A stretch of DNA of 64,000 bases. Origin: Planctomycetota bacterium (GTDB taxonomy: Bacteria; Planctomycetota; Planctomycetia; Pirellulales; Pirellulaceae). The first letter of the stretch is position 1; every line of letters begins with the position of its first letter. Under the pieces are notes generated by a model. The model saw only the letters and a program-made list of their open reading frames with translations, had not been told where the DNA came from and searched no databases. The stretch covers positions 124,001 through 188,000 of the forward strand of contig JAPLNI010000028.1 in the NCBI GenBank assembly GCA_026692865.1, written 5' to 3'. Shown piece by piece: positions 1 through 64,000 of this stretch. The translations under genes were made by a program, and so were the position numbers.

Positions 1-309
1 ATAAATCAGTCGCGACGAAATGCGTCGGAGGTGCTTTTCATAAGAATCGTCATTCGTGTGAAATAATCCTGTCTCCAATACCACGACATCGTAGCGTCCC
101 CAAAGGATTCGAAAGAGATGCCAGAAACGAATCACCTTTCGGATGGCTTGGCTGACTCGCCACCCAACAATCCGATAGTAGTCGTATCGTGCGGGATAGG
201 CGTGGAGGATAACGCATTGGTGTCCTCGTTTTCGCAATGCCTCAAAGAATGGAAGCCGAAATCCGATAGTCGGAACGCTAGTACCGCCGCTTAGATAACA
301 AACTTTCAT
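1..309 (-). CDS. Glycosyltransferase, N-terminal part (runs off the left edge)
   Basis: The start ATG is at 307-309 and the reading frame stays open to base 1, giving 103 residues of a truncated protein. It begins MKVCYLSGG, the Rossmann-type beta-strand and glycine turn expected at the donor-domain start of GT-B glycosyltransferases, followed by a helix with FFEALRKRGH and an amphipathic segment. Its ATG overlaps the TGA of the upstream glycosyltransferase gene (ATGA, 306-309), so the two are translationally coupled in one operon with the methyltransferase at 1462-2331. The family is inferred from the N-terminal pattern only. The catalytic C-terminal half is outside the window, so substrate and GT family cannot be assigned. 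Confidence 0.6.
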   Translation of the reverse strand, partial: MKVCYLSGGTSVPTIGFRLPFFEALRKRGHQCVILHAYPARYDYYRIVGWRVSQAIRKVIRFWHLFRILWGRYDVVVLETGLFHTNDDSYEKHLRRISSRLIY

Positions 310-1475
310 GACGTTCCAAAAGCAACTGAATTCCCATGATTAGACCCGTTCCTTGCCCATAGATCTTCGTAGCACTGCATCGTAATGCTGGCTGCCCTAT
401 CCCAAGAAAATCGACTCAGGTTTTTTTCAGCAGCCTGAATTGTTCGGGTCCTAATTTCAAGAACCAAAACACTCTTCACGGCATTGGCCAATTCGTTAGG
501 TGAGCTTGGGTTGAAGAAGATTGCTCCCTCCCCTGCAACCTCATGGAAGACGGGCGTATCGCTAATTACCGGAACTACTCCGAACGTCTGGGCTTCAAGA
601 ATAGGAATGCCAAAACCTTCAATCAAGCTTGGGAAGATAAAACACTTTGCCGATCGATAGTATACGCTCAATACATCATCGTTCACTTTACCTACATGGA
701 CAATTTTCTTGTCAGCGGCCATTGCTTTGATGAACGCACGCTCTGCACCATCAAAAGGTGGACCAACGACAACCAATCGCAAATCGCTCGGCCATGTAGG
801 AAGTGAAAGTGCTTCAACAACACAAGCAAAATTCTTATAGGCGTAGCGACCACCAACAAAGAGGCAAAAATCTTGACCTCTGACTGATTCATGCAATTCC
901 CCCTGCAATTCCGGCTGACCGGTATGAACTTGCTCGGTGGACAGCCGGCGCAAATGCTCGCCACCTAATGGCATGACGCGAACTTTTTCTTCCAGCGATG
1001 GAAAAAAGCGGCAGAGGTCCTCAGTGGAGGAATTTGAAATTGTCAGGATGCTATCCACGTCATTGAGCGACCTTAGTTTTCGTTCTCGCTGCTCCACGTA
1101 GGGTCCGATTGCATACTGCTTCTCGGCAATCATATCATAAACCGTAACAACCTTACGTGTTCCCCTTCGAGGATCTGTGCCGTAAAATGTCGAGTGCCAA
1201 ATCGCGTTTGGATATTTTGCTTGAAGCATTTGCTCCAGCGGCCAATTCAAGATCTTGAGAGGAATCTGCTTGCGTGAAATTGGGTTATAGCGTGGCCCGA
1301 TACGTCTAACCGAGACACCATGAGGCACAGGTTGGACTGGCTTCGTGGAAACTAGTAACGTGTACTTCACATCGCACATTGTCCGAGACATAACTTCAAA
1401 AAAGATTCGCCATATTCCAATTCGCGAGTTGTTTTCAAATGCGATTCCGTCAATCAAAACCTCAGGTTGTCCCAT
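306..1475 (-). CDS. Glycosyltransferase family 4-type (GT-B fold)
   Basis: A 389-residue enzyme expected to transfer a sugar from a nucleotide donor to a surface polysaccharide or lipid-linked intermediate in the cytoplasm. The C-terminal donor domain shows LFVGGRYAYKNF and the GT4 signature FPSLIEGFGIPILEA, with the two glutamates seven residues apart that contact the donor. The middle holds VVTVYDMI and SNSSTED, typical of the acceptor domain of this family. The frame is open up to an ATG at 1541, but I chose the ATG at 1475. That start gives MGQPEVLIDG, a normal GT-B first strand, follows an AGAGGA ribosome-binding site, and reduces the overlap with the upstream methyltransferase gene to 14 bases. 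The stop overlaps the next gene's ATG. The acceptor is unknown. Confidence 0.82.
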   Translation of the reverse strand: MGQPEVLIDGIAFENNSRIGIWRIFFEVMSRTMCDVKYTLLVSTKPVQPVPHGVSVRRIGPRYNPISRKQIPLKILNWPLEQMLQAKYPNAIWHSTFYGTDPRRGTRKVVTVYDMIAEKQYAIGPYVEQRERKLRSLNDVDSILTISNSSTEDLCRFFPSLEEKVRVMPLGGEHLRRLSTEQVHTGQPELQGELHESVRGQDFCLFVGGRYAYKNFACVVEALSLPTWPSDLRLVVVGPPFDGAERAFIKAMAADKKIVHVGKVNDDVLSVYYRSAKCFIFPSLIEGFGIPILEAQTFGVVPVISDTPVFHEVAGEGAIFFNPSSPNELANAVKSVLVLEIRTRTIQAAEKNLSRFSWDRAASITMQCYEDLWARNGSNHGNSVAFGTS

Positions 1476-2331
1476 AGTCGTCCTCTTTTTCTTTTGCTTC
1501 TCTCTCGAATCGAGCCATGACAGACCGGTAATCGTGTTCAATTAGACTTTGACGACTACCATGCTTCGTTCGATTGGAAACAAAACGACGACGAAAGCTT
1601 CTAACGATTCGCTCCGACAGTGAAAGCTGAAATGGGTCTTCAGGCAAAGGAACGCGACTAAACAAATGGTAACTGCTTCCATCCGTATAAAAATGCAAAC
1701 CCAGTTTTGTTGCGATGTAACGTAGCGATGCGACTGTGTAGAAGGAAACATGTTGGCCTGTTTCAGGCATGAAATACCACCATTCCGACGCATTGGAAAT
1801 CGGTTGGTCTGGTACGAGGATTGTTGAGAAAAAAACGTGATCCGCCAGATTGATTAGATTTTGCGTTACATCAAATGGATTGGTAAGGTGTTCGAAGACT
1901 TCCCAAGCGGTGATAACGTCGTATTGAACAATTGGGTCCAAGCCATCTTCGTTTGAATCCTCAATCGCTCCTTCAAATCCAACTGCGAAGATATTCGAGC
2001 AAAGCTTGTCGTAGTGAAGAAAGGGGTAGCCGGCATCTCGCATTAATCGTGTGAACAGTCCGTAGCCACCACCGAAATCGAGGAATCGTTCTTTCGGTGT
2101 TTTCAGCTTGTCGATCATTTTGATCGAAAGCTTGGAAACGGTAATATTGCGTTGAACCAGACCAATATCCGATGCTGTGATTGCGGTCGAATAGGCTTCA
2201 TCTAGCCAGTAGGGCAATTCAGTCTGGATAAAACCCGTTTGATCGCATCGAAAGTAGTCGACGGGGTACTTTCCAAGAATGTTAGCTTGAAACAAAAACG
2301 AGGTTGTCTCGCCAGTAATCAGACTTTTCAT
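1462..2331 (-). CDS. Class I SAM-dependent methyltransferase
   Basis: A 289-residue Rossmann-fold methyltransferase. Motif I (FLDFGGGYGLF) binds S-adenosylmethionine, and DVITAWEVFEHLTNP is the motif IV/post-motif pattern of the Methyltransf_23 type, often acting on small molecules or sugars. A roughly 80-residue N-terminal region precedes it and contains FRCDQTGFIQTELPYWL. In related sugar methyltransferases this part often carries paired cysteines, but here only one Cys is visible. It is first in a minus-strand run with two overlapping glycosyltransferase genes, so modification of a polysaccharide building block is the likely role (inference). The C-terminus is basic and then acidic, and overlaps the next gene by 14 bases. 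Confidence 0.8.
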   Translation of the reverse strand: MKSLITGETTSFLFQANILGKYPVDYFRCDQTGFIQTELPYWLDEAYSTAITASDIGLVQRNITVSKLSIKMIDKLKTPKERFLDFGGGYGLFTRLMRDAGYPFLHYDKLCSNIFAVGFEGAIEDSNEDGLDPIVQYDVITAWEVFEHLTNPFDVTQNLINLADHVFFSTILVPDQPISNASEWWYFMPETGQHVSFYTVASLRYIATKLGLHFYTDGSSYHLFSRVPLPEDPFQLSLSERIVRSFRRRFVSNRTKHGSRQSLIEHDYRSVMARFEREAKEKEDDYGTT

Positions 2332-2446
2332 AGCTCATCGTAAGCAAAGAAGTTTGAGTTGTTTAAAAGTAGCAGAAAACGGCTGTTTTTATGTCAATGG
2401 ATTGCTGCACAATTGTGGAAAAAGGCAACGTGATTCCAATAAACAA

Positions 2447-4510
2447 CTATTTCTTTGTTTGTTCTAGGATGATATCGCGAGTGACTTGCTTTATCTTTTC
2501 TTGACGTTCGGATAGGTCCTGCAACTGCTTGAGCAGCCCTTCGTCCTCGACACTTCCTTTGGCATCATCCTCTTTACCGGATTCCTTGGCCAAGCGTTCG
2601 GTGCGGGTGTTAATCCTGAGCTGGAGCGTTTTTATTAATCTTAACTCGGCAAGAGCGTCTACAAGTGGCTGTTCCTCCTCTTCGCCGCCTTGGCCACCTT
2701 GCTGCTTCTGGTTGGATTCTTTCTTTTTCTTCTTTTCTTCCATCTTGCGTTGCGTTTCGGTGAGCGATTCAATCATCTCTTCCAGCGATCGAATAATCTC
2801 GCTTTGCAGTCCGATACACGAATCATCTATTCGCGATCCTGCGAAGTACTCGATAACGAGAGCAACGTCGCGATTGACTTGTTCAACGGCTTCTGGAAAG
2901 GCCAAGCTTGATCCTTCGTCTTGCAAGAGCAGCAATGCCTTTTGGCCTTCCATTTGTACTTTGCGTTCCTCAATTGCCAGCTTGGAGCACTGGATCTCGA
3001 AAGTTCGATCTTCGTTAGATCTCGGTGTATCGCGAGTTGATTTCGATTGATCGGCAACTCGAGTTTGCATTTGTAGCATTCGTCGGAGCCGTGACTCTAA
3101 ATCGGCCAGAGATCTTTCTACTTCTTCTTCACGCAACTGGCGAAGAATTCGTTCCAGTTCTTCTGCTGCAATTCGCAACTCTTCCTCGGCGGCTTGCTGT
3201 TCCAGCGTTGCAGACTCGCGTTCATCATTCTTAAGCTCCTCTTGAGCCTGTTGCATTTTCTTCTGTGCTTGCTGCAATCGCTTACGAGCCGCTTCCTCAC
3301 GCGTTAGTGGTTTTTCCGGCTTTGATTTTTTCGATTCGGAATCTTGAGCTTCGGCGTCTCCAGACTGGGGCTTTCCAGATTGGGCATCCTTCGGGTCTTC
3401 TTGTTGCTTGCTTGGTTGTTTGTCGCTTGGTTTGCCTTCGGAGTCTTGCTGAGATTCACTAGGTGACTTCATGTCGCTCTTTTTTTCCGATTGCTTTGAT
3501 TCGCTCTCCTTGGGTCCATTCTCAGATTTCTTGTCAGACTTGTTATCGGATTTATTATCTGGTGATTCTTCCTTCATTTTGTCAGACGACTTATCTGCTT
3601 TCGGGTCGGAATCTTTTTTCTGATCTGCGTCTTTTTTGTTGTCCGCATTCTTAGAGGCATTCTTTTCATCTGCGTTTTTTTTGTCAGAGTCACTCATACC
3701 AGCGTCACTCTTATCAGAGTCCTTTTTATCAGCCTCTTTTTTATCGGCGTCTTTGGTCGATTCTTCTTTGGAATCATTATTGTCGGAGAGGGACTTGTCT
3801 TCTGGTGTGAGTCCTTTTTCGGTGGTCTCGGCTTGTTTTCGGATGTCTTCTTGGTCGCGTTGTGCAGATTGAGCGTCTTGGCCTCCCTCGGTTCGACCAC
3901 GCAAGGAGCGTTGCAGTCGTTCAATTCGTTGAATGTCTTTAATGAGTGCTTCGATACGTTCGCGATCGTCACGAATTCTTGATTGCCGGTTTTCGCTTTG
4001 AAGCAATTCTAAAAGCTTAGTGAGACCGTCTTTGGTAGATTCTTGTTCTTTGATCGCTTGGCTGTACTGACCTTTTGCAAGTAAATCTGCAGCGGACTGT
4101 AGCCGCTGAAGTGTTGAGAGTTGTTTGCTGAGCTGGGCGGCTTGTTGAAGCAGGCTTGCTCGAGTGGGATTCGATGCTGCTTCCAGTTCGGACATGCGTA
4201 TGAACAGTTCTTCCAGCTTCGAAAACCGATCTGCAAGGACTCGTTGTTCCTGATCGAGCGCCTTTACCTCGGCGGCAGATGGCGTTGCGACCGCGTCAGA
4301 CATGCTAGGCTTTTTATCTTGCTCTTGGCCGAAGCAAACTGCAGAAGCGAGCGACAGAGACAAAGCAAAGACGAATGCCGTTGCAAGGACTGCCTGTCCA
4401 AGTAGTCTTTGTGGCAGTCTTTGTGTCTGCCGCGTTAAATCGGCCCGTTGGTAGAAACTGGAAGCCATCACGTTTTTCGCGTCGCTCTTCTTGTGGTATT
4501 GGAGATGCAT
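2447..4510 (-). CDS. Exported coiled-coil protein with a long Lys/Asp/Ser-rich low-complexity region
   Basis: A 687-residue protein. Residues about 36-60 form a hydrophobic signal or anchor segment (AVLATAFVFALSLSLASA), so most of the chain should be outside the cytoplasmic membrane. Residues about 70-215 are heptad-like and rich in Gln, Leu, Glu and Arg, suggesting a coiled coil. About 230-400 is almost entirely Lys, Asp, Ser, Glu and Asn in short imperfect repeats (DKKDSDKSD and variants), and 400-687 returns to Glu/Gln/Arg-rich helices. No enzymatic motif was seen. The next gene upstream (4642-7035) also ends in a charged helical tail, and the pair is probably one transcription unit with a 131-bp gap. 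The start could also be Met15. I do not know the function. Confidence 0.75.
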   Translation of the reverse strand: MHLQYHKKSDAKNVMASSFYQRADLTRQTQRLPQRLLGQAVLATAFVFALSLSLASAVCFGQEQDKKPSMSDAVATPSAAEVKALDQEQRVLADRFSKLEELFIRMSELEAASNPTRASLLQQAAQLSKQLSTLQRLQSAADLLAKGQYSQAIKEQESTKDGLTKLLELLQSENRQSRIRDDRERIEALIKDIQRIERLQRSLRGRTEGGQDAQSAQRDQEDIRKQAETTEKGLTPEDKSLSDNNDSKEESTKDADKKEADKKDSDKSDAGMSDSDKKNADEKNASKNADNKKDADQKKDSDPKADKSSDKMKEESPDNKSDNKSDKKSENGPKESESKQSEKKSDMKSPSESQQDSEGKPSDKQPSKQQEDPKDAQSGKPQSGDAEAQDSESKKSKPEKPLTREEAARKRLQQAQKKMQQAQEELKNDERESATLEQQAAEEELRIAAEELERILRQLREEEVERSLADLESRLRRMLQMQTRVADQSKSTRDTPRSNEDRTFEIQCSKLAIEERKVQMEGQKALLLLQDEGSSLAFPEAVEQVNRDVALVIEYFAGSRIDDSCIGLQSEIIRSLEEMIESLTETQRKMEEKKKKKESNQKQQGGQGGEEEEQPLVDALAELRLIKTLQLRINTRTERLAKESGKEDDAKGSVEDEGLLKQLQDLSERQEKIKQVTRDIILEQTKK

Positions 4511-4641
4511 TTTTACCTCGAGCTTGGGACGGCTAAGTTGGATCGGGATATTGACGGAGGCGAGTCAGTTTTGAGACTTGCGGAACTTTGGTATCTCTGA
4601 GAGAAACCGCGGCTAGTTATCGATCATTCAAACGCTGTTAG

Positions 4642-7035
4642 TTATTGGTTAAATAGATCTAGTACTTTTTTCTTCTGCTCTTGTTTGGTTTGATCGATGA
4701 TCTTCCCTTGATCGTCGATCATTCCTCGAACCATATCTACTAGCTCGTTAAAGTCTTGGATGTCTGCCATGTCGTTCAAGATTGCCTCAAGGGACGTGAT
4801 GCATTCTCGAAGTGATTGGATCGCAATGGGTGTCGTTTCAGAAGTTACTTTTTGGTTCGTAAAATCTAATTCCATCTGAGTCATCTCGCCACGCAGTCTT
4901 GCAAGCGGCCCATCGACAACGGCGAGCATTGGTTTGCGTACGCGGTCTTCCAATCGGACTTGTCGGTCTCGGCTATCGACACGATTGTTGATCAGTTCCT
5001 TTCTGATCATACCGATCTCTTGCGCCACTCCAACCAATTCAGCCGATGACTTATCGCTTTGGCTGATGGACTGCTGCACGCGAAGCACTTGAAGCTTGGC
5101 AACGGATTCGGCTGGCGTGGATTGCGTTTCGTTAGTGGCAGAGTCCGTGTTCTCGGCTTGGTCCGTTTTTTCATTAATCTGTGTTTCATTAATCTGTGAG
5201 GTGCCGGTCGTCTGGACTTTCGTGAGCAACTCATTCAACTGAGTGAGTTCCGAAACCACTAATTCCAATCGACTTCGCATTGCGAGTTCACGACGCTCGA
5301 GCAGGATAAGAAGTTGGTCGGGAGTAACGACCCCTAGTTGAATCGGGCTCGCGCGACCGCTTCGTGCTCCAGTTTTATCGTTGCCGCCGAAATCGCAGAA
5401 GTCATTTGCGACTAGTGTCAGAGCGATAGATTGGCCGGGTGCGACATCGATTACTTTGTTGCTCTTGAGTTCGCGAAGGTCGATCGATTGCTTGGCCTTA
5501 CCGTCATTGGTAAGCGCGACAGGAAAGTTATTCGGAGCGGATTCGTTAAGTACCATTTCAATCCAAGATGAATCAACATCGTGATCGTCTTGGACCGAGC
5601 CCTCAAATGGCAGGATGGCTTGATCGGTGACTGCTGTGCCGATTCCGTCCAGGGCGAGATCGACTTGTGGGACTTCATCTGGGAGCATCCCGAGAGCGAA
5701 CTGCTGTACGCGAGTCGCACAATGACCATCTGCATCCCATACACGAAATTCGATCCCCCAAGGTTCTCGAATTTCTTCAAGTCCCAATTCAAATCGATTG
5801 TCCTTTCCTAACGCGGTCCAATCGGTTGTCTTTGCGACACCATCAGCCGATTGAGTCGTCACGCGACACTCGCAACGTTCGAGAGGAACATTGGCTTCAC
5901 CGATCAGAGTGACACGCGTTCCCTCGGGCAGACGAAGGCCGCTTCGATAGTCAACCGTTTCATCGATCCAAGTGCTGGTCGAACGACGCCGAAGATAGCC
6001 AGGGTAAGCAAGTGCGAGTCGGAGCTTTACAATTTGAGGAGCGTCTTTCACAAAAACTCGCAAGCCGTTGATTCTTGCATCACCGCCTTGAAGACTAAAA
6101 GCGAGATCTTGATCGATCGCGTCTAACGGTGAACCTTCCAGCAAGAACGGTTGCCGGCTTTCCGACAAGGAGACTGGGAGCTTACGTAAGCTCGCGCGAC
6201 CCTGGCGATTATCACTTCCGCGATAGTTCATCATGCACGAGGCCGGAACAAGCTCTGCGTTGAGGTCTGCTGAAACAAGTAACCGAGCTGTTTGTCCTCG
6301 AGGAATAGATACGGCTCCGTCTTCAAAGTTGCGTTTGTAACGAACCGGTGCAAGGTCGCTTGCGAACCGTGGGATATCCATCTCAAGCCCATCGACTTGA
6401 ATCGACGCCAATCGCGGCCATGCCTTGTTGGACAGCGCGAACAGTCGCTGCGACCAATGCCAAGTCCAGCTTGGTTGCCAGGCAGCAAATAAAAAACTCA
6501 CCGCCAGCAACACTCCCAGCCCAGCCGCTTGCCACTGCAGCGGCGTCCATCGAAGCACCTCTTTGACATCGACTTGCTCCAGCGCTTCAATCGCTTGCTG
6601 GCGGGTTTGAAGCATCAGTTGCGGATCGTGCGGCTGTTGGATGTTCAAATCGATTAGATTCTTATCTTGCGATTGAACGGTCGTTATCAGCGAGCTTTGA
6701 AACTGAGGGAACTTCCTCTCCAAAAGCAAAGCAAGAGTCGAATCATTCCAAGCGACTTTCCATTTCTGCCAGCCTAACCGAACCAGCAAGTAGCCACCTC
6801 CGCCAAGCATCATCAGCAGGATCGCAACTCGAGCCCAACGCGGGGACTCGCTCGCTCCAAGCATTACGGGCAAGTAATCCAAAAAGCCGGTAACCCAAAA
6901 CGCCGCGATAAAGCAGATCAAAGTCACGACGCTCGCCTGCGTCAAAACGTAACTACGAATCATGTGCCGCAACTGGTCAAGCGTTGTACCAATGCGACTA
7001 GCCGACTCGTGTTCGTTGACTGGCAAGGCACTCAT
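4642..7035 (-). CDS. DUF4175-like membrane-anchored protein
   Basis: A 797-residue protein with hydrophobic segments near residues 35-55 (VVTLICFIAAFWVTGF), 68-90 (VAILLMMLGGGGYLLV) and 170-188 (GLGVLLAVSFLFAAW). A large beta-rich, probably periplasmic region follows, then a Gln/Glu/Lys-rich helical C-terminus (about 575-797). The N-terminal helix pair, the LLERKFPQFQSSLITTV segment and the overall layout resemble DUF4175 proteins, which in planctomycetes often lie near MoxR/DUF58/von Willebrand genes. Those partners are absent here, and only the coiled-coil gene at 2447-4510 is adjacent. Function is unknown. The family call is from recall of layout, not a search. Confidence 0.7.
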   Translation of the reverse strand: MSALPVNEHESASRIGTTLDQLRHMIRSYVLTQASVVTLICFIAAFWVTGFLDYLPVMLGASESPRWARVAILLMMLGGGGYLLVRLGWQKWKVAWNDSTLALLLERKFPQFQSSLITTVQSQDKNLIDLNIQQPHDPQLMLQTRQQAIEALEQVDVKEVLRWTPLQWQAAGLGVLLAVSFLFAAWQPSWTWHWSQRLFALSNKAWPRLASIQVDGLEMDIPRFASDLAPVRYKRNFEDGAVSIPRGQTARLLVSADLNAELVPASCMMNYRGSDNRQGRASLRKLPVSLSESRQPFLLEGSPLDAIDQDLAFSLQGGDARINGLRVFVKDAPQIVKLRLALAYPGYLRRRSTSTWIDETVDYRSGLRLPEGTRVTLIGEANVPLERCECRVTTQSADGVAKTTDWTALGKDNRFELGLEEIREPWGIEFRVWDADGHCATRVQQFALGMLPDEVPQVDLALDGIGTAVTDQAILPFEGSVQDDHDVDSSWIEMVLNESAPNNFPVALTNDGKAKQSIDLRELKSNKVIDVAPGQSIALTLVANDFCDFGGNDKTGARSGRASPIQLGVVTPDQLLILLERRELAMRSRLELVVSELTQLNELLTKVQTTGTSQINETQINEKTDQAENTDSATNETQSTPAESVAKLQVLRVQQSISQSDKSSAELVGVAQEIGMIRKELINNRVDSRDRQVRLEDRVRKPMLAVVDGPLARLRGEMTQMELDFTNQKVTSETTPIAIQSLRECITSLEAILNDMADIQDFNELVDMVRGMIDDQGKIIDQTKQEQKKKVLDLFNQ

Positions 7036-9162
<2,127 letters not shown>

Positions 9163-9185
9163 ACCTAAGCGGGAAAAGAAAATCT

Positions 9186-10223
9186 ATGATTCCGTCAGTC
9201 GTATTGGAATCAATTCCGCTTTCTCAACGGACTTGCGTTATCGACGCATTAAGTCCCCAGAAATTCAATTTCAAAGCGGTCTCCGGTGGTTTCAGCCGCA
9301 ATCGAGTTTGGCATTTGCGCCTCGCTGATCCTCCATACGAACCCCAGTACGCCATACACTTTTGGAACGACCATACGTACTCGCTCCAACAATTGAAAGA
9401 CATTTTTAGCTTTCAGAAAATACTCAAGGACAATCAAACGGTTGTTCCCGAACCGAAGCGATGGTTGAATAACGAGTTCGTTATCTCAGGTGAAGGTGGC
9501 TTTTGGACCATCGAAGAGTGGCTGCCTGGCGAATCGCTTGACGGCATCGAAGCGGTCTCAGATGAATTACTTGATCAAGTTGTTGCATGTATATCCGCAT
9601 TGCATCGGGCCGGTCGCGAAATCGGAGTCACGACTCGGAGATCCATAGGAATCCAAGAAAGAATTGACAGAGTAGAGCGACTGAAATCGAAAGTCGCAGA
9701 TCATACGCCCGGGGACTTGATGCAGTACTTCTTTGACACACCCAATATTGAATCGATCAAGATAGGATTCGAGACGGCCTATCGTTTGGTGCGAGACCAA
9801 GCAAGTACTTGGGTGCGTCTGTTGAACTTGATCCAAGATCTTCCACCTGAATGTCATTGGGTGATGAGAGACTTATGGCGAGAAAATATTCTGATAGCGC
9901 ACGGACGCATTTCAGGAATCATCGACTTTGGCGCTTCGAGAATCGATTGGCCAATTCTCGAGTTGGTGCGTTGTGCTTCAAGTTTCTTATTGCCCAACGA
10001 TCCGCGATGGCAATCTTTTCTCGACAGCTATGCGTTGAACTTACCAACTAAAGAATCGGTGAGTTTGGAGTTGGTGCTACAACTCGATCAAGTCGCTACG
10101 GCACTATCGTTAGCATACTGGTATGAGCAGTTAAAGAACGCGAAAACCGATCCTGACATGCAACTTAAACCTCAAGCATGGTCCCGAATCGACGAGCTAT
10201 CCATTCGGATCCGAAGTTTTTAG
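9186..10223 (+). CDS. Phosphotransferase of the aminoglycoside/homoserine kinase-like (APH) family
   Basis: A 345-residue kinase-fold protein. The N-lobe carries the glycine-rich start (VSGGFSRNRVWHL) and the C-lobe carries MRDLWRENILI followed by GIIDFGAS. In the APH family these are the catalytic loop HxDxxxxN and the metal-binding DxD/DFG. The catalytic Asp and Asn are kept, but the usual His is replaced by Arg. The phosphate acceptor cannot be read from sequence. Homologues include fructosamine, choline, homoserine and antibiotic kinases, so a resistance role should not be assumed. It follows pyrG by 23 bases and is probably co-transcribed with it. Confidence 0.75.
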   Translation: MIPSVVLESIPLSQRTCVIDALSPQKFNFKAVSGGFSRNRVWHLRLADPPYEPQYAIHFWNDHTYSLQQLKDIFSFQKILKDNQTVVPEPKRWLNNEFVISGEGGFWTIEEWLPGESLDGIEAVSDELLDQVVACISALHRAGREIGVTTRRSIGIQERIDRVERLKSKVADHTPGDLMQYFFDTPNIESIKIGFETAYRLVRDQASTWVRLLNLIQDLPPECHWVMRDLWRENILIAHGRISGIIDFGASRIDWPILELVRCASSFLLPNDPRWQSFLDSYALNLPTKESVSLELVLQLDQVATALSLAYWYEQLKNAKTDPDMQLKPQAWSRIDELSIRIRSF

Positions 10224-10334
10224 CCAATCTATTCTCGAGAACTATCGTCTTGGCAAAACAACGCGAACGTTTAGTTCGCTGTGTAGCAGATCAGCTTCCA
10301 ACTACGGCTTGCCCATAAAGGCGATGTAATCTTT

Positions 10335-10440
10335 TGCCCGCCAATGGCGCTAATGATCGCGGATAAATGCGGGCAAGAATTGGTTATGGACTTGTCCTAA
10401 CCCCCAATCTATTCGCGAAGATCCGCGCTATTCGCGGGCA
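10335..10440 (+). repeat. MITE-like intergenic repeat, copy A
   Basis: A 106-base element bounded by TGCCCGCcAAT at 10335 and ATTCGCGGGCA ending at 10440 (terminal inverted repeats, one mismatch in the left end). Inside are CGCTAATGATCGCGGATAAATG, shared with the other copies, and a central segment including TTATGGACTTGTCC. The surrounding gap 10224-10669 holds no other gene or signal I can support. Confidence 0.85.
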
Positions 10441-10669
10441 AAGGAAGCACCAGAAGACACAGCCAAGCCAATAGCCAGCAAGGCTGCCGCATTGGCACTT
10501 CGCAGGTGTCCACAGCGGGTGACACTTAACAAAAAAATTGCGTTCTACCCACGAAACGCGTCCATTACGTCCCACTTATTCGCTATTGCGTTCACGGCAC
10601 AAGCTTTAGAAACTTCGCTGATTATCAGGTCACCCCAGTTCGCTGGTCCCACCACAGGAATTCAAGAAG

Positions 10670-11095
10670 ATGCCCCAAACCAATTCTCGGTCCCGTTCTG
10701 CGAGACTCTCGACAGACGACGCCAAACCTGCTCGTCGAGTCAAACGCAAATCATCACGATCCAAACGCCCCAAAGGCATAGCGGGATACTGGGTCGAGAT
10801 CGGTATGCTCGTTTTGGTTGCAGCGTTTTTGTGTCCGGTGGTCCTGTACAATCTGGTAAATCGAATCCCAGCCAGTGGCCCCTCCGCTGGTGAAGCTGCG
10901 TCCCTTGGCAACACCTTGCCAAAGAACGCAACCCTAACCCCCACAGAATCGTTCTTCACTAAATCCAACGCGAAATCCAGTACCGCCGGAACTCAAATCG
11001 CCCCCCTGAGCGCCCAACGATCAGAATCCAATGTTTTAAGCCGATTCAACACGCAAGAAGTCTTACCCCCAGAACGACAAAGCAAACTCCGCTAA
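10670..11095 (+). CDS. Small hypothetical protein with one transmembrane helix
   Basis: A 141-residue protein not recognised as a known family. The first 40 residues are strongly basic (RRVKRKSSRSKRPKG). One hydrophobic helix follows at about 43-63 (EIGMLVLVAAFLCPVVLYNL), then a hydrophilic Ser/Thr/Pro-rich tail of about 75 residues. The positive-inside rule puts the basic N-terminus in the cytoplasm and the tail outside. Competing frames on the opposite strand overlap it, but this one has the more protein-like composition and membrane topology. Moderately sure it is a gene. Confidence 0.55.
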   Translation: MPQTNSRSRSARLSTDDAKPARRVKRKSSRSKRPKGIAGYWVEIGMLVLVAAFLCPVVLYNLVNRIPASGPSAGEAASLGNTLPKNATLTPTESFFTKSNAKSSTAGTQIAPLSAQRSESNVLSRFNTQEVLPPERQSKLR

Positions 11096-11277
11096 GCAAG
11101 CACGTGCACGAGAGGGAACAAAGAACGAATACAAAGGTCAGTATAAAGGTCGTGGCTAAACTCATATAACTCGACATGTTTATTCCCCATTCCCGCGCGA
11201 TATCCTCGTCTTATGTCGGTCACTTGATTGACGGCATGAATCCTTAACGGAATGACAATGGACATTCGATCAGCAAC

Positions 11278-12147
11278 TTGACAACTGGCAGCATCCAGGA
11301 AATCAATCGACAAGAACGTTTCGTCACCCAGGCCAGTACCTACGGACTCTTGATTCTCTGTTTTATCGCAATGGCTCTATTCTTCGCTGGAGAAACGAAG
11401 CGGTTCGGAGCAAAAGGCTATTGGACAGTCGAAGCCTTGGTTGCAATGGAGCTCGGAATTGTATTGTTTCTCCTGAACTGTGCATTCCTGTTACCGACAG
11501 CGATTTCTAGTCGCATCATGGTACCAATTTGTGCTTTCATTGTTATTACGTTTCAAGCAGGAGCGATATCGGGGGGAGAGCCGATACTCTTTTTCGGCTG
11601 TCTCACGGTCTTCGTAGCTTTTTCCGTATCTAGTTGGTTTCTTCAGCGACTCACCGGCGCAGGGCTTTCCTACGGTGGGCATGAGATCACGGAGAAACCT
11701 TTGAGCCTTCAAGTTCTCGTGTTGCTTCCATTGCTTTTGCTTGCTGTTGGATTGATTCCGACATTGGTTATGTTTTCTCAATCGGCTAGTCTCCAGATTT
11801 CTTTTGGGCAAACGCTCATTTACGCCAGTGTGGGGCTATTGCTTTATACTTTGATCCCAATGCTTGTCTTGTATATGTGGATCGTGATCTACCGATCTAG
11901 GTGGCTTGTCCGAGGCGTTTGGTTTTTACTGATCGCTGTTCTCGCAGCTGTCTCAACACTCATCGAATTGAATACTCAGTTCTCGACATTGACGACACTC
12001 TTCGCTGTGTACGTTCTGATTGCTTTTTCGCTAGGTATCATTCTTGGATACATTCCATTCCACCTCGTTGGCTTCCGACCCGTCAGGGCTAAACGAGCCA
12101 AGCGAAGTACCGTGACAAACGACGTTTCGTTTGACGATGTCGAGTAA
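11278..12147 (+). CDS. Multi-pass integral membrane protein, function unknown
   Basis: A 289-residue protein with seven or eight hydrophobic helices, for example YGLLILCFIAMALFFAG, LGIVLFLLNCAFLLPTA, VLVLLPLLLLAVGLIPTLV and FAVYVLIAFSLGIILGYIP. It ends in a short basic then acidic cytoplasmic tail (RAKRAKRS, SFDDVE). No transporter or enzyme signature was seen. The only in-frame start near the upstream stop (TAA at 11245-11247) is TTG at 11278, with no good ribosome-binding site; the next in-frame Met lies about 30 residues in, inside the first helix. It may be co-directional with 10670-11095, 182 bases away. Confidence 0.65.
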   Translation: MTTGSIQEINRQERFVTQASTYGLLILCFIAMALFFAGETKRFGAKGYWTVEALVAMELGIVLFLLNCAFLLPTAISSRIMVPICAFIVITFQAGAISGGEPILFFGCLTVFVAFSVSSWFLQRLTGAGLSYGGHEITEKPLSLQVLVLLPLLLLAVGLIPTLVMFSQSASLQISFGQTLIYASVGLLLYTLIPMLVLYMWIVIYRSRWLVRGVWFLLIAVLAAVSTLIELNTQFSTLTTLFAVYVLIAFSLGIILGYIPFHLVGFRPVRAKRAKRSTVTNDVSFDDVE

Positions 12148-12612
12148 TACTTTGACGAACTGAACATCGCAGGGACACCCGCGTAGACGTTTGGCGGCAA
12201 CGTTACTGGCTTCGAGTTTGGTTTCGTCCTCACTTGCCATTTGCTGATATTTGGCAATTAAATCTGGGCGATTCGGTTTGTGAGTGCCGTAAAGGGTTAG
12301 CGCGATCAGTAAAGTTTTTTATCTCTGATTGTATTGATTGCTCGCTAGCGGTTCAGTCCAGATGAAAACGGGGGGGACTCGTAGCAGAAGTCGCAAGATA
12401 TCCACAAGCCTCAGCTTTTGCCCATGTTTTCATTGTTATTTGGAAACTTACGAATCCAGATAATCCAATTTTTAATTTGGATAAAGGACTCGTCATCTAA
12501 TTACACTTCCTTGTCGCGAATATCGTCTCGAAATAAGATATGGTCGGTTAATAAACGCCTTTAGGACGATCACTTGTGTCGCTGCGGATCCTAAGTTCCA
12601 AGGATTTGAAAA
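12148..12612. other. Intergenic region with a possible gene remnant
   Basis: About 460 bases. On the minus strand, from about 12312 to 12150, one frame reads protein-like (LTLYGTHKPNRPDLIAKY, then KLEASNVAAKRLRG), but an in-frame TAA lies just upstream and the frame runs into the 3' end of the plus-strand gene, so it looks like a fragment rather than a gene. The segment 12380-12410 (CGTAGCAGAAGTC) resembles 17929-17957. An AT-rich stretch precedes the next gene. Confidence 0.3.
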
Positions 12613-12636
12613 TTGAAACAAATACCAAGTAACGCC

Positions 12637-15600
12637 ATGCAATTCAACTCTCACATTTTGCCGTTGGTCGCACGGTTATTGAGTATCGTTTTCATCATGC
12701 ATGTTCAGCTGAGGTCCAATGCCCAGCAACCTGACGATTCCAGCTTTCAAGAATTTGGCATCTTCGAGAAAACATCGCCCCGACCACAGATCGTTTCACC
12801 GGTAACGACTCAGTTGCCTCTGGAATTACAACCAGGTGATCGCATCGCATTTATTGGAAACACACTTTTCGAACGGATGCAGCAGTTCGGAAACTTTGAA
12901 ACCATGTTGCACATGCGTTACCCGAACCATAGCCTCGTGGTCCGAAACCTTGCATGGTCAGCCGATGCGATCGACATTCAACCGCGACCGGAAAATTTTG
13001 CCGATATCGAGCAACATCTGTATCGCGAAAAGATTGATGTCATTTTTGCAGCTTACGGATTCAATGAATCCTTCGATGGTATCGATCACGTGGACGCGTT
13101 TCGCGAACGGCTCGTGACTTTTCTGAACCGCATGCAGACCCTCGCGTTCAATGGACGCAACGCACCGAAAATAGTGCTCCTGTCCCCAATCGCCAATGAA
13201 AACAAACCTAAGGTTGCAGCCGCAAGTCTGAATAATGCTCAAATCGATGCGTTCGCCCAAGCCATGCGAGACGCAGCAGAAACAACAGGTGTGGGTTTCG
13301 TCGATCTCTTTTCGCCAACGCAACAAGCCATGCTAGGCGTTGAATCGAACTATACCACCAACGGTTGTCACTTGAATGAACTTGGAGACTCGCTGTTTGC
13401 GAAATTGCTATATCGACAAATCGTCCAATCTGAACCACCGATACCGAACGAAAAACTGAGACAAGCTATCATCGATCGCGATCGACAATACGCACGTCGC
13501 TATCGGCCTCTCAATACTTTTTACTATACCGGTGATCGCAACAAACAATACGGTTATCTCGACTTCTTACCTGCCATGCGCAGCTTTGAACAAATGGTTG
13601 CCAATCGCGACGAACGCATCTGGGCCATCGCGAAAGGAGAATCCGTACCGCAGCTCGTCGACGATTCGAACGTACCGCCCATGCCTCCCTCCCTGCAATC
13701 TCGCGGGGTCAACGAATGGTTAAGTCCACAAGACGAACAGAAAGCGTTTCAAGTCGATCCTCGCTTTGAAGTCAATCTTTTCGCAAGTGAGGAAGAGTTT
13801 CCGGAAATCGCGAATCCGATTCAAATGCGATTCGACGCGAGGGGACGCATGTGGGTTAGCACTTCGATCACGTATCCACACATTTATCCGGGTAATGAAC
13901 CGCAAGATCGTATCGTTATTCTAGAAGACACCAACCAAGATGGCCGGGCGGACAAATCGACCATCTTCGCTTCCAATCTGCATGTGCCTCTCTCGTTCGA
14001 ACTCGGAGATGGTGGAGTTTACGTATCGGAGCAACCCGAACTCACCTTGTTGAAGGATACGGATGGAGATGATCGCATGGATCAGAAGACAACTTTGCTA
14101 AGCGGTTTTGGTACCGAAGATTCCCACCACGCATTGCACGATTTCACTTGGTCACCCGAAGGAGATTTGATCATTCGCGAGTCGATCTTTCATCACTCGC
14201 AAATTGAAACGCCGTACGGTCCTGTGCGTCAACAGAATAGCGGCTGGTTTCGCTATACGCCTCGAACGGATCGACTTATCTCCTTCGGTTCTTACCCGAG
14301 CACCAACCCTTGGGGTGTTACGTTCGACGACTGGGGTAGACACGTAGCAAGCCATCCGATTTTTGCCGCTGCCTTTCATTCTCTCGATCCTCCGTATCCG
14401 GGACAGCATCCTTCTCCCAACGGCTTGCAAGCGTATTCAGGGACGTGCGGCCATCAGTTTGTAGACTCCGATCACTTTCCATCGGAGCTTCGTGGTGCAT
14501 TCATCAAAGCGAGATATAAACCGACCAATCGCATCGAAATGCATCAATGGGTTCGCCAACCCTTTGGCTTCGAAGAGCAATACATGGGTGACTTGATATT
14601 CTCCACGAATCTAAGCTTCATACCTGTCGATCTTCAATTCGGACCGCGAGGCGATCTCTACATCTGCGATTGGTATAACCCTGTCAAAGGACATGCACAA
14701 TACTCGTTGCGAGACACGCGACGCGACCGAAGCTCGGGTCGTATCTGGCGTGTTACAGCCAAGAATCGACCTCTCGTAGTGCCACCCACCATCGACGGCG
14801 AGACAATCCCGCAGTTGCTGGAAGTTCTAAAGCGTCCGGAATATATGCACCGCTATCGAGCCAAACGAGAATTGCGGGGCCATCCATCGGAGCAAGTCGT
14901 AGCCGAGCTCAAAGAATGGATTGACGGACTGGATAGAAAAGATCCTCGGTTTCGGCACCACCAATTGGAAGCACTCTGGTGCTTGCGAACGGTCGGGCAT
15001 TCACATTCCGACCTACTTCGGGAGTTGATCGGTTGCGAATCGGCGGACGCTCGCGGTGCGGCTGTTCAACAACTGCGCTATTGTTTTCAGGAAATCCCGG
15101 ACGCACTCGAACTCCTTCAACAATCCATACACGACTCCGACAGCATGGTTCGAATGGAGGCAGCGATCGCAGCCTGCTACATCGGAACCGAACCTGCCCT
15201 CAAGAACCTACTGGAAATATTCCAACATCCGATGGAGCAGCATCTTAGCTATGCCGTGTCATGCTCGCTTGGCTCTCACACGCTTCGCCCCATTTGGGAA
15301 GCCAACCCAAAGTATGGCGTCGAGCGGCTCTTGAAGAAATTAAAGACATCGAATGCGATCGTTGAACCAAAACAAACCAAAGCAGACAAAGACTTTGACG
15401 AGCGGTCGAACGTCAAAACGGTTCGCATCAGTTGCGAGCCGGAACGTATGTTATTTACCCTCAAAGAGTTTATTGCAACACCGGGGCAACCGCTCAAGAT
15501 TGTGTTTACGAATCCCGATGCGACCGATCACAACTTGGTAATTGTAAAACCGGGTGCACTCGCCGAAGTTGGAATAGCCGCCAATGACATGGCTAAGGAT

Positions 15601-16374
15601 CCGAAGAACGCGAACTCCGATTTCATACCGGCAGACAAGAAGGCATTGATCTTGCACGCTACTCCACTGATCGGTGCGAATCGAAAATCGAAAGTCAGTG
15701 TGCTTCGATTCGAAGCTCCGATGGAGCCCGGTGTGTATCCTTACGTGTGCACTTTCCCTGGCCATTGGATTATCATGAATGGCAATTTGATAGTGGGGCG
15801 AGATGAAGAAGAGATTGAGTCTTTGCGTTTGTCCACGTTACCAAAAACTGTTCGTCAATGGTCGATGTCAGACTTCGCCGGCCTAGGAGCCAAGATAACC
15901 GGCGAAGAGAGTGACCCAACGGCGATTACAAGGGGCATGCAATCCTTTACAAAGGCAAACTGCAACTCGTGTCACCAAGTTGCCGGCCACGGCGTTAACC
16001 TTGGACCCTCCCTGTCGGAGTCGATCAAAAAGCTCCAAGGAGCCATCCTGCTGAGACACATCTTGGAACCTTCTTGGGAGATCCATCCGAACTACAAAGT
16101 GATGCAGTACATGCTGGAGGATGGTCGAACCGTTTCCGGTGTGGTTGCCAACGAAGATGAAAGCAGCGTTCGCATCATCGCCAACATGTTGACACCAGAT
16201 CGCATTACAAAGATCGCCAAAAAGGACATTGAGGAATCGAAAGCATCAGCCGTCTCGGCTATGCCAACAGGTCTCGTTGATGTGCTTACAAACGAGGAGA
16301 TCCTAAATCTGCTTCACTACTTGGAGTCAGGCCCACTACCACTGATGAACCATGACGAGAAAAAGCATCCGTAG
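12637..16374 (+). CDS. PVC-type multidomain protein: SGNH-like, beta-propeller dehydrogenase-like, HEAT, cupredoxin and cytochrome c
   Basis: A 1245-residue exported protein typical of planctomycetes and verrucomicrobia. After a signal segment (LPLVARLLSIVFIMHVQ) come, in order: an SGNH-hydrolase-like fold at about 50-260; a membrane-bound-dehydrogenase propeller (TIGR02604-like) at about 360-700; HEAT-like helices at about 730-870; a cupredoxin at about 920-1050 with ligand pattern TDHN and VCTFPGHWIIM (His, Cys1038, His, Met); and a cytochrome c domain with haem motif CNSCH at 1109-1113. The SGNH part lacks the usual Ser and catalytic Asp (IGNTL, TNGCHLNE). Copper and haem in one chain suggest periplasmic electron transfer from an oxidised substrate, which is unknown. 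A TTG at 12613 with AAGGA upstream is an alternative start. Confidence 0.88.
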   Translation: MQFNSHILPLVARLLSIVFIMHVQLRSNAQQPDDSSFQEFGIFEKTSPRPQIVSPVTTQLPLELQPGDRIAFIGNTLFERMQQFGNFETMLHMRYPNHSLVVRNLAWSADAIDIQPRPENFADIEQHLYREKIDVIFAAYGFNESFDGIDHVDAFRERLVTFLNRMQTLAFNGRNAPKIVLLSPIANENKPKVAAASLNNAQIDAFAQAMRDAAETTGVGFVDLFSPTQQAMLGVESNYTTNGCHLNELGDSLFAKLLYRQIVQSEPPIPNEKLRQAIIDRDRQYARRYRPLNTFYYTGDRNKQYGYLDFLPAMRSFEQMVANRDERIWAIAKGESVPQLVDDSNVPPMPPSLQSRGVNEWLSPQDEQKAFQVDPRFEVNLFASEEEFPEIANPIQMRFDARGRMWVSTSITYPHIYPGNEPQDRIVILEDTNQDGRADKSTIFASNLHVPLSFELGDGGVYVSEQPELTLLKDTDGDDRMDQKTTLLSGFGTEDSHHALHDFTWSPEGDLIIRESIFHHSQIETPYGPVRQQNSGWFRYTPRTDRLISFGSYPSTNPWGVTFDDWGRHVASHPIFAAAFHSLDPPYPGQHPSPNGLQAYSGTCGHQFVDSDHFPSELRGAFIKARYKPTNRIEMHQWVRQPFGFEEQYMGDLIFSTNLSFIPVDLQFGPRGDLYICDWYNPVKGHAQYSLRDTRRDRSSGRIWRVTAKNRPLVVPPTIDGETIPQLLEVLKRPEYMHRYRAKRELRGHPSEQVVAELKEWIDGLDRKDPRFRHHQLEALWCLRTVGHSHSDLLRELIGCESADARGAAVQQLRYCFQEIPDALELLQQSIHDSDSMVRMEAAIAACYIGTEPALKNLLEIFQHPMEQHLSYAVSCSLGSHTLRPIWEANPKYGVERLLKKLKTSNAIVEPKQTKADKDFDERSNVKTVRISCEPERMLFTLKEFIATPGQPLKIVFTNPDATDHNLVIVKPGALAEVGIAANDMAKDPKNANSDFIPADKKALILHATPLIGANRKSKVSVLRFEAPMEPGVYPYVCTFPGHWIIMNGNLIVGRDEEEIESLRLSTLPKTVRQWSMSDFAGLGAKITGEESDPTAITRGMQSFTKANCNSCHQVAGHGVNLGPSLSESIKKLQGAILLRHILEPSWEIHPNYKVMQYMLEDGRTVSGVVANEDESSVRIIANMLTPDRITKIAKKDIEESKASAVSAMPTGLVDVLTNEEILNLLHYLESGPLPLMNHDEKKHP

Positions 16375-16480
16375 AGAACCACTGCAACATCTCGATTCAG
16401 TAGTAGTGGGGAAACACGCGAAATCCGTAGTTAGTAACTTGGTTAACTATTGATTTTTCGGTGTCCTCACTTCACTTCTT

Positions 16481-16587
16481 TGCCCGCGAATAGCGAGGAT
16501 CTACCCGAATAGATTGGGGCTCTTGGACAAGTCCATAACGAGTTCTCGCCCGCATTTATTTGCGATCATTAGCGTAACTAGTGGGCA
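16481..16587 (-). repeat. MITE-like intergenic repeat, copy B
   Basis: This is the same element as copy A in the opposite orientation: TGCCCGCGAATA at 16481 and GTGGGCA ending at 16587. Homology to copies C and D continues beyond the terminal repeat to about 16608 (AGAAAGTCGTCTGCAAGTTT), so the true element may be about 130 bases. It sits between the convergent genes 12637-16374 and ruvB. Confidence 0.85.
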
Positions 16588-16638
16588 GAAAGTCGTCTGC
16601 AAGTTTGCTCGTGGTCTTTGCGGAAGACTTTTAGTCAG

Positions 16639-17763
16639 CTAGGAAAGTGAGATTTTCAAATGCTCGAATGTTTTTGGGGTTACGCAACGACCTCGTCGCG
16701 TTCTTGTTAGTAGCTCGCTTCGAAGGAGAAACGGTTCTACTTCGTCTTCGAGCGTATCGGAAGAAACGCTCATCGTATGAGCCATTGCTTCTAAGCCTGC
16801 TGGGCCACCGCTGAAGACTCTTATCAGCGTCTCTAAGTAACGTCGATCTTGTCGGTCGAGCCCGATTGAGTCGATGCCTCTCATCGCGAGAGCTTTTTCC
16901 GAGATCGGTAACGTAATGCGTCCGTCTGATTTACTCTGAGCAAAATCGCGCACCCAAAGAAGATGATTGTTGGCCCATCTTGGTGTGCCGCGGGAACGTT
17001 TTGCGATCTCCTCGGACGCTTCAGCGGTAAGCTGCACATCGAGCTTCTTTGCGTTGCGAGAGAGAATTTCAACAAGCTCGCTTGTCTTGTAGAAACTTAG
17101 GTGTTCCCGAATTTGAAAGCGATCGCGAAGTGGTCCGCTAAGCATTCCCGCTCGAGTCGTTGCTCCGATGAGTGTGAACTTCGGAAGTGCGAGATTAAGT
17201 GTTCGCGCGTTGACTCCTTCGCCTAAGACAATGTCGATTCGGAAGTCTTCCATCGCTGTGTAAAGATACTCTTCGACTGACTTAGGGAGCCGATGAATTT
17301 CGTCGATGAATAGAACGGCCCCCGGCTCCAGATTTGACAGATAAGGAATAAGTTCTTTCGGCGCCTTCAAACCGGGACCACTGGCCATCGAAACGGGAAC
17401 ACCCATTTCACGCGGGATACATGTTGCAAAAGTAGTCTTGCCAAGGCCCGGTGGTCCATCGAGCAGAATATGGCCCAGCGGATCACCACGTTTTTTGGCT
17501 GCATCAATCGCGATGTAAAGAACCTCCATGACCTCTGTTTGGCCAACCATCTCGGAGATTCGCTTGGGTCGCAGAATCGTATCAGACTCCGGAGTATCCA
17601 GCATGGCTTGAAGCCGCTCGGTCTCGGCAGATCCGCGCCGTCCCGTTGTTCGCTCTGAGTCGTCGTCAGAATCGTCTATGACATCCTCCTGGGGATCATC
17701 CTTGGGATTTTCTTCGGGATTTTCTTCGGGCCAATTGCCTCCGAGTATTTTCTCGCGAACCAT
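16639..17763 (-). CDS. ruvB: Holliday junction branch migration helicase RuvB
   Basis: A 374-residue AAA+ ATPase that, with RuvA, drives branch migration of Holliday junctions during recombinational repair. Walker A is GPPGLGKT at 103-110, Walker B is FIDEIHRLP near 152-160, sensor 1 is LIGATTRAGMLS, and the arginine finger is in PLRDRF. The C-terminal winged-helix domain ends with RTRRGRCVTPKTFEHL. The usual start would be near residue 55. Here about 50 acidic residues precede it, with short repeats (EENPEENPKDDPQED). ruvA and ruvC are not adjacent, and the gene stands alone between convergent and divergent neighbours. Confidence 0.96.
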   Translation of the reverse strand: MVREKILGGNWPEENPEENPKDDPQEDVIDDSDDDSERTTGRRGSAETERLQAMLDTPESDTILRPKRISEMVGQTEVMEVLYIAIDAAKKRGDPLGHILLDGPPGLGKTTFATCIPREMGVPVSMASGPGLKAPKELIPYLSNLEPGAVLFIDEIHRLPKSVEEYLYTAMEDFRIDIVLGEGVNARTLNLALPKFTLIGATTRAGMLSGPLRDRFQIREHLSFYKTSELVEILSRNAKKLDVQLTAEASEEIAKRSRGTPRWANNHLLWVRDFAQSKSDGRITLPISEKALAMRGIDSIGLDRQDRRYLETLIRVFSGGPAGLEAMAHTMSVSSDTLEDEVEPFLLRSELLTRTRRGRCVTPKTFEHLKISLS

Positions 17764-18133
17764 CCGTGCCTACGTTCTAAGAATTTTGATTTATCGATTG
17801 TGCTGCTTCGTTCTTTCGGTTGCTATTCCAGTCGTTATTCACTGGCATCCCAATCGAAAACGATGCAATGGATTCTATTTGCTTGCTTGCTAGTGCTTCG
17901 TCCAAATTTAAAACTGGGGTTCGTACGCGTAGCAGATGTCATAAGACACCTGAAGACGGCGGCATTTTCTGAAAATTCGACCGACTTCTGAATTCTTACG
18001 AATTCAGCTACCCCAAATCTAAGTTGGACAACCCACCAGTCTAGCAAATTGCGGTCGCTATCGGTGGGGGGCTGCTAGCGTGCGTCACCTATTTTCGAGA
18101 TCAGCTAACTAGCACCATCCGAAGCAGATGCGT
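17764..18133. other. Intergenic region with a palindrome at 17988-18007
   Basis: About 400 bases between the divergent ruvB and the VOC pseudogene, with no supportable gene. It holds a perfect hairpin, CTGAATTC at 17988-17995 and GAATTCAG at 18000-18007 with loop TTAC. Around 17929-17957 is GTAGCAGATGTCATAAGACA, which resembles 12382-12410. Both look like dispersed intergenic sequence families rather than regulatory sites of one gene. Confidence 0.45.
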
Positions 18134-18161
18134 GGGGTAGCGATTTTGGGGTAGCGATTTT
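18134..18161 (+). repeat. Tandem duplication of a 14-bp unit
   Basis: GGGGTAGCGATTTT occurs twice head to tail, at 18134-18147 and 18148-18161, immediately before the start of the broken VOC gene. It looks like a slippage or small duplication event. Confidence 0.8.
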
Positions 18162-18167
18162 GCTATA

Positions 18168-18668
18168 TTGAGTGCGATTCGTTTTTGGGTGCTTCATCGG
18201 GGATTTCGCAAACTGAATATTGAACACATCACACCAATCCTCAACGTCACTAGCGTCCCGGATAGTATAGCTTGGTTCGAGAGGCTTGGCTGGAAGCGAT
18301 CGTTTGCGTGGAACCAGGTCGGCATGATTCCCAATGCCGCGGACCGCGACGAAGATGGCGAAGCAGACTATGGCGGGATGACATCTGGAAATGTAGAAAT
18401 TTTTCTTTGCCAAGGTGCACAGGGATCTGTCGGCTACAGTTCCGTGCCAACGAAGCCCTATCGAGCAGACGACACGGGGGGAGTCTGGATGACGTGGTAG
18501 CTTGCCAACGCCGCAGAAGCGGAGGCATTTTATTCAGTCGCCATGAAGGCCGGAGCGGACGTAATCATGCCCTTGACTGTGCAACCGTGGAACGCAACGG
18601 AATTCAGAATCCGCCATCCAGATGGCCATACATTCCGTATTTCTGCCTTTTTAGATGACGAGCAATAG
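18168..18668 (+). pseudogene. VOC (glyoxalase/bleomycin-resistance-like) protein interrupted by an in-frame TAG
   Basis: The frame reads KLNIEHITPILNVTSVPDSI, FERLGWKRSFAW, then VEIFLCQG, and reaches VWMTW followed by TAG at 18498-18500. It then continues in the same frame with LANAAEAEAFYSVAMKAG and FRIRHPDGHTFRISAFL to a TAG at 18666-18668. Together this is one complete VOC-superfamily domain (two beta-alpha-beta3 modules) of about 150 residues, with the stop where these proteins usually carry a residue after VWxxV/W. A single base change would restore it. The first codon is TTG at 18168; the natural N-terminus may be nearer 18213. It could be a pseudogene, a sequencing error, or a readthrough gene. 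Its substrate is unknown. Confidence 0.75.
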
Positions 18669-18862
18669 CGACTGGAGCAGTCGTTAGAACCTAATTCAGC
18701 GCTACAACATCCACGGCAATCTTTGCCTTATCCTCCCAAATAACCACCTTGCGGCTTGAAGTTAGGTAAACTGGGGGTATTCTAACCGAACGCACCGCAC
18801 GAATCATCGGTCGATTCGGCAGCTTGAGGACTTCGTTGTTGCAAGGGGATGGTCAACTAAAG

Positions 18863-20050
18863 ATGAAAAAATTACTGAATATTTCTGCTTTTTGCATGGT
18901 CGCAGCATGTGCTGTGCTCGGAAGTGCGAACTCCCAAGCTGGTTGGGGATCCAGTGGCGGTTACGGAAGTAGCGGTTCTTCCGTTGGTTACGGTAGCAGC
19001 GGCTCTTACGGAAGCAGTGGGGCCTACGGCTCAAGCGGACACGCTGCAGCCTACGGAAACAGCAGTGGCACCTATACTTCCAGTTACGGTAGCAGTGGGG
19101 GAGGAAGCAGCGGCGCTTACTCCGCAGCCTATGGTAGCAGCGGTGGAGCGGTAGCTCATGTCGGTCCTCTTCGAAGACTGGCAGCCAAGATCCACGAACA
19201 CCACGCAGCCAAAGTTGCATTCCGATCGAGCTTCCACGGTGCATCCAGTGGTGGATCAAGCGGCAGCTACGGTGGCAGCAGCGGAAGCTACTACTCGCCA
19301 TCCGTTTCTTACGGAAGTTCTGGCGGTAGCTCAGGCGGAAGTTCTGGCGGCAGTTCAGGTGGAAGCAGCGGAAGTGCGTACCGAAGCGGTACCATCTACC
19401 AAAGCACCCCTTCGTACTACCCAAGCGAATCCATGATTGAAGGAAGCACTTACGAAAGCACTCCTGCCATCCAAGGTAGCTCGCTCAACAACAGCAGCAT
19501 TTACTCGAATTCTGCAATGCAGGTCCAACCATCGGTTGACCAAAATGAAATTCACTTGAACGTAGCAATCCCAAGCGACGCTCGTCTGTTCGTCAACGGA
19601 AACGCAACGACCAGCCAAGGTACCAACCGACACTTTGTTTCTCGAGGCCTGGAAGCTGGTGGCTCTTACAAGTTCGAGATTCGCGCTGAACGCACCGTCG
19701 ACGGACAACTTGTCGAAGAGTCCAAGACATTGGTTTTAGTTGCTGGCCGATCGCAAGAAATTGCTTTCGTACTTGCCCCCCCGAATGCAAAGGCTGAGAC
19801 CGTTTTGACTTTGAACGTTCCCGAAGATGCTCAAGTAGTACTCGCCGGTAACACGACCAAGACAAGCGGTGAATCACGCACTTATCGAACCAAAGAATTG
19901 ACCAACGGTCAAGTTTGGGAAGACTACACGATTGTAGTTACCCACCAAGGCGTCACCAAAGAAAAGACGATTCGATTGATCGGCGGAGACGAATTGCAAG
20001 TCTCGTTTAATTTTGAATCGAACGCTTCGGATGCGTTGGCCTTGAACTAA
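18863..20050 (+). CDS. Secreted Gly/Ser/Tyr-rich protein with two TIGR03000-like domains
   Basis: A 395-residue protein starting MKKLLNISAFCMVAACAVLG, a Sec signal peptide probably cleaved after the Ala near residue 26. Residues about 27-185 are a low-complexity region of YGSSG/GSSGG units with a short basic island (PLRRLAAKIHEHHAAK). Two homologous 75-residue beta modules follow at about 229-305 and 312-386 (LNVAIPSDARLFVNG and LNVPEDAQVVLAG), matching the planctomycete TIGR03000 domain. In this domain a short linear motif is followed by a strand pattern suited to extracellular display. The frame extends to 18824, but the ATG at 18863 starts the signal peptide. A strong terminator follows at 20089-20119. 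The role is unknown; a surface or matrix protein is likely. Confidence 0.85.
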   Translation: MKKLLNISAFCMVAACAVLGSANSQAGWGSSGGYGSSGSSVGYGSSGSYGSSGAYGSSGHAAAYGNSSGTYTSSYGSSGGGSSGAYSAAYGSSGGAVAHVGPLRRLAAKIHEHHAAKVAFRSSFHGASSGGSSGSYGGSSGSYYSPSVSYGSSGGSSGGSSGGSSGGSSGSAYRSGTIYQSTPSYYPSESMIEGSTYESTPAIQGSSLNNSSIYSNSAMQVQPSVDQNEIHLNVAIPSDARLFVNGNATTSQGTNRHFVSRGLEAGGSYKFEIRAERTVDGQLVEESKTLVLVAGRSQEIAFVLAPPNAKAETVLTLNVPEDAQVVLAGNTTKTSGESRTYRTKELTNGQVWEDYTIVVTHQGVTKEKTIRLIGGDELQVSFNFESNASDALALN

Positions 20051-20088
20051 ATTTTTTGTTACGATTCTTAATCGAAACAACCGTATAA

Positions 20089-20119
20089 GGACGTCTGGTA
20101 TTTCAGACGTCCTTTTTTT
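20089..20119 (+). terminator. Intrinsic terminator after the Gly/Ser-rich gene
   Basis: GGACGTCTG at 20089-20097 pairs with CAGACGTCC at 20104-20112 around the six-base loop GTATTT, followed by seven T residues at 20113-20119. Two A residues before the stem can pair with the first Ts. This is the clearest rho-independent terminator in the window, 38 bases after the stop codon. Confidence 0.93.
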
Positions 20120-20172
20120 ATTTGAATATCGATCAATCCTCTCCTATCTCTAAAGTACGCAATTAAGCGACC

Positions 20173-21342
20173 ATGAATAATCTATTCGAAAACCTGCTGC
20201 AAAAAGCTGATTCTGAAGGTCCTCTCGCAGCAGTAGAATTACTCGTCGAGCATTTTCGGTCGACGTCGCAATACATCGAGCTCTTCGAATCGCTCAAAAT
20301 GCGGAACAGATTACGCTATGGATTCTCGGCCGTCGCTCGTGATAACGAACCTCCCTTTTCTGCCGAGCACACCGAACTACTCGAAAGCGGCTTGATTGAA
20401 GCGTGCCGCGAGGTTGGAATTGGGCTGTTGAAGGCTGGTAACTTGCACGATGGATGGATGTATATGCGGGCCGTTGGGGACAACAACGCAGCCCGCGAAG
20501 CACTAGCCGGAAACACCATCGACAGTGAGAATCTCGATGCTTACTTGAGCATCTACATACAAGATGGGGTCGACATCCAACGTGGTGTGGAACTTACACT
20601 GGAGCATCGCGGGACATGCAATACGATCACCATGCTCGAATCGATGATAGCGATGCGAGACAGAGGCGATCAACAAGCCGGCGTCGGACCGCTTGTTAGG
20701 CACCTTCATGCAGAGCTCCTAGAAAGCCTTCGTGCAGACCTCGCTCGTCGTAAGCTCCCTCCCTCAAAAGTCCAGCCACCGTCGAACCTGGGCCCGATTG
20801 CTTCCTTGCTCAATGCTTATCCGATGCTCCTGGACGATGGTTCTTATCATCTCGATACTTCACACGTCGCTTCTACAGTTCGATTCGCCCGCGTCCTAGA
20901 CGACCGAGAAGACTTGATGCTCGCTCTAGACCTCGCTCGCTATGGTCGGCAACTCCATACACAGTATCAATACGCAAGCGAGGAACCTTTTCAAGATCTC
21001 TACCTCATGTCGTCTTATTTCTTTAGCGTACTCTTAGGTGATAACGTCGAGGCGTGCTTGAAGCCATTTTTGCAAAAAGCAGAATCGCTCGATATCAACG
21101 AGCATGGTTCGATTGGTATTGAAACCTACGTCGACCTCTTGTCTCGCATTGGTCGACACGAAGAAGCCCTTCAGTTTCTCCTCAAGCGAATGCCGCGTGG
21201 AACCCGCCCATTCGGCGTTGCTCCATCGCTTCTCGAACTCTCATCCCTATCACACAACTTTCAACCCATGCTCCAGCAATCACAGCAACGCAACGACCTC
21301 CTCGGATACGCAGCAGCATTGCTCCAATCAAAATCAATCTAG
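20173..21342 (+). CDS. Conserved-looking cytoplasmic helical protein, function unknown
   Basis: A 389-residue protein with no signal peptide or membrane helix. It is predominantly alpha-helical by composition, with helix pairs suggestive of TPR-like or other alpha-solenoid repeats (for example AREALAGNTIDSENLDAYL and IGRHEEALQFLLKRMP). The start ATG at 20173 follows the terminator of the previous gene by 53 bases, so it needs its own promoter. I do not recognise the family and saw no catalytic motif. The even composition along its length and absence of a better frame support it as a real gene. Confidence 0.75.
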   Translation: MNNLFENLLQKADSEGPLAAVELLVEHFRSTSQYIELFESLKMRNRLRYGFSAVARDNEPPFSAEHTELLESGLIEACREVGIGLLKAGNLHDGWMYMRAVGDNNAAREALAGNTIDSENLDAYLSIYIQDGVDIQRGVELTLEHRGTCNTITMLESMIAMRDRGDQQAGVGPLVRHLHAELLESLRADLARRKLPPSKVQPPSNLGPIASLLNAYPMLLDDGSYHLDTSHVASTVRFARVLDDREDLMLALDLARYGRQLHTQYQYASEEPFQDLYLMSSYFFSVLLGDNVEACLKPFLQKAESLDINEHGSIGIETYVDLLSRIGRHEEALQFLLKRMPRGTRPFGVAPSLLELSSLSHNFQPMLQQSQQRNDLLGYAAALLQSKSI

Positions 21343-21413
21343 CAAAAAAGTGTCATGTCTCTTTACGTCTTGAAAGACCTGACTCCTTTTGTGACTCAGA
21401 TTAGAACAATGTA

Positions 21414-21435
21414 GATCAGTTGTCCCCAACTGATC
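21414..21435. repeat. Hairpin repeat, copy 1
   Basis: GATCAGTTG at 21414-21422 pairs perfectly with CAACTGATC at 21427-21435 around loop TCCC. It is preceded by ACAATGTA, as in copy 2 at 21586. The gap 21343-21999 (about 650 bases) contains this hairpin, copy 2 and MITE copy C, and no supportable gene. Confidence 0.8.
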
Positions 21436-21585
21436 AGCGCGCTGGATTAGATCTCATCAAACTTGACGTTATGGCCGAACAGAGTCTCGATCACCCTTTA
21501 TCAAAACTTGCTTTCGTAGCTACGGGGTTTGCGGGCTCGGCGTAAACGCCTCGGGCAACAGCTGAGACAGCAGTTCTACAATGTA

Positions 21586-21607
21586 GATCAGCTGTCCTCA
21601 GCTGATC
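21586..21607. repeat. Hairpin repeat, copy 2
   Basis: GATCAGCTG at 21586-21594 pairs perfectly with CAGCTGATC at 21599-21607 around loop TCCT. It lies 172 bases after copy 1 in the same orientation. Relative to copy 1, one stem pair changes from T-A to C-G, so the stem is conserved although the sequence differs. Confidence 0.8.
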
Positions 21608-21750
21608 AGGACGCCGTGAAAGACTCGTAACAATCGGGGACACGCACAAAGCGGATTGATCGGATTTGCTTATTAAATGTCTGTGGATTGTAACTCTCGC
21701 AACCGAGAACACAGCCAAACCCATGCACAGCAAAGTTGTCGCCGACTTTC

Positions 21751-21856
21751 TGCCCGCGAATTACGCTAATGAGCTCGGATAAATGCAGCCCAAAGAGGTT
21801 TATGGAATTATCCTAGCCCCCAATTCATTCGCGAAGATCCACGCCATTCGCGGGTG
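21751..21856 (+). repeat. MITE-like intergenic repeat, copy C
   Basis: TGCCCGCGAATTACGCTAAT begins at 21751, and the right end ATTCGCGGGTG ends near 21856. The flank AGCAAAGTTGTCGCCGACTT upstream (from about 21729) is shared with copy D, so homology continues 20 or more bases outside the left terminal repeat. It lies in the gap before the NHL-propeller gene. Confidence 0.85.
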
Positions 21857-21999
21857 TCCCCACGACTGTTCAAATCCGAACAACAACCGATGTCTCTTTG
21901 TTTCTCGCTTTGGAATCAGTTATGATGAGTGAGTTGTGTCTTCGTGTAAGCTCAATTAGTTCGCCTGCGTTTATTCCTCTCTGATGACGGGTTTTTAAG

Positions 22000-23103
22000 A
22001 TGTTTAGTAAGCAAATGAATCGACGTGAACTCATGGCCTCGGCAGCGGGTGCTTCATTGGCGGTGGGTAGTGGTGCGTTGGGGCTGTTTCCATCGACTCT
22101 ACGCGCGGAGTCTACTCAGAAGAAGTCGATCGTCATCGGCAGTGGTGAACACCAATACGAAGTCACGCACCACTTCCCACAGCTTCCAAGTCAATTCTCG
22201 TGGCAGACCACGCATAATGTTGCAGTTGACCATGAAGACAACCTCTACGTGATTCATGAGGGACGAGCCGATCAAAAAGAGCATCCCGCGATCTTTGTAT
22301 TCGATTCGTCAGGTAAATACATTCGGTCCTTCGGTTCCCAATTTCAAGGTGGTGGTCACGGTTTGGAAGTTCGTCGCGAAGGGGATGAAGAGTTTTTGTA
22401 TGTGACGGGATACCAACAAGTCAAAATGATCGCAAAGCTCACCCTAAGAGGCGAGATAATCTGGGAACGTCGCGCGCCCAAAGAAAGTGGCGTTTATCAT
22501 GCTGACGAAACCGAGAATCCAACCAAGGTTTGGGGCCGAGACCGATTTATGCCGACCAACTTTGCATTTCTCGATGACGGCGGATTTCTGCTCGCCGACG
22601 GCTACGGTTCGTTCAAGATCCATCGCTATGACAAAGATGCCAAATGGCTCAGTAGCTTTGGTGGTGCAGGAGAGGGCAAAGGCACCTTCAACACGCCACA
22701 CGGATTATGGATCGACAATCGCGAAGCATCCTCACCAAAGATCATCGTTACCGATCGAGCTCATAACTCGCTTCAACGTTTCACGATGGATGGTCAGTAC
22801 ATCGACACACTCCCAGGATTTGGACTTCCTGCAAACATCGACATCCAAGGCAAGCTCATGCTAGTTCCTGAGTTAGTCGCTCGCGTCAGTATCCTTGGTC
22901 CTGACAATCAAGTGATCGCTCAACTGGGTGAGGACATAGCGAGACTATCAGCAGACAAAGCAAAAGCCATTCGTCGCGACCCTTCGCAATGGCAAGATGG
23001 AAAGTTTGTTCATCCACACGATGCTTGTTTCGATAGCGCAGGAAACATCTACGTTGCCGAATGGGTTGATACGGGTCGAGTCACTAAATTGCGAAAAGTT
23101 TAA
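22000..23103 (+). CDS. Tat-exported NHL-repeat beta-propeller protein
   Basis: A 367-residue protein. Its N-terminus MNRRELMASAAGASLAVG carries the twin-arginine motif and hydrophobic stretch of a Tat signal peptide, cut near ARA/EST. The rest consists of NHL-type blades, for example HNVAVDHEDNLYVIHEG, NFAFLDDGGFLLADGYG, TPHGLWIDNREASSPKIIVTD and HPHDACFDSAGNIYVAEW, which should form a six-bladed propeller in the periplasm. No catalytic residues of peptidylglycine lyases were recognised, so the role is open (binding scaffold or lyase-like). ATG at 22000 is the only sensible start. The next gene starts 123 bases downstream. Confidence 0.85.
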   Translation: MFSKQMNRRELMASAAGASLAVGSGALGLFPSTLRAESTQKKSIVIGSGEHQYEVTHHFPQLPSQFSWQTTHNVAVDHEDNLYVIHEGRADQKEHPAIFVFDSSGKYIRSFGSQFQGGGHGLEVRREGDEEFLYVTGYQQVKMIAKLTLRGEIIWERRAPKESGVYHADETENPTKVWGRDRFMPTNFAFLDDGGFLLADGYGSFKIHRYDKDAKWLSSFGGAGEGKGTFNTPHGLWIDNREASSPKIIVTDRAHNSLQRFTMDGQYIDTLPGFGLPANIDIQGKLMLVPELVARVSILGPDNQVIAQLGEDIARLSADKAKAIRRDPSQWQDGKFVHPHDACFDSAGNIYVAEWVDTGRVTKLRKV

Positions 23104-23226
23104 TCGCAATTCGATGTAATCATACTCGTCTATCGAAGGTATTGAACTCGCATATCCAAATGCGTTTATCATTTCATTGATTGACTACTGAGGAAGCAGA
23201 AGTCAAATAAAAAGCACTTTATCGAA

Positions 23227-25446
23227 ATGATCCAACATCACTTACCGTATCGCGCGTGTCATCGTTGTGGATTAGTACATGATCTAGCTGCATCGATTGG
23301 CGAGAGCGCTTCGGCGTATAGCAAGTGGAAGTGTACTCGCTGCGATGCAACGTTTGCGAAGTGGATCGACAATCAAAAATCAGCCAATCGCACGATGGCT
23401 CTTGCAATAGCGGCTCTGGCGTTTTTCATCCCGGCGATTTGGCTTCCGCTGCTTACCATCGAACGCATGGGCATTCGGCATCGCACCAGTCTCCTCCAAG
23501 GTACCTGGGATTTGATCCGCGAGGGGAACTGGTTTGTTGGATTGATTGTGTTGATTTTTTCAATCCTATTGCCGGTCGCGAAGTTGGTTGGGTTGATCGA
23601 GCTTTCATGGTGGGGCGTACTGAAAAAGCATCATCAGGCAACACTCCTGCGAGTCGTGGAGTTCGCTGGGCGATGGAGCATGATGGATGTGTTGCTTTTA
23701 GCGTTGCTGGTGATGACTGTTAAAATTGGCGAGCTAGTCTCGTTTCATCTGGGGCCTGCTGTGGTAGCCTTTGTCTTGTGCGTTGTGCTCAACATGATGG
23801 CTTCGTTAAGCTTTGACCCGCACTCCATCTGGGACGATCAACCGAGCTTGCAAAGCATGAACTCAAAACCAAAATCTGAAGCAACTTCGGTAACGCTTAA
23901 TTCGGCAAATACACCTGTGAATGCATCTGCAAATACATCTCCTGTCGCGATCCCTCCGGCTGCTTTGGAGACCAAACCGGGAGTCGATATATCCAATCCA
24001 GGATCGTATGTGCGTTTCTCGAAGTGGTGGATACTGACCGCCATGAGTCTAGCGATCTCGGTCGGCCTGATTGCATGGACTGTTGGATCGCGAGGTCCAT
24101 CGATCGAAATACGTTTTCGTGATGGCTACGGGATTCATCCGGAATCGATTGTGCTTCATCGAGGCATCGAAGTTGGATCGGTTACGGACGTTCGACTGGA
24201 TCCATCGTCCGAGGGAGTTGTTGTGACGGTTTTACTGACGAAGGAAGCCGCGATCGTGGCAACCAAGGGAAGTCAATTTTGGATTGAACGACCTCAAATC
24301 AGTACCAAAGGCGTGAAAGGACTGGACACGATTATCGCCGGACCTTACATCGCAGTTCGAGTCGGAAAAGGAGCGAATCAGCCACCAACGAAAACCGCAC
24401 AATTTTTCAAAAGTGCTTCTCCTCACTTTGAATTTGTTGGACTGGAATCGCCTCCGAGTCGTGAGAGTGACGAAGGATCTATCGAGATTATGCTCGAGAG
24501 TAGTGATCGATTCGGTTTACAAAATGATGCACCTGTGGTGTACCGAGGTGTCGAAGTTGGTCGTATCGTTAGCGTGGGACTCTCACGCGATGGAAGGTGG
24601 TTTCAAGCTCGCGCGAGTATTGATTCGAAATACCGAGAATTGATTCGCGAGAACTCCGTATTCTGGAATCGCAGTGGACTTCGAGTTGATGTGGGGCTGG
24701 GCGGTGTTGCAGTCGACGCGGAGAGTATTTCGGCGATGGCTGCTGGGGGAATCGAGTTTGCCACCCCGAATGAACCTGGTCCGATCGTGAAGACGGGCCG
24801 AAGATTTGAGATGTTTCGCGAACCAGAGCAAGAGTGGACCCAGTGGCGACCGAGACTGATTCATGGGGTATCGAACAGTTTCATTACGAGCGGCTATCCA
24901 ACTCCCTATCGAATATCGCTTCGTTGGCGAGAGTCCTTTTACGGCTTTGGGCAAAGCAAGGAACGCAATGGATGGATTCTGTTACTGGACGATGGTACCG
25001 TGCTCGGCCCGCAAAACCTTTTGAAGGAACCTGACAAGGCGACTCCCGGCAGCGTGACTTGGGAGATCGCAGGGCTTCAGCTTTCACACGAGGCACTTTC
25101 CATCAAAGACGCAACATCGCGAGTATCGATCGCAAAGCTTCCAGACGACTTGGAACGATGGCCAATCGCACGCGTCAACGGTCTGCTTCCGAAAATTGCT
25201 ACCCAGGCCAAGCAAAATGAGCTCAACGAGTTGGTGATCATCGATGGTCCACCAGGATTACCAATTCCGATCGAGTCGTTTCAATTAGAAGTGGTGGATT
25301 CTAACGAACGAACAGTCCTTTCGACGATGGGATTAACGGAATCGCATCACGGATTGCCCGTACTGGATCTTCAGTCGGAAATGATCGTTGGGTTGATCGA
25401 TTATGATCCGGAAAACAACGAAGCTAGTATTCGTTGGCTGCAATGA
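23227..25446 (+). CDS. PqiA-PqiB (MCE/MlaD) fusion protein
   Basis: A 739-residue inner-membrane protein combining two partners that are normally separate. Residues 1-205 are PqiA-like: a zinc ribbon (Cys11/Cys14 in CHRC, Cys36/Cys39 in CTRC) and four helices, with IWLPLLTIERMG and ILLPVAKLVGLIEL. After a Ser/Thr/Asn-rich linker, a fifth helix at about 267-287 is followed by two MCE domains at about 290-380 (LHRGIEVGSVTDVRLD) and 420-510 (VYRGVEVGRIVSVGLS). In E. coli PqiA and PqiB form a lipid-transport bridge across the periplasm, and the same role is likely here. The last 200 residues are not MCE (see findings). PqiB normally has three MCE domains. Confidence 0.87.
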   Translation: MIQHHLPYRACHRCGLVHDLAASIGESASAYSKWKCTRCDATFAKWIDNQKSANRTMALAIAALAFFIPAIWLPLLTIERMGIRHRTSLLQGTWDLIREGNWFVGLIVLIFSILLPVAKLVGLIELSWWGVLKKHHQATLLRVVEFAGRWSMMDVLLLALLVMTVKIGELVSFHLGPAVVAFVLCVVLNMMASLSFDPHSIWDDQPSLQSMNSKPKSEATSVTLNSANTPVNASANTSPVAIPPAALETKPGVDISNPGSYVRFSKWWILTAMSLAISVGLIAWTVGSRGPSIEIRFRDGYGIHPESIVLHRGIEVGSVTDVRLDPSSEGVVVTVLLTKEAAIVATKGSQFWIERPQISTKGVKGLDTIIAGPYIAVRVGKGANQPPTKTAQFFKSASPHFEFVGLESPPSRESDEGSIEIMLESSDRFGLQNDAPVVYRGVEVGRIVSVGLSRDGRWFQARASIDSKYRELIRENSVFWNRSGLRVDVGLGGVAVDAESISAMAAGGIEFATPNEPGPIVKTGRRFEMFREPEQEWTQWRPRLIHGVSNSFITSGYPTPYRISLRWRESFYGFGQSKERNGWILLLDDGTVLGPQNLLKEPDKATPGSVTWEIAGLQLSHEALSIKDATSRVSIAKLPDDLERWPIARVNGLLPKIATQAKQNELNELVIIDGPPGLPIPIESFQLEVVDSNERTVLSTMGLTESHHGLPVLDLQSEMIVGLIDYDPENNEASIRWLQ

Positions 25447-25464
25447 TTCTTTCCTCGTTTGCCG

Positions 25465-26592
25465 CTAGCCACGTGCAAGAGCATCCGACTGTTGAACGAA
25501 ATCATCACCGTCCCATTGAGCGTCGGCGGTGATCATCTTCTTCTTCGATTCAGCCTTCTTCGCAGCGCGAGCTTCCGCTTGGCGCTTCACCAAATCAGCG
25601 TGCGTGGTAAAGAATGGCAAGCTGTATCCTTTGAAGTCAGCAAGCGTTTCAAATTTGTGCTTCTCCATGAATGCAAGAAGTTCTTCGCACATGGGCTGCA
25701 CCATTCGATAGCCTTCCTTCATCACACCCGTACATACCTGAACCGTATCGGAACCGAGCAAAATAAATTGAGCAGCATCCTCCCCGGTTTCGATCCCACC
25801 CATACCACTGAGCGTGCGGCCAGGAAACTCGCTTCGAATCATTTGCGATATTTCCATGCACATTCGAAGCGCGATCGGTTTTACCGCTTGGCATGAATAT
25901 CCACCGGGCGTGGTATACCCTTCGACCGATGGCTCCGGTCGCAGTGTATCTAGATTCACGCCCAGGACACTGCGAATCGTGTTGATTGCCGAAACACCAT
26001 GAATACCCGCTGCGAGACTAGCTCGAGTCGGGTCCTCGATATGCGTTACGTTCGGAGTCATCTTTGCCCACACGGGTTTTTTTGCGACTGCCATAACCCA
26101 TCCACAGACTTCACGAAGGATCACTGGATCTTGTCCCATAGCGGCTCCCATCTTGCGTTCAGGAAGACCGTGCGGGCACGAGAAGTTAAGCTCAAACGAA
26201 TCAACACCTGCATCCTCGCACTTCCCAACCAGTTCATGCCATGCGTTCTCGTTGTACTCTTCCATAATGGACGCAATCAAAATTCGATCAGGATATTCAT
26301 CTTTGATCTGTTTGAATTCATCGAGCCAAATACTGAGATCACGGTCACTAATAAGCTCGATATTCTCCCAGCCATAAATCTCACCGCTGGTACGACTACG
26401 AAGCCGTCCGTAACGCGGTTGAACGTTGACCACCTTCGATGCATCCAGTGAAACTGTCTTGCAGATGACCGCTCCCCAGCCTTCGTCAAAGGCCTTACCG
26501 ATCACGTTTGCATTGGTTCCTGGAGGACCGGAGCCGATAATAAATGGGTTGGGTAGCTTAAGTCCGTCGACAACTGTTTCAAGCGTTGGCAT
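25465..26592 (-). CDS. preA: NAD-dependent dihydropyrimidine dehydrogenase PreA-like flavoprotein
   Basis: A 375-residue FMN TIM-barrel of the dihydroorotate dehydrogenase class I family. NPFIIGSGPPGTNANVIG is the FMN-binding start and FELNFSCPHG holds the active-site Cys region of dihydropyrimidine dehydrogenases. The barrel end LSGMGGIETGEDAAQFI binds the FMN phosphate. It should reduce uracil or thymine to the dihydro form, or oxidise in reverse. E. coli PreA has a C-terminal 2[4Fe-4S] ferredoxin domain, but here the tail (ARAAKKAESKKK, then DDFVQQSDALARG) has no cysteine cluster, and no preT is adjacent. It precedes a class III aminotransferase in the other direction of synthesis, consistent with pyrimidine catabolism. 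Confidence 0.85.
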   Translation of the reverse strand: MPTLETVVDGLKLPNPFIIGSGPPGTNANVIGKAFDEGWGAVICKTVSLDASKVVNVQPRYGRLRSRTSGEIYGWENIELISDRDLSIWLDEFKQIKDEYPDRILIASIMEEYNENAWHELVGKCEDAGVDSFELNFSCPHGLPERKMGAAMGQDPVILREVCGWVMAVAKKPVWAKMTPNVTHIEDPTRASLAAGIHGVSAINTIRSVLGVNLDTLRPEPSVEGYTTPGGYSCQAVKPIALRMCMEISQMIRSEFPGRTLSGMGGIETGEDAAQFILLGSDTVQVCTGVMKEGYRMVQPMCEELLAFMEKHKFETLADFKGYSLPFFTTHADLVKRQAEARAAKKAESKKKMITADAQWDGDDFVQQSDALARG

Positions 26593-26655
26593 CTAAATAA
26601 TGGCTTTCGAATCTAGGTGAAATGGATCTGTGTTTAACTTAGTTGATCAATGCGA

Positions 26656-28032
26656 TTATCGCTTGGGCATTGAATCCAGAACTTCATCCAACATAGCGAC
26701 AAGATAATTCGCATCATCGATCGTTATGCACATCGGCGGCTTTATTCGAAGGACGTTCCCAAAAAGGCCACCTTTTCCGATCAGCACTTGTCGTTTCTTG
26801 AGTTCTTCCATTATGGTGGCTGCTTCAGCTTTTGCTGGCTCCTTTGTAACACGGTCGCTTACCAATTCGACACCTAGCATCAATCCCATTCCGCGGACTT
26901 CACCGATAATTGCGTGCTTGTCTTGAAGGTCTTCTAAAGCACTCTTCAAATAGTCGCCGACATATAAAGCATTAGCCTGGATGCCTTCCGCATCGATGAC
27001 TTCCAGCGTCGCCAACCCTTGCGTCATCGTGATGGGGTTCCCGCCGAATGTGTTGAAGTGAACACGTCTCTTGAGGACTTCGGAGATCGGTTCCGTGGTG
27101 GTCATTGCCCCAAGCGGTGCTCCGTTACCAATACCTTTTGCCATGGTGATCACATCGGGTATCACACCCCAATTTTGGTGCGACCAATAATGATTACCAG
27201 TTCGTCCGAAGCCACCTTGGACTTCGTCTGCGATACAGACTCCGCCGTGTTGCCGAACAATGTCGTAAACGATTTGGAAGTATTCCTTAGGCGGAATCAC
27301 CGTTCCGCCAACACCTTGAATCGGTTCCCCAATGAAGCAAGCGATCTCGCCCGATGTCTCATACTGAATCACGTTCTTTACATCTTGAGCGCACTTCACA
27401 TTGCATGACGGATAAGTCAAACCATATGGGCAGCGGTAGCAGTATCCCGGATGGGTATGATGGATGTTTGCAGTGGAATTGGATTTGAATTTCCAATTGC
27501 TGTGAGCCGTCAGCCCCATCGTGCTCGATGTCCCGCCGTGATAGCAGTTTCGAAGGGCAATTACTTCACTATTACCGGTGTATTCACGGGCGGAAAGAAT
27601 TGCCATCTCGTTGGCTTCACTTCCGCTATTAGTGAAGTAACTGCGAGACAATCCCTCAGGCATCTTTTCGGCGAGCTTCTTTGCAAAAAGAGGCATCGTC
27701 GGGTTGAGGTAGATGGTGGTCGTATGCTGAAGCCGTCCGGATTGCGCTTTGACTTTTTCGAGAATTGCCGGATGGCAATGCCCAACGCTGACCGTCACGA
27801 TCCCCGCAAATGCATCGAGGTAACGGGTCCCTTGCTCGTCGTAGAGGTACTGCATGTGCCCTTCGACAATCATCAACGGATCTTTGTAATAAGTAATGAC
27901 GCCCGGGGACACATATTGATGCCGCAGAGCTATCACTTCGTCCCGACTCGGTCCGTCATACGGTTGCGGCTGATGTTCGATAACAGGAAGGGATACACGT
28001 GGCGCGGCAAGCGTGACTGCGGGGTTGGCCAT
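26656..28032 (-). CDS. Class III PLP-dependent aminotransferase, AGXT2-like
   Basis: A 458-residue enzyme of the ornithine/beta-alanine aminotransferase family. TNSGSEANEMAI binds the PLP phosphate, CIADEVQGGFGRTGNHYW holds the PLP-interacting Asp, and ITMAKGIGNGAPLG carries the Schiff-base Lys. The insert GYCYRCPYGLTYPSCNVKC is characteristic of the alanine-glyoxylate aminotransferase 2 group, which also transaminates beta-alanine and beta-aminoisobutyrate, the end products of reductive pyrimidine breakdown. That fits the downstream preA-like gene, 63 bases away on the same strand. Dihydropyrimidinase and ureidopropionase are not in the window. Confidence 0.88.
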   Translation of the reverse strand: MANPAVTLAAPRVSLPVIEHQPQPYDGPSRDEVIALRHQYVSPGVITYYKDPLMIVEGHMQYLYDEQGTRYLDAFAGIVTVSVGHCHPAILEKVKAQSGRLQHTTTIYLNPTMPLFAKKLAEKMPEGLSRSYFTNSGSEANEMAILSAREYTGNSEVIALRNCYHGGTSSTMGLTAHSNWKFKSNSTANIHHTHPGYCYRCPYGLTYPSCNVKCAQDVKNVIQYETSGEIACFIGEPIQGVGGTVIPPKEYFQIVYDIVRQHGGVCIADEVQGGFGRTGNHYWSHQNWGVIPDVITMAKGIGNGAPLGAMTTTEPISEVLKRRVHFNTFGGNPITMTQGLATLEVIDAEGIQANALYVGDYLKSALEDLQDKHAIIGEVRGMGLMLGVELVSDRVTKEPAKAEAATIMEELKKRQVLIGKGGLFGNVLRIKPPMCITIDDANYLVAMLDEVLDSMPKR

Positions 28033-28219
28033 CTAGGGCTCCTGAATGGTAGAAAACAACCTGACCAACGAGCAGAGAGAACTCGAACAGTCTTCAACAA
28101 TTCTTCGTAATCAATTTTATGATTTTACGCGATAGTGACTTCAGATTCACCTAGCGAGGTAAAAATATCGAGTGTTTCCTTCAGATATTTCAGAAGCGAC
28201 TGACCCTTGGAAAACTTGG

Positions 28220-28291
28220 ACACGGACGACACTGAAGACACGGAACGGGGACGGTCGCACCCAATCTCCGTGTCTTCCGTGAAATCCGTGT
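28220..28291. repeat. Imperfect long palindrome of ACACGGA units
   Basis: Two 25-base arms, 28220-28244 and 28267-28291, are inverted copies with a few mismatches. Each arm starts and ends with ACACGGA or its complement TCCGTGT. The 22-base centre is GC-rich. I recall similar ACACGGA/TCCGTGT palindromes in intergenic DNA of other bacteria (not checked). The rest of 28033-28456 shows no gene. Confidence 0.7.
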
Positions 28292-28456
28292 ACTATTCAA
28301 GAACCGCTGGGTTACTCATGCAAGGTTATATACCTTTCGTGATTCGGCGGCTTCTGACATGAGGATAGGCAGAACAACGCGGGCAAGAGAATGATTACTT
28401 CCCGGGTAATATGAGTTTATTCGTTTGCTCCCATTCTTTTGCCTTCCAAATGCAGC

Positions 28457-29635
28457 CTACTTGACATAATGGCAAAAACCACTGAGGAATAGGTCTTCGC
28501 CGATCAGTTGTCGTCGAATGTTTTTGATTGCGTGGGCTAAGTCCATCCTCAAAACCCCTTGGCCATTATTTGGAACGACTGTTGGTGTACCACCCACAAT
28601 TTTAGGAGCGATGTAAACATGGAGTTCGTCAACCAATTGATGATCAATCAAGTTCCCGATGAGTCGCGGACCGCCATCAACCAGCAAGTTTGTCATCCCG
28701 CTTGGCACGAGAATCTTCGATAACTCTTGAATCATCGTCGGGCTGCTTTCATTCGAGCAGACAACGACTTCGCATCCATGCTCGCGTAAAGCATCGACTC
28801 GACGACTATCCGCGGTCGGACCGCAAACGATCATTGTGCGATGCTCGCCAGAAGACTGTACGAGTCTCGAGTCAACGGGGGTGCGAGCTTGACGATCCAT
28901 TACGATGCGAGTTGGATTTCTATTCCCAAGCAGCGCGTACGGAAGGCTTGCATCAGATCCTTGAGCGATGGCTCGTGCGTTGAGCATTGGGTCATCTGCA
29001 AGAAGAGTTCCCACACCGATCATGATGCCATCCACGCAGGATCGCACTCGATGCGAGTGCTGTCGCGTTTGTTCACTGGTGACCCATTTTGAGTCTTTTC
29101 TATGCGTCGCTAGTCGACCGTCAAGCGTCATTGCCCATTTCGCAATGATCCATGGTAAACCTGTTCGAAGTCGCTTTAGATAAGGAGCCATCAATCGCTC
29201 GCAAGCATCTGCGTTGATACCAACCACCACATCGATTCCGGCTTCGCGAAGCTGTTGAATGCCTCGTCCAGCAACTTCTGGAAACGGATCTTGTAAGCCA
29301 ATGACAACACGATGCGGTTTCGATCGCAATAGTAAATCAACACATGGCGGTGTCTTACCAAAGTGAGCGCAAGGCTCGAGTGTTACGTAAACTGTCGATC
29401 CTTCGACATCGGCGGCAGGCAACTTGGAAATCGCGGTGACTTCAGCATGCGGCTCGCCAAATCGCTCATGAAATCCTTCGCTTATGCTTTTACCGTCTTT
29501 GACAACAACACAACCAACCATCGGATTCGGTTCAACGCTCCCACGACCTCGCTGAGCCAGCTCGATCGCACGCGAAATCCAAAATTCGTGCGTATCAGCA
29601 TGTGCATCAGAAGTTACTGCTATGGAAGAATGCAT
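28457..29635 (-). CDS. ribD: Bifunctional riboflavin biosynthesis deaminase/reductase RibD
   Basis: A 392-residue enzyme performing the second and third steps of riboflavin synthesis: deamination of diaminohydroxyphosphoribosylaminopyrimidine, then NADPH-dependent reduction of the ribose side chain. The N-terminal deaminase (about 15-160) has the zinc-binding HAEVTAI and PCAHFGKTPPC motifs and the substrate loop NPMVGCVVV. The C-terminal reductase (about 165-390) has the DHFR-like fold with KWAMTLDGRLAT and VDGGPRLIGNLIDHQLVDEL. It is last in the minus-strand run below the ferredoxin reductase, 269 bases away. No FMN riboswitch was recognised upstream. Confidence 0.94.
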   Translation of the reverse strand: MHSSIAVTSDAHADTHEFWISRAIELAQRGRGSVEPNPMVGCVVVKDGKSISEGFHERFGEPHAEVTAISKLPAADVEGSTVYVTLEPCAHFGKTPPCVDLLLRSKPHRVVIGLQDPFPEVAGRGIQQLREAGIDVVVGINADACERLMAPYLKRLRTGLPWIIAKWAMTLDGRLATHRKDSKWVTSEQTRQHSHRVRSCVDGIMIGVGTLLADDPMLNARAIAQGSDASLPYALLGNRNPTRIVMDRQARTPVDSRLVQSSGEHRTMIVCGPTADSRRVDALREHGCEVVVCSNESSPTMIQELSKILVPSGMTNLLVDGGPRLIGNLIDHQLVDELHVYIAPKIVGGTPTVVPNNGQGVLRMDLAHAIKNIRRQLIGEDLFLSGFCHYVK

Positions 29636-29904
29636 GAATCCTGTGCGATTTAAGAATGATAATGTAGGAATGGATGTGGATAGATCACCAACACGATTGT
29701 AAGTTCGAGACGCCTTTCTTACTACTCGATGAATTCAATTAGATGAATTCTACTAGATGAATTTCAATCGTAGTTGGTTGGTAGCGATTGGCAACGATAG
29801 CGTCGAATAAATCCAGTGAAGATGGCTGGTCGTAAGCAATGCCCGTTGCACTTGCGCTATCAGAAAACTAGGAGCGAAACGAGGAGGAGAAATGGTCTTT
29901 GAAT

Positions 29905-30651
29905 CTACCAGTATCGCTCGACAATGATTTGACCGGGACGCTTGGCTCTTTGGCGTTCGAGACCACGGCTTTCAAGTATCGATTCCATTTCGTTCAGCAT
30001 GTCGGGATTTCCGCACAGCATAACGGCCGAGTCCTTCGGTGATATCGTCAGCTCAGCAGCTTCTTCCAGAGAGCCATCTGCAAGTCGAGTTGTTACACGT
30101 CCTGCGAGTGCATCGGGGTGACTATCTCGCGATGTACATGAAACGAATTGAAACTGTTCCGGATGCGATCGCTTGTGGTCGGAGAACTCGTCTAAGTAAG
30201 CAAGATCGTTTGAGTGACGCACCCCTTGCACCAATACAATCTTTTCATAACGTTCCCAGACCGCCTTATCTCGAAGCATTGCGACATAAGGAGCTAAACC
30301 AGTACCCGTTGCGATAAGCCAAATCGTTTTTAAAGCGGGAGTGTGGCTTAGCGTAAAGCTTCCGGCTGCTTTCGCGGAAACGTCAATCGCGGCACCTACT
30401 GGAAGATCCCAAAGCAACGTGGTCAGTGCGCCATTTTCTACCCGAACTATGTAAAAATCGAGAATCTCCGAGTGGGGTGACGCAACCGAATAGGGGCGAT
30501 GCAGGTGCTTCTCCGGTTGTTCCAAACCAATTTGAAGAAACTGCCCCGGTTCGAACGGAGCTACCCCCGGGCAACGGATCGACAGTGTAAAAAGTCCATC
30601 CGTCCATATTTTTTTGGATTCAACTCGACCAGCTATCCATTGAAGTGACAT
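29905..30651 (-). CDS. fpr: Ferredoxin-NADP(+) reductase, Fpr type
   Basis: A 248-residue FAD enzyme that moves electrons between NADPH and ferredoxin or flavodoxin. HRPYSVASPH is the FAD-binding RxYS motif, LIATGTGLAPYVAML is the NADP-pyrophosphate loop, and VMLCGNPDML is the conserved C-terminal CGNPxM segment. It ends GQIIVERYW, the aromatic terminus of the bacterial Fpr subfamily. It begins 73 bases after the stop of the radical-SAM fusion gene on the same strand, suggesting it could supply electrons for that enzyme's [4Fe-4S] cluster (inference). It is also adjacent to ribD, upstream in flavin synthesis. Confidence 0.93.
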   Translation of the reverse strand: MSLQWIAGRVESKKIWTDGLFTLSIRCPGVAPFEPGQFLQIGLEQPEKHLHRPYSVASPHSEILDFYIVRVENGALTTLLWDLPVGAAIDVSAKAAGSFTLSHTPALKTIWLIATGTGLAPYVAMLRDKAVWERYEKIVLVQGVRHSNDLAYLDEFSDHKRSHPEQFQFVSCTSRDSHPDALAGRVTTRLADGSLEEAAELTISPKDSAVMLCGNPDMLNEMESILESRGLERQRAKRPGQIIVERYW

Positions 30652-30724
30652 ACTTAAAGCTACACAGTGAGGAGAGGATTAAAGACGAATCAACGTGAGT
30701 GTTGATTCGACTGCAAATATCTTA

Positions 30725-33700
30725 TCAAATAGTGAGTGCCTTGGGAGAAACGGTCGAGCGAAAGAGGACTCCACCATAGCCTACAACGCGAGCCGAATCA
30801 CCACCGTGGCTTGCGCTGTTGTCGTAACTTACTTCCTCGGCTGTAAAGACTTCGCCCAAGTTAATAAGCGTTTGCATCACAATCGCTGCCGGAACGAGAC
30901 CGCACATGCTTATCTGGTTCTCTCTACAAACTTCGATCAATTTTTTAGGATCTCCGCTTAGCATGGCATCGATTGCAAGTCGATCTCGGCGACGATTTTC
31001 GGCCTCGCTTTCAAAGTGATTCAAATCGCTTGAAATCACTAGTAGCGGCCGCTCGGGTAAGTCGCGTAACACCTTTGCGAGTTGCTTTGATGCGAGCATA
31101 ATCTCGTCCCACGATGAGTTCTTCAGCACGATCGCGACCAGCGTCGGTCGATCATTGGACGGCGACAAAGCTTCGAGAATTGGGAGTTGCGTTTCGATCG
31201 CGTGCTCGCGTAAATGGGCTACCGAGTCAAAATCCAATCCCTCGACTTCATCAACCAGCTTCTTAGCAAGTTCCATGTTGCACAGCCAGCGTTCGCCATC
31301 TGGCAATTCCCACGCTGTTGATGGTGACATGGCCCATTCAGAACCCATCGATGTATGCTTGGGACCAATCATAAGTAACGTTGAGGGTAATTTTACGCGG
31401 CTCCACACATCCATTGCGACTTGGCCGCTGTAGCTAAGACCGGCATGTGGCGTCATGATCGCCAAGACTTGCGAGGGTGTTGACAAGGCAGGAACCTTGG
31501 CCTTGAGCTGACCAACCATTGATCGTCGGTCTTCCGCTTGGGCGGGATAGAAGGAACCCGCGATCGCTGGCATGCGGACCGTCTCGTCATTATTTGAGTT
31601 GGGTGCGTTACTCGCGAGAATTTTACTGGCGGTAGAAACATATGCCATCGAGTAGATCCCGATTGGGTTACGGCGAATTTTGACGGAATTAGCCGATTCA
31701 ACCAGTAAATCGTGCGGGCTTTTGTCGGCATCAAAAGCGATCGTTACCAGATCGCCACAAACAGCTAAAATTGCCCGTTGTGATGATTCAACACCAGCGA
31801 TCTCACAGCGGCTTAACTCGGGTTTCAGCTTGCGACCATTCCATTCATCGAATCCAATAGTGCCGTGGTGGGCTGGGTCAAAAAGGACCGAAATTACTAA
31901 ATCGATATCGGTCTGTTTTTGGACTTGAGCATTTGCAAGAAAACCTGCAGCGGATTGACAAAGCTCAAACAAACTCGATTGAAGAGGCATATCGTTTCGG
32001 ATCGATGTCTTCATCCAATGAACGAACGGTTCGCCCGATGAAGAATCGACGATTGAGAGAACAACGCCATGCACGTTCCCGTCCATTGCGTCGGGTGCGT
32101 AATAGGTTGGCGTTGCACCCATCGACATTGCGACAACATTTTGAGCGGCAACTTGCTTTAATCTTAATAGACTCGCACCGTTACCCGGTGCCTGCGCGTT
32201 GGGGAGTTCCACTGGCAGGCTGGCGTGTTCGATCGTGCCTTCAATGAGGACTCCTTCAAATGTTTCAAGGCTTGCTTCCGAATTCAACCAAGCCGACTCA
32301 GGTAGTCCCGCTTTGCGACAAACACCTTCGAGAAACTGTTGTGACGTCCAACCTTGTTCGACAGCAACGCTTGGCAGAAGGAGTCCCGCTTTTTGTCCAA
32401 GAATGATTTTCAGCCCATGCTTTCCTACTTGAACATGATCGACACGACTCTCTGGTGCTACTGTCAAAACAACCGGCGATGCGAGAAGCGAAACGTCCAA
32501 CTTCAGATACGGAAGCTCTGCTACGGAGACAGAGGGCATCCGTTTATCTTCCTTGGCTGTTCGTCGAGCTGACGAAAGGATCGCTTCACTTAGTGAGGTG
32601 GGGTGACCTAAGAAACCACAACATCCCCTCAATTGTGAACCACGGTAAAGCGTGGTGAACATCCCCATAACTTGTAATGGAGCCAAAGGTCCCAACATAT
32701 CGAGCCATTCGTTACCAAGCTTGCGATTGCAAACGGTCGCCACGACGACGAGCTGGGTCGCCTTCTGAATCGCAGTCTTTTGCTGCTCGTTCAGTTCATC
32801 GAGTTTCAGCATCGACAGGTCTCCGGATTGCAATACGGGTGTTGATAGAGATTGCGTAGACATCGATGCCTCGTGAGAAGAAATTTGCGAATCAGTGGAT
32901 GATGATAACGGAGTTTCCGTCGAAGATCGTTCGCGATTGATTAATATCGGCATGATTGGATTACTAATCTTGGCCGAAACATGCATTTGACGAAAAGAAT
33001 CCAAGTTTACGGGCTGCCGCTTACGCCCCCAATCGCCAGGAGCGTCGCCGAAACGTCCTGATTGTTTCGCGCCACACGCGATGCATTGATCACGCTTCAG
33101 TCCATACCTACCCAACTGATACCAATCGCGTTCGATAAGAAGCGCAGAACACGACCAGCAGTAGGTAGAACTCCGCGCGACATCGTGGATGTTGCCTACA
33201 TACGCGTAACTTAGTCCAGCTTGCTTTGCGATTGAGTGCGCCTGGATTAACGTTTCAGGGGGCGTTCTGGGGCGATCCATCATTCTGAAGTCAGGATGAA
33301 AGGCTGAGAAGTGGACTGGAACATCGGGCCCCAATTCATTCAAGATCCAATCACACATGCGGGTCAACTCATCCATCGAGTCATTTACATCAGGGATGAT
33401 GAGGTTCGTGATCTCAAACCAGACATCCGTTTCATGCTTTAGATAACGCAGTGTGTCGAGCACAGGTTGCATGTGAGAGTAGGTGATCTTGCGATAGAAA
33501 TCCTCCGAAAATGCTTTGAGGTCAACATTCGCCGCATCCATATGCGAGTAAAACTCTTTCCTCGCTTCTGGAGAGATATAGCCGGCCGTAACGGCAACAC
33601 TTTGAATTCCAATTGAGCGGCAAGCCTTAGCAGTATCGATGGCGTATTCCGCCCAAATGACCGGATCGTTGTAAGTGAACGCGACGCTTTGGCAACCGAG

Positions 33701-34066
33701 TTGTTGCGCTGCTTCTGCAATGAGTTCCGGTTCAGCAATCGAACTTAATTTGGCAACTTCACGGGACTTGGAGATGTCCCAGTTTTGGCAAAATTGACAA
33801 CCCAAATTACAGCCAGCAGTACCAAAGGACAGCACGCTCGTTCCGGGATAAAAATGGTTGAGTGGTTTCTTCTCAATAGGGTCGATACAGAAGCCAGTGC
33901 TTCGACCATACGTGTCAAGCACCATCTGGTTGCCTTCGACTTTTCGTACAAAGCAAAAGCCGCGGTCTCCCTCCTTCATGCTGCACTGACGAGGGCACAA
34001 ATCGCAAACGATGCGTTCGCTTCCTTCGTGGCGATGCCACCATTTTCCAGGGTGAAGTGCACTCAT
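30725..34066 (-). CDS. AmmeMemoRadiSam single-chain protein: radical SAM, AMMECR1 and Memo domains fused
   Basis: A 1113-residue cytoplasmic protein. Residues 1-300 are the AmmeMemoRadiSam radical SAM enzyme: a Cys-rich start (Cys21, 24, 28, 38) and the CxxxCxxC cluster Cys86/90/93 in GCNLGCQFCQNW. A zinc-ribbon-like part follows (Cys303/306/328/331). After a Ser/Thr-rich linker (about 380-415), residues 424-615 are AMMECR1-like with the hallmark LRGCCGFLG. Residues about 640-820 match nothing I know. Residues 831-1105 are Memo-like (AGSFYPA, MTPHAGLSYSG, SSDLNHF). These three families are usually separate neighbouring genes, and the modified substrate is unknown. It lies 24 bases after the transporter gene and 73 before fpr. 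Confidence 0.9.
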   Translation of the reverse strand: MSALHPGKWWHRHEGSERIVCDLCPRQCSMKEGDRGFCFVRKVEGNQMVLDTYGRSTGFCIDPIEKKPLNHFYPGTSVLSFGTAGCNLGCQFCQNWDISKSREVAKLSSIAEPELIAEAAQQLGCQSVAFTYNDPVIWAEYAIDTAKACRSIGIQSVAVTAGYISPEARKEFYSHMDAANVDLKAFSEDFYRKITYSHMQPVLDTLRYLKHETDVWFEITNLIIPDVNDSMDELTRMCDWILNELGPDVPVHFSAFHPDFRMMDRPRTPPETLIQAHSIAKQAGLSYAYVGNIHDVARSSTYCWSCSALLIERDWYQLGRYGLKRDQCIACGAKQSGRFGDAPGDWGRKRQPVNLDSFRQMHVSAKISNPIMPILINRERSSTETPLSSSTDSQISSHEASMSTQSLSTPVLQSGDLSMLKLDELNEQQKTAIQKATQLVVVATVCNRKLGNEWLDMLGPLAPLQVMGMFTTLYRGSQLRGCCGFLGHPTSLSEAILSSARRTAKEDKRMPSVSVAELPYLKLDVSLLASPVVLTVAPESRVDHVQVGKHGLKIILGQKAGLLLPSVAVEQGWTSQQFLEGVCRKAGLPESAWLNSEASLETFEGVLIEGTIEHASLPVELPNAQAPGNGASLLRLKQVAAQNVVAMSMGATPTYYAPDAMDGNVHGVVLSIVDSSSGEPFVHWMKTSIRNDMPLQSSLFELCQSAAGFLANAQVQKQTDIDLVISVLFDPAHHGTIGFDEWNGRKLKPELSRCEIAGVESSQRAILAVCGDLVTIAFDADKSPHDLLVESANSVKIRRNPIGIYSMAYVSTASKILASNAPNSNNDETVRMPAIAGSFYPAQAEDRRSMVGQLKAKVPALSTPSQVLAIMTPHAGLSYSGQVAMDVWSRVKLPSTLLMIGPKHTSMGSEWAMSPSTAWELPDGERWLCNMELAKKLVDEVEGLDFDSVAHLREHAIETQLPILEALSPSNDRPTLVAIVLKNSSWDEIMLASKQLAKVLRDLPERPLLVISSDLNHFESEAENRRRDRLAIDAMLSGDPKKLIEVCRENQISMCGLVPAAIVMQTLINLGEVFTAEEVSYDNSASHGGDSARVVGYGGVLFRSTVSPKALTI

Positions 34067-34090
34067 TGGCTAACTCGTTCTTACAGAATC

Positions 34091-35224
34091 TTAGTTCCGA
34101 TTTCTTGGCCACAGTATGATAATGTTTGCGAGCAATATCAAACTACCGCCTTGAACTAAAGGTGCTGTCCACTGCTCGTTGGCAAAGCTTACGCCGGTGA
34201 AAAGACTGATCCAGCCTGGCAGGAACAGAGCCCATCCCGAAGCAAAAACTGGTTCGAGTGAATAGATGATCGACGCTTGAGTCGCAGTCACATAGGGTTG
34301 ATATTTATTCATTCCAATAAACGCTACAAGTGAACACACCGATCCAAGAATTCCTAAGAGAGGAAAGAAAGCTGGTTTCACGGCCAGGTCAATCCAACTA
34401 GCATCCGTAGTTTCAACAGCCATCGTTGAGCAGATTGCAAAAGTAAGCCCCGCCAACACGATCACCGCTGAAAACATACCGGGGGTTAGCCCTGAAGAGT
34501 TCACTCGCGAACCAATTCGATCAATCAAAAGAATCTGCCCTGTAAAAAAAATCGCACCCACGGTTGTCAGAGTGTCACCGATTGACCAGACCTGAAGAGC
34601 CTGAGATGTGAAGCTAAGTCCGCTAGTCGAAATCGCAGCAAGTTCGGTTAAAACGCCAACACCTAATAGCGCGACCGCGACTGCTCCACACACGAAAAAG
34701 CCCGGTGCGCGTCGAAGAACTACGGCCGTAACGAGTGGAATGAAGATCGCCGTGAGACTTGTCAGGAATCCGCTCCTCGATGCGGGGATCGTCGCTAGCC
34801 CGATGACTTGACACATCAAACCGAAATAAAAACAAATCCCGATGCACATCCCTGCTTTCCATTCCAACGCAGACGCGTTCCGAATCAAGCTCCTAACAAA
34901 AATCGCCATCATGGCCATTGCAAGTCCAAATCGAATTGCAATCATCCATGCCACAGAACCAATGCGAAGAGCAAGACTAACCGTCTCCGGAGTGACGTTG
35001 AAATGATGATCAACCTCTTGGTTCAAGAACTTCATGACAGGAAACGAAAGCCCCCAAATTGCATTGACTCCAATTAATGCAAAGATTGCGATCAACTGCG
35101 GTCGCGGACGAAACATTCCGTTGAACCAAACTGAGTAAGCGAAATTGCGAAAAACGTGTCCAACTGAGGTATGTCGTTTGAAATGTCGCACTTGTAAACG
35201 AACGACCAGAACGCCATAAGACAT
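34091..35224 (-). CDS. EamA/DMT-family transporter
   Basis: An inner-membrane transporter with about ten hydrophobic helices in two EamA repeats: FALIGVNAIWGLSFPVMKF at the start of the first and an ASIIYSLEPVFASGWALF segment near the end of the second, both hallmark patterns. The cargo could be an amino acid, metabolite or vitamin and cannot be read. Three starts are possible: 35317, 35224 and 35116. I chose 35224 because GAGGAAAG lies just upstream; 35116 gives the more usual short N-terminus (MFRPRPQLIAIF) but has no ribosome-binding site. The stop is 24 bases before the AmmeMemoRadiSam gene, so the two are probably co-transcribed. Confidence 0.85.
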   Translation of the reverse strand: MSYGVLVVRLQVRHFKRHTSVGHVFRNFAYSVWFNGMFRPRPQLIAIFALIGVNAIWGLSFPVMKFLNQEVDHHFNVTPETVSLALRIGSVAWMIAIRFGLAMAMMAIFVRSLIRNASALEWKAGMCIGICFYFGLMCQVIGLATIPASRSGFLTSLTAIFIPLVTAVVLRRAPGFFVCGAVAVALLGVGVLTELAAISTSGLSFTSQALQVWSIGDTLTTVGAIFFTGQILLIDRIGSRVNSSGLTPGMFSAVIVLAGLTFAICSTMAVETTDASWIDLAVKPAFFPLLGILGSVCSLVAFIGMNKYQPYVTATQASIIYSLEPVFASGWALFLPGWISLFTGVSFANEQWTAPLVQGGSLILLANIIILWPRNRN

Positions 35225-35458
35225 TCTTTCCTCAAGCCGACAAGCCAGTAGCAAACGTCCAGAAGCAAAAGTAAGGAGTAGATCATAGAAGCCAACGCAA
35301 ATTGCTTCGAGCCCCACAGGCCCCTTTCAACGCAAACTTCCTTTTAAAATCAGTCAATTAGCCGATCTCATTTTCGAAAAATTGGTAGGCGACTTAATGT
35401 TACAATAAAAATCCCGTTGTTTCTTTCATTGATTTTCTCATTTGCTTGATTGAAAAAC

Positions 35459-36580
35459 ATGCATGACGTATCGCAGGAATTCTTTGGCGGTGTTTTCAAT
35501 GACAAGATAGAAGGTGGTCGAGCAGCCGCGAAGATCTCGATTCATCCACAGGGATTGGTCGCGGAAACGCTAGAGGAGCAACGCTTTGAGATACCATTTG
35601 GCGAGTGCCAGTTGGACAAAGGTGGGGCAAGCGGACGCATGATCTTCTGCAGAAACAACGATCGCAGCATCACGCTGTTTTGCGAAGAGCGGGGTTTTCC
35701 CAAAGCACTCGAATCTCTGTCGCTGGGTGCATTTTCAGGCCAGTTGCGAGCAATCCAACAAAAGCAACGTGGACATGAAAAGACATTCTGGTTCTGGCTG
35801 ACTGTCGGCTCTGTCATGACTTTGATTGCGGGCGTAATCGGATACTACGCATTGATTGCGACCACGCAAGCAGCAGTTGCTGCTTTACCAATCAGTATCG
35901 ATGAAAACATCGGCAGTGTCGCGATCAAGTCGGTAGAGCTTCATGCTCGATTGGATGCAGGACATGTGGCGACGAAACTAGTCAACGACATCGTCAAAGA
36001 GCTTGAACCACACAGTGCTATAAAAGGGTTGAACTTTCGTATCATGGTGGTTGATGAACCAACCGTGAATGCTTTTGCGCTTCCAGGTGGTCAGATCGTG
36101 GTATACACGGGCTTAATCAAGAATGCAAAATCTGCGGAGCAACTGGCGGGAGTCATCGCCCACGAGATGGCTCACGCGACGCTCCGTCATGGACTCAAGG
36201 GAGTTGGGCAATCACTCGGAATCATCGCTGCGATCCAGTTAGTAACAGGTGATGTCGGCGGGCTGTTAGCGCTGAGTACCCAGCTTGCGCAAGAGTCGAT
36301 CCTCACAAGCTATAGCCGAAAATCGGAAACCGAAGCAGACTTAGAAGGTGCTCGAATGCTTCACGAAGCGGGTATTGATCCGAAGAACATGGCTGACTTC
36401 TTTCAGATGCTCGAAAAGCTTGAAGGGGACATTCCAGATTTACTAGCTTGGATCAGCACCCATCCTCAACACGCCGACCGAATCGCGAGAATCGAGAATT
36501 ACCAAAAACAACTTCCGCAAAAGCCGTATAGGCTACTTGAGCTACCGTGGGAGGAAGTTCAAAATCAGCTTGCGAATTAA
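35459..36580 (+). CDS. M48-family zinc metallopeptidase, membrane-anchored
   Basis: A 373-residue protein. Residues 1-105 form a small beta-rich N-terminal domain (ISIHPQGLVAET, FEIPFGECQL). A transmembrane helix lies at about 113-135 (FWFWLTVGSVMTLIAGVIGYYAL), then the M48 catalytic domain with HEMAH beginning at His235 (GVIAHEMAHATLRHG) and the third zinc ligand Glu in SRKSETEADLEGARML. It resembles bacterial Oma1/HtpX-like quality-control peptidases. I preferred the ATG at 35459 over an in-frame TTG at 35450. Three AIM24-family genes follow at once, suggesting a shared envelope or stress function. Confidence 0.88.
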   Translation: MHDVSQEFFGGVFNDKIEGGRAAAKISIHPQGLVAETLEEQRFEIPFGECQLDKGGASGRMIFCRNNDRSITLFCEERGFPKALESLSLGAFSGQLRAIQQKQRGHEKTFWFWLTVGSVMTLIAGVIGYYALIATTQAAVAALPISIDENIGSVAIKSVELHARLDAGHVATKLVNDIVKELEPHSAIKGLNFRIMVVDEPTVNAFALPGGQIVVYTGLIKNAKSAEQLAGVIAHEMAHATLRHGLKGVGQSLGIIAAIQLVTGDVGGLLALSTQLAQESILTSYSRKSETEADLEGARMLHEAGIDPKNMADFFQMLEKLEGDIPDLLAWISTHPQHADRIARIENYQKQLPQKPYRLLELPWEEVQNQLAN

Positions 36581-36618
36581 AGCATGTTTCTCTTCATTCG
36601 ATTTTGACTAGGCAACTT

Positions 36619-37272
36619 ATGGAAGTCACAATACGCAACGCGCCGTCCTTCGCTAACCTTTTGGTCAATCTTTATCCTGGTGACCGCATTGTCGCCGAAG
36701 CAGATGCGATGGCCAGCATGAGCAGCGGCATCGAGATGACGACTCGATGGAATGGGGGCGTCTTTCGTGCAATCGCGAGAAGAATCTTCGGGGGCGAATC
36801 GATATTCGTCAATGAATTCAAATCTACAAAGTCAGGGCACATCGTAATAACACAACCTTTTCCCGGTGACATGGCCTGCCTTGAGCTGAAAGGAAACACC
36901 ATGTTCCTTCAGCCCGGTGCGTACATTGCAAGTGAACCGCAAGTCACTCTCGGACTCGGTTGGGCTGGCATTCGCAGCTTCATCTCGGGCGAAGGACTGT
37001 TTCGTATGAAGGTCAGTGGCTACGGACGGGTTTGGTTCGGTGCGTACGGCGCGATCTTTACTCGCGAGGTCGAAGGTGAATACATCGTCGACACGGGGCA
37101 TTTAGTCGCCTACGAACCGACAATTGGGATACGTGTCGGAATGGCCGGCGGGATCTTTTCGAGTTTCTTTGGCGGCGAAGGGCTCATCACACGCGTCAAT
37201 GGTCAAGGCAAAATCTACATGCAGTCGCGTTCCTTCGAAGGCTTAGCGGCTTGGACGAATGCACATCTCTAA
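36619..37272 (+). CDS. AIM24/TIGR00266-family protein, paralogue 1
   Basis: A 217-residue all-beta protein of the TIGR00266 (AIM24, DUF124) family. It keeps the family layout of repeated beta motifs: DAMASMSSGIEM near the start, FGGESIFVNEF, SGEGLFRMKVSGYGRV, then VDTGHLVAYEPT and FGGEGLITRVNGQGKIYMQSR. The frame is open from 36547, overlapping the peptidase gene, but the ATG at 36619 gives the normal start MEVTIRNAPSF, 38 bases after the peptidase stop. Function in bacteria is not established; the mitochondrial homologue Aim24 supports inner-membrane organisation. First of three tandem copies. Confidence 0.88.
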   Translation: MEVTIRNAPSFANLLVNLYPGDRIVAEADAMASMSSGIEMTTRWNGGVFRAIARRIFGGESIFVNEFKSTKSGHIVITQPFPGDMACLELKGNTMFLQPGAYIASEPQVTLGLGWAGIRSFISGEGLFRMKVSGYGRVWFGAYGAIFTREVEGEYIVDTGHLVAYEPTIGIRVGMAGGIFSSFFGGEGLITRVNGQGKIYMQSRSFEGLAAWTNAHL

Positions 37273-37311
37273 ATCGCCCAAGAAAAACCAACCACGAAGG
37301 GATGATCCGAC

Positions 37312-37995
37312 ATGAAACATGAACTACTCTGTCAGCCAGCCGCTACTGCGATTCGATTCTCGCTCGAGCAAGGAGATGAATTGACGTGTGAAGTTGGTGC
37401 AATGATTGCGATGACAAAAGGAATTACCGTTGATACGACTTCGAAAAGCCGTGGCGGTAGTGGAGGAATCATGAAGGGATTGAAACGGATGTTCTCTGGT
37501 GAGAACTTCTTCCTGAACCATTTTACAGCTCAGCAACCAAATCAATCGCTGATCATTGGCCCGACAATGTTGGGTGACTGCATACACCACGCGCTCTCAG
37601 GCGGGTCCATGATTGTGCAAGGATCAAGCTGGGTTGCCTCCGATAGTGGCATTCAAATCGACACGACCTGGCAAGGTTTCAGCTCAGCATTCTTCAGTGG
37701 CGAATCCATGTTTTGGGTCAAGTGCTCCGGTGCAGGCAATTTGTTCTTGAGCAGCTACGGTGCGATCTATTCAGTTGAAGTCGATGGCGAATATACCGTC
37801 GATTCAGGTCACATCGTCGCCTTTGAAGACACTCTGCAGTTTCGAATAGGCAAGGCCGGCAAAAGTCTTATCGGAAGCTTCCTCGGTGGTGAAGGCTTAG
37901 TGTGTAAGTTCTCAGGTCGGGGTACCTTGTACTGCCAAACCCATAACCCACCCAGCCTCGGTAAACTCCTTGGACCTAAACTAAAACCGCGTTAG
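37312..37995 (+). CDS. AIM24/TIGR00266-family protein, paralogue 2
   Basis: A 227-residue paralogue that differs from copy 1 by a Gly/Lys-rich insert (SRGGSGGIMKGLKRMF) before the FSGENFFLNHF motif and by the start MKHELLCQPAATAIRF. It keeps VDSGHIVAFEDTLQF and FLGGEGLVCKFSGRGTLYCQT, the latter with two cysteines absent from copy 1. The ATG at 37312 lies 39 bases after copy 1. The low identity between copies implies old duplication and different partners or ligands. Confidence 0.88.
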   Translation: MKHELLCQPAATAIRFSLEQGDELTCEVGAMIAMTKGITVDTTSKSRGGSGGIMKGLKRMFSGENFFLNHFTAQQPNQSLIIGPTMLGDCIHHALSGGSMIVQGSSWVASDSGIQIDTTWQGFSSAFFSGESMFWVKCSGAGNLFLSSYGAIYSVEVDGEYTVDSGHIVAFEDTLQFRIGKAGKSLIGSFLGGEGLVCKFSGRGTLYCQTHNPPSLGKLLGPKLKPR

Positions 37996-38079
37996 TCCTT
38001 CATGTGAATTGGCTAACTCGACTCGTTCATGTTCACGTTCATTCGACAACAGTGCATCCTAAGCTAGCAAGTGACCGCC

Positions 38080-38778
38080 ATGACAAACGCACTCGACTAC
38101 AAAATTGATTTTCGACCAGATTTCTCGCTCTTGACAGTAAACCTGCAACCGGGCCAAAAAGTCCACGCCGAACCCTCTGCGATGGCATCTATGAGTCCGA
38201 CGCTAACGATGAAAGCGGCTCTCAAAGGGGGGGCGATGAAATCGCTTGGAAGGATGTTTGGCGGCGAAAGTATGGTCGTCAATACGTTTACAGCATCCAA
38301 AGGGCCCGGCGAGGTGATCTTCGCTCCAGGGCATCTTGGCGACACCCAGCACTATCGCTTAACTGGTGGATCGCTCATCCTCCAGCGTGGAGCCTTTATG
38401 GTGCATAGCGAAGGAGTCGAGATTACTGGCAAGTGGCAAGGAGCAAAAGGTTTCTTTAGCGGTGAGGGACTGGTATTGCTGAAAGCAACAGGGACCGGCG
38501 ATGTTTTTTTCAACTCCTACGGTGCAGTCATAGAAGTTGATGTTACCGACAATTACGTTGTCGACACTGGCTACATCGTCGCCTTTGAAGACACACTCCA
38601 ATATCAAATTACAACACTGCCAGGCTTACGAGGCGGCGGTATAAAACGCCTCTTCTTCAGCGGCGAAGGACTTGTCTGCCAATTCTCTGGTCAAGGTCGA
38701 CTTTGGATTCAAACTCGATATGTAAACCCTTTTTTGTCGTGGATCAACCGGTTCCGACCCACTACGAAAAACGATTGA
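38080..38778 (+). CDS. AIM24/TIGR00266-family protein, paralogue 3
   Basis: A 232-residue third copy, MTNALDYKIDFRPDFSLL, with SAMASMSPTLTMKAAL, FGGESMVVNTFTA, FSGEGLVLLKATGTGDVF and VDTGYIVAFEDTLQYQI. Its C-terminus FSGEGLVCQFSGQGRLWIQTR is closest to copy 2. A GTG at 38071 is an alternative start three codons upstream. The 84-base gap before it is longer than the gap between copies 1 and 2. The gene is followed by the duplicated hairpin region at 38795-39051, which may end the transcript. Confidence 0.88.
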   Translation: MTNALDYKIDFRPDFSLLTVNLQPGQKVHAEPSAMASMSPTLTMKAALKGGAMKSLGRMFGGESMVVNTFTASKGPGEVIFAPGHLGDTQHYRLTGGSLILQRGAFMVHSEGVEITGKWQGAKGFFSGEGLVLLKATGTGDVFFNSYGAVIEVDVTDNYVVDTGYIVAFEDTLQYQITTLPGLRGGGIKRLFFSGEGLVCQFSGQGRLWIQTRYVNPFLSWINRFRPTTKND

Positions 38779-38794
38779 GTGGTATGAACTGGAA

Positions 38795-39051
38795 GAGCCT
38801 CGCGTGCTAATTGAATCGTTTGGTTAGCGAAGACTTTTTAGATTGATCACCGATTGATAAGTCTTTAAGCTCCGCCAAGCCGGAGCACTCCAAATTTGGA
38901 CTGCTGTGACTTGTCACAGCTTTCGGGCGAGCGACGTGACGCGAAAGAAAGAGCCTTGTGTGATCACTAAATCGTTTGGTTGGCGAAGACTTTTTAGATT
39001 GATCACCGATTGATAAGTCTTTAAGCTCCGCCAAGCCGGAGCACTCCAAAT
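38795..39051. repeat. Two direct copies of a ~100-bp unit, each with a GC hairpin
   Basis: The segments 38795-38895 and 38951-39051 are near-identical, with period 156, differing mainly in the first 20 bases (A/G at the GGTTaGCG/GGTTgGCG position). Each holds a hairpin GCTCCG...CGGAGC (38869-38886 and 39025-39042) and the flanking pair AAGACTT/AAGTCTT. The unrepeated spacer contains another perfect hairpin, GCTGTGAC-TT-GTCACAGC. The region lies between convergent genes and could act as a bidirectional terminator, although no T-tract is present. Confidence 0.85.
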
Positions 39052-39073
39052 AAAATTCCACAAAGTACGTTTT

Positions 39074-40504
39074 TCAAAAATTCAAACCGAGTATGTGGGA
39101 AATCGCATCTTTCAAGGAGCTACATCTAAACTCGTAGCCTGAATCTAACAGTTTTCGATTCGATGCGTTCGTGCTCGCTAGTAACAAAGAGTCAGCCATC
39201 TCACCCAGAACTAGTTTTAAAGCAAAGCCAGGCGCAGGAAGGAGAGCCGGGCGGTTGAGTAAACTTGCGAGAGTCAGAGTGAACTGCCGATTGGTCTCCG
39301 CATCGCCAGTAAAATTGTACGGACCCGAGCAAGCAGGATTTAAAGCCAACCAAATAAACGCACTTGCCGCATCTTCCTTGGAAATCCAACTCCAGTATTG
39401 ATTGCCACTGCCCATATTGCCACCAACGCCCCATTGAACGACCGGTAGCATCTTAGCGAGCGCTCCCGAACGCGGATCCAAAACGATCCCTAAGCGTCCG
39501 AAACATCTTCTCGTTCCACATGTGTCTAAGCTCGACGAAGCATTCTCCCATCTCGACGCCAACTGCCCAAGAAAATCTTGAGCCACCGGAAAACTTTCGT
39601 CTGCTACAGAATCTCCGATAGAGCCGTACATCCCAACTCCCGATGCTGACACAAACGCTTTGGGAGGGTTTGTCAGCCGAGCGAGTTGTAACGCCAGCTT
39701 CTCTGTCGCGTCGACTCGGCTTGCCACGAGCTCTTTGCGAACAGATTCAGTCCATCGCGAATCAGCAATACCCTTACCCGCAAGGTGAATTACGGCATCG
39801 ATTCCATCAAGATCATCCGGCCTTGATAACCCATTTCTAGGGTCCCATGACGTTGTGGATACTATTTGCCGTTCATTTGAAACCGATCCCGATGCCGACG
39901 GAGCATTTGCAAGACGTGCATCTTGTGATCTATCGAGCTTGATAACACGATGCCCGAGAACTGTTAAAAGCGAACAAACACTTTTTCCGACTAGACCATT
40001 ACAACCAGAGACTGCAACGGTCTTCGATTCACCGGATGTAATGTTTGATAGCGAGTTCCCGAAACAAAGGTCCTCCAAAGTTTGACGGTGCCGAAATCGA
40101 AACATCGCATCGAGTTTTTTGGAAGCGATACCTGAACCGAACAGCTGCCCCAACGCACCTAGCGGAAGTCGGTAGTCGATTCTATCAGTCAGGGCGCAAC
40201 GATTTGTTCCGATTGCCGCAATCGAGTGTTTATGCTCCCATGAGGCAAATGGTCCGTAAACCTGAACGTCTGAAAAGAGGCTGGGCGGCTCATAAAGATC
40301 GTGCCTCGCAAGCCAGTCAAGACGCTTACCGAGGATGTTCGCTCTCAGCAAAACCTCGCTACCCGGAAGAATCGAATTGGCCGACCTGATGATTTCGACT
40401 GATTCCCAAGGAGGAACCAGACGATTGAGCGCACCTGGTCGGGCATGATATTCAAATGCTTCCGATTGAGATACCGGAAGCTCAATCGATTTTTCAAATC
40501 TCAC
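39074..40504 (-). CDS. SRPBCC domain fused to TIGR01777-type NAD(P)-binding epimerase
   Basis: A 476-residue two-domain protein. Residues 1-150 are an SRPBCC (START-like) lipid/ligand-binding domain (FEKSIELPVSQSEAFEYHARPG, VYGPFASWEHKH). From about 163 a short-chain dehydrogenase fold begins with VAVSGCNGLVGKSVC (Rossmann glycine loop), and contains VIHLAGKGIADSRWTESVRKE, which is the YfcH/TIGR01777 hallmark, then GVGMYGSIGD and WSWISKEDAASAF. The substrate is unknown. Its ATG overlaps the stop of the sigma-factor gene (ATGA at 40501-40504), so it is translated in tandem with that regulator. In other bacteria this family often lies in light- or B12-regulated loci. Confidence 0.9.
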   Translation of the reverse strand: MRFEKSIELPVSQSEAFEYHARPGALNRLVPPWESVEIIRSANSILPGSEVLLRANILGKRLDWLARHDLYEPPSLFSDVQVYGPFASWEHKHSIAAIGTNRCALTDRIDYRLPLGALGQLFGSGIASKKLDAMFRFRHRQTLEDLCFGNSLSNITSGESKTVAVSGCNGLVGKSVCSLLTVLGHRVIKLDRSQDARLANAPSASGSVSNERQIVSTTSWDPRNGLSRPDDLDGIDAVIHLAGKGIADSRWTESVRKELVASRVDATEKLALQLARLTNPPKAFVSASGVGMYGSIGDSVADESFPVAQDFLGQLASRWENASSSLDTCGTRRCFGRLGIVLDPRSGALAKMLPVVQWGVGGNMGSGNQYWSWISKEDAASAFIWLALNPACSGPYNFTGDAETNRQFTLTLASLLNRPALLPAPGFALKLVLGEMADSLLLASTNASNRKLLDSGYEFRCSSLKDAISHILGLNF

Positions 40505-41655
40505 GAGTCAATTTCTGGAAGAGCGGCTTCGGAAACCATTCCACGTAGTTTGTCCAAGGCCCGCTTCTCTAGCTGGCGAACGCGTTCTTTTGACACACCG
40601 AGTTTATCGGCTAGTCGCTGCAGTGTCTGCACGTTGCGATGTCCACCCAACGAAAATCGAGCTCGCACGATAAACTTCTCCCGTCGGTCCAAATGATCGA
40701 GCATGATGCCGAGCTTACCACGCAGCTCGTCCCATCGCTGAATCGAAATCGAAGATTCTGTCTTGGCGTCGCTCACATCGATACCAGACTCTTGAATACT
40801 TGTTGTGACTTTCAAACGTTCCTTTTGCTTTTGCATCACGATACGATACGCGTTTCGGCGAACGACTTGCGTCGCGTAGGTGCTAAACCGGAAGCCACGA
40901 TCATAGTCAAACTTATCAATAGCTCGCATCAATCCAACGATCCCGTCACTCAGGAGATCATCAAAGACGTTATTGGGATTGACGAACTTTTTCACGATCG
41001 AAATCACTAATCGCATGTTGGATTTCACAATTAGATCTCGGTACCAATCGGAAGCACGCACAAGAGCGTCAATCCGCTTCAGCGACCAATCATTTGCATT
41101 TTCCACGGTTAGAGCTTGCTTGCGTTTGGTTGCCAGGTGACGCAAGTAGTTCATCCTACGGAACAAAATTCTCTCTTCTTCAGGGGTTAGCAGCCGTGTT
41201 TCGCAGAGTCTTGCAAGGTGTGCAGGCAAGCCTGTTAGCCGAGCCGCTCGTACTTTTGTTACTTCTTGGAGTCCACTACCAAAAAGCGTAGTCCCCATTA
41301 TCTCACTTTGGGCGGATGGGTCGTCAAACCCCTCGTTACCGATCAAATCTATTTCCGTCGCAAGAATCCGCTTTGTGCGAATCGACAAAGGTTCAATAAT
41401 TTCCTCGGGGAATAAAAGCTGAGCGTAAGCAATGAAAGACGCTTCTAGCTTCGGATTGCGAAAGGTCTTCAGAGACCGAGGCCCAAACGATTTCGCCTTG
41501 GCGGGGACTGCCGAATCAGGCTTTTGGGCCTTTAACTTACTTACCTGCGATTTATCCAACTGGGGTTTCTTTGTCTCGGAGAACGCAGTGCTTTCTTTGG
41601 AACATTTTGCGACGGATTGTATTCTACGTTTTGTTTCCACCTTAACAGCCGCCAT
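40501..41655 (-). CDS. RNA polymerase sigma factor, sigma-70 family (group 2/3-like)
   Basis: A 384-residue sigma factor. Region 2 reads NMRLVISIVKKFVNP, DLLSDGIVGLMRAIDKF and FRFSTYATQVVRRNAYRI. The usual Trp pair used in -10 melting (WWIR) is QVVRR here. Region 4 is LQRLADKLGVSKERVRQLEKRAL, a complete helix-turn-helix for the -35 element. The first roughly 100 residues are basic and unrelated to sigma region 1. The start ATG at 41655 has an excellent AAGGAG site. It overlaps the SRPBCC-epimerase gene by four bases and is divergent from the MerR/B12-type regulator, which suggests regulation by it. The target regulon is unknown. Confidence 0.92.
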   Translation of the reverse strand: MAAVKVETKRRIQSVAKCSKESTAFSETKKPQLDKSQVSKLKAQKPDSAVPAKAKSFGPRSLKTFRNPKLEASFIAYAQLLFPEEIIEPLSIRTKRILATEIDLIGNEGFDDPSAQSEIMGTTLFGSGLQEVTKVRAARLTGLPAHLARLCETRLLTPEEERILFRRMNYLRHLATKRKQALTVENANDWSLKRIDALVRASDWYRDLIVKSNMRLVISIVKKFVNPNNVFDDLLSDGIVGLMRAIDKFDYDRGFRFSTYATQVVRRNAYRIVMQKQKERLKVTTSIQESGIDVSDAKTESSISIQRWDELRGKLGIMLDHLDRREKFIVRARFSLGGHRNVQTLQRLADKLGVSKERVRQLEKRALDKLRGMVSEAALPEIDS

Positions 41656-41723
41656 GAGATCTCTCCTTGGTCAAAATACTTTGTAGCCCGAGAAGGCACA
41701 TTACCGGCACTAATCCGTCGGGC

Positions 41724-41911
41724 TGAACGTTTACCGATCTTAAAAAATCGGCCAAAACGTCCGGCTGGTTATACCGCTATCCGTCCGAACAAACAACTAA
41801 AATAAAACCATTCGTTTCCTACAACCCGAAAAAATAAAAGAAAACCATAATTTCGCGAAAGACACTTCCTTTTTTAACGTGCGAGTTATGCTAGTAGAGG
41901 TGAACGTTTAC
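41724..41911. promoter_or_regulatory. Candidate operator pair in the sigma factor/regulator promoter region
   Basis: TGAACGTTTAC occurs exactly twice in this divergent region, at 41724-41734 and 41901-41911, 177 bases apart. The first is 69 bases upstream of the sigma-factor ATG; the second lies just inside or before the regulator gene, depending on which start is used. A direct repeat at both promoters of a divergent regulator pair is what an autoregulatory binding site would look like. This is an inference from sequence only. Confidence 0.3.
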
Positions 41912-41965
41912 GCGGGGCAAAATCGTTCACAGCTACTCGCAGACTCTTCTTTTAAACGGTGCCTC

Positions 41966-42892
41966 ATGGACGAAATTTTGACCCCAAAGCAGGTTGCGCA
42001 GGCATTAAACGTTAGCGAATCTTCCATCAAGCGATGGTGCGATCGTGGCGTTATTGAGTCTTTGAAAACTGGCGGCGGGCATCGACGAATTTCGATCGAC
42101 TCGTTGATGGCATTTCTGGAGTCGACAAATCGAAAAGTTACCGATCCTTTGGCTATTGGGATGATCCCGGGTTCGAAAATGGGACTCAAAGCCAAATCGA
42201 CCGTACTCGAGGTGACTCGATCGTTTACGAAAGAGGAGCAAACGAAGCGACAGATGTTTGAGAACGCATTAATCCGCGGAGACGAACGAGAGTGCCGAAA
42301 AATTCTCATTTATTGGTATTCGGCTCGCGAGACATTCGCAGCGGTCGCGGACGAATTGATCGCGACGACGTTCCGAAATATCGGCGATCTTTGGAAGAAC
42401 GGGTCGATCGAGATCTTTCAAGAGCGGCGCGGGTGCGAGATTGTCTCGCGATTGGTTCAAGAGTTTCGGCGGCTCATACTCGAGCCACTACCCAACTCAC
42501 CTAAAGCGATCGGAGCATCGGCGTCCGGCGATCACTATTCTATCCCCGGACAGTTGGTCGAAGTTTCTTTGCGAGAGGCTGGCTGGCACGCGACTAATCT
42601 AGGTTCGAACTTGCCCTTCGAAACGATTCTTGAAGCCGTTCGCCATGAACAGCCGCGATTGGTTTGGATTAGTGTTTCCAATGTCGACGACGAGGAAAGT
42701 TTCATTAAGCAATTCAATGAATTCGCTGCTGACCTTCCCGAGTCGACCATATGTTTGGTTGGAGGACGAGTCCTCGATGAAAGAATGCGTCAGCGACTCC
42801 GATACACGGCTCACTGCGACTCAATGCTGCACCTGAGCCAATTAGCAGATGAGCTTCGCTCTGAAAACCTGAAGCTAGCTCGATCTAGTTAG
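41966..42892 (+). CDS. MerR-type HTH regulator with a C-terminal B12-binding-like domain
   Basis: A 308-residue transcription factor. The N-terminus ILTPKQVAQALNVSESSIKRWCDRG is a MerR/excisionase-type HTH, followed by IESLKTGGGHRRIS. Residues about 95-185 are helical, like the B12-binding cap (VADELIATTFRNIGDLWKNG). The C-terminal Rossmann-like domain contains SLREAGWHATNLGSNLPF and LVWISVSNV, as in CarH/LitR photoreceptors. The cobalamin-binding ExHxxG position reads GDHYSIPG, which does not fit the motif, so B12 binding is uncertain. Starts at 41879 (GTG) or 41888 are possible, but ATG 41966 begins at the HTH. It is divergent from the sigma factor. Confidence 0.82.
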   Translation: MDEILTPKQVAQALNVSESSIKRWCDRGVIESLKTGGGHRRISIDSLMAFLESTNRKVTDPLAIGMIPGSKMGLKAKSTVLEVTRSFTKEEQTKRQMFENALIRGDERECRKILIYWYSARETFAAVADELIATTFRNIGDLWKNGSIEIFQERRGCEIVSRLVQEFRRLILEPLPNSPKAIGASASGDHYSIPGQLVEVSLREAGWHATNLGSNLPFETILEAVRHEQPRLVWISVSNVDDEESFIKQFNEFAADLPESTICLVGGRVLDERMRQRLRYTAHCDSMLHLSQLADELRSENLKLARSS

Positions 42893-42960
42893 CTCGATAT
42901 ATACTCCAGCCCGATGAAAATGTTTCTTTTCTGAATCCAGTTCTGGACGTCTATTTGACT

Positions 42961-44379
42961 TTACTTACCGATACAAAATCGGCTGAATAGAGCGTCGAGA
43001 ATGTCATCTGTGTAGACTTCCCCTGCTACGCTACCAATTGCTTCGAGAGCAAGACGCAATTCCCCTGCGACAATCTCATCACCACCATGATCTAATGCGA
43101 GTCGTGCGTTGGTTAATGCCGACAAGGCTTCTTGCAAGGATGCTTGGCACCGAATCGCAGTTGCGCCGACCACCATCGAGGACTCTGCTGCTTCGGAGTC
43201 GTGCCAATTGAAAATTGCGTCTATTAATTCGCCGAGTCCTACTGCATCACGGGAACTGGTTTCAAATACTCGCGTTGTTTCTGGGAGATCAACATTGGCC
43301 GCAGGACGCTCAAGTGACTCGCACTTGGTCCACACCAACCAAGTATCCGCATGATCACAACGAAGTTTCAAATAAGAGTCTACTTCTATGCAAAGCAATG
43401 CTTCGTCCAAAGTGGAATCGACGCAATAAAGAAGTAGTCGTGCGGCCTCGCGTTGGGAGGCAGTCATGCCTCCAGCAAGACCATCGACATCCGTGGCTAG
43501 CGTCATTGGCTCAGGATTTGAAAGCCCCGATCCTGGAACTCCGGCAGTGTCCACTAAGTCAATCGACCGACCGTTTCGCTTCAGCTCAGTCTTCAAATAG
43601 TCACGAGTTGTACCAGCTTGACTGTGAACAATCGCGGTTGTATTTCCAGTCATCGCATTCAGTAGCGAACTTTTACCCGCGTTCGGGCTACCAGTAAGAA
43701 CTACGCCGATCACTTCACGACTGCTACCGCGCTGCGAAAGTTGATCGACCAAAACTTGGATCGCTTTATGCGATTCTGCAATCCTGGTTATTACTTCATC
43801 TGAAGAAATGAACGAGATGTCCTCGTCAACGAAATCAAGCCCCGCTTCGAGATCCGCTAGAAGCTCAATAAGAGACGTACGAACATTCCGCAATGGTTGC
43901 GATAGCCCACCCGCGAGTTGATGTAAGGCGACTTCAAATTGTCGATCGTTGGTTGCGTTGATGGCTCCAAGGACGGCTTCGCATTGCGTCAAATCCATTC
44001 GACCAGAAAGGAACGCGCGAAGCGTAAACTCTCCAGGTTCCGCGATCCTTGCTCCATGATTGGCTAAAATGGAAAGGACTCGATTCAGCAGAATTTGATT
44101 GCCAACCATATGCAATTCCGCAGCTGGTGAACCGGTATAGCTGCGATGAGTTGGCCACAACCAAACGTCTATATCCAGATTACCGAATGGCTCACCGAGC
44201 GGAAAGGAAACCGTTGATCGAGTTGCATTCTTGGATTCGAATCGCGATGACCCAATCGACGATAAGATTGCTGATAAGATTGCTACAGTGTCTGGACCAG
44301 CGATTCGAATTGCACCGCGAGTTGCTGCTGCGGTGCCAGTCGCGATGGCACAGATTGTTGTTTGAGTGTCCCACCGCAC
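42961..44379 (-). CDS. mnmE: tRNA uridine-5-carboxymethylaminomethyl(34) synthesis GTPase MnmE
   Basis: A 472-residue GTPase that, with MnmG, modifies the wobble uridine of certain tRNAs. The N-terminal folate-binding domain starts TTICAIATGTAAATRGAIRI. The inserted G domain has G1 GSPNAGKSSLLNA, G2 AGTTRDYLK and G3 DTAGVPGSG. The guanine-specificity loop, normally NKxD, is read as TKCE (VWTKCESL), a clear deviation. The protein ends FCIGK, the invariant C-terminal Cys motif for modification chemistry. Length is normal (about 455). It is downstream of trxB on the same strand, 218 bases away. Confidence 0.95.
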   Translation of the reverse strand: MRWDTQTTICAIATGTAAATRGAIRIAGPDTVAILSAILSSIGSSRFESKNATRSTVSFPLGEPFGNLDIDVWLWPTHRSYTGSPAAELHMVGNQILLNRVLSILANHGARIAEPGEFTLRAFLSGRMDLTQCEAVLGAINATNDRQFEVALHQLAGGLSQPLRNVRTSLIELLADLEAGLDFVDEDISFISSDEVITRIAESHKAIQVLVDQLSQRGSSREVIGVVLTGSPNAGKSSLLNAMTGNTTAIVHSQAGTTRDYLKTELKRNGRSIDLVDTAGVPGSGLSNPEPMTLATDVDGLAGGMTASQREAARLLLYCVDSTLDEALLCIEVDSYLKLRCDHADTWLVWTKCESLERPAANVDLPETTRVFETSSRDAVGLGELIDAIFNWHDSEAAESSMVVGATAIRCQASLQEALSALTNARLALDHGGDEIVAGELRLALEAIGSVAGEVYTDDILDALFSRFCIGK

Positions 44380-44440
44380 TGCAATCTACCTCGAATCTAT
44401 ATGATTTGATTTCGACTTATGCCCTTGAGATTGCACGAGC

Positions 44441-44521
44441 CTTAAGCGCTAGCCGTGTTAAACGACTAACCAACTGCTTTCGATTGCACGCCAAACGACG
44501 CGGCTAGCGCCAACGGCTTAG
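44441..44521. repeat. Inverted repeat between mnmE and trxB
   Basis: GCGCTAGCCG at 44446-44455 is exactly complementary to CGGCTAGCGC at 44501-44510. Outer CTTA/TAAG sequences extend the pairing after a 5-base bulge (CAACG). I recall related CTAGCGCCAACGGCTTA sequences from intergenic DNA of Rhodopirellula-type genomes, but have not checked. Confidence 0.65.
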
Positions 44522-44597
44522 GGAATTGCGAGTGTAATTTGAAACGAGGTTGGTTAAAAATCTCTGTGTTAGTTAACCCAAGATTCAGTTGGGCAAA

Positions 44598-45656
44598 CTA
44601 GATGATTCCGTGGTGCGAAAGATAACGTTCCGCGTCGAGTGCGGCCATACAGCCTGTACCGGACGAGGTGATCGCTTGTCGGTAGTTATCGTCCGACACA
44701 TCTCCTGCAGAAAACACCCCTTCGACGCTGGTGTAGGTTCGGAATGATTTTTTCCAAACGACATACCCCTTGTCAGTCAATTCCAGTTGGCCTTTGAGGA
44801 AGTTTGTGTTGGGCGTGTGACCGATGGCTAGAAACATGCCGGTGGCTTCCAGGTCACGCGTCGATTGGTCTTGCACATTTTTCACTCGGACCATGGTCAA
44901 ACCAGTCTTCTCGGTTCCGATCACTTCTTCGACTTGGCTAAACCAAACTGGCTCAATTTTCTTATTATCTAGCGCACGTTGTTGCATGATTTTAGAAGCT
45001 CGCAACTCGCCGCGACGGTGTACCAAGTAGACCTTCGACGCGTACTTCGAAAGATAGGTTGCTTCTTCAACAGCCGAATCACCACCGCCGACAACGACGA
45101 TAGGTTTGTTGCGGAAACGAGGAAGTGCTCCGTCGCAAACCGCGCAAGCACTCACGCCACGATTCTTGTAAGCCTGCTCACTGGGAAGCCCAAGGTAGTT
45201 GGCCTTGGCACCGGTTGCCACGATCAGCGAATGCGCTTCATGGGTTCCATTTTCGCTAGTCGTGACTACAAAAGGCTTCTTCGATAAATCAACCGAAACC
45301 ACGTCGTCGGTGATGATTCGCGTACCAAAGTTCGAGGCCTGCTGACGCATAAGTTCCATCAGTTCGGGGCCTGTTACCGCGTGGGGATGCTCGTCGATCG
45401 GCGGCATCATTTGGATTCGATCTTTGCTGATAGCCGTTTCCAAGAATCGCTTCAGATCGCCTGCAGGATAGCCCGCGTAGTTTTCGACTTCGGTTGTCTG
45501 AGCAAGTTGGCCCAGCGGAAGAGTTCCTTGCATCCGGTTTTCTTCAGTGATCGCTCCTTCGAAAAGCAACGGCTGGATATTAGCACGAGCCGCATAAATA
45601 GCTGCCGACCAACCCGCAGGGCCGCTTCCAATAATAATGCAATTTTCAACAGGCAT
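44598..45656 (-). CDS. trxB: Thioredoxin reductase
   Basis: A 352-residue NADPH-dependent flavoenzyme that keeps thioredoxin reduced in the cytoplasm. The FAD loop is [19 protein letters not shown], the redox-active pair is CAVC in [11 protein letters not shown], the NADP loop is [15 protein letters not shown], and the second FAD motif is [14 protein letters not shown]. The open frame continues to 45737, but the ATG at 45656 gives [12 protein letters not shown], which starts just before the FAD strand as in all family members. Ribosome-binding signals are weak. It lies 102 bases after the PQQ-propeller gene on the same strand. Confidence 0.95.
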
Positions 45657-45758
45657 AAAACAAGATTCACTTGAAAAACAGGGGGAAATGATCCATCGCG
45701 GTGCGACTTTGTGATTCGAATTGTAGCTCGCAGGCAAGTTTTCAGGAAGCGATCTCGA

Positions 45759-47045
45759 CTACCAGCTCCAAAGGCTGATTCCCGCTAAATCACGAATGAA
45801 AACTTGGTTTCCAGCCATTGCGATATGCGCCCAGCAATCTTGGTCAGAGACCTCTTTTGTATCAACAAGGTCGAATTTCTCAGGATTCGCGTTGATCAAG
45901 AAGAGCTTGCCCGTTTCATCAAGAGCCAATATCTGCTGGCCGTTGGTTATCATGCTCCAGTATTTTCCGTATGGCCTTGTTCGCCATGTTTCTTCGCCTG
46001 TCTTGAGGTTAAAGCAAGCGGCTCTTTGGTTCTTAAGGTGTACATATAAGTAGTCTCCAATCACTACTGGCGACGACATGTAGGCTTCGGCCTTGTTGTT
46101 CCACTTCTCGCTTACCGACCAAGTACCATCCGAGCTCAGTGTTGGAGCGAACAGTTGAGTCTTACCGCCGTAGCTGCTAACGAACAGACATTCATTCCAA
46201 ATCGTCGGAGTCAAAATATTCATCCCGCGAAACGCCTCCACATTTTGACTCCAAAGCGTTTTCCCCGTTTCCATATCGATACCGCAAAGCGCCTTGCGAG
46301 TCTGCACCACAAGCTGGCGAACGCCCTGGAGCGTCGCGATGATTGGCGAACTGAAGGCACTACCGTACATCGCATCAGACTCGACCAAGCTTCTCCAGAT
46401 TGTCTCGCCACTGGATGCATTCAAGCACAGCAATCCGCCTCCGCTTTGAATATAGATTCGGTCCCCATCTAGCAGCGGCGAGCAAACTTGACCAAACCCG
46501 GGAAGCTCTGTTGCAAACCGTTTGGTGAAGTCAATGTCGAAGATCTTCTTACCAGACCGCGCATCTAGGCAGACAAAAAAGTCTCGCATCCCGCCTATGT
46601 AGATTTTTGTTCCATCTGTGATCGGAGTGGAACGAATCCAGCTTCCGTTGCTTGCCGCAAAAAATGGGACTGTCATCGAGCCTTCCCATTCGCTTGTCCA
46701 AATTGACTTGCCCGTCGCGCGCTCTAGCGCGATGACTCGTTCTGTTTTTGAATCCTTCGTTTCAGTGACGATTACTGTCTGATCAATGATGATTGGACCC
46801 GAGTAACCGCGATCCAACGGCACACTCCACTGCTTTTGGAAGTGTTCAGATTGAAGGCTTTTGGGCCACTGACGCTGCGCTGTCGTCGCATCGCGATTAG
46901 GACCGCGCCAACCTGGCCAAGATTCAACAGAAGCTGCTAGCAGGTTGGGCTCCGTCGCATTGATTTCTGCCGAGATAACGAGGAAACCAGATAACAACGC
47001 CACCGCACAATAAGCATTTACAAATAGCCGTTTTCTTAGGAGCAT
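45759..47045 (-). CDS. Exported PQQ-like beta-propeller protein
   Basis: A 428-residue protein with a signal peptide (YCAVALLSGFLVISAEINA) and about eight PQQ-type blades. Repeated motifs include ALERATGKSIWTSEW, LDARSGKKIFDIDF, LNASSGETIWRSL, IDMETGKTLWSQN and FNLKTGEETWRTR. The family includes BamB and quinoprotein dehydrogenases, but the Cys-Cys and metal-binding residues of dehydrogenases were not seen, so a scaffold or sensor role is more likely. WPGWRGPNRDA near the start is the usual planctomycete signature of these proteins. It follows coaE by 22 bases, so the two probably share a transcript. Confidence 0.87.
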   Translation of the reverse strand: MLLRKRLFVNAYCAVALLSGFLVISAEINATEPNLLAASVESWPGWRGPNRDATTAQRQWPKSLQSEHFQKQWSVPLDRGYSGPIIIDQTVIVTETKDSKTERVIALERATGKSIWTSEWEGSMTVPFFAASNGSWIRSTPITDGTKIYIGGMRDFFVCLDARSGKKIFDIDFTKRFATELPGFGQVCSPLLDGDRIYIQSGGGLLCLNASSGETIWRSLVESDAMYGSAFSSPIIATLQGVRQLVVQTRKALCGIDMETGKTLWSQNVEAFRGMNILTPTIWNECLFVSSYGGKTQLFAPTLSSDGTWSVSEKWNNKAEAYMSSPVVIGDYLYVHLKNQRAACFNLKTGEETWRTRPYGKYWSMITNGQQILALDETGKLFLINANPEKFDLVDTKEVSDQDCWAHIAMAGNQVFIRDLAGISLWSW

Positions 47046-47067
47046 GAGCGATCAAACTTTCAATGTG

Positions 47068-47751
47068 TTATTTTGCTGATGTAGGTAGTTTAGAGAGCCA
47101 GGGAAGCTTTAGCAGATTATTTCGCAAATCTTCAATGGAACCGACGTTTTGAATAACATCGGTAGCCGATTCTTTTTTCTTATCGAGTGGGAGCTGAGTT
47201 TTCTCGCGTGCGAACAGCTCTTCGTCGCTCCAGCCGCGACGCTTCGCGTTTGCGATTCGAATTTCAAGAGGAGCATCGACGAAGATTACTTTATCGCAAA
47301 GCGACTCCCAGCCAGCCTCGATCAACAGTGGCACGTCGAGAATCAACATCGACTTGGAGCGATCTTTTCGAAAGGCTTCGATTGCTTCAACGGCCTGTTG
47401 GCGAATGACAGGATGAAGAATTGTCTCGAGCTGCGTTAGCTTGTCACTGGGCCCAGAAAAAAAAACCTTTGCCAAGTGCTTTCGATCAATAACGCCGTTC
47501 TCATCTAAACAGCCGACCCCAAAAAGATCGATGATCTTCTTTCGGATGTCGGGACGACCGAGTAATCGATGCCCGACCGCATCGGCTGGAAAAACCGTAG
47601 CCCCTTTCTCCTCGAGCAACTTTGAGACTTCGCTTTTGCCAGAGGCGATCCCTCCGATAACGCCCACAATGAATCCAGGATTGTCATCGTGGTGGGTGAC
47701 GGGCAGTGTTGGTTGGGAGTCGCTTTGTCTTATGGTTGGAATGTTAGACAT
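47068..47751 (-). CDS. coaE: Dephospho-CoA kinase
   Basis: A 227-residue P-loop kinase for the last step of coenzyme A synthesis, phosphorylating dephospho-CoA at the ribose 3'-hydroxyl. The P-loop is VGVIGGIASGKSEVSKLL, followed by FPADAVGHRLL (the DxxxH substrate motif) and LILDVPLLIEAGWESLCD, the conserved lid-side segment with the catalytic-site Leu-Leu-Glu. About 28 residues precede the P-loop strand, more than the usual few, so a start around Met1 is uncertain. Gene order coaE then PQQ propeller has no obvious functional meaning. Confidence 0.93.
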   Translation of the reverse strand: MSNIPTIRQSDSQPTLPVTHHDDNPGFIVGVIGGIASGKSEVSKLLEEKGATVFPADAVGHRLLGRPDIRKKIIDLFGVGCLDENGVIDRKHLAKVFFSGPSDKLTQLETILHPVIRQQAVEAIEAFRKDRSKSMLILDVPLLIEAGWESLCDKVIFVDAPLEIRIANAKRRGWSDEELFAREKTQLPLDKKKESATDVIQNVGSIEDLRNNLLKLPWLSKLPTSAK

Positions 47752-47929
47752 TGCGGGCTAGGTGATGTTTGATGAACTGTGAAACGGGTTTCAACGGTTT
47801 TTCCATCGAGTCCGGTGAAGCCTGTCGTATGAATCAGTCGAACCTTGATTGTAAGTCGATCCCCGATGGGTTTCCCATCGGCCACCCCTTAGGATCGACT
47901 TTTTATACACATATTTGCGGAGGGTGGTC

Positions 47930-48760
47930 ATGGTGGGTCCAAAAATGAACAGACAGCATTCAAGCAGTCATTTCTTAGCAGTCGTCGCTGTCAGTTGGGC
48001 GGGCGGTGCTTGCGTCGCCACAGAACCACCCTCAGCAGATTCGCAGCTAATCAACTATTCACTGGATCGCCAGGAAAATTCGTTCTCGTCTGCCGGATTG
48101 ATTCGATTCCTCGAGGACCAGCCGCAAGCAGGTGGAGCCGGTGCGCCAGCGACTACCGAAGATGTCGCAACATCGACCCTCATTGCACAAGAAAAAAAAG
48201 GCCCCGAGCAAATCTCGCAAGGGTCTCCGATCGATAGACCGACCTTCGAAGAACTTCAGCGAATGTCCCAATCGCCCTCCGATGAAGCAGTCAAAATCCC
48301 TATTAAGTTAGCCCCCTTGGTCACGCCCAATACGGTCGTAGCCGGAGTCGGTACTGGATCGCTCCCAGAAGATATGGTCGCAGGAAGATTGCCCACGCCG
48401 ATCGCGTTGCCGACAGGCACGACGCGAGCAAACCCACCAATCGCCGAAACAAAAACTTGGGTCCCCGGTGGCTTCTGTCATCAGCCTCTGTATTGGGAAA
48501 ACCCGATGCTCGAACGCCACGGGCATCAAACTCATCCAGTACTCCAGCCAGCGATCTCTGGGGTAAGGTTCTACGGAACTTTCCTCGTACTCCCCTACTT
48601 GGCGACGCTCCGAGATCCCCTCGCCGACGTTCACACATTGGGTGCCTATCGACCTGGTTCACCTGCTCCCGCACTCCGATATCGTGCTCACTACGATTCG
48701 CGAGCCCTTCGAAACCAAGTCATCATGTCCGGTGCCGCGACCGCTATCTCCGCTCCGTAA
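47930..48760 (+). CDS. Planctomycete-type exported protein with C-terminal YRPGSP motif
   Basis: A 276-residue protein. After the N-terminal segment KMNRQHSSSHFLAVVAVSWAGGAC, probably a signal or lipoprotein-like region, comes a disordered middle rich in Pro, Thr and Ala. The C-terminal 90 residues hold CHQPLYWENPMLERHG, then PYLATLRDPLADVH and LGAYRPGSPAPAL. I know this last block as a conserved planctomycete pattern of unknown function. The frame is open to a TTG at 47915, but ATG 47930 is chosen because GGAGGG lies six bases upstream, an unusually strong site here. Function unknown. Confidence 0.75.
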   Translation: MVGPKMNRQHSSSHFLAVVAVSWAGGACVATEPPSADSQLINYSLDRQENSFSSAGLIRFLEDQPQAGGAGAPATTEDVATSTLIAQEKKGPEQISQGSPIDRPTFEELQRMSQSPSDEAVKIPIKLAPLVTPNTVVAGVGTGSLPEDMVAGRLPTPIALPTGTTRANPPIAETKTWVPGGFCHQPLYWENPMLERHGHQTHPVLQPAISGVRFYGTFLVLPYLATLRDPLADVHTLGAYRPGSPAPALRYRAHYDSRALRNQVIMSGAATAISAP

Positions 48761-48918
48761 TCGCACCTTCTTGACTAGGCGTGCCAAGGTTAATTGTCTT
48801 GGTTGTCGCGCAAATGAATGCCCTACGGTTGCCCTGGATTTCTTGACTTGAGCCATATTTCGACTAGACTTCGTACAGTTTCGTTAAGACGGGTGCTTTG
48901 TACAGGGCATGAGACCCA

Positions 48919-49356
48919 ATGTCAGATTTCGGAATCCTAATTCCAACCGGGGGCGGTGAAGATCTCCCTCTGAAACGCGAACGAATTGTTATCGGTCGTC
49001 GTGAATCTTGCGATATTGTTCTGCGTTTTCCCAACGTTTCCGGCGAACACTGTAAACTCACTCTCGAAAGTGGATACTGGTTTGTAAAAGATCTCGACAG
49101 CCGCAACGGGACGAAGGTCAATGGCTACCGCGTCGCTGGTCGCAAGCGGTTGGACCCAGGTGTGATTCTTAGCGTCGCAAAGCACCAATTCGAAGTCAAA
49201 TACGACCCAGAATCGCTAGGCGCGACGGGACCACCACCAGCCGAAGATGATCACGTCGAAGGACTGCTTCGGTCATCACTCATGGAACGCGCCGGTATTG
49301 CGCGACGTAGCGGTCAGGAGCCAAATAAAAATAAAAGTCCCGACGAAGACGTTTAA
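48919..49356 (+). CDS. FHA-domain protein
   Basis: A 145-residue cytoplasmic protein that is mostly a forkhead-associated domain, a phosphothreonine-binding module. The key residues are present: Arg in IVIGRRESCDIVL, Ser-x-x-His in SGEHCKLTL, and Asn-Gly in LDSRNGTKVNGYRV. The C-terminus is charged and disordered. These domains act as adaptors for Ser/Thr kinases or secretion systems; no kinase is in the window, so the partner is unknown. ATG 48919 gives a domain starting within 15 residues. Confidence 0.9.
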   Translation: MSDFGILIPTGGGEDLPLKRERIVIGRRESCDIVLRFPNVSGEHCKLTLESGYWFVKDLDSRNGTKVNGYRVAGRKRLDPGVILSVAKHQFEVKYDPESLGATGPPPAEDDHVEGLLRSSLMERAGIARRSGQEPNKNKSPDEDV

Positions 49357-49387
49357 GATAAGCAACTGAAACAATTGGTTAGGGCTT

Positions 49388-50788
49388 CTAGTCAATCACA
49401 ATCCGGCTTTTGATCGACTGGGCAATAAAACATTGCGAGTGAGCCACGTGGTGGAGCTCAGCAATGGTCGCTTGGTCAGGATGATTCGCACCTGACCATC
49501 CAATTTTCGGCCGTAGCTTGATTTGGCTAACCCACGAAACTCTTTGCTCGTTTTTCGTCATCGTTCCGGCTGCGTTGTCGATGTAGCTATCGACGACGAG
49601 ACCTTTTTTAGATGCGAGCCACAAAAACGTCAGCATATGACAACTGGACGCGGCTGCTACGAGTGCTTCTTCGGGATCGACAGCCGCTTCAACCGACCAT
49701 GGCGATGGAACCACGTGTGGTGATGGCGAAGCAGCGAACGAAACCCCTCCATCAAAAGTCCAGCGGTGCTCGCGCGAGTATTTCCCAGCTATAAAATCCG
49801 GGCCTAGATTCTTCCATTCAATCGTCGCGAGATATTCTTGCGGCGGCTTGGATGACTTGGGCTGAACGCGAGCGGATACCAGCGCGACTCGCTTTTCGGC
49901 GATAAACGGTAAGTGATGAAGAACGTGACCGATAGCCTTCTCAACGAGATCTCTTAACGTAACAACGCCGGCGGTCGAATGAACGCCGGTACGATCCCAA
50001 ACCGCGTCGGGCTGGCGACGAAGGATCCTCGCCGTTCGCCGACGGAGAATCGTCATCAACTCTAACTCTTCTTCAATGAATTGTTCTTGAAACTGAAGCT
50101 TGTCAGGATAGGGCCGCTCATCAACACCCATGAGAAGCGGGTTATCGAGTGCTAAAGTTCGTTCGATGCGATCGGTAAAGTAGATGTCGGTATCCGCCAA
50201 GTGACAAACGACCTCCAGCGTGCTCCACTTGCCCGGAATCGGCCTCGCTTTCAACTCATCGGTCGTCAGTCCTTCTACAGCCTGACTCAATTCCAACACA
50301 CATCGCTCGTAAGCATTGACCAAGTCACTAATGCTTCGAGGGGAGGAGACATGCTTCGAGTAAGCGTTGACCGGTTCGCCAAGGCTACTGGCGGGGCCTG
50401 TTTTCGCGATCGAAAAAATCTCCGAATCATCGACCATGAACGTGTCGTCATGTTCGTAAGCAGGAGCACAGCAACAAAGCAACTTTAGTTCGACCGTTCC
50501 ATCATTGTGTATCCAGTGGACCATACCAGGCGGAATCGAGATTGCATCCCCCTCGACGACGCGTCTCACTTCATCTTCAAAACACATCATGCCTGATCCG
50601 GCAATGATGTAGTAGATTTCTTCGGAGGCTTTATGAAAGTGAGCTTCCGTCTTGATCCCAGGCCCAATCGTCGCCTCGGCCAAGCTCTGGTTCTTAATTG
50701 AAGAATTTCGATGCGACAACAATTCTCGAATAATCGAGCCGTCTTTCGTCGTAAACGCTTCGCAAACTCGCAGGGAAACTGCATCCAT
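49388..50788 (-). CDS. Cupin, DinB-like and OsmC-like domains fused
   Basis: A 466-residue protein with three recognised parts. Residues 1-120 are a cupin (AHFHKASEEIYYIIAGSG and ISIPPGMVHWIHND, giving the two His-rich cupin motifs). Residues about 155-305 are DinB-like helices (WSTLEVVCHLADTD, VEKAIGHVLHHLPF), whose three His could bind a metal. Residues about 325-466 are OsmC/Ohr-like (SVEAAVDPEEALVAAASSCH with the redox Cys). OsmC reduces organic hydroperoxides, and normal OsmC has two Cys: one is the motif Cys, and a late Cys in HSQCFIAQS is the likely partner. A detoxification role is inferred. The first codon could be GTG 50791. Confidence 0.85.
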   Translation of the reverse strand: MDAVSLRVCEAFTTKDGSIIRELLSHRNSSIKNQSLAEATIGPGIKTEAHFHKASEEIYYIIAGSGMMCFEDEVRRVVEGDAISIPPGMVHWIHNDGTVELKLLCCCAPAYEHDDTFMVDDSEIFSIAKTGPASSLGEPVNAYSKHVSSPRSISDLVNAYERCVLELSQAVEGLTTDELKARPIPGKWSTLEVVCHLADTDIYFTDRIERTLALDNPLLMGVDERPYPDKLQFQEQFIEEELELMTILRRRTARILRRQPDAVWDRTGVHSTAGVVTLRDLVEKAIGHVLHHLPFIAEKRVALVSARVQPKSSKPPQEYLATIEWKNLGPDFIAGKYSREHRWTFDGGVSFAASPSPHVVPSPWSVEAAVDPEEALVAAASSCHMLTFLWLASKKGLVVDSYIDNAAGTMTKNEQRVSWVSQIKLRPKIGWSGANHPDQATIAELHHVAHSQCFIAQSIKSRIVID

Positions 50789-50927
50789 CACAACTATTCT
50801 CCAAAATCAAAAGCGTAGCAATCGGAAGTAACAAGGTTAAGATTGTCACGGGATCCTTGCAAGCGATCGAATCGCTCCCATATTTGAGCCACTTGTATTT
50901 AAGCAACTTTCAAAGACGACCTGACCT

Positions 50928-53390
50928 GTGACAGTGCCCACCGTGCGTTCGAAACTGATTGATGTTCTAGCAAGATACTGGCTATCTGTATGCTTCTTCG
51001 TCTTTACTGCAATTCTTTGCAAACCGGCTTGGTGGGATGGTTTGCTTTTCGGATTTCGTGACACCCTACACTTTTATTATCCCCTTTGGTCGCATATCGA
51101 GAGGCTGCCGTGGATGGAGCAATTGCTACCACTATGGAATCCGCTAGATGGTTTTGGATGCTCGATCGTTGGCGAACCGACTTCGATGGTGTTTTATCCA
51201 TTTCGTGTTTTCTTGATTCTTCCAGTCGGAAGCATTGAACAGCGCACTGGCGTCTTCATTTTAACTCATCTTTGGCTTTGCTACTCACTTTGGACTTTTG
51301 CTGGTTCAAAACTGGGTTTGCAATCTTGGGCGTTGCATTTAACGGCGTGGGGCTATTCGCTCAGTGGGCCTATCTTCTTTCAAGTCTACAACCCACCATT
51401 CCTTGTCGGTGCAGCATGGCTTCCACTGGCCATGTTCGGGATACTCAAATGCGTCAAGGATTCCTGGAACGCATCGGACGCAGACGAACCTTTACCGACT
51501 CTTCGTCGATCGTTATGTGATCGTCGCAATGCGATCGCTTACCTTACGGTGTCACTCACAATGATTGTCCTCGGGGGTGATGCTCAGCTTGCCTATCATC
51601 TTGCGATCATCTCGGCAATTGTTGTTTGCTCTTTGTTCATCTACCTTCGATGGCGTGGCCAGCTCTCCCCGATAGATTGTTGGCGGCTATTTTTTGGATC
51701 CACCAGTTCGATCGCTATCGCATTCGTCTTTGCCGTTGGATTGAGCGCAATCCAGTCGATCCCGACGCGGTACTGGCTAGCGTTATCCGAGCGAACGGGC
51801 CCGATCGAAGCTGGCTCTGAAGACAACATTTGTAATCTACTTGGAGCTCCTTATCTGTTCAGCGAAGCCCCCTGGAATTATTCCACGGTGTTGTTGCCTA
51901 ACGTTTTAGGGCACATTAGCCCTGTCAGAACTCGATGGCTTGTTCCCTTCGGTGCCGAGCCATCGATATGGACGCCATCGTTGCATGTTGGAACTCTTGT
52001 ATTTGCGGCAGCGATCGCGTGGTGGTTTACGAGACTTCGCACCAGTCTCTCCGTGGTAACACTCGGTGTGACGCTCGTTGCAATTTTGAGCAGCTTTGGA
52101 AGATGTAACTTGTACGAAGTCTGGGACGCCATTCTTCCTGGCTATTCCCAGTTTCGATATCCAGCCAAGTGGACCCCGCTTTTTGCTTGGGGAATCTGCA
52201 TGGCAGCGGGGCAAGGGATCGCTCACATTCACGAAGTGAACATCCGCAGAATCATCCAACGAATCTGTTGCAGCGTTGCTGCTCTCGGAGGCGTTGCAGC
52301 ATGTCTTAATCTGCTAGTCTTTTTATCCCCGACAACAAGAATTTTTGTTTATGATCTGCTCTCCAATTCTGCGAAAAATCGCGGGATCGAAATAGATTTG
52401 GATATGAGTCAATCAATCTATTTCATTGGATTCGGTGGCTTCCTTGCGCTTTTCACCGCGACTGCGATCTACGTCGTCCTGCAGTGGAAGAACTCCTCGC
52501 ATTCGCTCCTTGCAATTGGATTCATCACGATCGTTGAACTATCTATCGCGTTACAGCCTGCATTGATTTTTGTGCGGCCTCTTTCGGTAGATCCGCTACC
52601 AGGATTGCAGCCTGAAACGTCAGCGATTTGGAATCACTTTGCCGATGCAGAATCGACTCGCCAAGCGAAAGAAATACTCAGCCAGCGCGGGCTCAACACG
52701 ACTTGGCAGTTTGGCGGAATGACACTACCCGTTTTGCGTTCAAGAGACATTCCTATTAATCGCGAAGTCAACCCACCTTGGGATGCTTGCGAATTGCAAG
52801 CAGTCGATCAAGGCAATCGTGTTATGGGCAAGCTACACCTGCTTCGTAACTTTCGAAACTTCCAAGCGTATTTCACTCTCGGTCCAAAAGCGATTCGCCG
52901 ATACTGTGGGACACTACCTAACGAACTCGAAGCCGAAACACCCATGCTGCCTACCGCGAGCGATCAATACCTCACACATCACATATGGTCTCTCAAAGAA
53001 TCACCGATTTGGCCACCTCGTGATCGCCCCAACCTGCTTGAAGATCGAATTCAATTTTCGAAAGCGAGCATGTCCCCCAATCGCTTCGAATTTGAATATG
53101 AAAGCCCAGAAGGGTTCTATCTTCAATTGCCGATACTGGACGATGGCGGCTGGTACAGTGCTCGCCCCGACAGTAACGTATCCATCATCAAAGGTCCCGA
53201 AGACTTACTAACACTTCGATTACCCGCAGGGGCACACTCGATTGCCTTAAGTTTCTTCCCGCCAGGTCTGCTGCTAGGCGCATTCATTTCCGCCAACACG
53301 CTACTCGTCATCGCAGCAGTATCTTTTGGGATGCGTGGCAGGAAGAACGTCGTGGGGACACCCGCGAATAGCGCGGATCTACGTGAATAG
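50928..53390 (+). CDS. YfhO-like multi-pass membrane protein, C-terminus encoded by a repeat
   Basis: An 820-residue integral membrane protein with about twelve helices in its first 540 residues, starting SVCFFVFTAILCKPAWWDG with the FGFRDTLHFYYPLWSH motif typical of YfhO/GT-C-like glycosyltransferases. An extracytoplasmic domain follows (about 560-790), then a last helix (LLGAFISANTLLVIAAVSFG). The acceptor sugar or lipid is unknown. The final residues GTPANSADLRE and the stop codon at 53388-53390 are read from MITE copy D, so the natural C-terminus was replaced or extended. The start is GTG at 50928 or 50934. Confidence 0.75.
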   Translation: MTVPTVRSKLIDVLARYWLSVCFFVFTAILCKPAWWDGLLFGFRDTLHFYYPLWSHIERLPWMEQLLPLWNPLDGFGCSIVGEPTSMVFYPFRVFLILPVGSIEQRTGVFILTHLWLCYSLWTFAGSKLGLQSWALHLTAWGYSLSGPIFFQVYNPPFLVGAAWLPLAMFGILKCVKDSWNASDADEPLPTLRRSLCDRRNAIAYLTVSLTMIVLGGDAQLAYHLAIISAIVVCSLFIYLRWRGQLSPIDCWRLFFGSTSSIAIAFVFAVGLSAIQSIPTRYWLALSERTGPIEAGSEDNICNLLGAPYLFSEAPWNYSTVLLPNVLGHISPVRTRWLVPFGAEPSIWTPSLHVGTLVFAAAIAWWFTRLRTSLSVVTLGVTLVAILSSFGRCNLYEVWDAILPGYSQFRYPAKWTPLFAWGICMAAGQGIAHIHEVNIRRIIQRICCSVAALGGVAACLNLLVFLSPTTRIFVYDLLSNSAKNRGIEIDLDMSQSIYFIGFGGFLALFTATAIYVVLQWKNSSHSLLAIGFITIVELSIALQPALIFVRPLSVDPLPGLQPETSAIWNHFADAESTRQAKEILSQRGLNTTWQFGGMTLPVLRSRDIPINREVNPPWDACELQAVDQGNRVMGKLHLLRNFRNFQAYFTLGPKAIRRYCGTLPNELEAETPMLPTASDQYLTHHIWSLKESPIWPPRDRPNLLEDRIQFSKASMSPNRFEFEYESPEGFYLQLPILDDGGWYSARPDSNVSIIKGPEDLLTLRLPAGAHSIALSFFPPGLLLGAFISANTLLVIAAVSFGMRGRKNVVGTPANSADLRE

Positions 53391-53463
53391 AATGGTTGCC
53401 AGGACAATTCCATCCCCCCTTTGGACAGCATTTGTCCGCGATCATTAACGTAATTCGCGGGCA
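53359..53463 (-). repeat. MITE-like intergenic repeat, copy D (overlaps a gene end)
   Basis: CACCCGCGAATAGCG at 53359 and TAATTCGCGGGCA ending at 53463 are the two ends. Homology to copy C continues to about 53490 (AGAAAGTCGGCGACAA). It covers the last 11 codons and stop of the preceding gene. The remaining gap to 53779 (about 300 bases) has no supportable gene; frames of 60-100 codons there are short and unlike known proteins. Confidence 0.85.
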
Positions 53464-53779
53464 GAAAGTCGGCGACAATTTTGCTGGGTATTTGTTTGGC
53501 TGTCGACCCCGGTTTGTCGCATAGGAGAATCCGAGAAATCGTGACGAGAGAATCGATGATAGCGAGGATGCAATCGGATAGAAGCGTCTGTGTTGCGCAG
53601 ACAATTCAGAGACAAATTGATTGGATTGGGCGGGAGCGATCGTGTTTTGGTATCAACGGACTCCAGAATTCCGGTTACACTTCCCTCAGTATTCCATCGA
53701 ATCCAAATCGACATTTCGTCGGCGAATACCATTTTTATTCCAAATCGCCTAATCAACTCTCACCCGCAAAAACCCCTAC

Positions 53780-54313
53780 ATGACTTCTCCTCAGAACAAG
53801 TCCATTATCGAAGCTGATGGACTGCAGATTGACCTTAAGAATCGGACCGTGGCAGGGATTTTGGCTTTCCTATGGCCAGGCGCTGGTCACTGGTATCAGG
53901 GCCGCTATGGGAAAGCAGGACTTTTTTCGACCTGCATTCTAGGGCTGTTTATGGTTGGTATGATTCTCGGTGGTGGTAGAGTCGTTTACGCTTCGTGGGA
54001 CCCTCAGGACTATCGTTGGCACTATGTGTTGCAGGCAGGGGTCGGTATTCCGGCAGCCCCAGCAGCAATCCAGTGGTTCTTTGAATCCGATAGCGAATCG
54101 TCGTTGCTGCGAGGTTGGATGGCTAGACCCGCTTCCATGGGCGTGTTATCCGAATGGCACAAACAAACCTCTGCCGGGTTTGATCTTGGGACCCTTTTCA
54201 CGATGGTTGCCGGGCTTTTGAATGTGCTCGTGATCTTCGATGCCGTCGCAGGTCCGATGGCGATCCCAGGACACGAGTCTCGGAAGAAGAATCCGCTACC
54301 GGAATCAACTTGA
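53780..54313 (+). CDS. Small DUF6677-like membrane protein
   Basis: A 177-residue protein with three or four hydrophobic helices: ILAFLWPGAGHWYQGR near the start, AGLFSTCILGLFMVGMILGG, and FTMVAGLLNVLVIFDAVAG near the C-terminus. The WPGAGHWYQGRYGKAG segment resembles the TM2/DUF6677 signature of planctomycete proteins, as I recall it. Function unknown. The ATG at 53780 is the only start before the conserved segment. Confidence 0.7.
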   Translation: MTSPQNKSIIEADGLQIDLKNRTVAGILAFLWPGAGHWYQGRYGKAGLFSTCILGLFMVGMILGGGRVVYASWDPQDYRWHYVLQAGVGIPAAPAAIQWFFESDSESSLLRGWMARPASMGVLSEWHKQTSAGFDLGTLFTMVAGLLNVLVIFDAVAGPMAIPGHESRKKNPLPEST

Positions 54314-54390
54314 TGAAGAAGTGGTTCAACGCGTCGCTAACAAGACATTCAGTATGCGATACTTGTTAGCTCGTTCCACGAAGATTCAAA

Positions 54391-55740
54391 CTAGCTAACC
54401 TTTAGCATACCCTTGCTATCGCCAAAGCTATCGGCTTTCACACCCATCTGCTGTAACATCCAAACGTAGAGATCGCACAAAGGCGTTTCCTTTGGGTACC
54501 GATGGTGAGACCCGGTTTTGATTCTACCACCGGCTTTTCCAACCAGAATGATTGGAAGGTCATCATGGTTGTGTCGGTCGCCGTCAGAGATACCGCTACC
54601 GTAAACGATCATACAGTTATCGAGCAACGATCCACTACCTTCGTTGACTTGAGCCAATGCATCAACAAAGTAGGCAAAATGTTCGGCGTGAAAGGTGTTG
54701 ATCTTTTGGATCTTAGTCTGCTTCTCCGAACTCTTACCGTGGTGCGACACATCATGATGGCCTTCGGGAACACCAATATTTGGGTAGCCTCGGTTGTTCC
54801 CTTCGTTGCAAACCATAAATGTTGCGATACGAGTCGAATCGCTTTGAATGGCGAGAGCTAGGAGATCCATCATCGATTTGCAATGCTCCGACCAATCTCG
54901 AGGAACCCCAGCCGGTCTTGGGAAATTCGGTATACCATCTTCACCCAGTTTGAGTTTGTCGCTTCGAACCAGTCTGTTTTCAACATCACGCACAGCGTAA
55001 AGGTATTCGTCGAGCTTCCGCTTATCTGCGTTGCCAAGTTTCTTTTGCAAATCGTTTGCATCTTCAAGGACAAAGTCTAAAACGCTTTTACGTTGAGCTT
55101 GTCGCACGGATTTACTCTTGGCTTTTTCGGCGGCGTTTTCGCCACCGAACAAGCGATCGAAGACAGCCGAAGGATTGTTTTCCTTTGCAAGAGGACTCGT
55201 CGAATTCCGCCAAGCGAGGTTGCTTGGGTAAGCACAGCTATAACCCGAGTCGCAGTTGCCCGCTTGTGCGCTTCCTTCTAAGCCTAACTCCAGGGAGGCA
55301 AACCTTGTTTTGCTCCCCAGGTTTTGAGCCATAACTTGATCAACTGAAACAGAGTTTTGAATGTCAGCACCATTGGTTTTTTTCGGATGGCTACCCGTTA
55401 AGAACGACGCACCGCTACGAGCATGATCGCCGCCGCCGTCACCGTGGGCACGAGCTCCATCCAGTGTGAGCCCCGTCATCACGCTCACGTACTCACGATG
55501 AGGTGCGAGACACTCGAGTGTTTTATTCAACTGGTAACGAGGCCCCTCTTCTGATGGTGTCCAAGCTGCCATGTGAGCGCCATTGGGAACGCTGAAGAAA
55601 AGCGATCTCAAGGGTGCTTTCGTTTCTTCGGCACTCATGACGCTACGAGTAATCGGAGCCATCGCCTCTAACCATGGCAAGCCAACAGCCGTACCGACAC
55701 CGCGAAGAAGAGTGCGTCTGGAGATTCGTTTTGCAGACAT
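54391..55740 (-). CDS. Tat-exported DUF1552 protein
   Basis: A 449-residue protein starting MSAKRISRRTLLRGVGTAVG, a twin-arginine signal. The body has VPNGAHMAAWTPSEEGPRY, then DGGGDHARSGASFLTG, DQVMAQNLGSKTRF and MIVYGSGISDGDRHNHDDLP. These are DUF1552 features; the fold is alkaline-phosphatase/sulfatase-like in related families. It is paired with the DUF1592 gene upstream (94 or more bases away, same strand), the arrangement seen in planctomycetes. The substrate is unknown; a Tat-exported oxidoreductase-linked role is inferred. Confidence 0.88.
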   Translation of the reverse strand: MSAKRISRRTLLRGVGTAVGLPWLEAMAPITRSVMSAEETKAPLRSLFFSVPNGAHMAAWTPSEEGPRYQLNKTLECLAPHREYVSVMTGLTLDGARAHGDGGGDHARSGASFLTGSHPKKTNGADIQNSVSVDQVMAQNLGSKTRFASLELGLEGSAQAGNCDSGYSCAYPSNLAWRNSTSPLAKENNPSAVFDRLFGGENAAEKAKSKSVRQAQRKSVLDFVLEDANDLQKKLGNADKRKLDEYLYAVRDVENRLVRSDKLKLGEDGIPNFPRPAGVPRDWSEHCKSMMDLLALAIQSDSTRIATFMVCNEGNNRGYPNIGVPEGHHDVSHHGKSSEKQTKIQKINTFHAEHFAYFVDALAQVNEGSGSLLDNCMIVYGSGISDGDRHNHDDLPIILVGKAGGRIKTGSHHRYPKETPLCDLYVWMLQQMGVKADSFGDSKGMLKVS

Positions 55741-55834
55741 GATTTTGTTTCTTCTAAAAAGAACGATTTAAACACAGGGGGAGCTAGTTTCAAGTGGCTA
55801 GCGGCTAGCTGATAGTGGCTAGTCTTTCTGTACG

Positions 55835-58162
55835 TCATTCGAGCAATTCGAGATCATCGCGAACGCCTTTTCTTTGGAATGGATTGCTCAATACAATTTC
55901 GGTGACCAAGGTTACGAATCGAAAATCATCGGCTTTGCTCTTAGAAAAGATCTGGTCAATCGCGCACCGATCGTAGTATTCTAATCCTCGTCCAAGCGCG
56001 AAGGTCATCATCTTTTCTGTTAGGCATCGAACAAATTTCTCGGCATTTTTCTCTCGCATAATGCGAATCAGATCGCCTGCGCTTTTGATCTTTTCACCAG
56101 TTGGCATTTCGCCGCTGGCATCGATCTCTTCTCCTGCGTCACGCGTTCTCCATCGACCAACTGCATCATAATTTTCGAGAGCGAGTCCGAGCGGATCCAT
56201 CAGTTTGTGACACGATGCACAGGCAGGGTCGGCGCGATGCTGTTCGATCCGATCTCGCAAGGTCCCGTTGAGTTCTGCTTTATCCAGCTCGGGTACGCCT
56301 GGTGGAGCTGGTGGTGGAGGCGTATTTAAAAGATTGTCCAGGATCCATTTTCCGCGTTTCACCGGACTAGTGCGGGTGGGATTGCTTGTCACGGCTAGCA
56401 CCGATGCTTGAGTCAATATTCCGCGGCGATTTTGGCCTACTAGCGATACCTTTCGGAACTGGTCTCCTTCGACCCCTGGGATACCGTAAAACTTGGCGAG
56501 CTTCTCATTCAGATAAGTAAAGTCCGCATCGAGCAACCGAAGAACACTTAAGTTGTTTCGCATCACACCAGCAAAAAAAGTATATGTTTCGCGTCGTGCA
56601 AGTTCGCGTACTTCTTCGTTCCACGTTGGGAACATCGCTTCGTTTGGTTCAAACGTATCCAGCTTACGAAGTGTGAGCCATTGGCCTGCGAAGTTCTCCA
56701 CAAAGGCGTTCGCACGACGATCGTCGATCATCCGCTTCACTTGCCCCGCGAGTACGCCAGGCTCACGAAGCTGTCTTCTCCAAGCAAGGCTCAGCAGTTG
56801 ATCATCCGGAGCGGTACTCCAAAGAAAATAACTGAGTCGTGACGCGAGTTCAAACTCGTTGATAAGAGGATACCCCTCGGGTGTCTTTGCTTCGGGAGTT
56901 TCGACTTTGAAGATAAAGTTTGGCGATACAAGCATAGCTTGGATAGCAACTTGTACTGCTCCTTCATAACTCTCGCCATCGTCCATCGCGTTCTTGGACA
57001 GTGCAACAAATCGCTCAACTTCCGTAGTCGAAATTGGTCGACGATAGATCCGTCTGGCAACTGCGGTTAAAACTTTCTTCAAGGCTTCTTCCGGACCTTG
57101 CGTCACGTTCGGAACAGCGGTGATGATCCGCGTGTGGCTTTCAGGAAGAGACGATACCGGCACGGCTTCGCTGGGCTTCTGACCGGAAATGCCTACCGAG
57201 TAGATGTATAGATTTCGATCTTCTTTGGGCTTACCGTTTTTCGCGTCCGAACTGTCGTCATTCGTGAATGCGACTGAGATGTTCCGTTTTCCAGCCTTGA
57301 GTTTCATCATGACTTGATAGTCATCACGCGTCTCCGGAGTTGCCTTGACATCGATCTCGCGCACCTTCTTACCATCCACTGAAATCAAAACGCGAGGTCC
57401 AACGTTGCCAACTCTTGATCCGCCTAAAAGCATGTTGAGATAGTAAGTCCCTGACCAAGGAACCGTCTCATCCCATTTGATGTCGGCGTTGGCCCAAAGA
57501 GTAATCTCAGACGCCTTCGCGGCACCACCCGACTTTGGCTTGAGCTGGTCCAGCTTATAGAAGTTCTCGAACATCGGTCCTGGCTCGGGAGCAATGATCG
57601 CTTTACGAGTGATATCCTCTGCGGCCTTCAAATACTTTTCCATTAGCAACGGTGGTAATGTTAGAACGTCGCCGATATTGTCGAACCCATAGCCGACGTC
57701 ATCCCCGGGGAAGTCCATCGCGGGTTCGTAATCAACGCCGAACAAGTCGCGAATCGTGTTGCGATATTCGAACTTATTTAGCCGCCGAATCGTGATACTT
57801 CCAGGGTTGGGAGTCTTACCGCATTCAACATCGTTTATTGCCAAGTTGATCCAGTCGATCAATTGCTTCCGTTTAACATCGTCCAGCGGTTCTGCTTCTG
57901 CGGGAGGCATATCCTTGATAGCCAAACGGACCGCAATTTTTTCCCAAGTCGCTCGCTCCTTCATGACCATCTTTGCAGACTTGAAATGAGTCAACGACAA
58001 TCCGCCGTCCGCTTCCGAGCCGCTGTGACACTCGATACAAGCCGCTTTCAGAATCGGGATTACGCCCGTGGTGAACTCGGCATTCCGTTTATCCCAGTCG
58101 ACAGCCCAGAGCGGTGCAGCCCAAAAAAGGTAGATCGGAAGGAACAGCCATGTTTTCATCAT
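55835..58162 (-). CDS. DUF1592-type cytochrome c protein (DUF1587/1592/1588/1585 set)
   Basis: A 775-residue exported protein with signal peptide MKTWLFLPIYLFWAAPLWA. Two c-type haem motifs are present, CIECH near residue 43 and CASCHK near 640. The middle has RRLNKFEYRNTIRDLFG (DUF1587) and FELASRLSYFLWSTAPDD (DUF1592), and the C-terminal part has KRGKWILDNLLNTPPPPAPP (DUF1588) and FVRCLTEKMMTFALGRGLEYYD (DUF1585). It probably accepts electrons in the periplasm for its DUF1552 partner. A GTG start at 58186 is possible. Confidence 0.9.
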   Translation of the reverse strand: MMKTWLFLPIYLFWAAPLWAVDWDKRNAEFTTGVIPILKAACIECHSGSEADGGLSLTHFKSAKMVMKERATWEKIAVRLAIKDMPPAEAEPLDDVKRKQLIDWINLAINDVECGKTPNPGSITIRRLNKFEYRNTIRDLFGVDYEPAMDFPGDDVGYGFDNIGDVLTLPPLLMEKYLKAAEDITRKAIIAPEPGPMFENFYKLDQLKPKSGGAAKASEITLWANADIKWDETVPWSGTYYLNMLLGGSRVGNVGPRVLISVDGKKVREIDVKATPETRDDYQVMMKLKAGKRNISVAFTNDDSSDAKNGKPKEDRNLYIYSVGISGQKPSEAVPVSSLPESHTRIITAVPNVTQGPEEALKKVLTAVARRIYRRPISTTEVERFVALSKNAMDDGESYEGAVQVAIQAMLVSPNFIFKVETPEAKTPEGYPLINEFELASRLSYFLWSTAPDDQLLSLAWRRQLREPGVLAGQVKRMIDDRRANAFVENFAGQWLTLRKLDTFEPNEAMFPTWNEEVRELARRETYTFFAGVMRNNLSVLRLLDADFTYLNEKLAKFYGIPGVEGDQFRKVSLVGQNRRGILTQASVLAVTSNPTRTSPVKRGKWILDNLLNTPPPPAPPGVPELDKAELNGTLRDRIEQHRADPACASCHKLMDPLGLALENYDAVGRWRTRDAGEEIDASGEMPTGEKIKSAGDLIRIMREKNAEKFVRCLTEKMMTFALGRGLEYYDRCAIDQIFSKSKADDFRFVTLVTEIVLSNPFQRKGVRDDLELLE

Positions 58163-58327
58163 CTGAGTCGTGTCGATTTCTTTCACTCTAATCTATCTTT
58201 GGAACCGTAAGCCTTGCGGAAATGCGTAGTGACTTTGGTAAGATCAAAAACTGCGATACTACTTTACTAAGCTACTTTTTAAGAGCTACTTCCAATTATA
58301 GCCCTAAAACTCAAGGAACAATCGATT

Positions 58328-58672
58328 ATGTCCCAGTGCAGCCTAGAGCAACTTACTATCGGCAAATGTACTCCCTGCGAAGGCGGTATCGATGCGATTT
58401 CTCTCGCCGATGCCGAAAAGCAGATGGCGGTCCTGGATGGTTGGAAAATCGCATCCGACGGAAAGTCGATTTCCAAGTCGTGGAACCGCAAAAACTTCGT
58501 GAAATCACTCGATTTCTGCAATGCGATTGGACAGCTGGCCGAAGTAGAGCAGCACCATCCAGATCTCCATTTAACGGGTTATCGGCATGTAGAGGTTGTC
58601 CTAACAACCCATGCAATCGGTGGATTGAGCTTAAACGATTTTATTCTCGCGGCAAAAATCGATTCGCTATGA
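58328..58672 (+). CDS. phhB: Pterin-4a-carbinolamine dehydratase
   Basis: A 114-residue enzyme that dehydrates 4a-hydroxytetrahydropterin to quinonoid dihydropterin, regenerating the cofactor of aromatic amino acid hydroxylases. The family motif appears as VEQHHPDLHLTGYRHVEV, with the His-His-Pro-Asp active-site residues, and the C-terminal helix reads GGLSLNDFILAAKID. The extra N-terminal part with CTPCEGG is usual in bacterial members. No hydroxylase is nearby; it may instead support molybdopterin or other pterin turnover. The gene stands alone in divergent position to the DUF1592 gene. Confidence 0.92.
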   Translation: MSQCSLEQLTIGKCTPCEGGIDAISLADAEKQMAVLDGWKIASDGKSISKSWNRKNFVKSLDFCNAIGQLAEVEQHHPDLHLTGYRHVEVVLTTHAIGGLSLNDFILAAKIDSL

Positions 58673-59165
58673 TCCCATCGACTACTGGACAGCTGTCGCT
58701 TAAGGCCGGTGCATTAGGCTTACAAGAACGTAAAATATTCAAAAATCTATCGCGATGATGAGCTTTATTTAAAATTTGATTTGTAATGATCGGGGGGCTC
58801 CGCTTGCAAGTTTCCCGAAAACCTACGCGTCATGCTTGAAATCCATTTTATTTAGTCCACTTCATATCCATCTGCACATCACCCTCCCATGTTGTTCTGC
58901 TATGTGTATCGCGAATGAGTGTTGGGGAAACAAACATACGATTGACGAGCATAAAAAGCTGAAGCAAATCGGCTGGCGTTCTACGAGCTTGATCGTCAAA
59001 TGGAAGCTTTTAATCTGCCGCTCATTTAGAAACATGCGAAGCGGTAGCAAACTTCGGCGGCAGTGAACTTAGTCGACTTATCGGGTAGCAGGATTGATCT
59101 CAAAGCGAGTATAATCAACAGATTGAATCGAATGCGGGTCGAGGCGCAACACGGCACCAGTAATC
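58673..59165. other. Intergenic region with a possible Vsr-like gene remnant
   Basis: About 490 bases without a confident gene. On the plus strand one frame (58776-59066) ends IANECWGNKHTIDEH and LKQIGWRSTSLIVKWKL. This faintly resembles the C-terminal part of Vsr-type mismatch endonucleases (NxEYWxxK, then GWRVLxxWECEL), but the rest of the domain is missing. If real, it is a decayed fragment. Confidence 0.25.
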
Positions 59166-60392
59166 ATGTACTTTATGGACCTTTCAATCAAAGTCGCTAG
59201 TCGATTTGGATTACCGATTGATATCGGTTTCAGTACCATCGCAGCGCTACGCCGATACGTCATGGTTATCCTTGGAATTGCGTGGATCGGATGTGTGCCT
59301 TTCAGCGATACACATGCTCAAGATCCTAACCAACAATCGGTTTCAGCTCTCATTGAAAAGATCCAAAGTGATTCTTATGCGTCGAGAGAGATTGCTTATC
59401 AGTTGCTTCTGCCGCGACCAGATGAGGCTATTGCTCCGATTGAAGCTGCACTTTCAAAAGTAGATCACGATGCCGCAAATCGCTTGATCCGTTTGCTGGG
59501 GACTTGGGCAACACGACCCGATTCGGGAAATGGTATTCAGGCGTGGGAAGCCCTGCAACGACTTTCCTCAGGTGGCGTTACCAGCAATTCTCAGCTCGCT
59601 CGTTACCATTCCACCGCAATAGCACTTGAACAATCCGAGGTCGCCTCCAAAAAACTTAAGGGACTTTCGGCCTTTATCGGTACTGAAATGATCCAGGTTG
59701 TAACTGCTGCCAAGTACGACCTCTGCATACTCCGCATCGATGATACTTTTCGAGGCACCGCAGAGGATCTGTTAGCAACGAGATGGTTATTGGAGCCTGT
59801 CCTGGTTCGCCTGGATGGAAAACGAATTGATCGTAGTTGGCTGGAAAAGATTGTCGATATGCCTAACGTCAAAACGGTCCAACTGAAACACACATCGCTC
59901 ACCGCTCAGGACCTTCAACTTCTCAGTAAGTTAAAGACTCTTGATACGCTTGAAATACTCTACATGCCGCTGGACGACTCGGCGATTGAGACCATTGGTA
60001 CGCTGCCCATCTGGGGAAGCTTGCGAATCTTTGGGACACAAATTTCACCCGCTTCGTTACCAAAATTGGAGTCTCTTTTAGAGGGAACCCAAGTCGTATT
60101 CGGATTGGGAGGATTCCTCGGGATCCAAAGCAACGCGATGACGCTTGAAGTCAGTCAAGTCACCCCTGGCAGCGGCGCTGACAAGGGTGGCATGACGGTT
60201 GGTGATCGCATCCTTTCGATTGACGGGAAGCTTTTACAGAACTTCGAGCAGCTACGGAAAGAGCTCGCCAAATCACCCGCAGGTGGCCGCGTGAATATTG
60301 AGGTGCGTCGATATAAACGCGAGATTGTTGAAGACCGTATGACAGTCGTCCCCGTCGATGTCATGCTTCCGATAATCCTCGGTGAGCAATAA
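59166..60392 (+). CDS. Exported protein with HEAT-like, LRR-like and PDZ domains
   Basis: A 408-residue protein. A membrane/signal helix (VMVILGIAWIGCVPF) sits near residue 35 after a basic RRY. Residues about 60-160 look HEAT-like, about 180-300 read as leucine-rich strands (TVQLKHTSLTAQDLQLLSKL, TLEILYMPLDDSA), and the last 110 residues form a PDZ domain (GFLGIQSN, VTPGSGADKGGMTVGDRIL, ILSIDGKLL). The mix resembles planctomycete signalling or scaffold proteins. Start ATG 59166 is the longest; 59262 is possible but would leave a poor signal. It overlaps the mutY start by 11 bases. Confidence 0.8.
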   Translation: MYFMDLSIKVASRFGLPIDIGFSTIAALRRYVMVILGIAWIGCVPFSDTHAQDPNQQSVSALIEKIQSDSYASREIAYQLLLPRPDEAIAPIEAALSKVDHDAANRLIRLLGTWATRPDSGNGIQAWEALQRLSSGGVTSNSQLARYHSTAIALEQSEVASKKLKGLSAFIGTEMIQVVTAAKYDLCILRIDDTFRGTAEDLLATRWLLEPVLVRLDGKRIDRSWLEKIVDMPNVKTVQLKHTSLTAQDLQLLSKLKTLDTLEILYMPLDDSAIETIGTLPIWGSLRIFGTQISPASLPKLESLLEGTQVVFGLGGFLGIQSNAMTLEVSQVTPGSGADKGGMTVGDRILSIDGKLLQNFEQLRKELAKSPAGGRVNIEVRRYKREIVEDRMTVVPVDVMLPIILGEQ

Positions 60393-61665
60393 AACAACAG
60401 TGACAGACAATTCTAGTACTTCAAATCCCAGTACGTCGAATCCCAGCACGTCAAACCTCAGTACGCCCAAACAACGCAAGTGGTTGACTTCGATTCGATC
60501 CGCCCTTCTGGAATGGTTTGCGACTTCCCAGCGTGAACTTCCTTGGCGACAAACGACTGATCCTTATGCAATTTGGATTAGCGAGATCATGCTCCAACAG
60601 ACGCAAGTCGCGACGGTGCTTCCTTATTACTTCCGATTCCTTGGACGCTTCCCAACGGTTCAGGAACTCGCCAGCGCCGATGAAGTGGAGTTGATGCGTT
60701 ACTGGGAAGGGCTGGGATACTATCGTCGAGCACGACAAATGCACGCCGCTTCGAAGCAAATCATCGAAGCACACAACGGAGTTTTTCCGACCTATTTCGA
60801 AGAAGTTCTCGCACTCCCCGGCATCGGTCGCTATACGGCAGGTGCTATCTGTTCCTTTGCTTACGATGCATCGACACCAATCGTCGAAGCTAACACGCAA
60901 CGTCTGTATGCTCGACTGCTTCAATGGGATAAACCGCTCACAGAACGCCAATCGCAAGACCGATTATGGGAGTTTGCCGCTGCCATATTACCTGAAACAA
61001 GTGGCTCGCGACAAGTAAACTACGCAGCGATGGAACTAGGATCTCTCGTGTGCAGGCCCCAACCCGATTGCCCTCGATGCCCAGTTGTTGGCCTGTGCCC
61101 TACCGCCCGTAATGGATTGCAAACATCGATCCCAGCACCGAAAGTAAAAACAGTTTACTCAGATCGATTCGAGGTTGCGTTACTAATCCGCGATCATGAT
61201 TGTGAAAATGAAGATCGAAACAAACACAGCGATGCGCCGAAGTACATCATACGTCAATGCGGTCCTAACGAATGGTGGACTGGTCTTTGGGATTTCCCAA
61301 GAATTGAAATTTCAGCCGAGGACTTTGAAGAACTCGATCGACCACTGCTTGTAAGTTCCATTCGAGAAAAAAGTTCACAAAATAATAAAAACTCGACGCG
61401 AAAAGATCAACTCGCCCCGGCTTTTCAAAAAATAAACGAATCGCTTCTCAATCGATTCGGTATAGCGATCCAAATCCAAGGTGGCGCACTTCGAACGATT
61501 AAACACAGTGTCACTCGCTATCGAATTCAGCTTCGCGTTTGTAATGCACGGTTGATGGGACCATTCACGAGCGACTTACCCGGTTTCAGATGGGCAGCGC
61601 TCGAAGAAATACACGCCCTTCCACTTTCAGCCAGCGCGAGAAAAGTCTTTCAAGGTCTCCAATGA
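60382..61665 (+). CDS. mutY: A/G-specific adenine DNA glycosylase MutY
   Basis: A 427-residue base-excision repair enzyme that removes adenine opposite 8-oxoguanine. The catalytic Glu is in WISEIMLQQTQV and the helix-hairpin-helix is LPGIGRYTAGAICSF. The residue matching the catalytic Asp (E. coli D138) is Glu, in PIVEANTQRLYARLL. The iron-sulphur Cys set is C-x5-C-x2-C-x5-C (CRPQPDCPRCPVVGLC), one residue shorter than the usual C-x6. A NUDIX-like C-terminal domain follows with KHSVTRYRIQLRV. The GTG start overlaps the preceding gene, and the N-terminus has STSNP tandem repeats. Confidence 0.93.
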   Translation: MSNKTTVTDNSSTSNPSTSNPSTSNLSTPKQRKWLTSIRSALLEWFATSQRELPWRQTTDPYAIWISEIMLQQTQVATVLPYYFRFLGRFPTVQELASADEVELMRYWEGLGYYRRARQMHAASKQIIEAHNGVFPTYFEEVLALPGIGRYTAGAICSFAYDASTPIVEANTQRLYARLLQWDKPLTERQSQDRLWEFAAAILPETSGSRQVNYAAMELGSLVCRPQPDCPRCPVVGLCPTARNGLQTSIPAPKVKTVYSDRFEVALLIRDHDCENEDRNKHSDAPKYIIRQCGPNEWWTGLWDFPRIEISAEDFEELDRPLLVSSIREKSSQNNKNSTRKDQLAPAFQKINESLLNRFGIAIQIQGGALRTIKHSVTRYRIQLRVCNARLMGPFTSDLPGFRWAALEEIHALPLSASARKVFQGLQ

Positions 61666-61810
61666 TCCGGAAATTGGCTTTGCATCGAGTACGAGCAGAA
61701 GTTGGAAATTATTGGCGTTGCTTACCACTTGCAATGTGTAGGTTGTTAGAATCAAGTACGGCGACGATTGTTTCCAAACATCGCTATCGCCACCTTCCAG
61801 CGTCCAGTAC

Positions 61811-61831
61811 TGACTACTGACTACTGACTAC
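61811..61831 (+). repeat. Three tandem TGACTAC units
   Basis: TGACTAC repeats exactly three times at 61811-61831, just upstream of the ribosome-binding site (CAGGAG) and ATG of the gene at 61859. A partial unit (AGTAC) precedes it. It could be a slippage-prone spacer in the leader. Confidence 0.75.
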
Positions 61832-61858
61832 TTCCCCCCATTTCAGGAGACTCTCTTC

Positions 61859-62506
61859 ATGCGATCCTTAACAGCATTTCTCGTTTCAAGCATCTTGTTT
61901 GTTCCTGTGACGATGGCGGAAGACATGTCGCCAACTTTGGGAAAGAAAGGGAAGGAATTGCTGATCGAAAAATTTGAAGGGAACGATATTCCAAAAGGAT
62001 GGACTAAGAACGTTGGAATGATGAAGATTCAGGATGGGGCGCTTCGAATTAGTGAGCTCGCTTCCGATAAGCATGTCGGAGCATTCCGCAAAGCGTTGCC
62101 CATCCAAGACATGGCTATTCAAATCGACTTTATGCTCGACGGAGCAAAGACATTCAATGTTGGCTTCGACCCAGTTGCTGGCGAACTGAAAAAGAAAGGT
62201 CACCTCTACAGCGTTGTGATTAACAGTGATCGTTGGTCCATTTCCGAGAGCAATGACAAAGCCAATCCCGAATCGAAAGCGATTTTACATGCGAAAGGAA
62301 CTATTCAATTGAATCCGGGTAAATGGTACACGCTGATGATTGAGAACAAGGGAGAAAACGTGGTGGCAACGATCGCAGGACAAGGGGCTTTGAAGGCAAA
62401 GGCGAACGACTTCAAGGTGAAAAAGCCTGGACTAATAGTTCGAGCAGGCGGCCCTGATACGGCCGGTGTGCTTATTGATAATATTCAAGTCTTTGAGTTG
62501 GAGTGA
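61859..62506 (+). CDS. Secreted lectin-like (DUF1080-type) protein
   Basis: A 215-residue protein with a signal peptide (MRSLTAFLVSSILFVPVTMA, cut after AMA or AEA). The mature part is beta-rich with LIEKFEGNDIPKGWTKN, a beta-sandwich start typical of DUF1080/concanavalin-like domains. It has LNPGKWYTLMIENKGENVVATI, then PGLIVRAGGPDTAGVLIDNIQVF, the jelly-roll end of this class. Binding or cleavage of a glycan is possible; no catalytic acid pair was identified. A CAGGAG ribosome-binding site is 8 bases before the ATG. The 3' end overlaps the convergent PAP2 gene by 35 bases. Confidence 0.82.
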   Translation: MRSLTAFLVSSILFVPVTMAEDMSPTLGKKGKELLIEKFEGNDIPKGWTKNVGMMKIQDGALRISELASDKHVGAFRKALPIQDMAIQIDFMLDGAKTFNVGFDPVAGELKKKGHLYSVVINSDRWSISESNDKANPESKAILHAKGTIQLNPGKWYTLMIENKGENVVATIAGQGALKAKANDFKVKKPGLIVRAGGPDTAGVLIDNIQVFELE

Positions 62507-63149
62507 ATCGCCATAGGTATGCGATAATTAATGCGATTCCTGCTCCAGCCAGACAATCTGATGGATAGTGGGCACCGGAATAAACCCGCTGCCAAATCGC
62601 CATGAGTGCAAGCGTCGCAAACAACCATTTGCCACGCGGGTAAATCATCGTCAGTGCAATCGCAAGGGCCACGGTCGTTGCGGAGTGCCCCGATGGGAAA
62701 GATAACTCGGCGGATCTTCTGCCGATTCCTGTAAAAGCGGGAAGCCATGTGGAGTATATGTCTATTATCTCGACACCCGAATTCGGACGTAGTCGAGGCA
62801 AAAAATACTTAGCAATGTTTGCAAGAACTCCGACCACCAAAACGTAGGCGGCTACGTTCCAGAGTCTCTTTCGATTGTTGATGTCAACACATAGCAAAAC
62901 TAAAAAAATGGTGATAACGCCGCTGCCGTGAGCGAACGCCTCGGAGAGCTGGATTGTCTTTTCTAAATCGCCCGAGAAGTTTTTTTGTCGTGCCCAAATT
63001 GATGCTTGGAGGTCTAACTGCCGAAGCGATGGAATGGCTGAAACCGATACGACGGCGAACATACCAAGAAAAGCACCCGCCAGCATCCGCTTGTCGCGAG
63101 GGTTGCGAATCGAAGTTGATGTTGATTCAGAATTGATAAGATTCATCAC
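62472..63149 (-). CDS. PAP2-family membrane phosphatase
   Basis: A 225-residue membrane protein with about six helices and the three PAP2 motifs: KYFLPRLRP (KxxxxxxRP), SFPSGHSATT (PSGH), and RVYSGAHYPSD (SRxxxxxHxxxD form, with Arg and the catalytic His). Family members hydrolyse phosphatidate, undecaprenyl pyrophosphate or related lipids at the outer face of the membrane. Which one is unclear here. It starts 9 bases after the NUDIX stop, so they share a transcript. Confidence 0.92.
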   Translation of the reverse strand: MMNLINSESTSTSIRNPRDKRMLAGAFLGMFAVVSVSAIPSLRQLDLQASIWARQKNFSGDLEKTIQLSEAFAHGSGVITIFLVLLCVDINNRKRLWNVAAYVLVVGVLANIAKYFLPRLRPNSGVEIIDIYSTWLPAFTGIGRRSAELSFPSGHSATTVALAIALTMIYPRGKWLFATLALMAIWQRVYSGAHYPSDCLAGAGIALIIAYLWRFTPTQRLEYYQ

Positions 63150-63158
63150 AGGCTGGTT

Positions 63159-63590
63159 CTAGGAAATGTCTTCGATTTGAAAAGTTTCTTGATACAACGC
63201 ATCGAAGAAATCAGGAACGCTTCCAAGAACATCTAGTCCGCCCAGCAACTCTGATTCATGCATCCAGTGGACTTCGGATACTTCGTCAGGGAATGGAACG
63301 GGCACATCCGAGACACTGCGAGTCAAATGCATCCACTCCAGTTTTGTTCCCCAACGCGTCACCGACGACCACAAATGTCGATGAACAACGACAGGCAGAT
63401 GAAGCTCTTCCATCATTTCGCGAACAATGGCTTGCTCGAACGATTCGCCCGGCTCGATGTGTCCACCTGGGAAGCAGAGCAATCCCGGCGCGCGAACCTT
63501 CATCGAGCGTCGAATGACTAGATACAAACCACCTTCTCGGATCACACCAACCACTCCATGCTTCGTGGTTGAAACGGTATGATTGTTCAT
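63159..63590 (-). CDS. NUDIX hydrolase
   Basis: A 143-residue enzyme with the full NUDIX box GGHIEPGESFEQAIVREMMEELHL (GX5EX7REUXEEXGU; the terminal Gly reads as Leu). The family cleaves nucleoside diphosphates linked to other groups; the substrate cannot be read. The ATG at 63590 is divergent from the CCA-enzyme gene, 35 bases apart, so they probably use back-to-back promoters. PAP2 follows on the same strand. Confidence 0.9.
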   Translation of the reverse strand: MNNHTVSTTKHGVVGVIREGGLYLVIRRSMKVRAPGLLCFPGGHIEPGESFEQAIVREMMEELHLPVVVHRHLWSSVTRWGTKLEWMHLTRSVSDVPVPFPDEVSEVHWMHESELLGGLDVLGSVPDFFDALYQETFQIEDIS

Positions 63591-63625
63591 TGAGGAAACT
63601 TCCCGATACTTGCTTGAATAGCCCT

Positions 63626-64000
63626 ATGAATTCGACGCCAAACCCCTCAAACAACTTGCCAAACGAACTGCAGGTTGTTGACTCGTCTCGCAGTGTTGAA
63701 TCGTCTCGCAGCCAAGCGAAACTCCTGCGAGAGTACGCGATTGAGGTCGTCCGCGTCCTAACGAGTCGCAATTATATCGCTTATTTTGCCGGCGGCTGTG
63801 TTCGAGACGAGATAATGGGGGAGACTCCCTCTGACTATGACGTGGCAACCAACGCGACTCCGGAGCAAGTTCAGCAAATCTTCGGCAAACAGAGAAGCCT
63901 GATGATTGGCGACGCGTTTGGTGTTGTCTGCGTCCACCAACGCCGCAGCGGGCAATCTCTTCAAGTCGAGGTGGCTACCTTTCGTAGCGACGGTTCCTAC
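63626..64000 (+). CDS. CCA tRNA nucleotidyltransferase / poly(A) polymerase, 5' part (runs off the right edge)
   Basis: The first 125 codons of a class II nucleotidyltransferase. The head domain is clear: YFAGGCVRDEIMG (the GG-RD phosphate and NTP motif) and SDYDVATNATPEQV, with the Asp-x-Asp metal-binding pair (DYD). The first 45 residues are a Ser/Asn-rich extension. CCA-adding enzymes and poly(A) polymerases share this head, so the exact activity cannot be decided without the C-terminal half. The start ATG is at 63626. Confidence 0.85.
   Translation, partial: MNSTPNPSNNLPNELQVVDSSRSVESSRSQAKLLREYAIEVVRVLTSRNYIAYFAGGCVRDEIMGETPSDYDVATNATPEQVQQIFGKQRSLMIGDAFGVVCVHQRRSGQSLQVEVATFRSDGSY

Follow-up and report, generated by a model that had tools for sequence, protein, structure and literature searches.

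The AmmeMemoRadiSam system is represented by three protein families, a radical SAM enzyme (TIGR04337), the AMMECR1-like protein A (TIGR04335) and the Memo-like protein B (TIGR04336). Earlier authors mention Memo-Ammecr1 systems that include a radical SAM domain (PMC7159879), and archaeal AMMECR1 is named among the priority uncharacterised families (PMC6393860). One structural study reports crystals of MEMO1 in which H49, H81 and C244 coordinate iron or copper; dioxygenase activity was, according to its authors, undetectable with the substrates tried, and MEMO1 is linked there to cancer (PMC11081632). For AMMECR1 a syndrome has been named (PMC6969169). A paper from 2025 presents Memo-like proteins that are predicted to be fused to peptide recognition elements (PMC12710340), which gives a hint, no more, that the substrates might be peptides. 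The literature searched yielded no established reaction for MEMO1 or AMMECR1 and no paper describing the fusion reported here, for which an earlier description is possible, most likely in the 2019 JBC study of Memo and LigB relatives by Burroughs and others.

In the window, that is, the whole stretch of 64,000 nucleotides that was analysed, the three families are found in a single polypeptide. The initial annotation had proposed an open reading frame of 1113 residues at 30725–34066 and was silent on the strand; the frame is present there on the minus strand, and the plus strand of the same interval contains many stops in the frame read. The three joined families that it named all score above their curated cut-offs in this chain, also in the domain search that it had suggested (TIGR04337, PF01871, and PF01875), whereas its count of domains falls one short, with a fourth domain at about residues 613–829 having been overlooked. 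The residues that it had singled out, namely Cys86/90/93, LRGCCGFLG from Leu479, and the Memo motifs from residue 831, are all where it placed them. The domains are referred to below as S (radical SAM), A (AMMECR1), X (the fourth domain), and B (Memo), and the L and G codes denote loci and genomes. A search of the organism's own genome gave this one match to the fused gene only. The S-A-X-B chain is a variant of the already known, uncharacterised AmmeMemoRadiSam system, and its features are as follows.

30725–34066, minus strand: whole fused gene, 1113 residues; ATG start at 34066, stop codon ending at 30725, no internal stop.
33002–34045, minus strand: AmmeMemoRadiSam radical SAM domain (S), residues 8–355; TIGR04337, 595.3 bits (cut-off 220), E 3e-179.
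33788–33811, minus strand: cluster motif C86-x3-C90-x2-C93; each Cys kept in 32 of 32 chains.
32819–32977, minus strand: low-confidence linker, residues 364–416; pLDDT <50 in the full-chain model.
32243–32788, minus strand: AMMECR1 domain (A), residues about 427–608; PF01871, 118.5 bits (cut-off 25), E 3e-34, over 466–605.
32615–32632, minus strand: LRGCCG motif, residues 479–484 (C482); R480, C482, and G484 in 32 of 32 chains.
31580–32230, minus strand: domain X, residues about 613–829; AMMECR1-fold model without LRGC, from AF2, structural matches, and hhalign.
30761–31576, minus strand: Memo domain (B), residues 831–1102; TIGR04336, 218.6 bits (cut-off 26), E 9e-65.

By score and by its CxxxCxxC motif, S belongs to the AmmeMemoRadiSam radical SAM family, and SAM cleavage and a 4Fe-4S cluster are predicted for it. 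Eleven of its cysteines (21, 24, 28, 38, 86, 90, 93, 303, 306, 328, and 331) are kept in all 32 chains and C60 in 28 of them. The 32 chains are full-length, include three without detected X, four with another radical SAM clade, and near-copies such as L033/L045, L034/L035, and L048/L050, and leave out the partial or broken loci L042, L043, L046, L047, L052, and L055, the short loci L002–L007, L110–L119, and fused genomes without retrieved loci. The A domain, whose start was set at a predicted helix (427–445) of the full-chain model, also scores above TIGR04335 (108.2 bits, cut-off 99) and matches the fold of 1vaj with a TM of 0.77 by target (Foldseek of the full-chain model). Its residues R480, C482, G484, D507, R509, and K585 are each present in 32/32 chains, H550 in 31/32, and C483 in 28/32; residue 481 of the LRGCxG motif is variable, with LRSC or LRAC in some rows. 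The B domain is also above PF01875 (154.9 bits, cut-off 27, over 833–1100) and matches MEMO1 in the same Foldseek comparison with a TM of 0.82 by target. In a profile alignment with 7kq8, H874, H904, H955, D1014, H1017, and C1055 of B, each kept in all 32 chains, correspond to MEMO1 H49, H81, H131, D189, H192, and C244, respectively, so that H874, H904, and C1055 form a putative His-His-Cys metal site. A phmmer search against solved structures places archaeal AMMECR1, human MEMO1, and a PFL activase at the corresponding parts of the chain. The AF2 model of the full chain has a pTM of 0.56, and residues 83–90 and 92–105 around the cluster motif have pLDDT <50; a domain arrangement read from this model was rejected as not interpretable at that pTM.

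Domain X matched no PDB chain by sequence. Against Pfam, member 1 of its alignment had no match and no AMMECR1 family was among those listed for 26 members; scattered hits to other families (best E 0.014–0.17, in 1–3 of the 26) were taken as chance, and X as a known Pfam family was rejected. The AF2 model of residues 606–836, built with an alignment of 26 relatives, is confident (pLDDT 85.3, pTM 0.78), and its top three structural hits are AMMECR1 entries, 1vaj (Z 12.9, rmsd 3.4 over 168), 1zq7 (Z 10.1, rmsd 5.5 over 168), and 1wsc (Z 8.3, rmsd 6.0 over 175). They are followed by two designed proteins that cover half the domain (Z 6.7 and 4.9), and the best natural protein outside AMMECR1 has a Z of 4.0. 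Foldseek gave E values of 4e-5 (1zq7) and 5e-4 (1vaj) with modest TM values of 0.39–0.53. Comparison of X with AMMECR1 by hhalign gave 163 collinear columns with a probability of 44 and a score of 34.3, and comparison with stand-alone AMMECR1 only (14 rows) gave a score of 28.5 over 169 columns with a probability of 13.7. Among the controls, the highest score of 60 column-shuffles was 19.8 over 30 columns, whereas reversed AMMECR1 gave 12.9, X reversed gave 17.2, and radical SAM gave 14.0; the Memo profile exceeded the shuffles with 24.9 over 49 columns, possibly because the X and Memo rows have a few boundary residues in common, and also gave 23.7 over 8 columns. The profile evidence for X as an AMMECR1 domain is therefore weak by itself, and the claim of an AMMECR1 fold is carried by the predicted model. 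The segment between A and B has no LRxC in any of the 29 chains that contain X, nor in the two whose segment is undecided. We read X as a second, dead AMMECR1-fold domain of predicted fold, which may have arisen by duplication. In L135 and L137 a gap of about 190 residues shows no significant match to X or AMMECR1.

The initial annotation had left open how common the fusion is and had proposed a search for it in other genomes, which found it repeatedly. Among 79 loci returned by the search of genome contigs, 22 carry S, A, X, and a complete Memo domain in one open reading frame, and the remainder include loci that are broken or cut by contig ends; 21 of the 22 are 46–70% identical to the query over the chain, and L031 reaches 91% in its best segment. 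In a sample of 297 genomes of the class Planctomycetia, TIGR04337 scored above its cut-off in 76, and 47 of these 76 have it within a single open frame of at least 947 residues, 44 with X and three (G248, G452, and G508) without detected X. Domain X is present in 47 of the 297 genomes, including three (G167, G376, and G451) in which it is not fused to a full S-to-Memo chain. Because of these two counts, the S-A-X-B architecture is ordinary within Planctomycetia. In a sample of 392 genomes of the phylum, X was present in 13, all within Planctomycetia. One further genome, G488, has an AMMECR1 fragment at the end of the contig that carries its radical SAM gene, in an open frame of equal length (548); this is probably a cut fusion. 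An error of sequencing or assembly that joined separate genes, the danger that the initial annotation had named, has nothing found in its favor and is refuted, since the complete S-to-Memo architecture recurs in those 22 loci from many assemblies and the long frame is found in 47 of the 297 sampled genomes, including single-contig ones such as G048, G069, and G303.

The genes that flank the fusion in the window, a reductase-like gene, RibD, and EamA, are shared only with the nearest relative, L031, among 28 other loci compared, several of which have short flanks; an electron-supply operon as a general feature was rejected on this ground. A search of plasmids gave four records with partial matches covering 15–20% of the query.

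The same pieces also occur in other arrangements. In L139–L142 a separate S gene adjoins an A-B gene without X, in L136 the chain is S-A-B (944 residues) without X, and in L120 an S gene adjoins A-X-B. In G376 and G451, S and A-X-B lie at different places of the genome, and the 501-residue S protein of G451 retains part of X directly after S. Several Planctomycetota carry A and B on contigs other than that of S. Of 31 genomes picked from among those lacking the usual fusion, 24 gave a match to AMMECR1 and 28 to Memo; in two of the 31 (G513 and G510) S is present with no match to A or B, so that S may act there without A and B, which counts against strict dependence. All trees are quick trees with SH-aLRT support only, and many of their forks within Planctomycetia are weak. 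One group (support 99) unites the S domains of the 32 rows labelled as fused with that of the split G167, and the variant arrangements lie within and around this group.

Family f101, four genomes (L131–L134), carries A-X-B joined at the same end to an S domain only 32–35% identical to that of the window. In a tree of concatenated A and B sequences, realigned before tree building, the four are nested within the planctomycetal clade, with a support of 99 for the four themselves and of 89, 91, 99, and 100 for the successive groups outward. Their S domains fall together with eight stand-alone genes from other Planctomycetota (support 100), and the nearest found have 54–61% identity. A constraint that unites the f101 S domains with the remaining 25 planctomycetal ones has a cost of 285.4 log units (p-AU 2e-100), where the constrained groups had been named after earlier trees had been seen; as a control, the 25 without those of f101 already form one group (support 98). 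An earlier tree with few relatives of the f101 S domains had placed them, on a long branch, next to L105 (support 89). As read from these trees, f101 is a second joining, or a swap, of a radical SAM domain at the same end.

The initial annotation had argued from the fusion that the three families act as one machine. A functional link of S, A, and B is supported, because the fusion is retained across the class, the catalytic residues are kept in 32/32 chains, and a distinct S clade sits on the same A-X-B body; covalent linkage, however, is not essential and can be dispensed with, since relatives from this order and class have the parts in separate genes or at scattered places. Relatives have these pieces combined, separated, and combined anew, which makes cooperation of the three families likely. 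Our main reading, to which we give a probability of about 0.5, is that S, A, and B belong to one pathway and, when fused, work as one multi-step enzyme. It is further favored by the B-A fusions of Nitrospirota and Bifidobacterium loci, which unite two of the three families in the opposite order; against it speak the absence of X in L136 and L139–L142, the split linkage in L139–L142, G376, and G451, the two genomes with S and no match to A or B, and the presence of Memo and AMMECR1 in eukaryotes without S. The reading rests on two S clades joined to the same body, on active sites that are kept, and on the single copy. In such an enzyme S would make a 5'-deoxyadenosyl radical and alter one substrate, C482 of A would hold or react with an intermediate, and the Fe(II) site of B (H874/H904/C1055) would perform a redox or a C-C or C-X bond step. 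Domain X could serve as a scaffold or a pseudo-dimer partner positioning A and B, and the linker at 364–416 may be disordered, in which case S would be able to reach the A/X/B block.

Alternatively, the fusion might merely fix the expression and the 1:1:1 stoichiometry of one pathway, with neither channelling nor direct cooperation of the active sites, as would fit the split (L139–L142 and L120) and unlinked (G376 and G451) arrangements in the same order, the long low-confidence linker, and a dispensable X. Operons usually suffice for co-expression, and two distinct S clades attached at the same position to one body, together with a fusion in 47/76 genomes, would be harder to understand on that basis, so we regard it as unlikely. 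Still less probable to us is that S modifies its own A or B in cis, maturing the LRGCxG motif or the Cys of Memo in the way that PFL-type activases modify proteins. Such activases are indeed the best structural matches of S among radical SAM proteins (Foldseek; 3cb8, TM 0.75 by target), and S scores 55 bits with the PFLA model TIGR02493; the LRGC motif is also kept, however, in eukaryotic AMMECR1, where there is no S, and a catalytic activase would presumably need no 1:1 fusion. The same PflA-like character of S could be taken to mean that the chain is an activase of a glycyl radical enzyme, extended by accessory domains. This is very improbable: the 55 bits lie far below the cut-off of 232 and compare with 595 for TIGR04337, and the organism's own genome, 99.4% complete, had no match to the glycyl radical domain PF01228 in a search that, as a control, found this domain in 3 of 14 known genomes. 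Within the reach of that search, a partner encoded in the own genome is refuted, which leaves the activase reading unsupported.

Returning to the multi-step enzyme, the one-chain form may tentatively be seen as a selected modular assembly line, with a fixed A-X-B body, a dead AMMECR1 pseudo-dimer scaffold, and an interchangeable radical SAM domain, in which the f101 body would have lost its original S and taken a distant one; we consider this possible, at somewhat less than even odds. If it is true, both radical SAM clades would yield one common product for the same AMMECR1/Memo sites, and coupling in cis would itself be under selection. Conservation of MEMO1 and AMMECR1 extends to humans, in whom both are linked to disease, and a single chain that brings all partners in one ratio and in one expression construct offers a ready system for finding the reaction. 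The natural variants without X, with split genes, or with the other radical SAM module provide built-in controls for domain knock-outs, and the dead AMMECR1 copy offers a testable idea on AMMECR1 dimers or scaffolding.

When the chain is compared with known proteins, S has the radical SAM barrel in common with PflA, whereas it meets the TIGR04337 cut-off, misses that of PFLA, has further sets of conserved cysteines (C21/C24/C28/C38 and C303/C306/C328/C331), and comes without a glycyl radical partner found in its own genome. The A domain has both the fold and the LRGC motif of archaeal AMMECR1 (1vaj PH0010, 1zq7 MM0484, and 1wsc ST0229), whereas X has the fold by model, without LRGC and with 8–11% identity in the structural alignments. 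The profiles of B and human MEMO1 align over nearly the whole length of MEMO1. In contrast to the class III extradiol dioxygenases (LigB and DesB), which have a Glu at this position according to the MEMO1 study, B has Cys1055 in 32/32 chains, as does MEMO1 (PMC11081632), and the His-His-Glu ligand set of these dioxygenases is not found in B. Compared with the AmmeMemoRadiSam system, which is elsewhere often encoded by separate genes, all three families score above their cut-offs here with the catalytic residues kept, and the locus in the window differs in being one chain, in the order S-A-X-B, with X added as a domain of predicted AMMECR1 fold.

Two loci of relatives of the one-chain AmmeMemoRadiSam protein carry a segment between AMMECR1 and Memo, and two genomes in which the radical SAM protein is separate from an AMMECR1-X-Memo protein (X being the predicted AMMECR1-fold domain without LRGC) hold further arrangements of these domains:

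L135:6477-7097, segment of about 190 aa separating AMMECR1 from Memo
L137:2640-3260, segment of about 190 aa, likewise separating AMMECR1 from Memo
L123:5630-7135, radical SAM protein of genome G451, with part of X immediately after the radical SAM domain and without AMMECR1
L130:808-2493, Memo-AMMECR1 fusion of genome G167, order reversed, 561 aa

The L135 and L137 segments share 29% mutual identity, and profile comparison of both with X and with AMMECR1 gave no significant similarity; they are possibly a more diverged X. The partial X in G451 may either have been left over from an ancestor that carried the fusion or stem from an independent joining to the radical SAM domain. In G167 the reversed fusion is present in addition to the split genes.

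Downstream of the fusion gene, and separated from it by 73 bases, lies a reductase gene with an NAD-binding domain (PF00175; 29905-30651). The reductase could supply electrons to the radical SAM cluster of the fusion, a conceivable role, but among the 28 other loci compared, several with short flanks, the pairing is repeated only in that of the nearest relative (L031).

Also encoded in the window are:

23227-25446, single 739-aa protein combining PqiA and MlaD domains
35450-36580, M48 peptidase gene, adjoining the AIM24 tandem
36547-38778, + strand, three tandem genes of the AIM24 family (PF01987)
25465-28032, - strand, dihydroorotate dehydrogenase-family gene beside one for a class III aminotransferase

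The last pair possibly functions in pyrimidine or beta-amino acid degradation.
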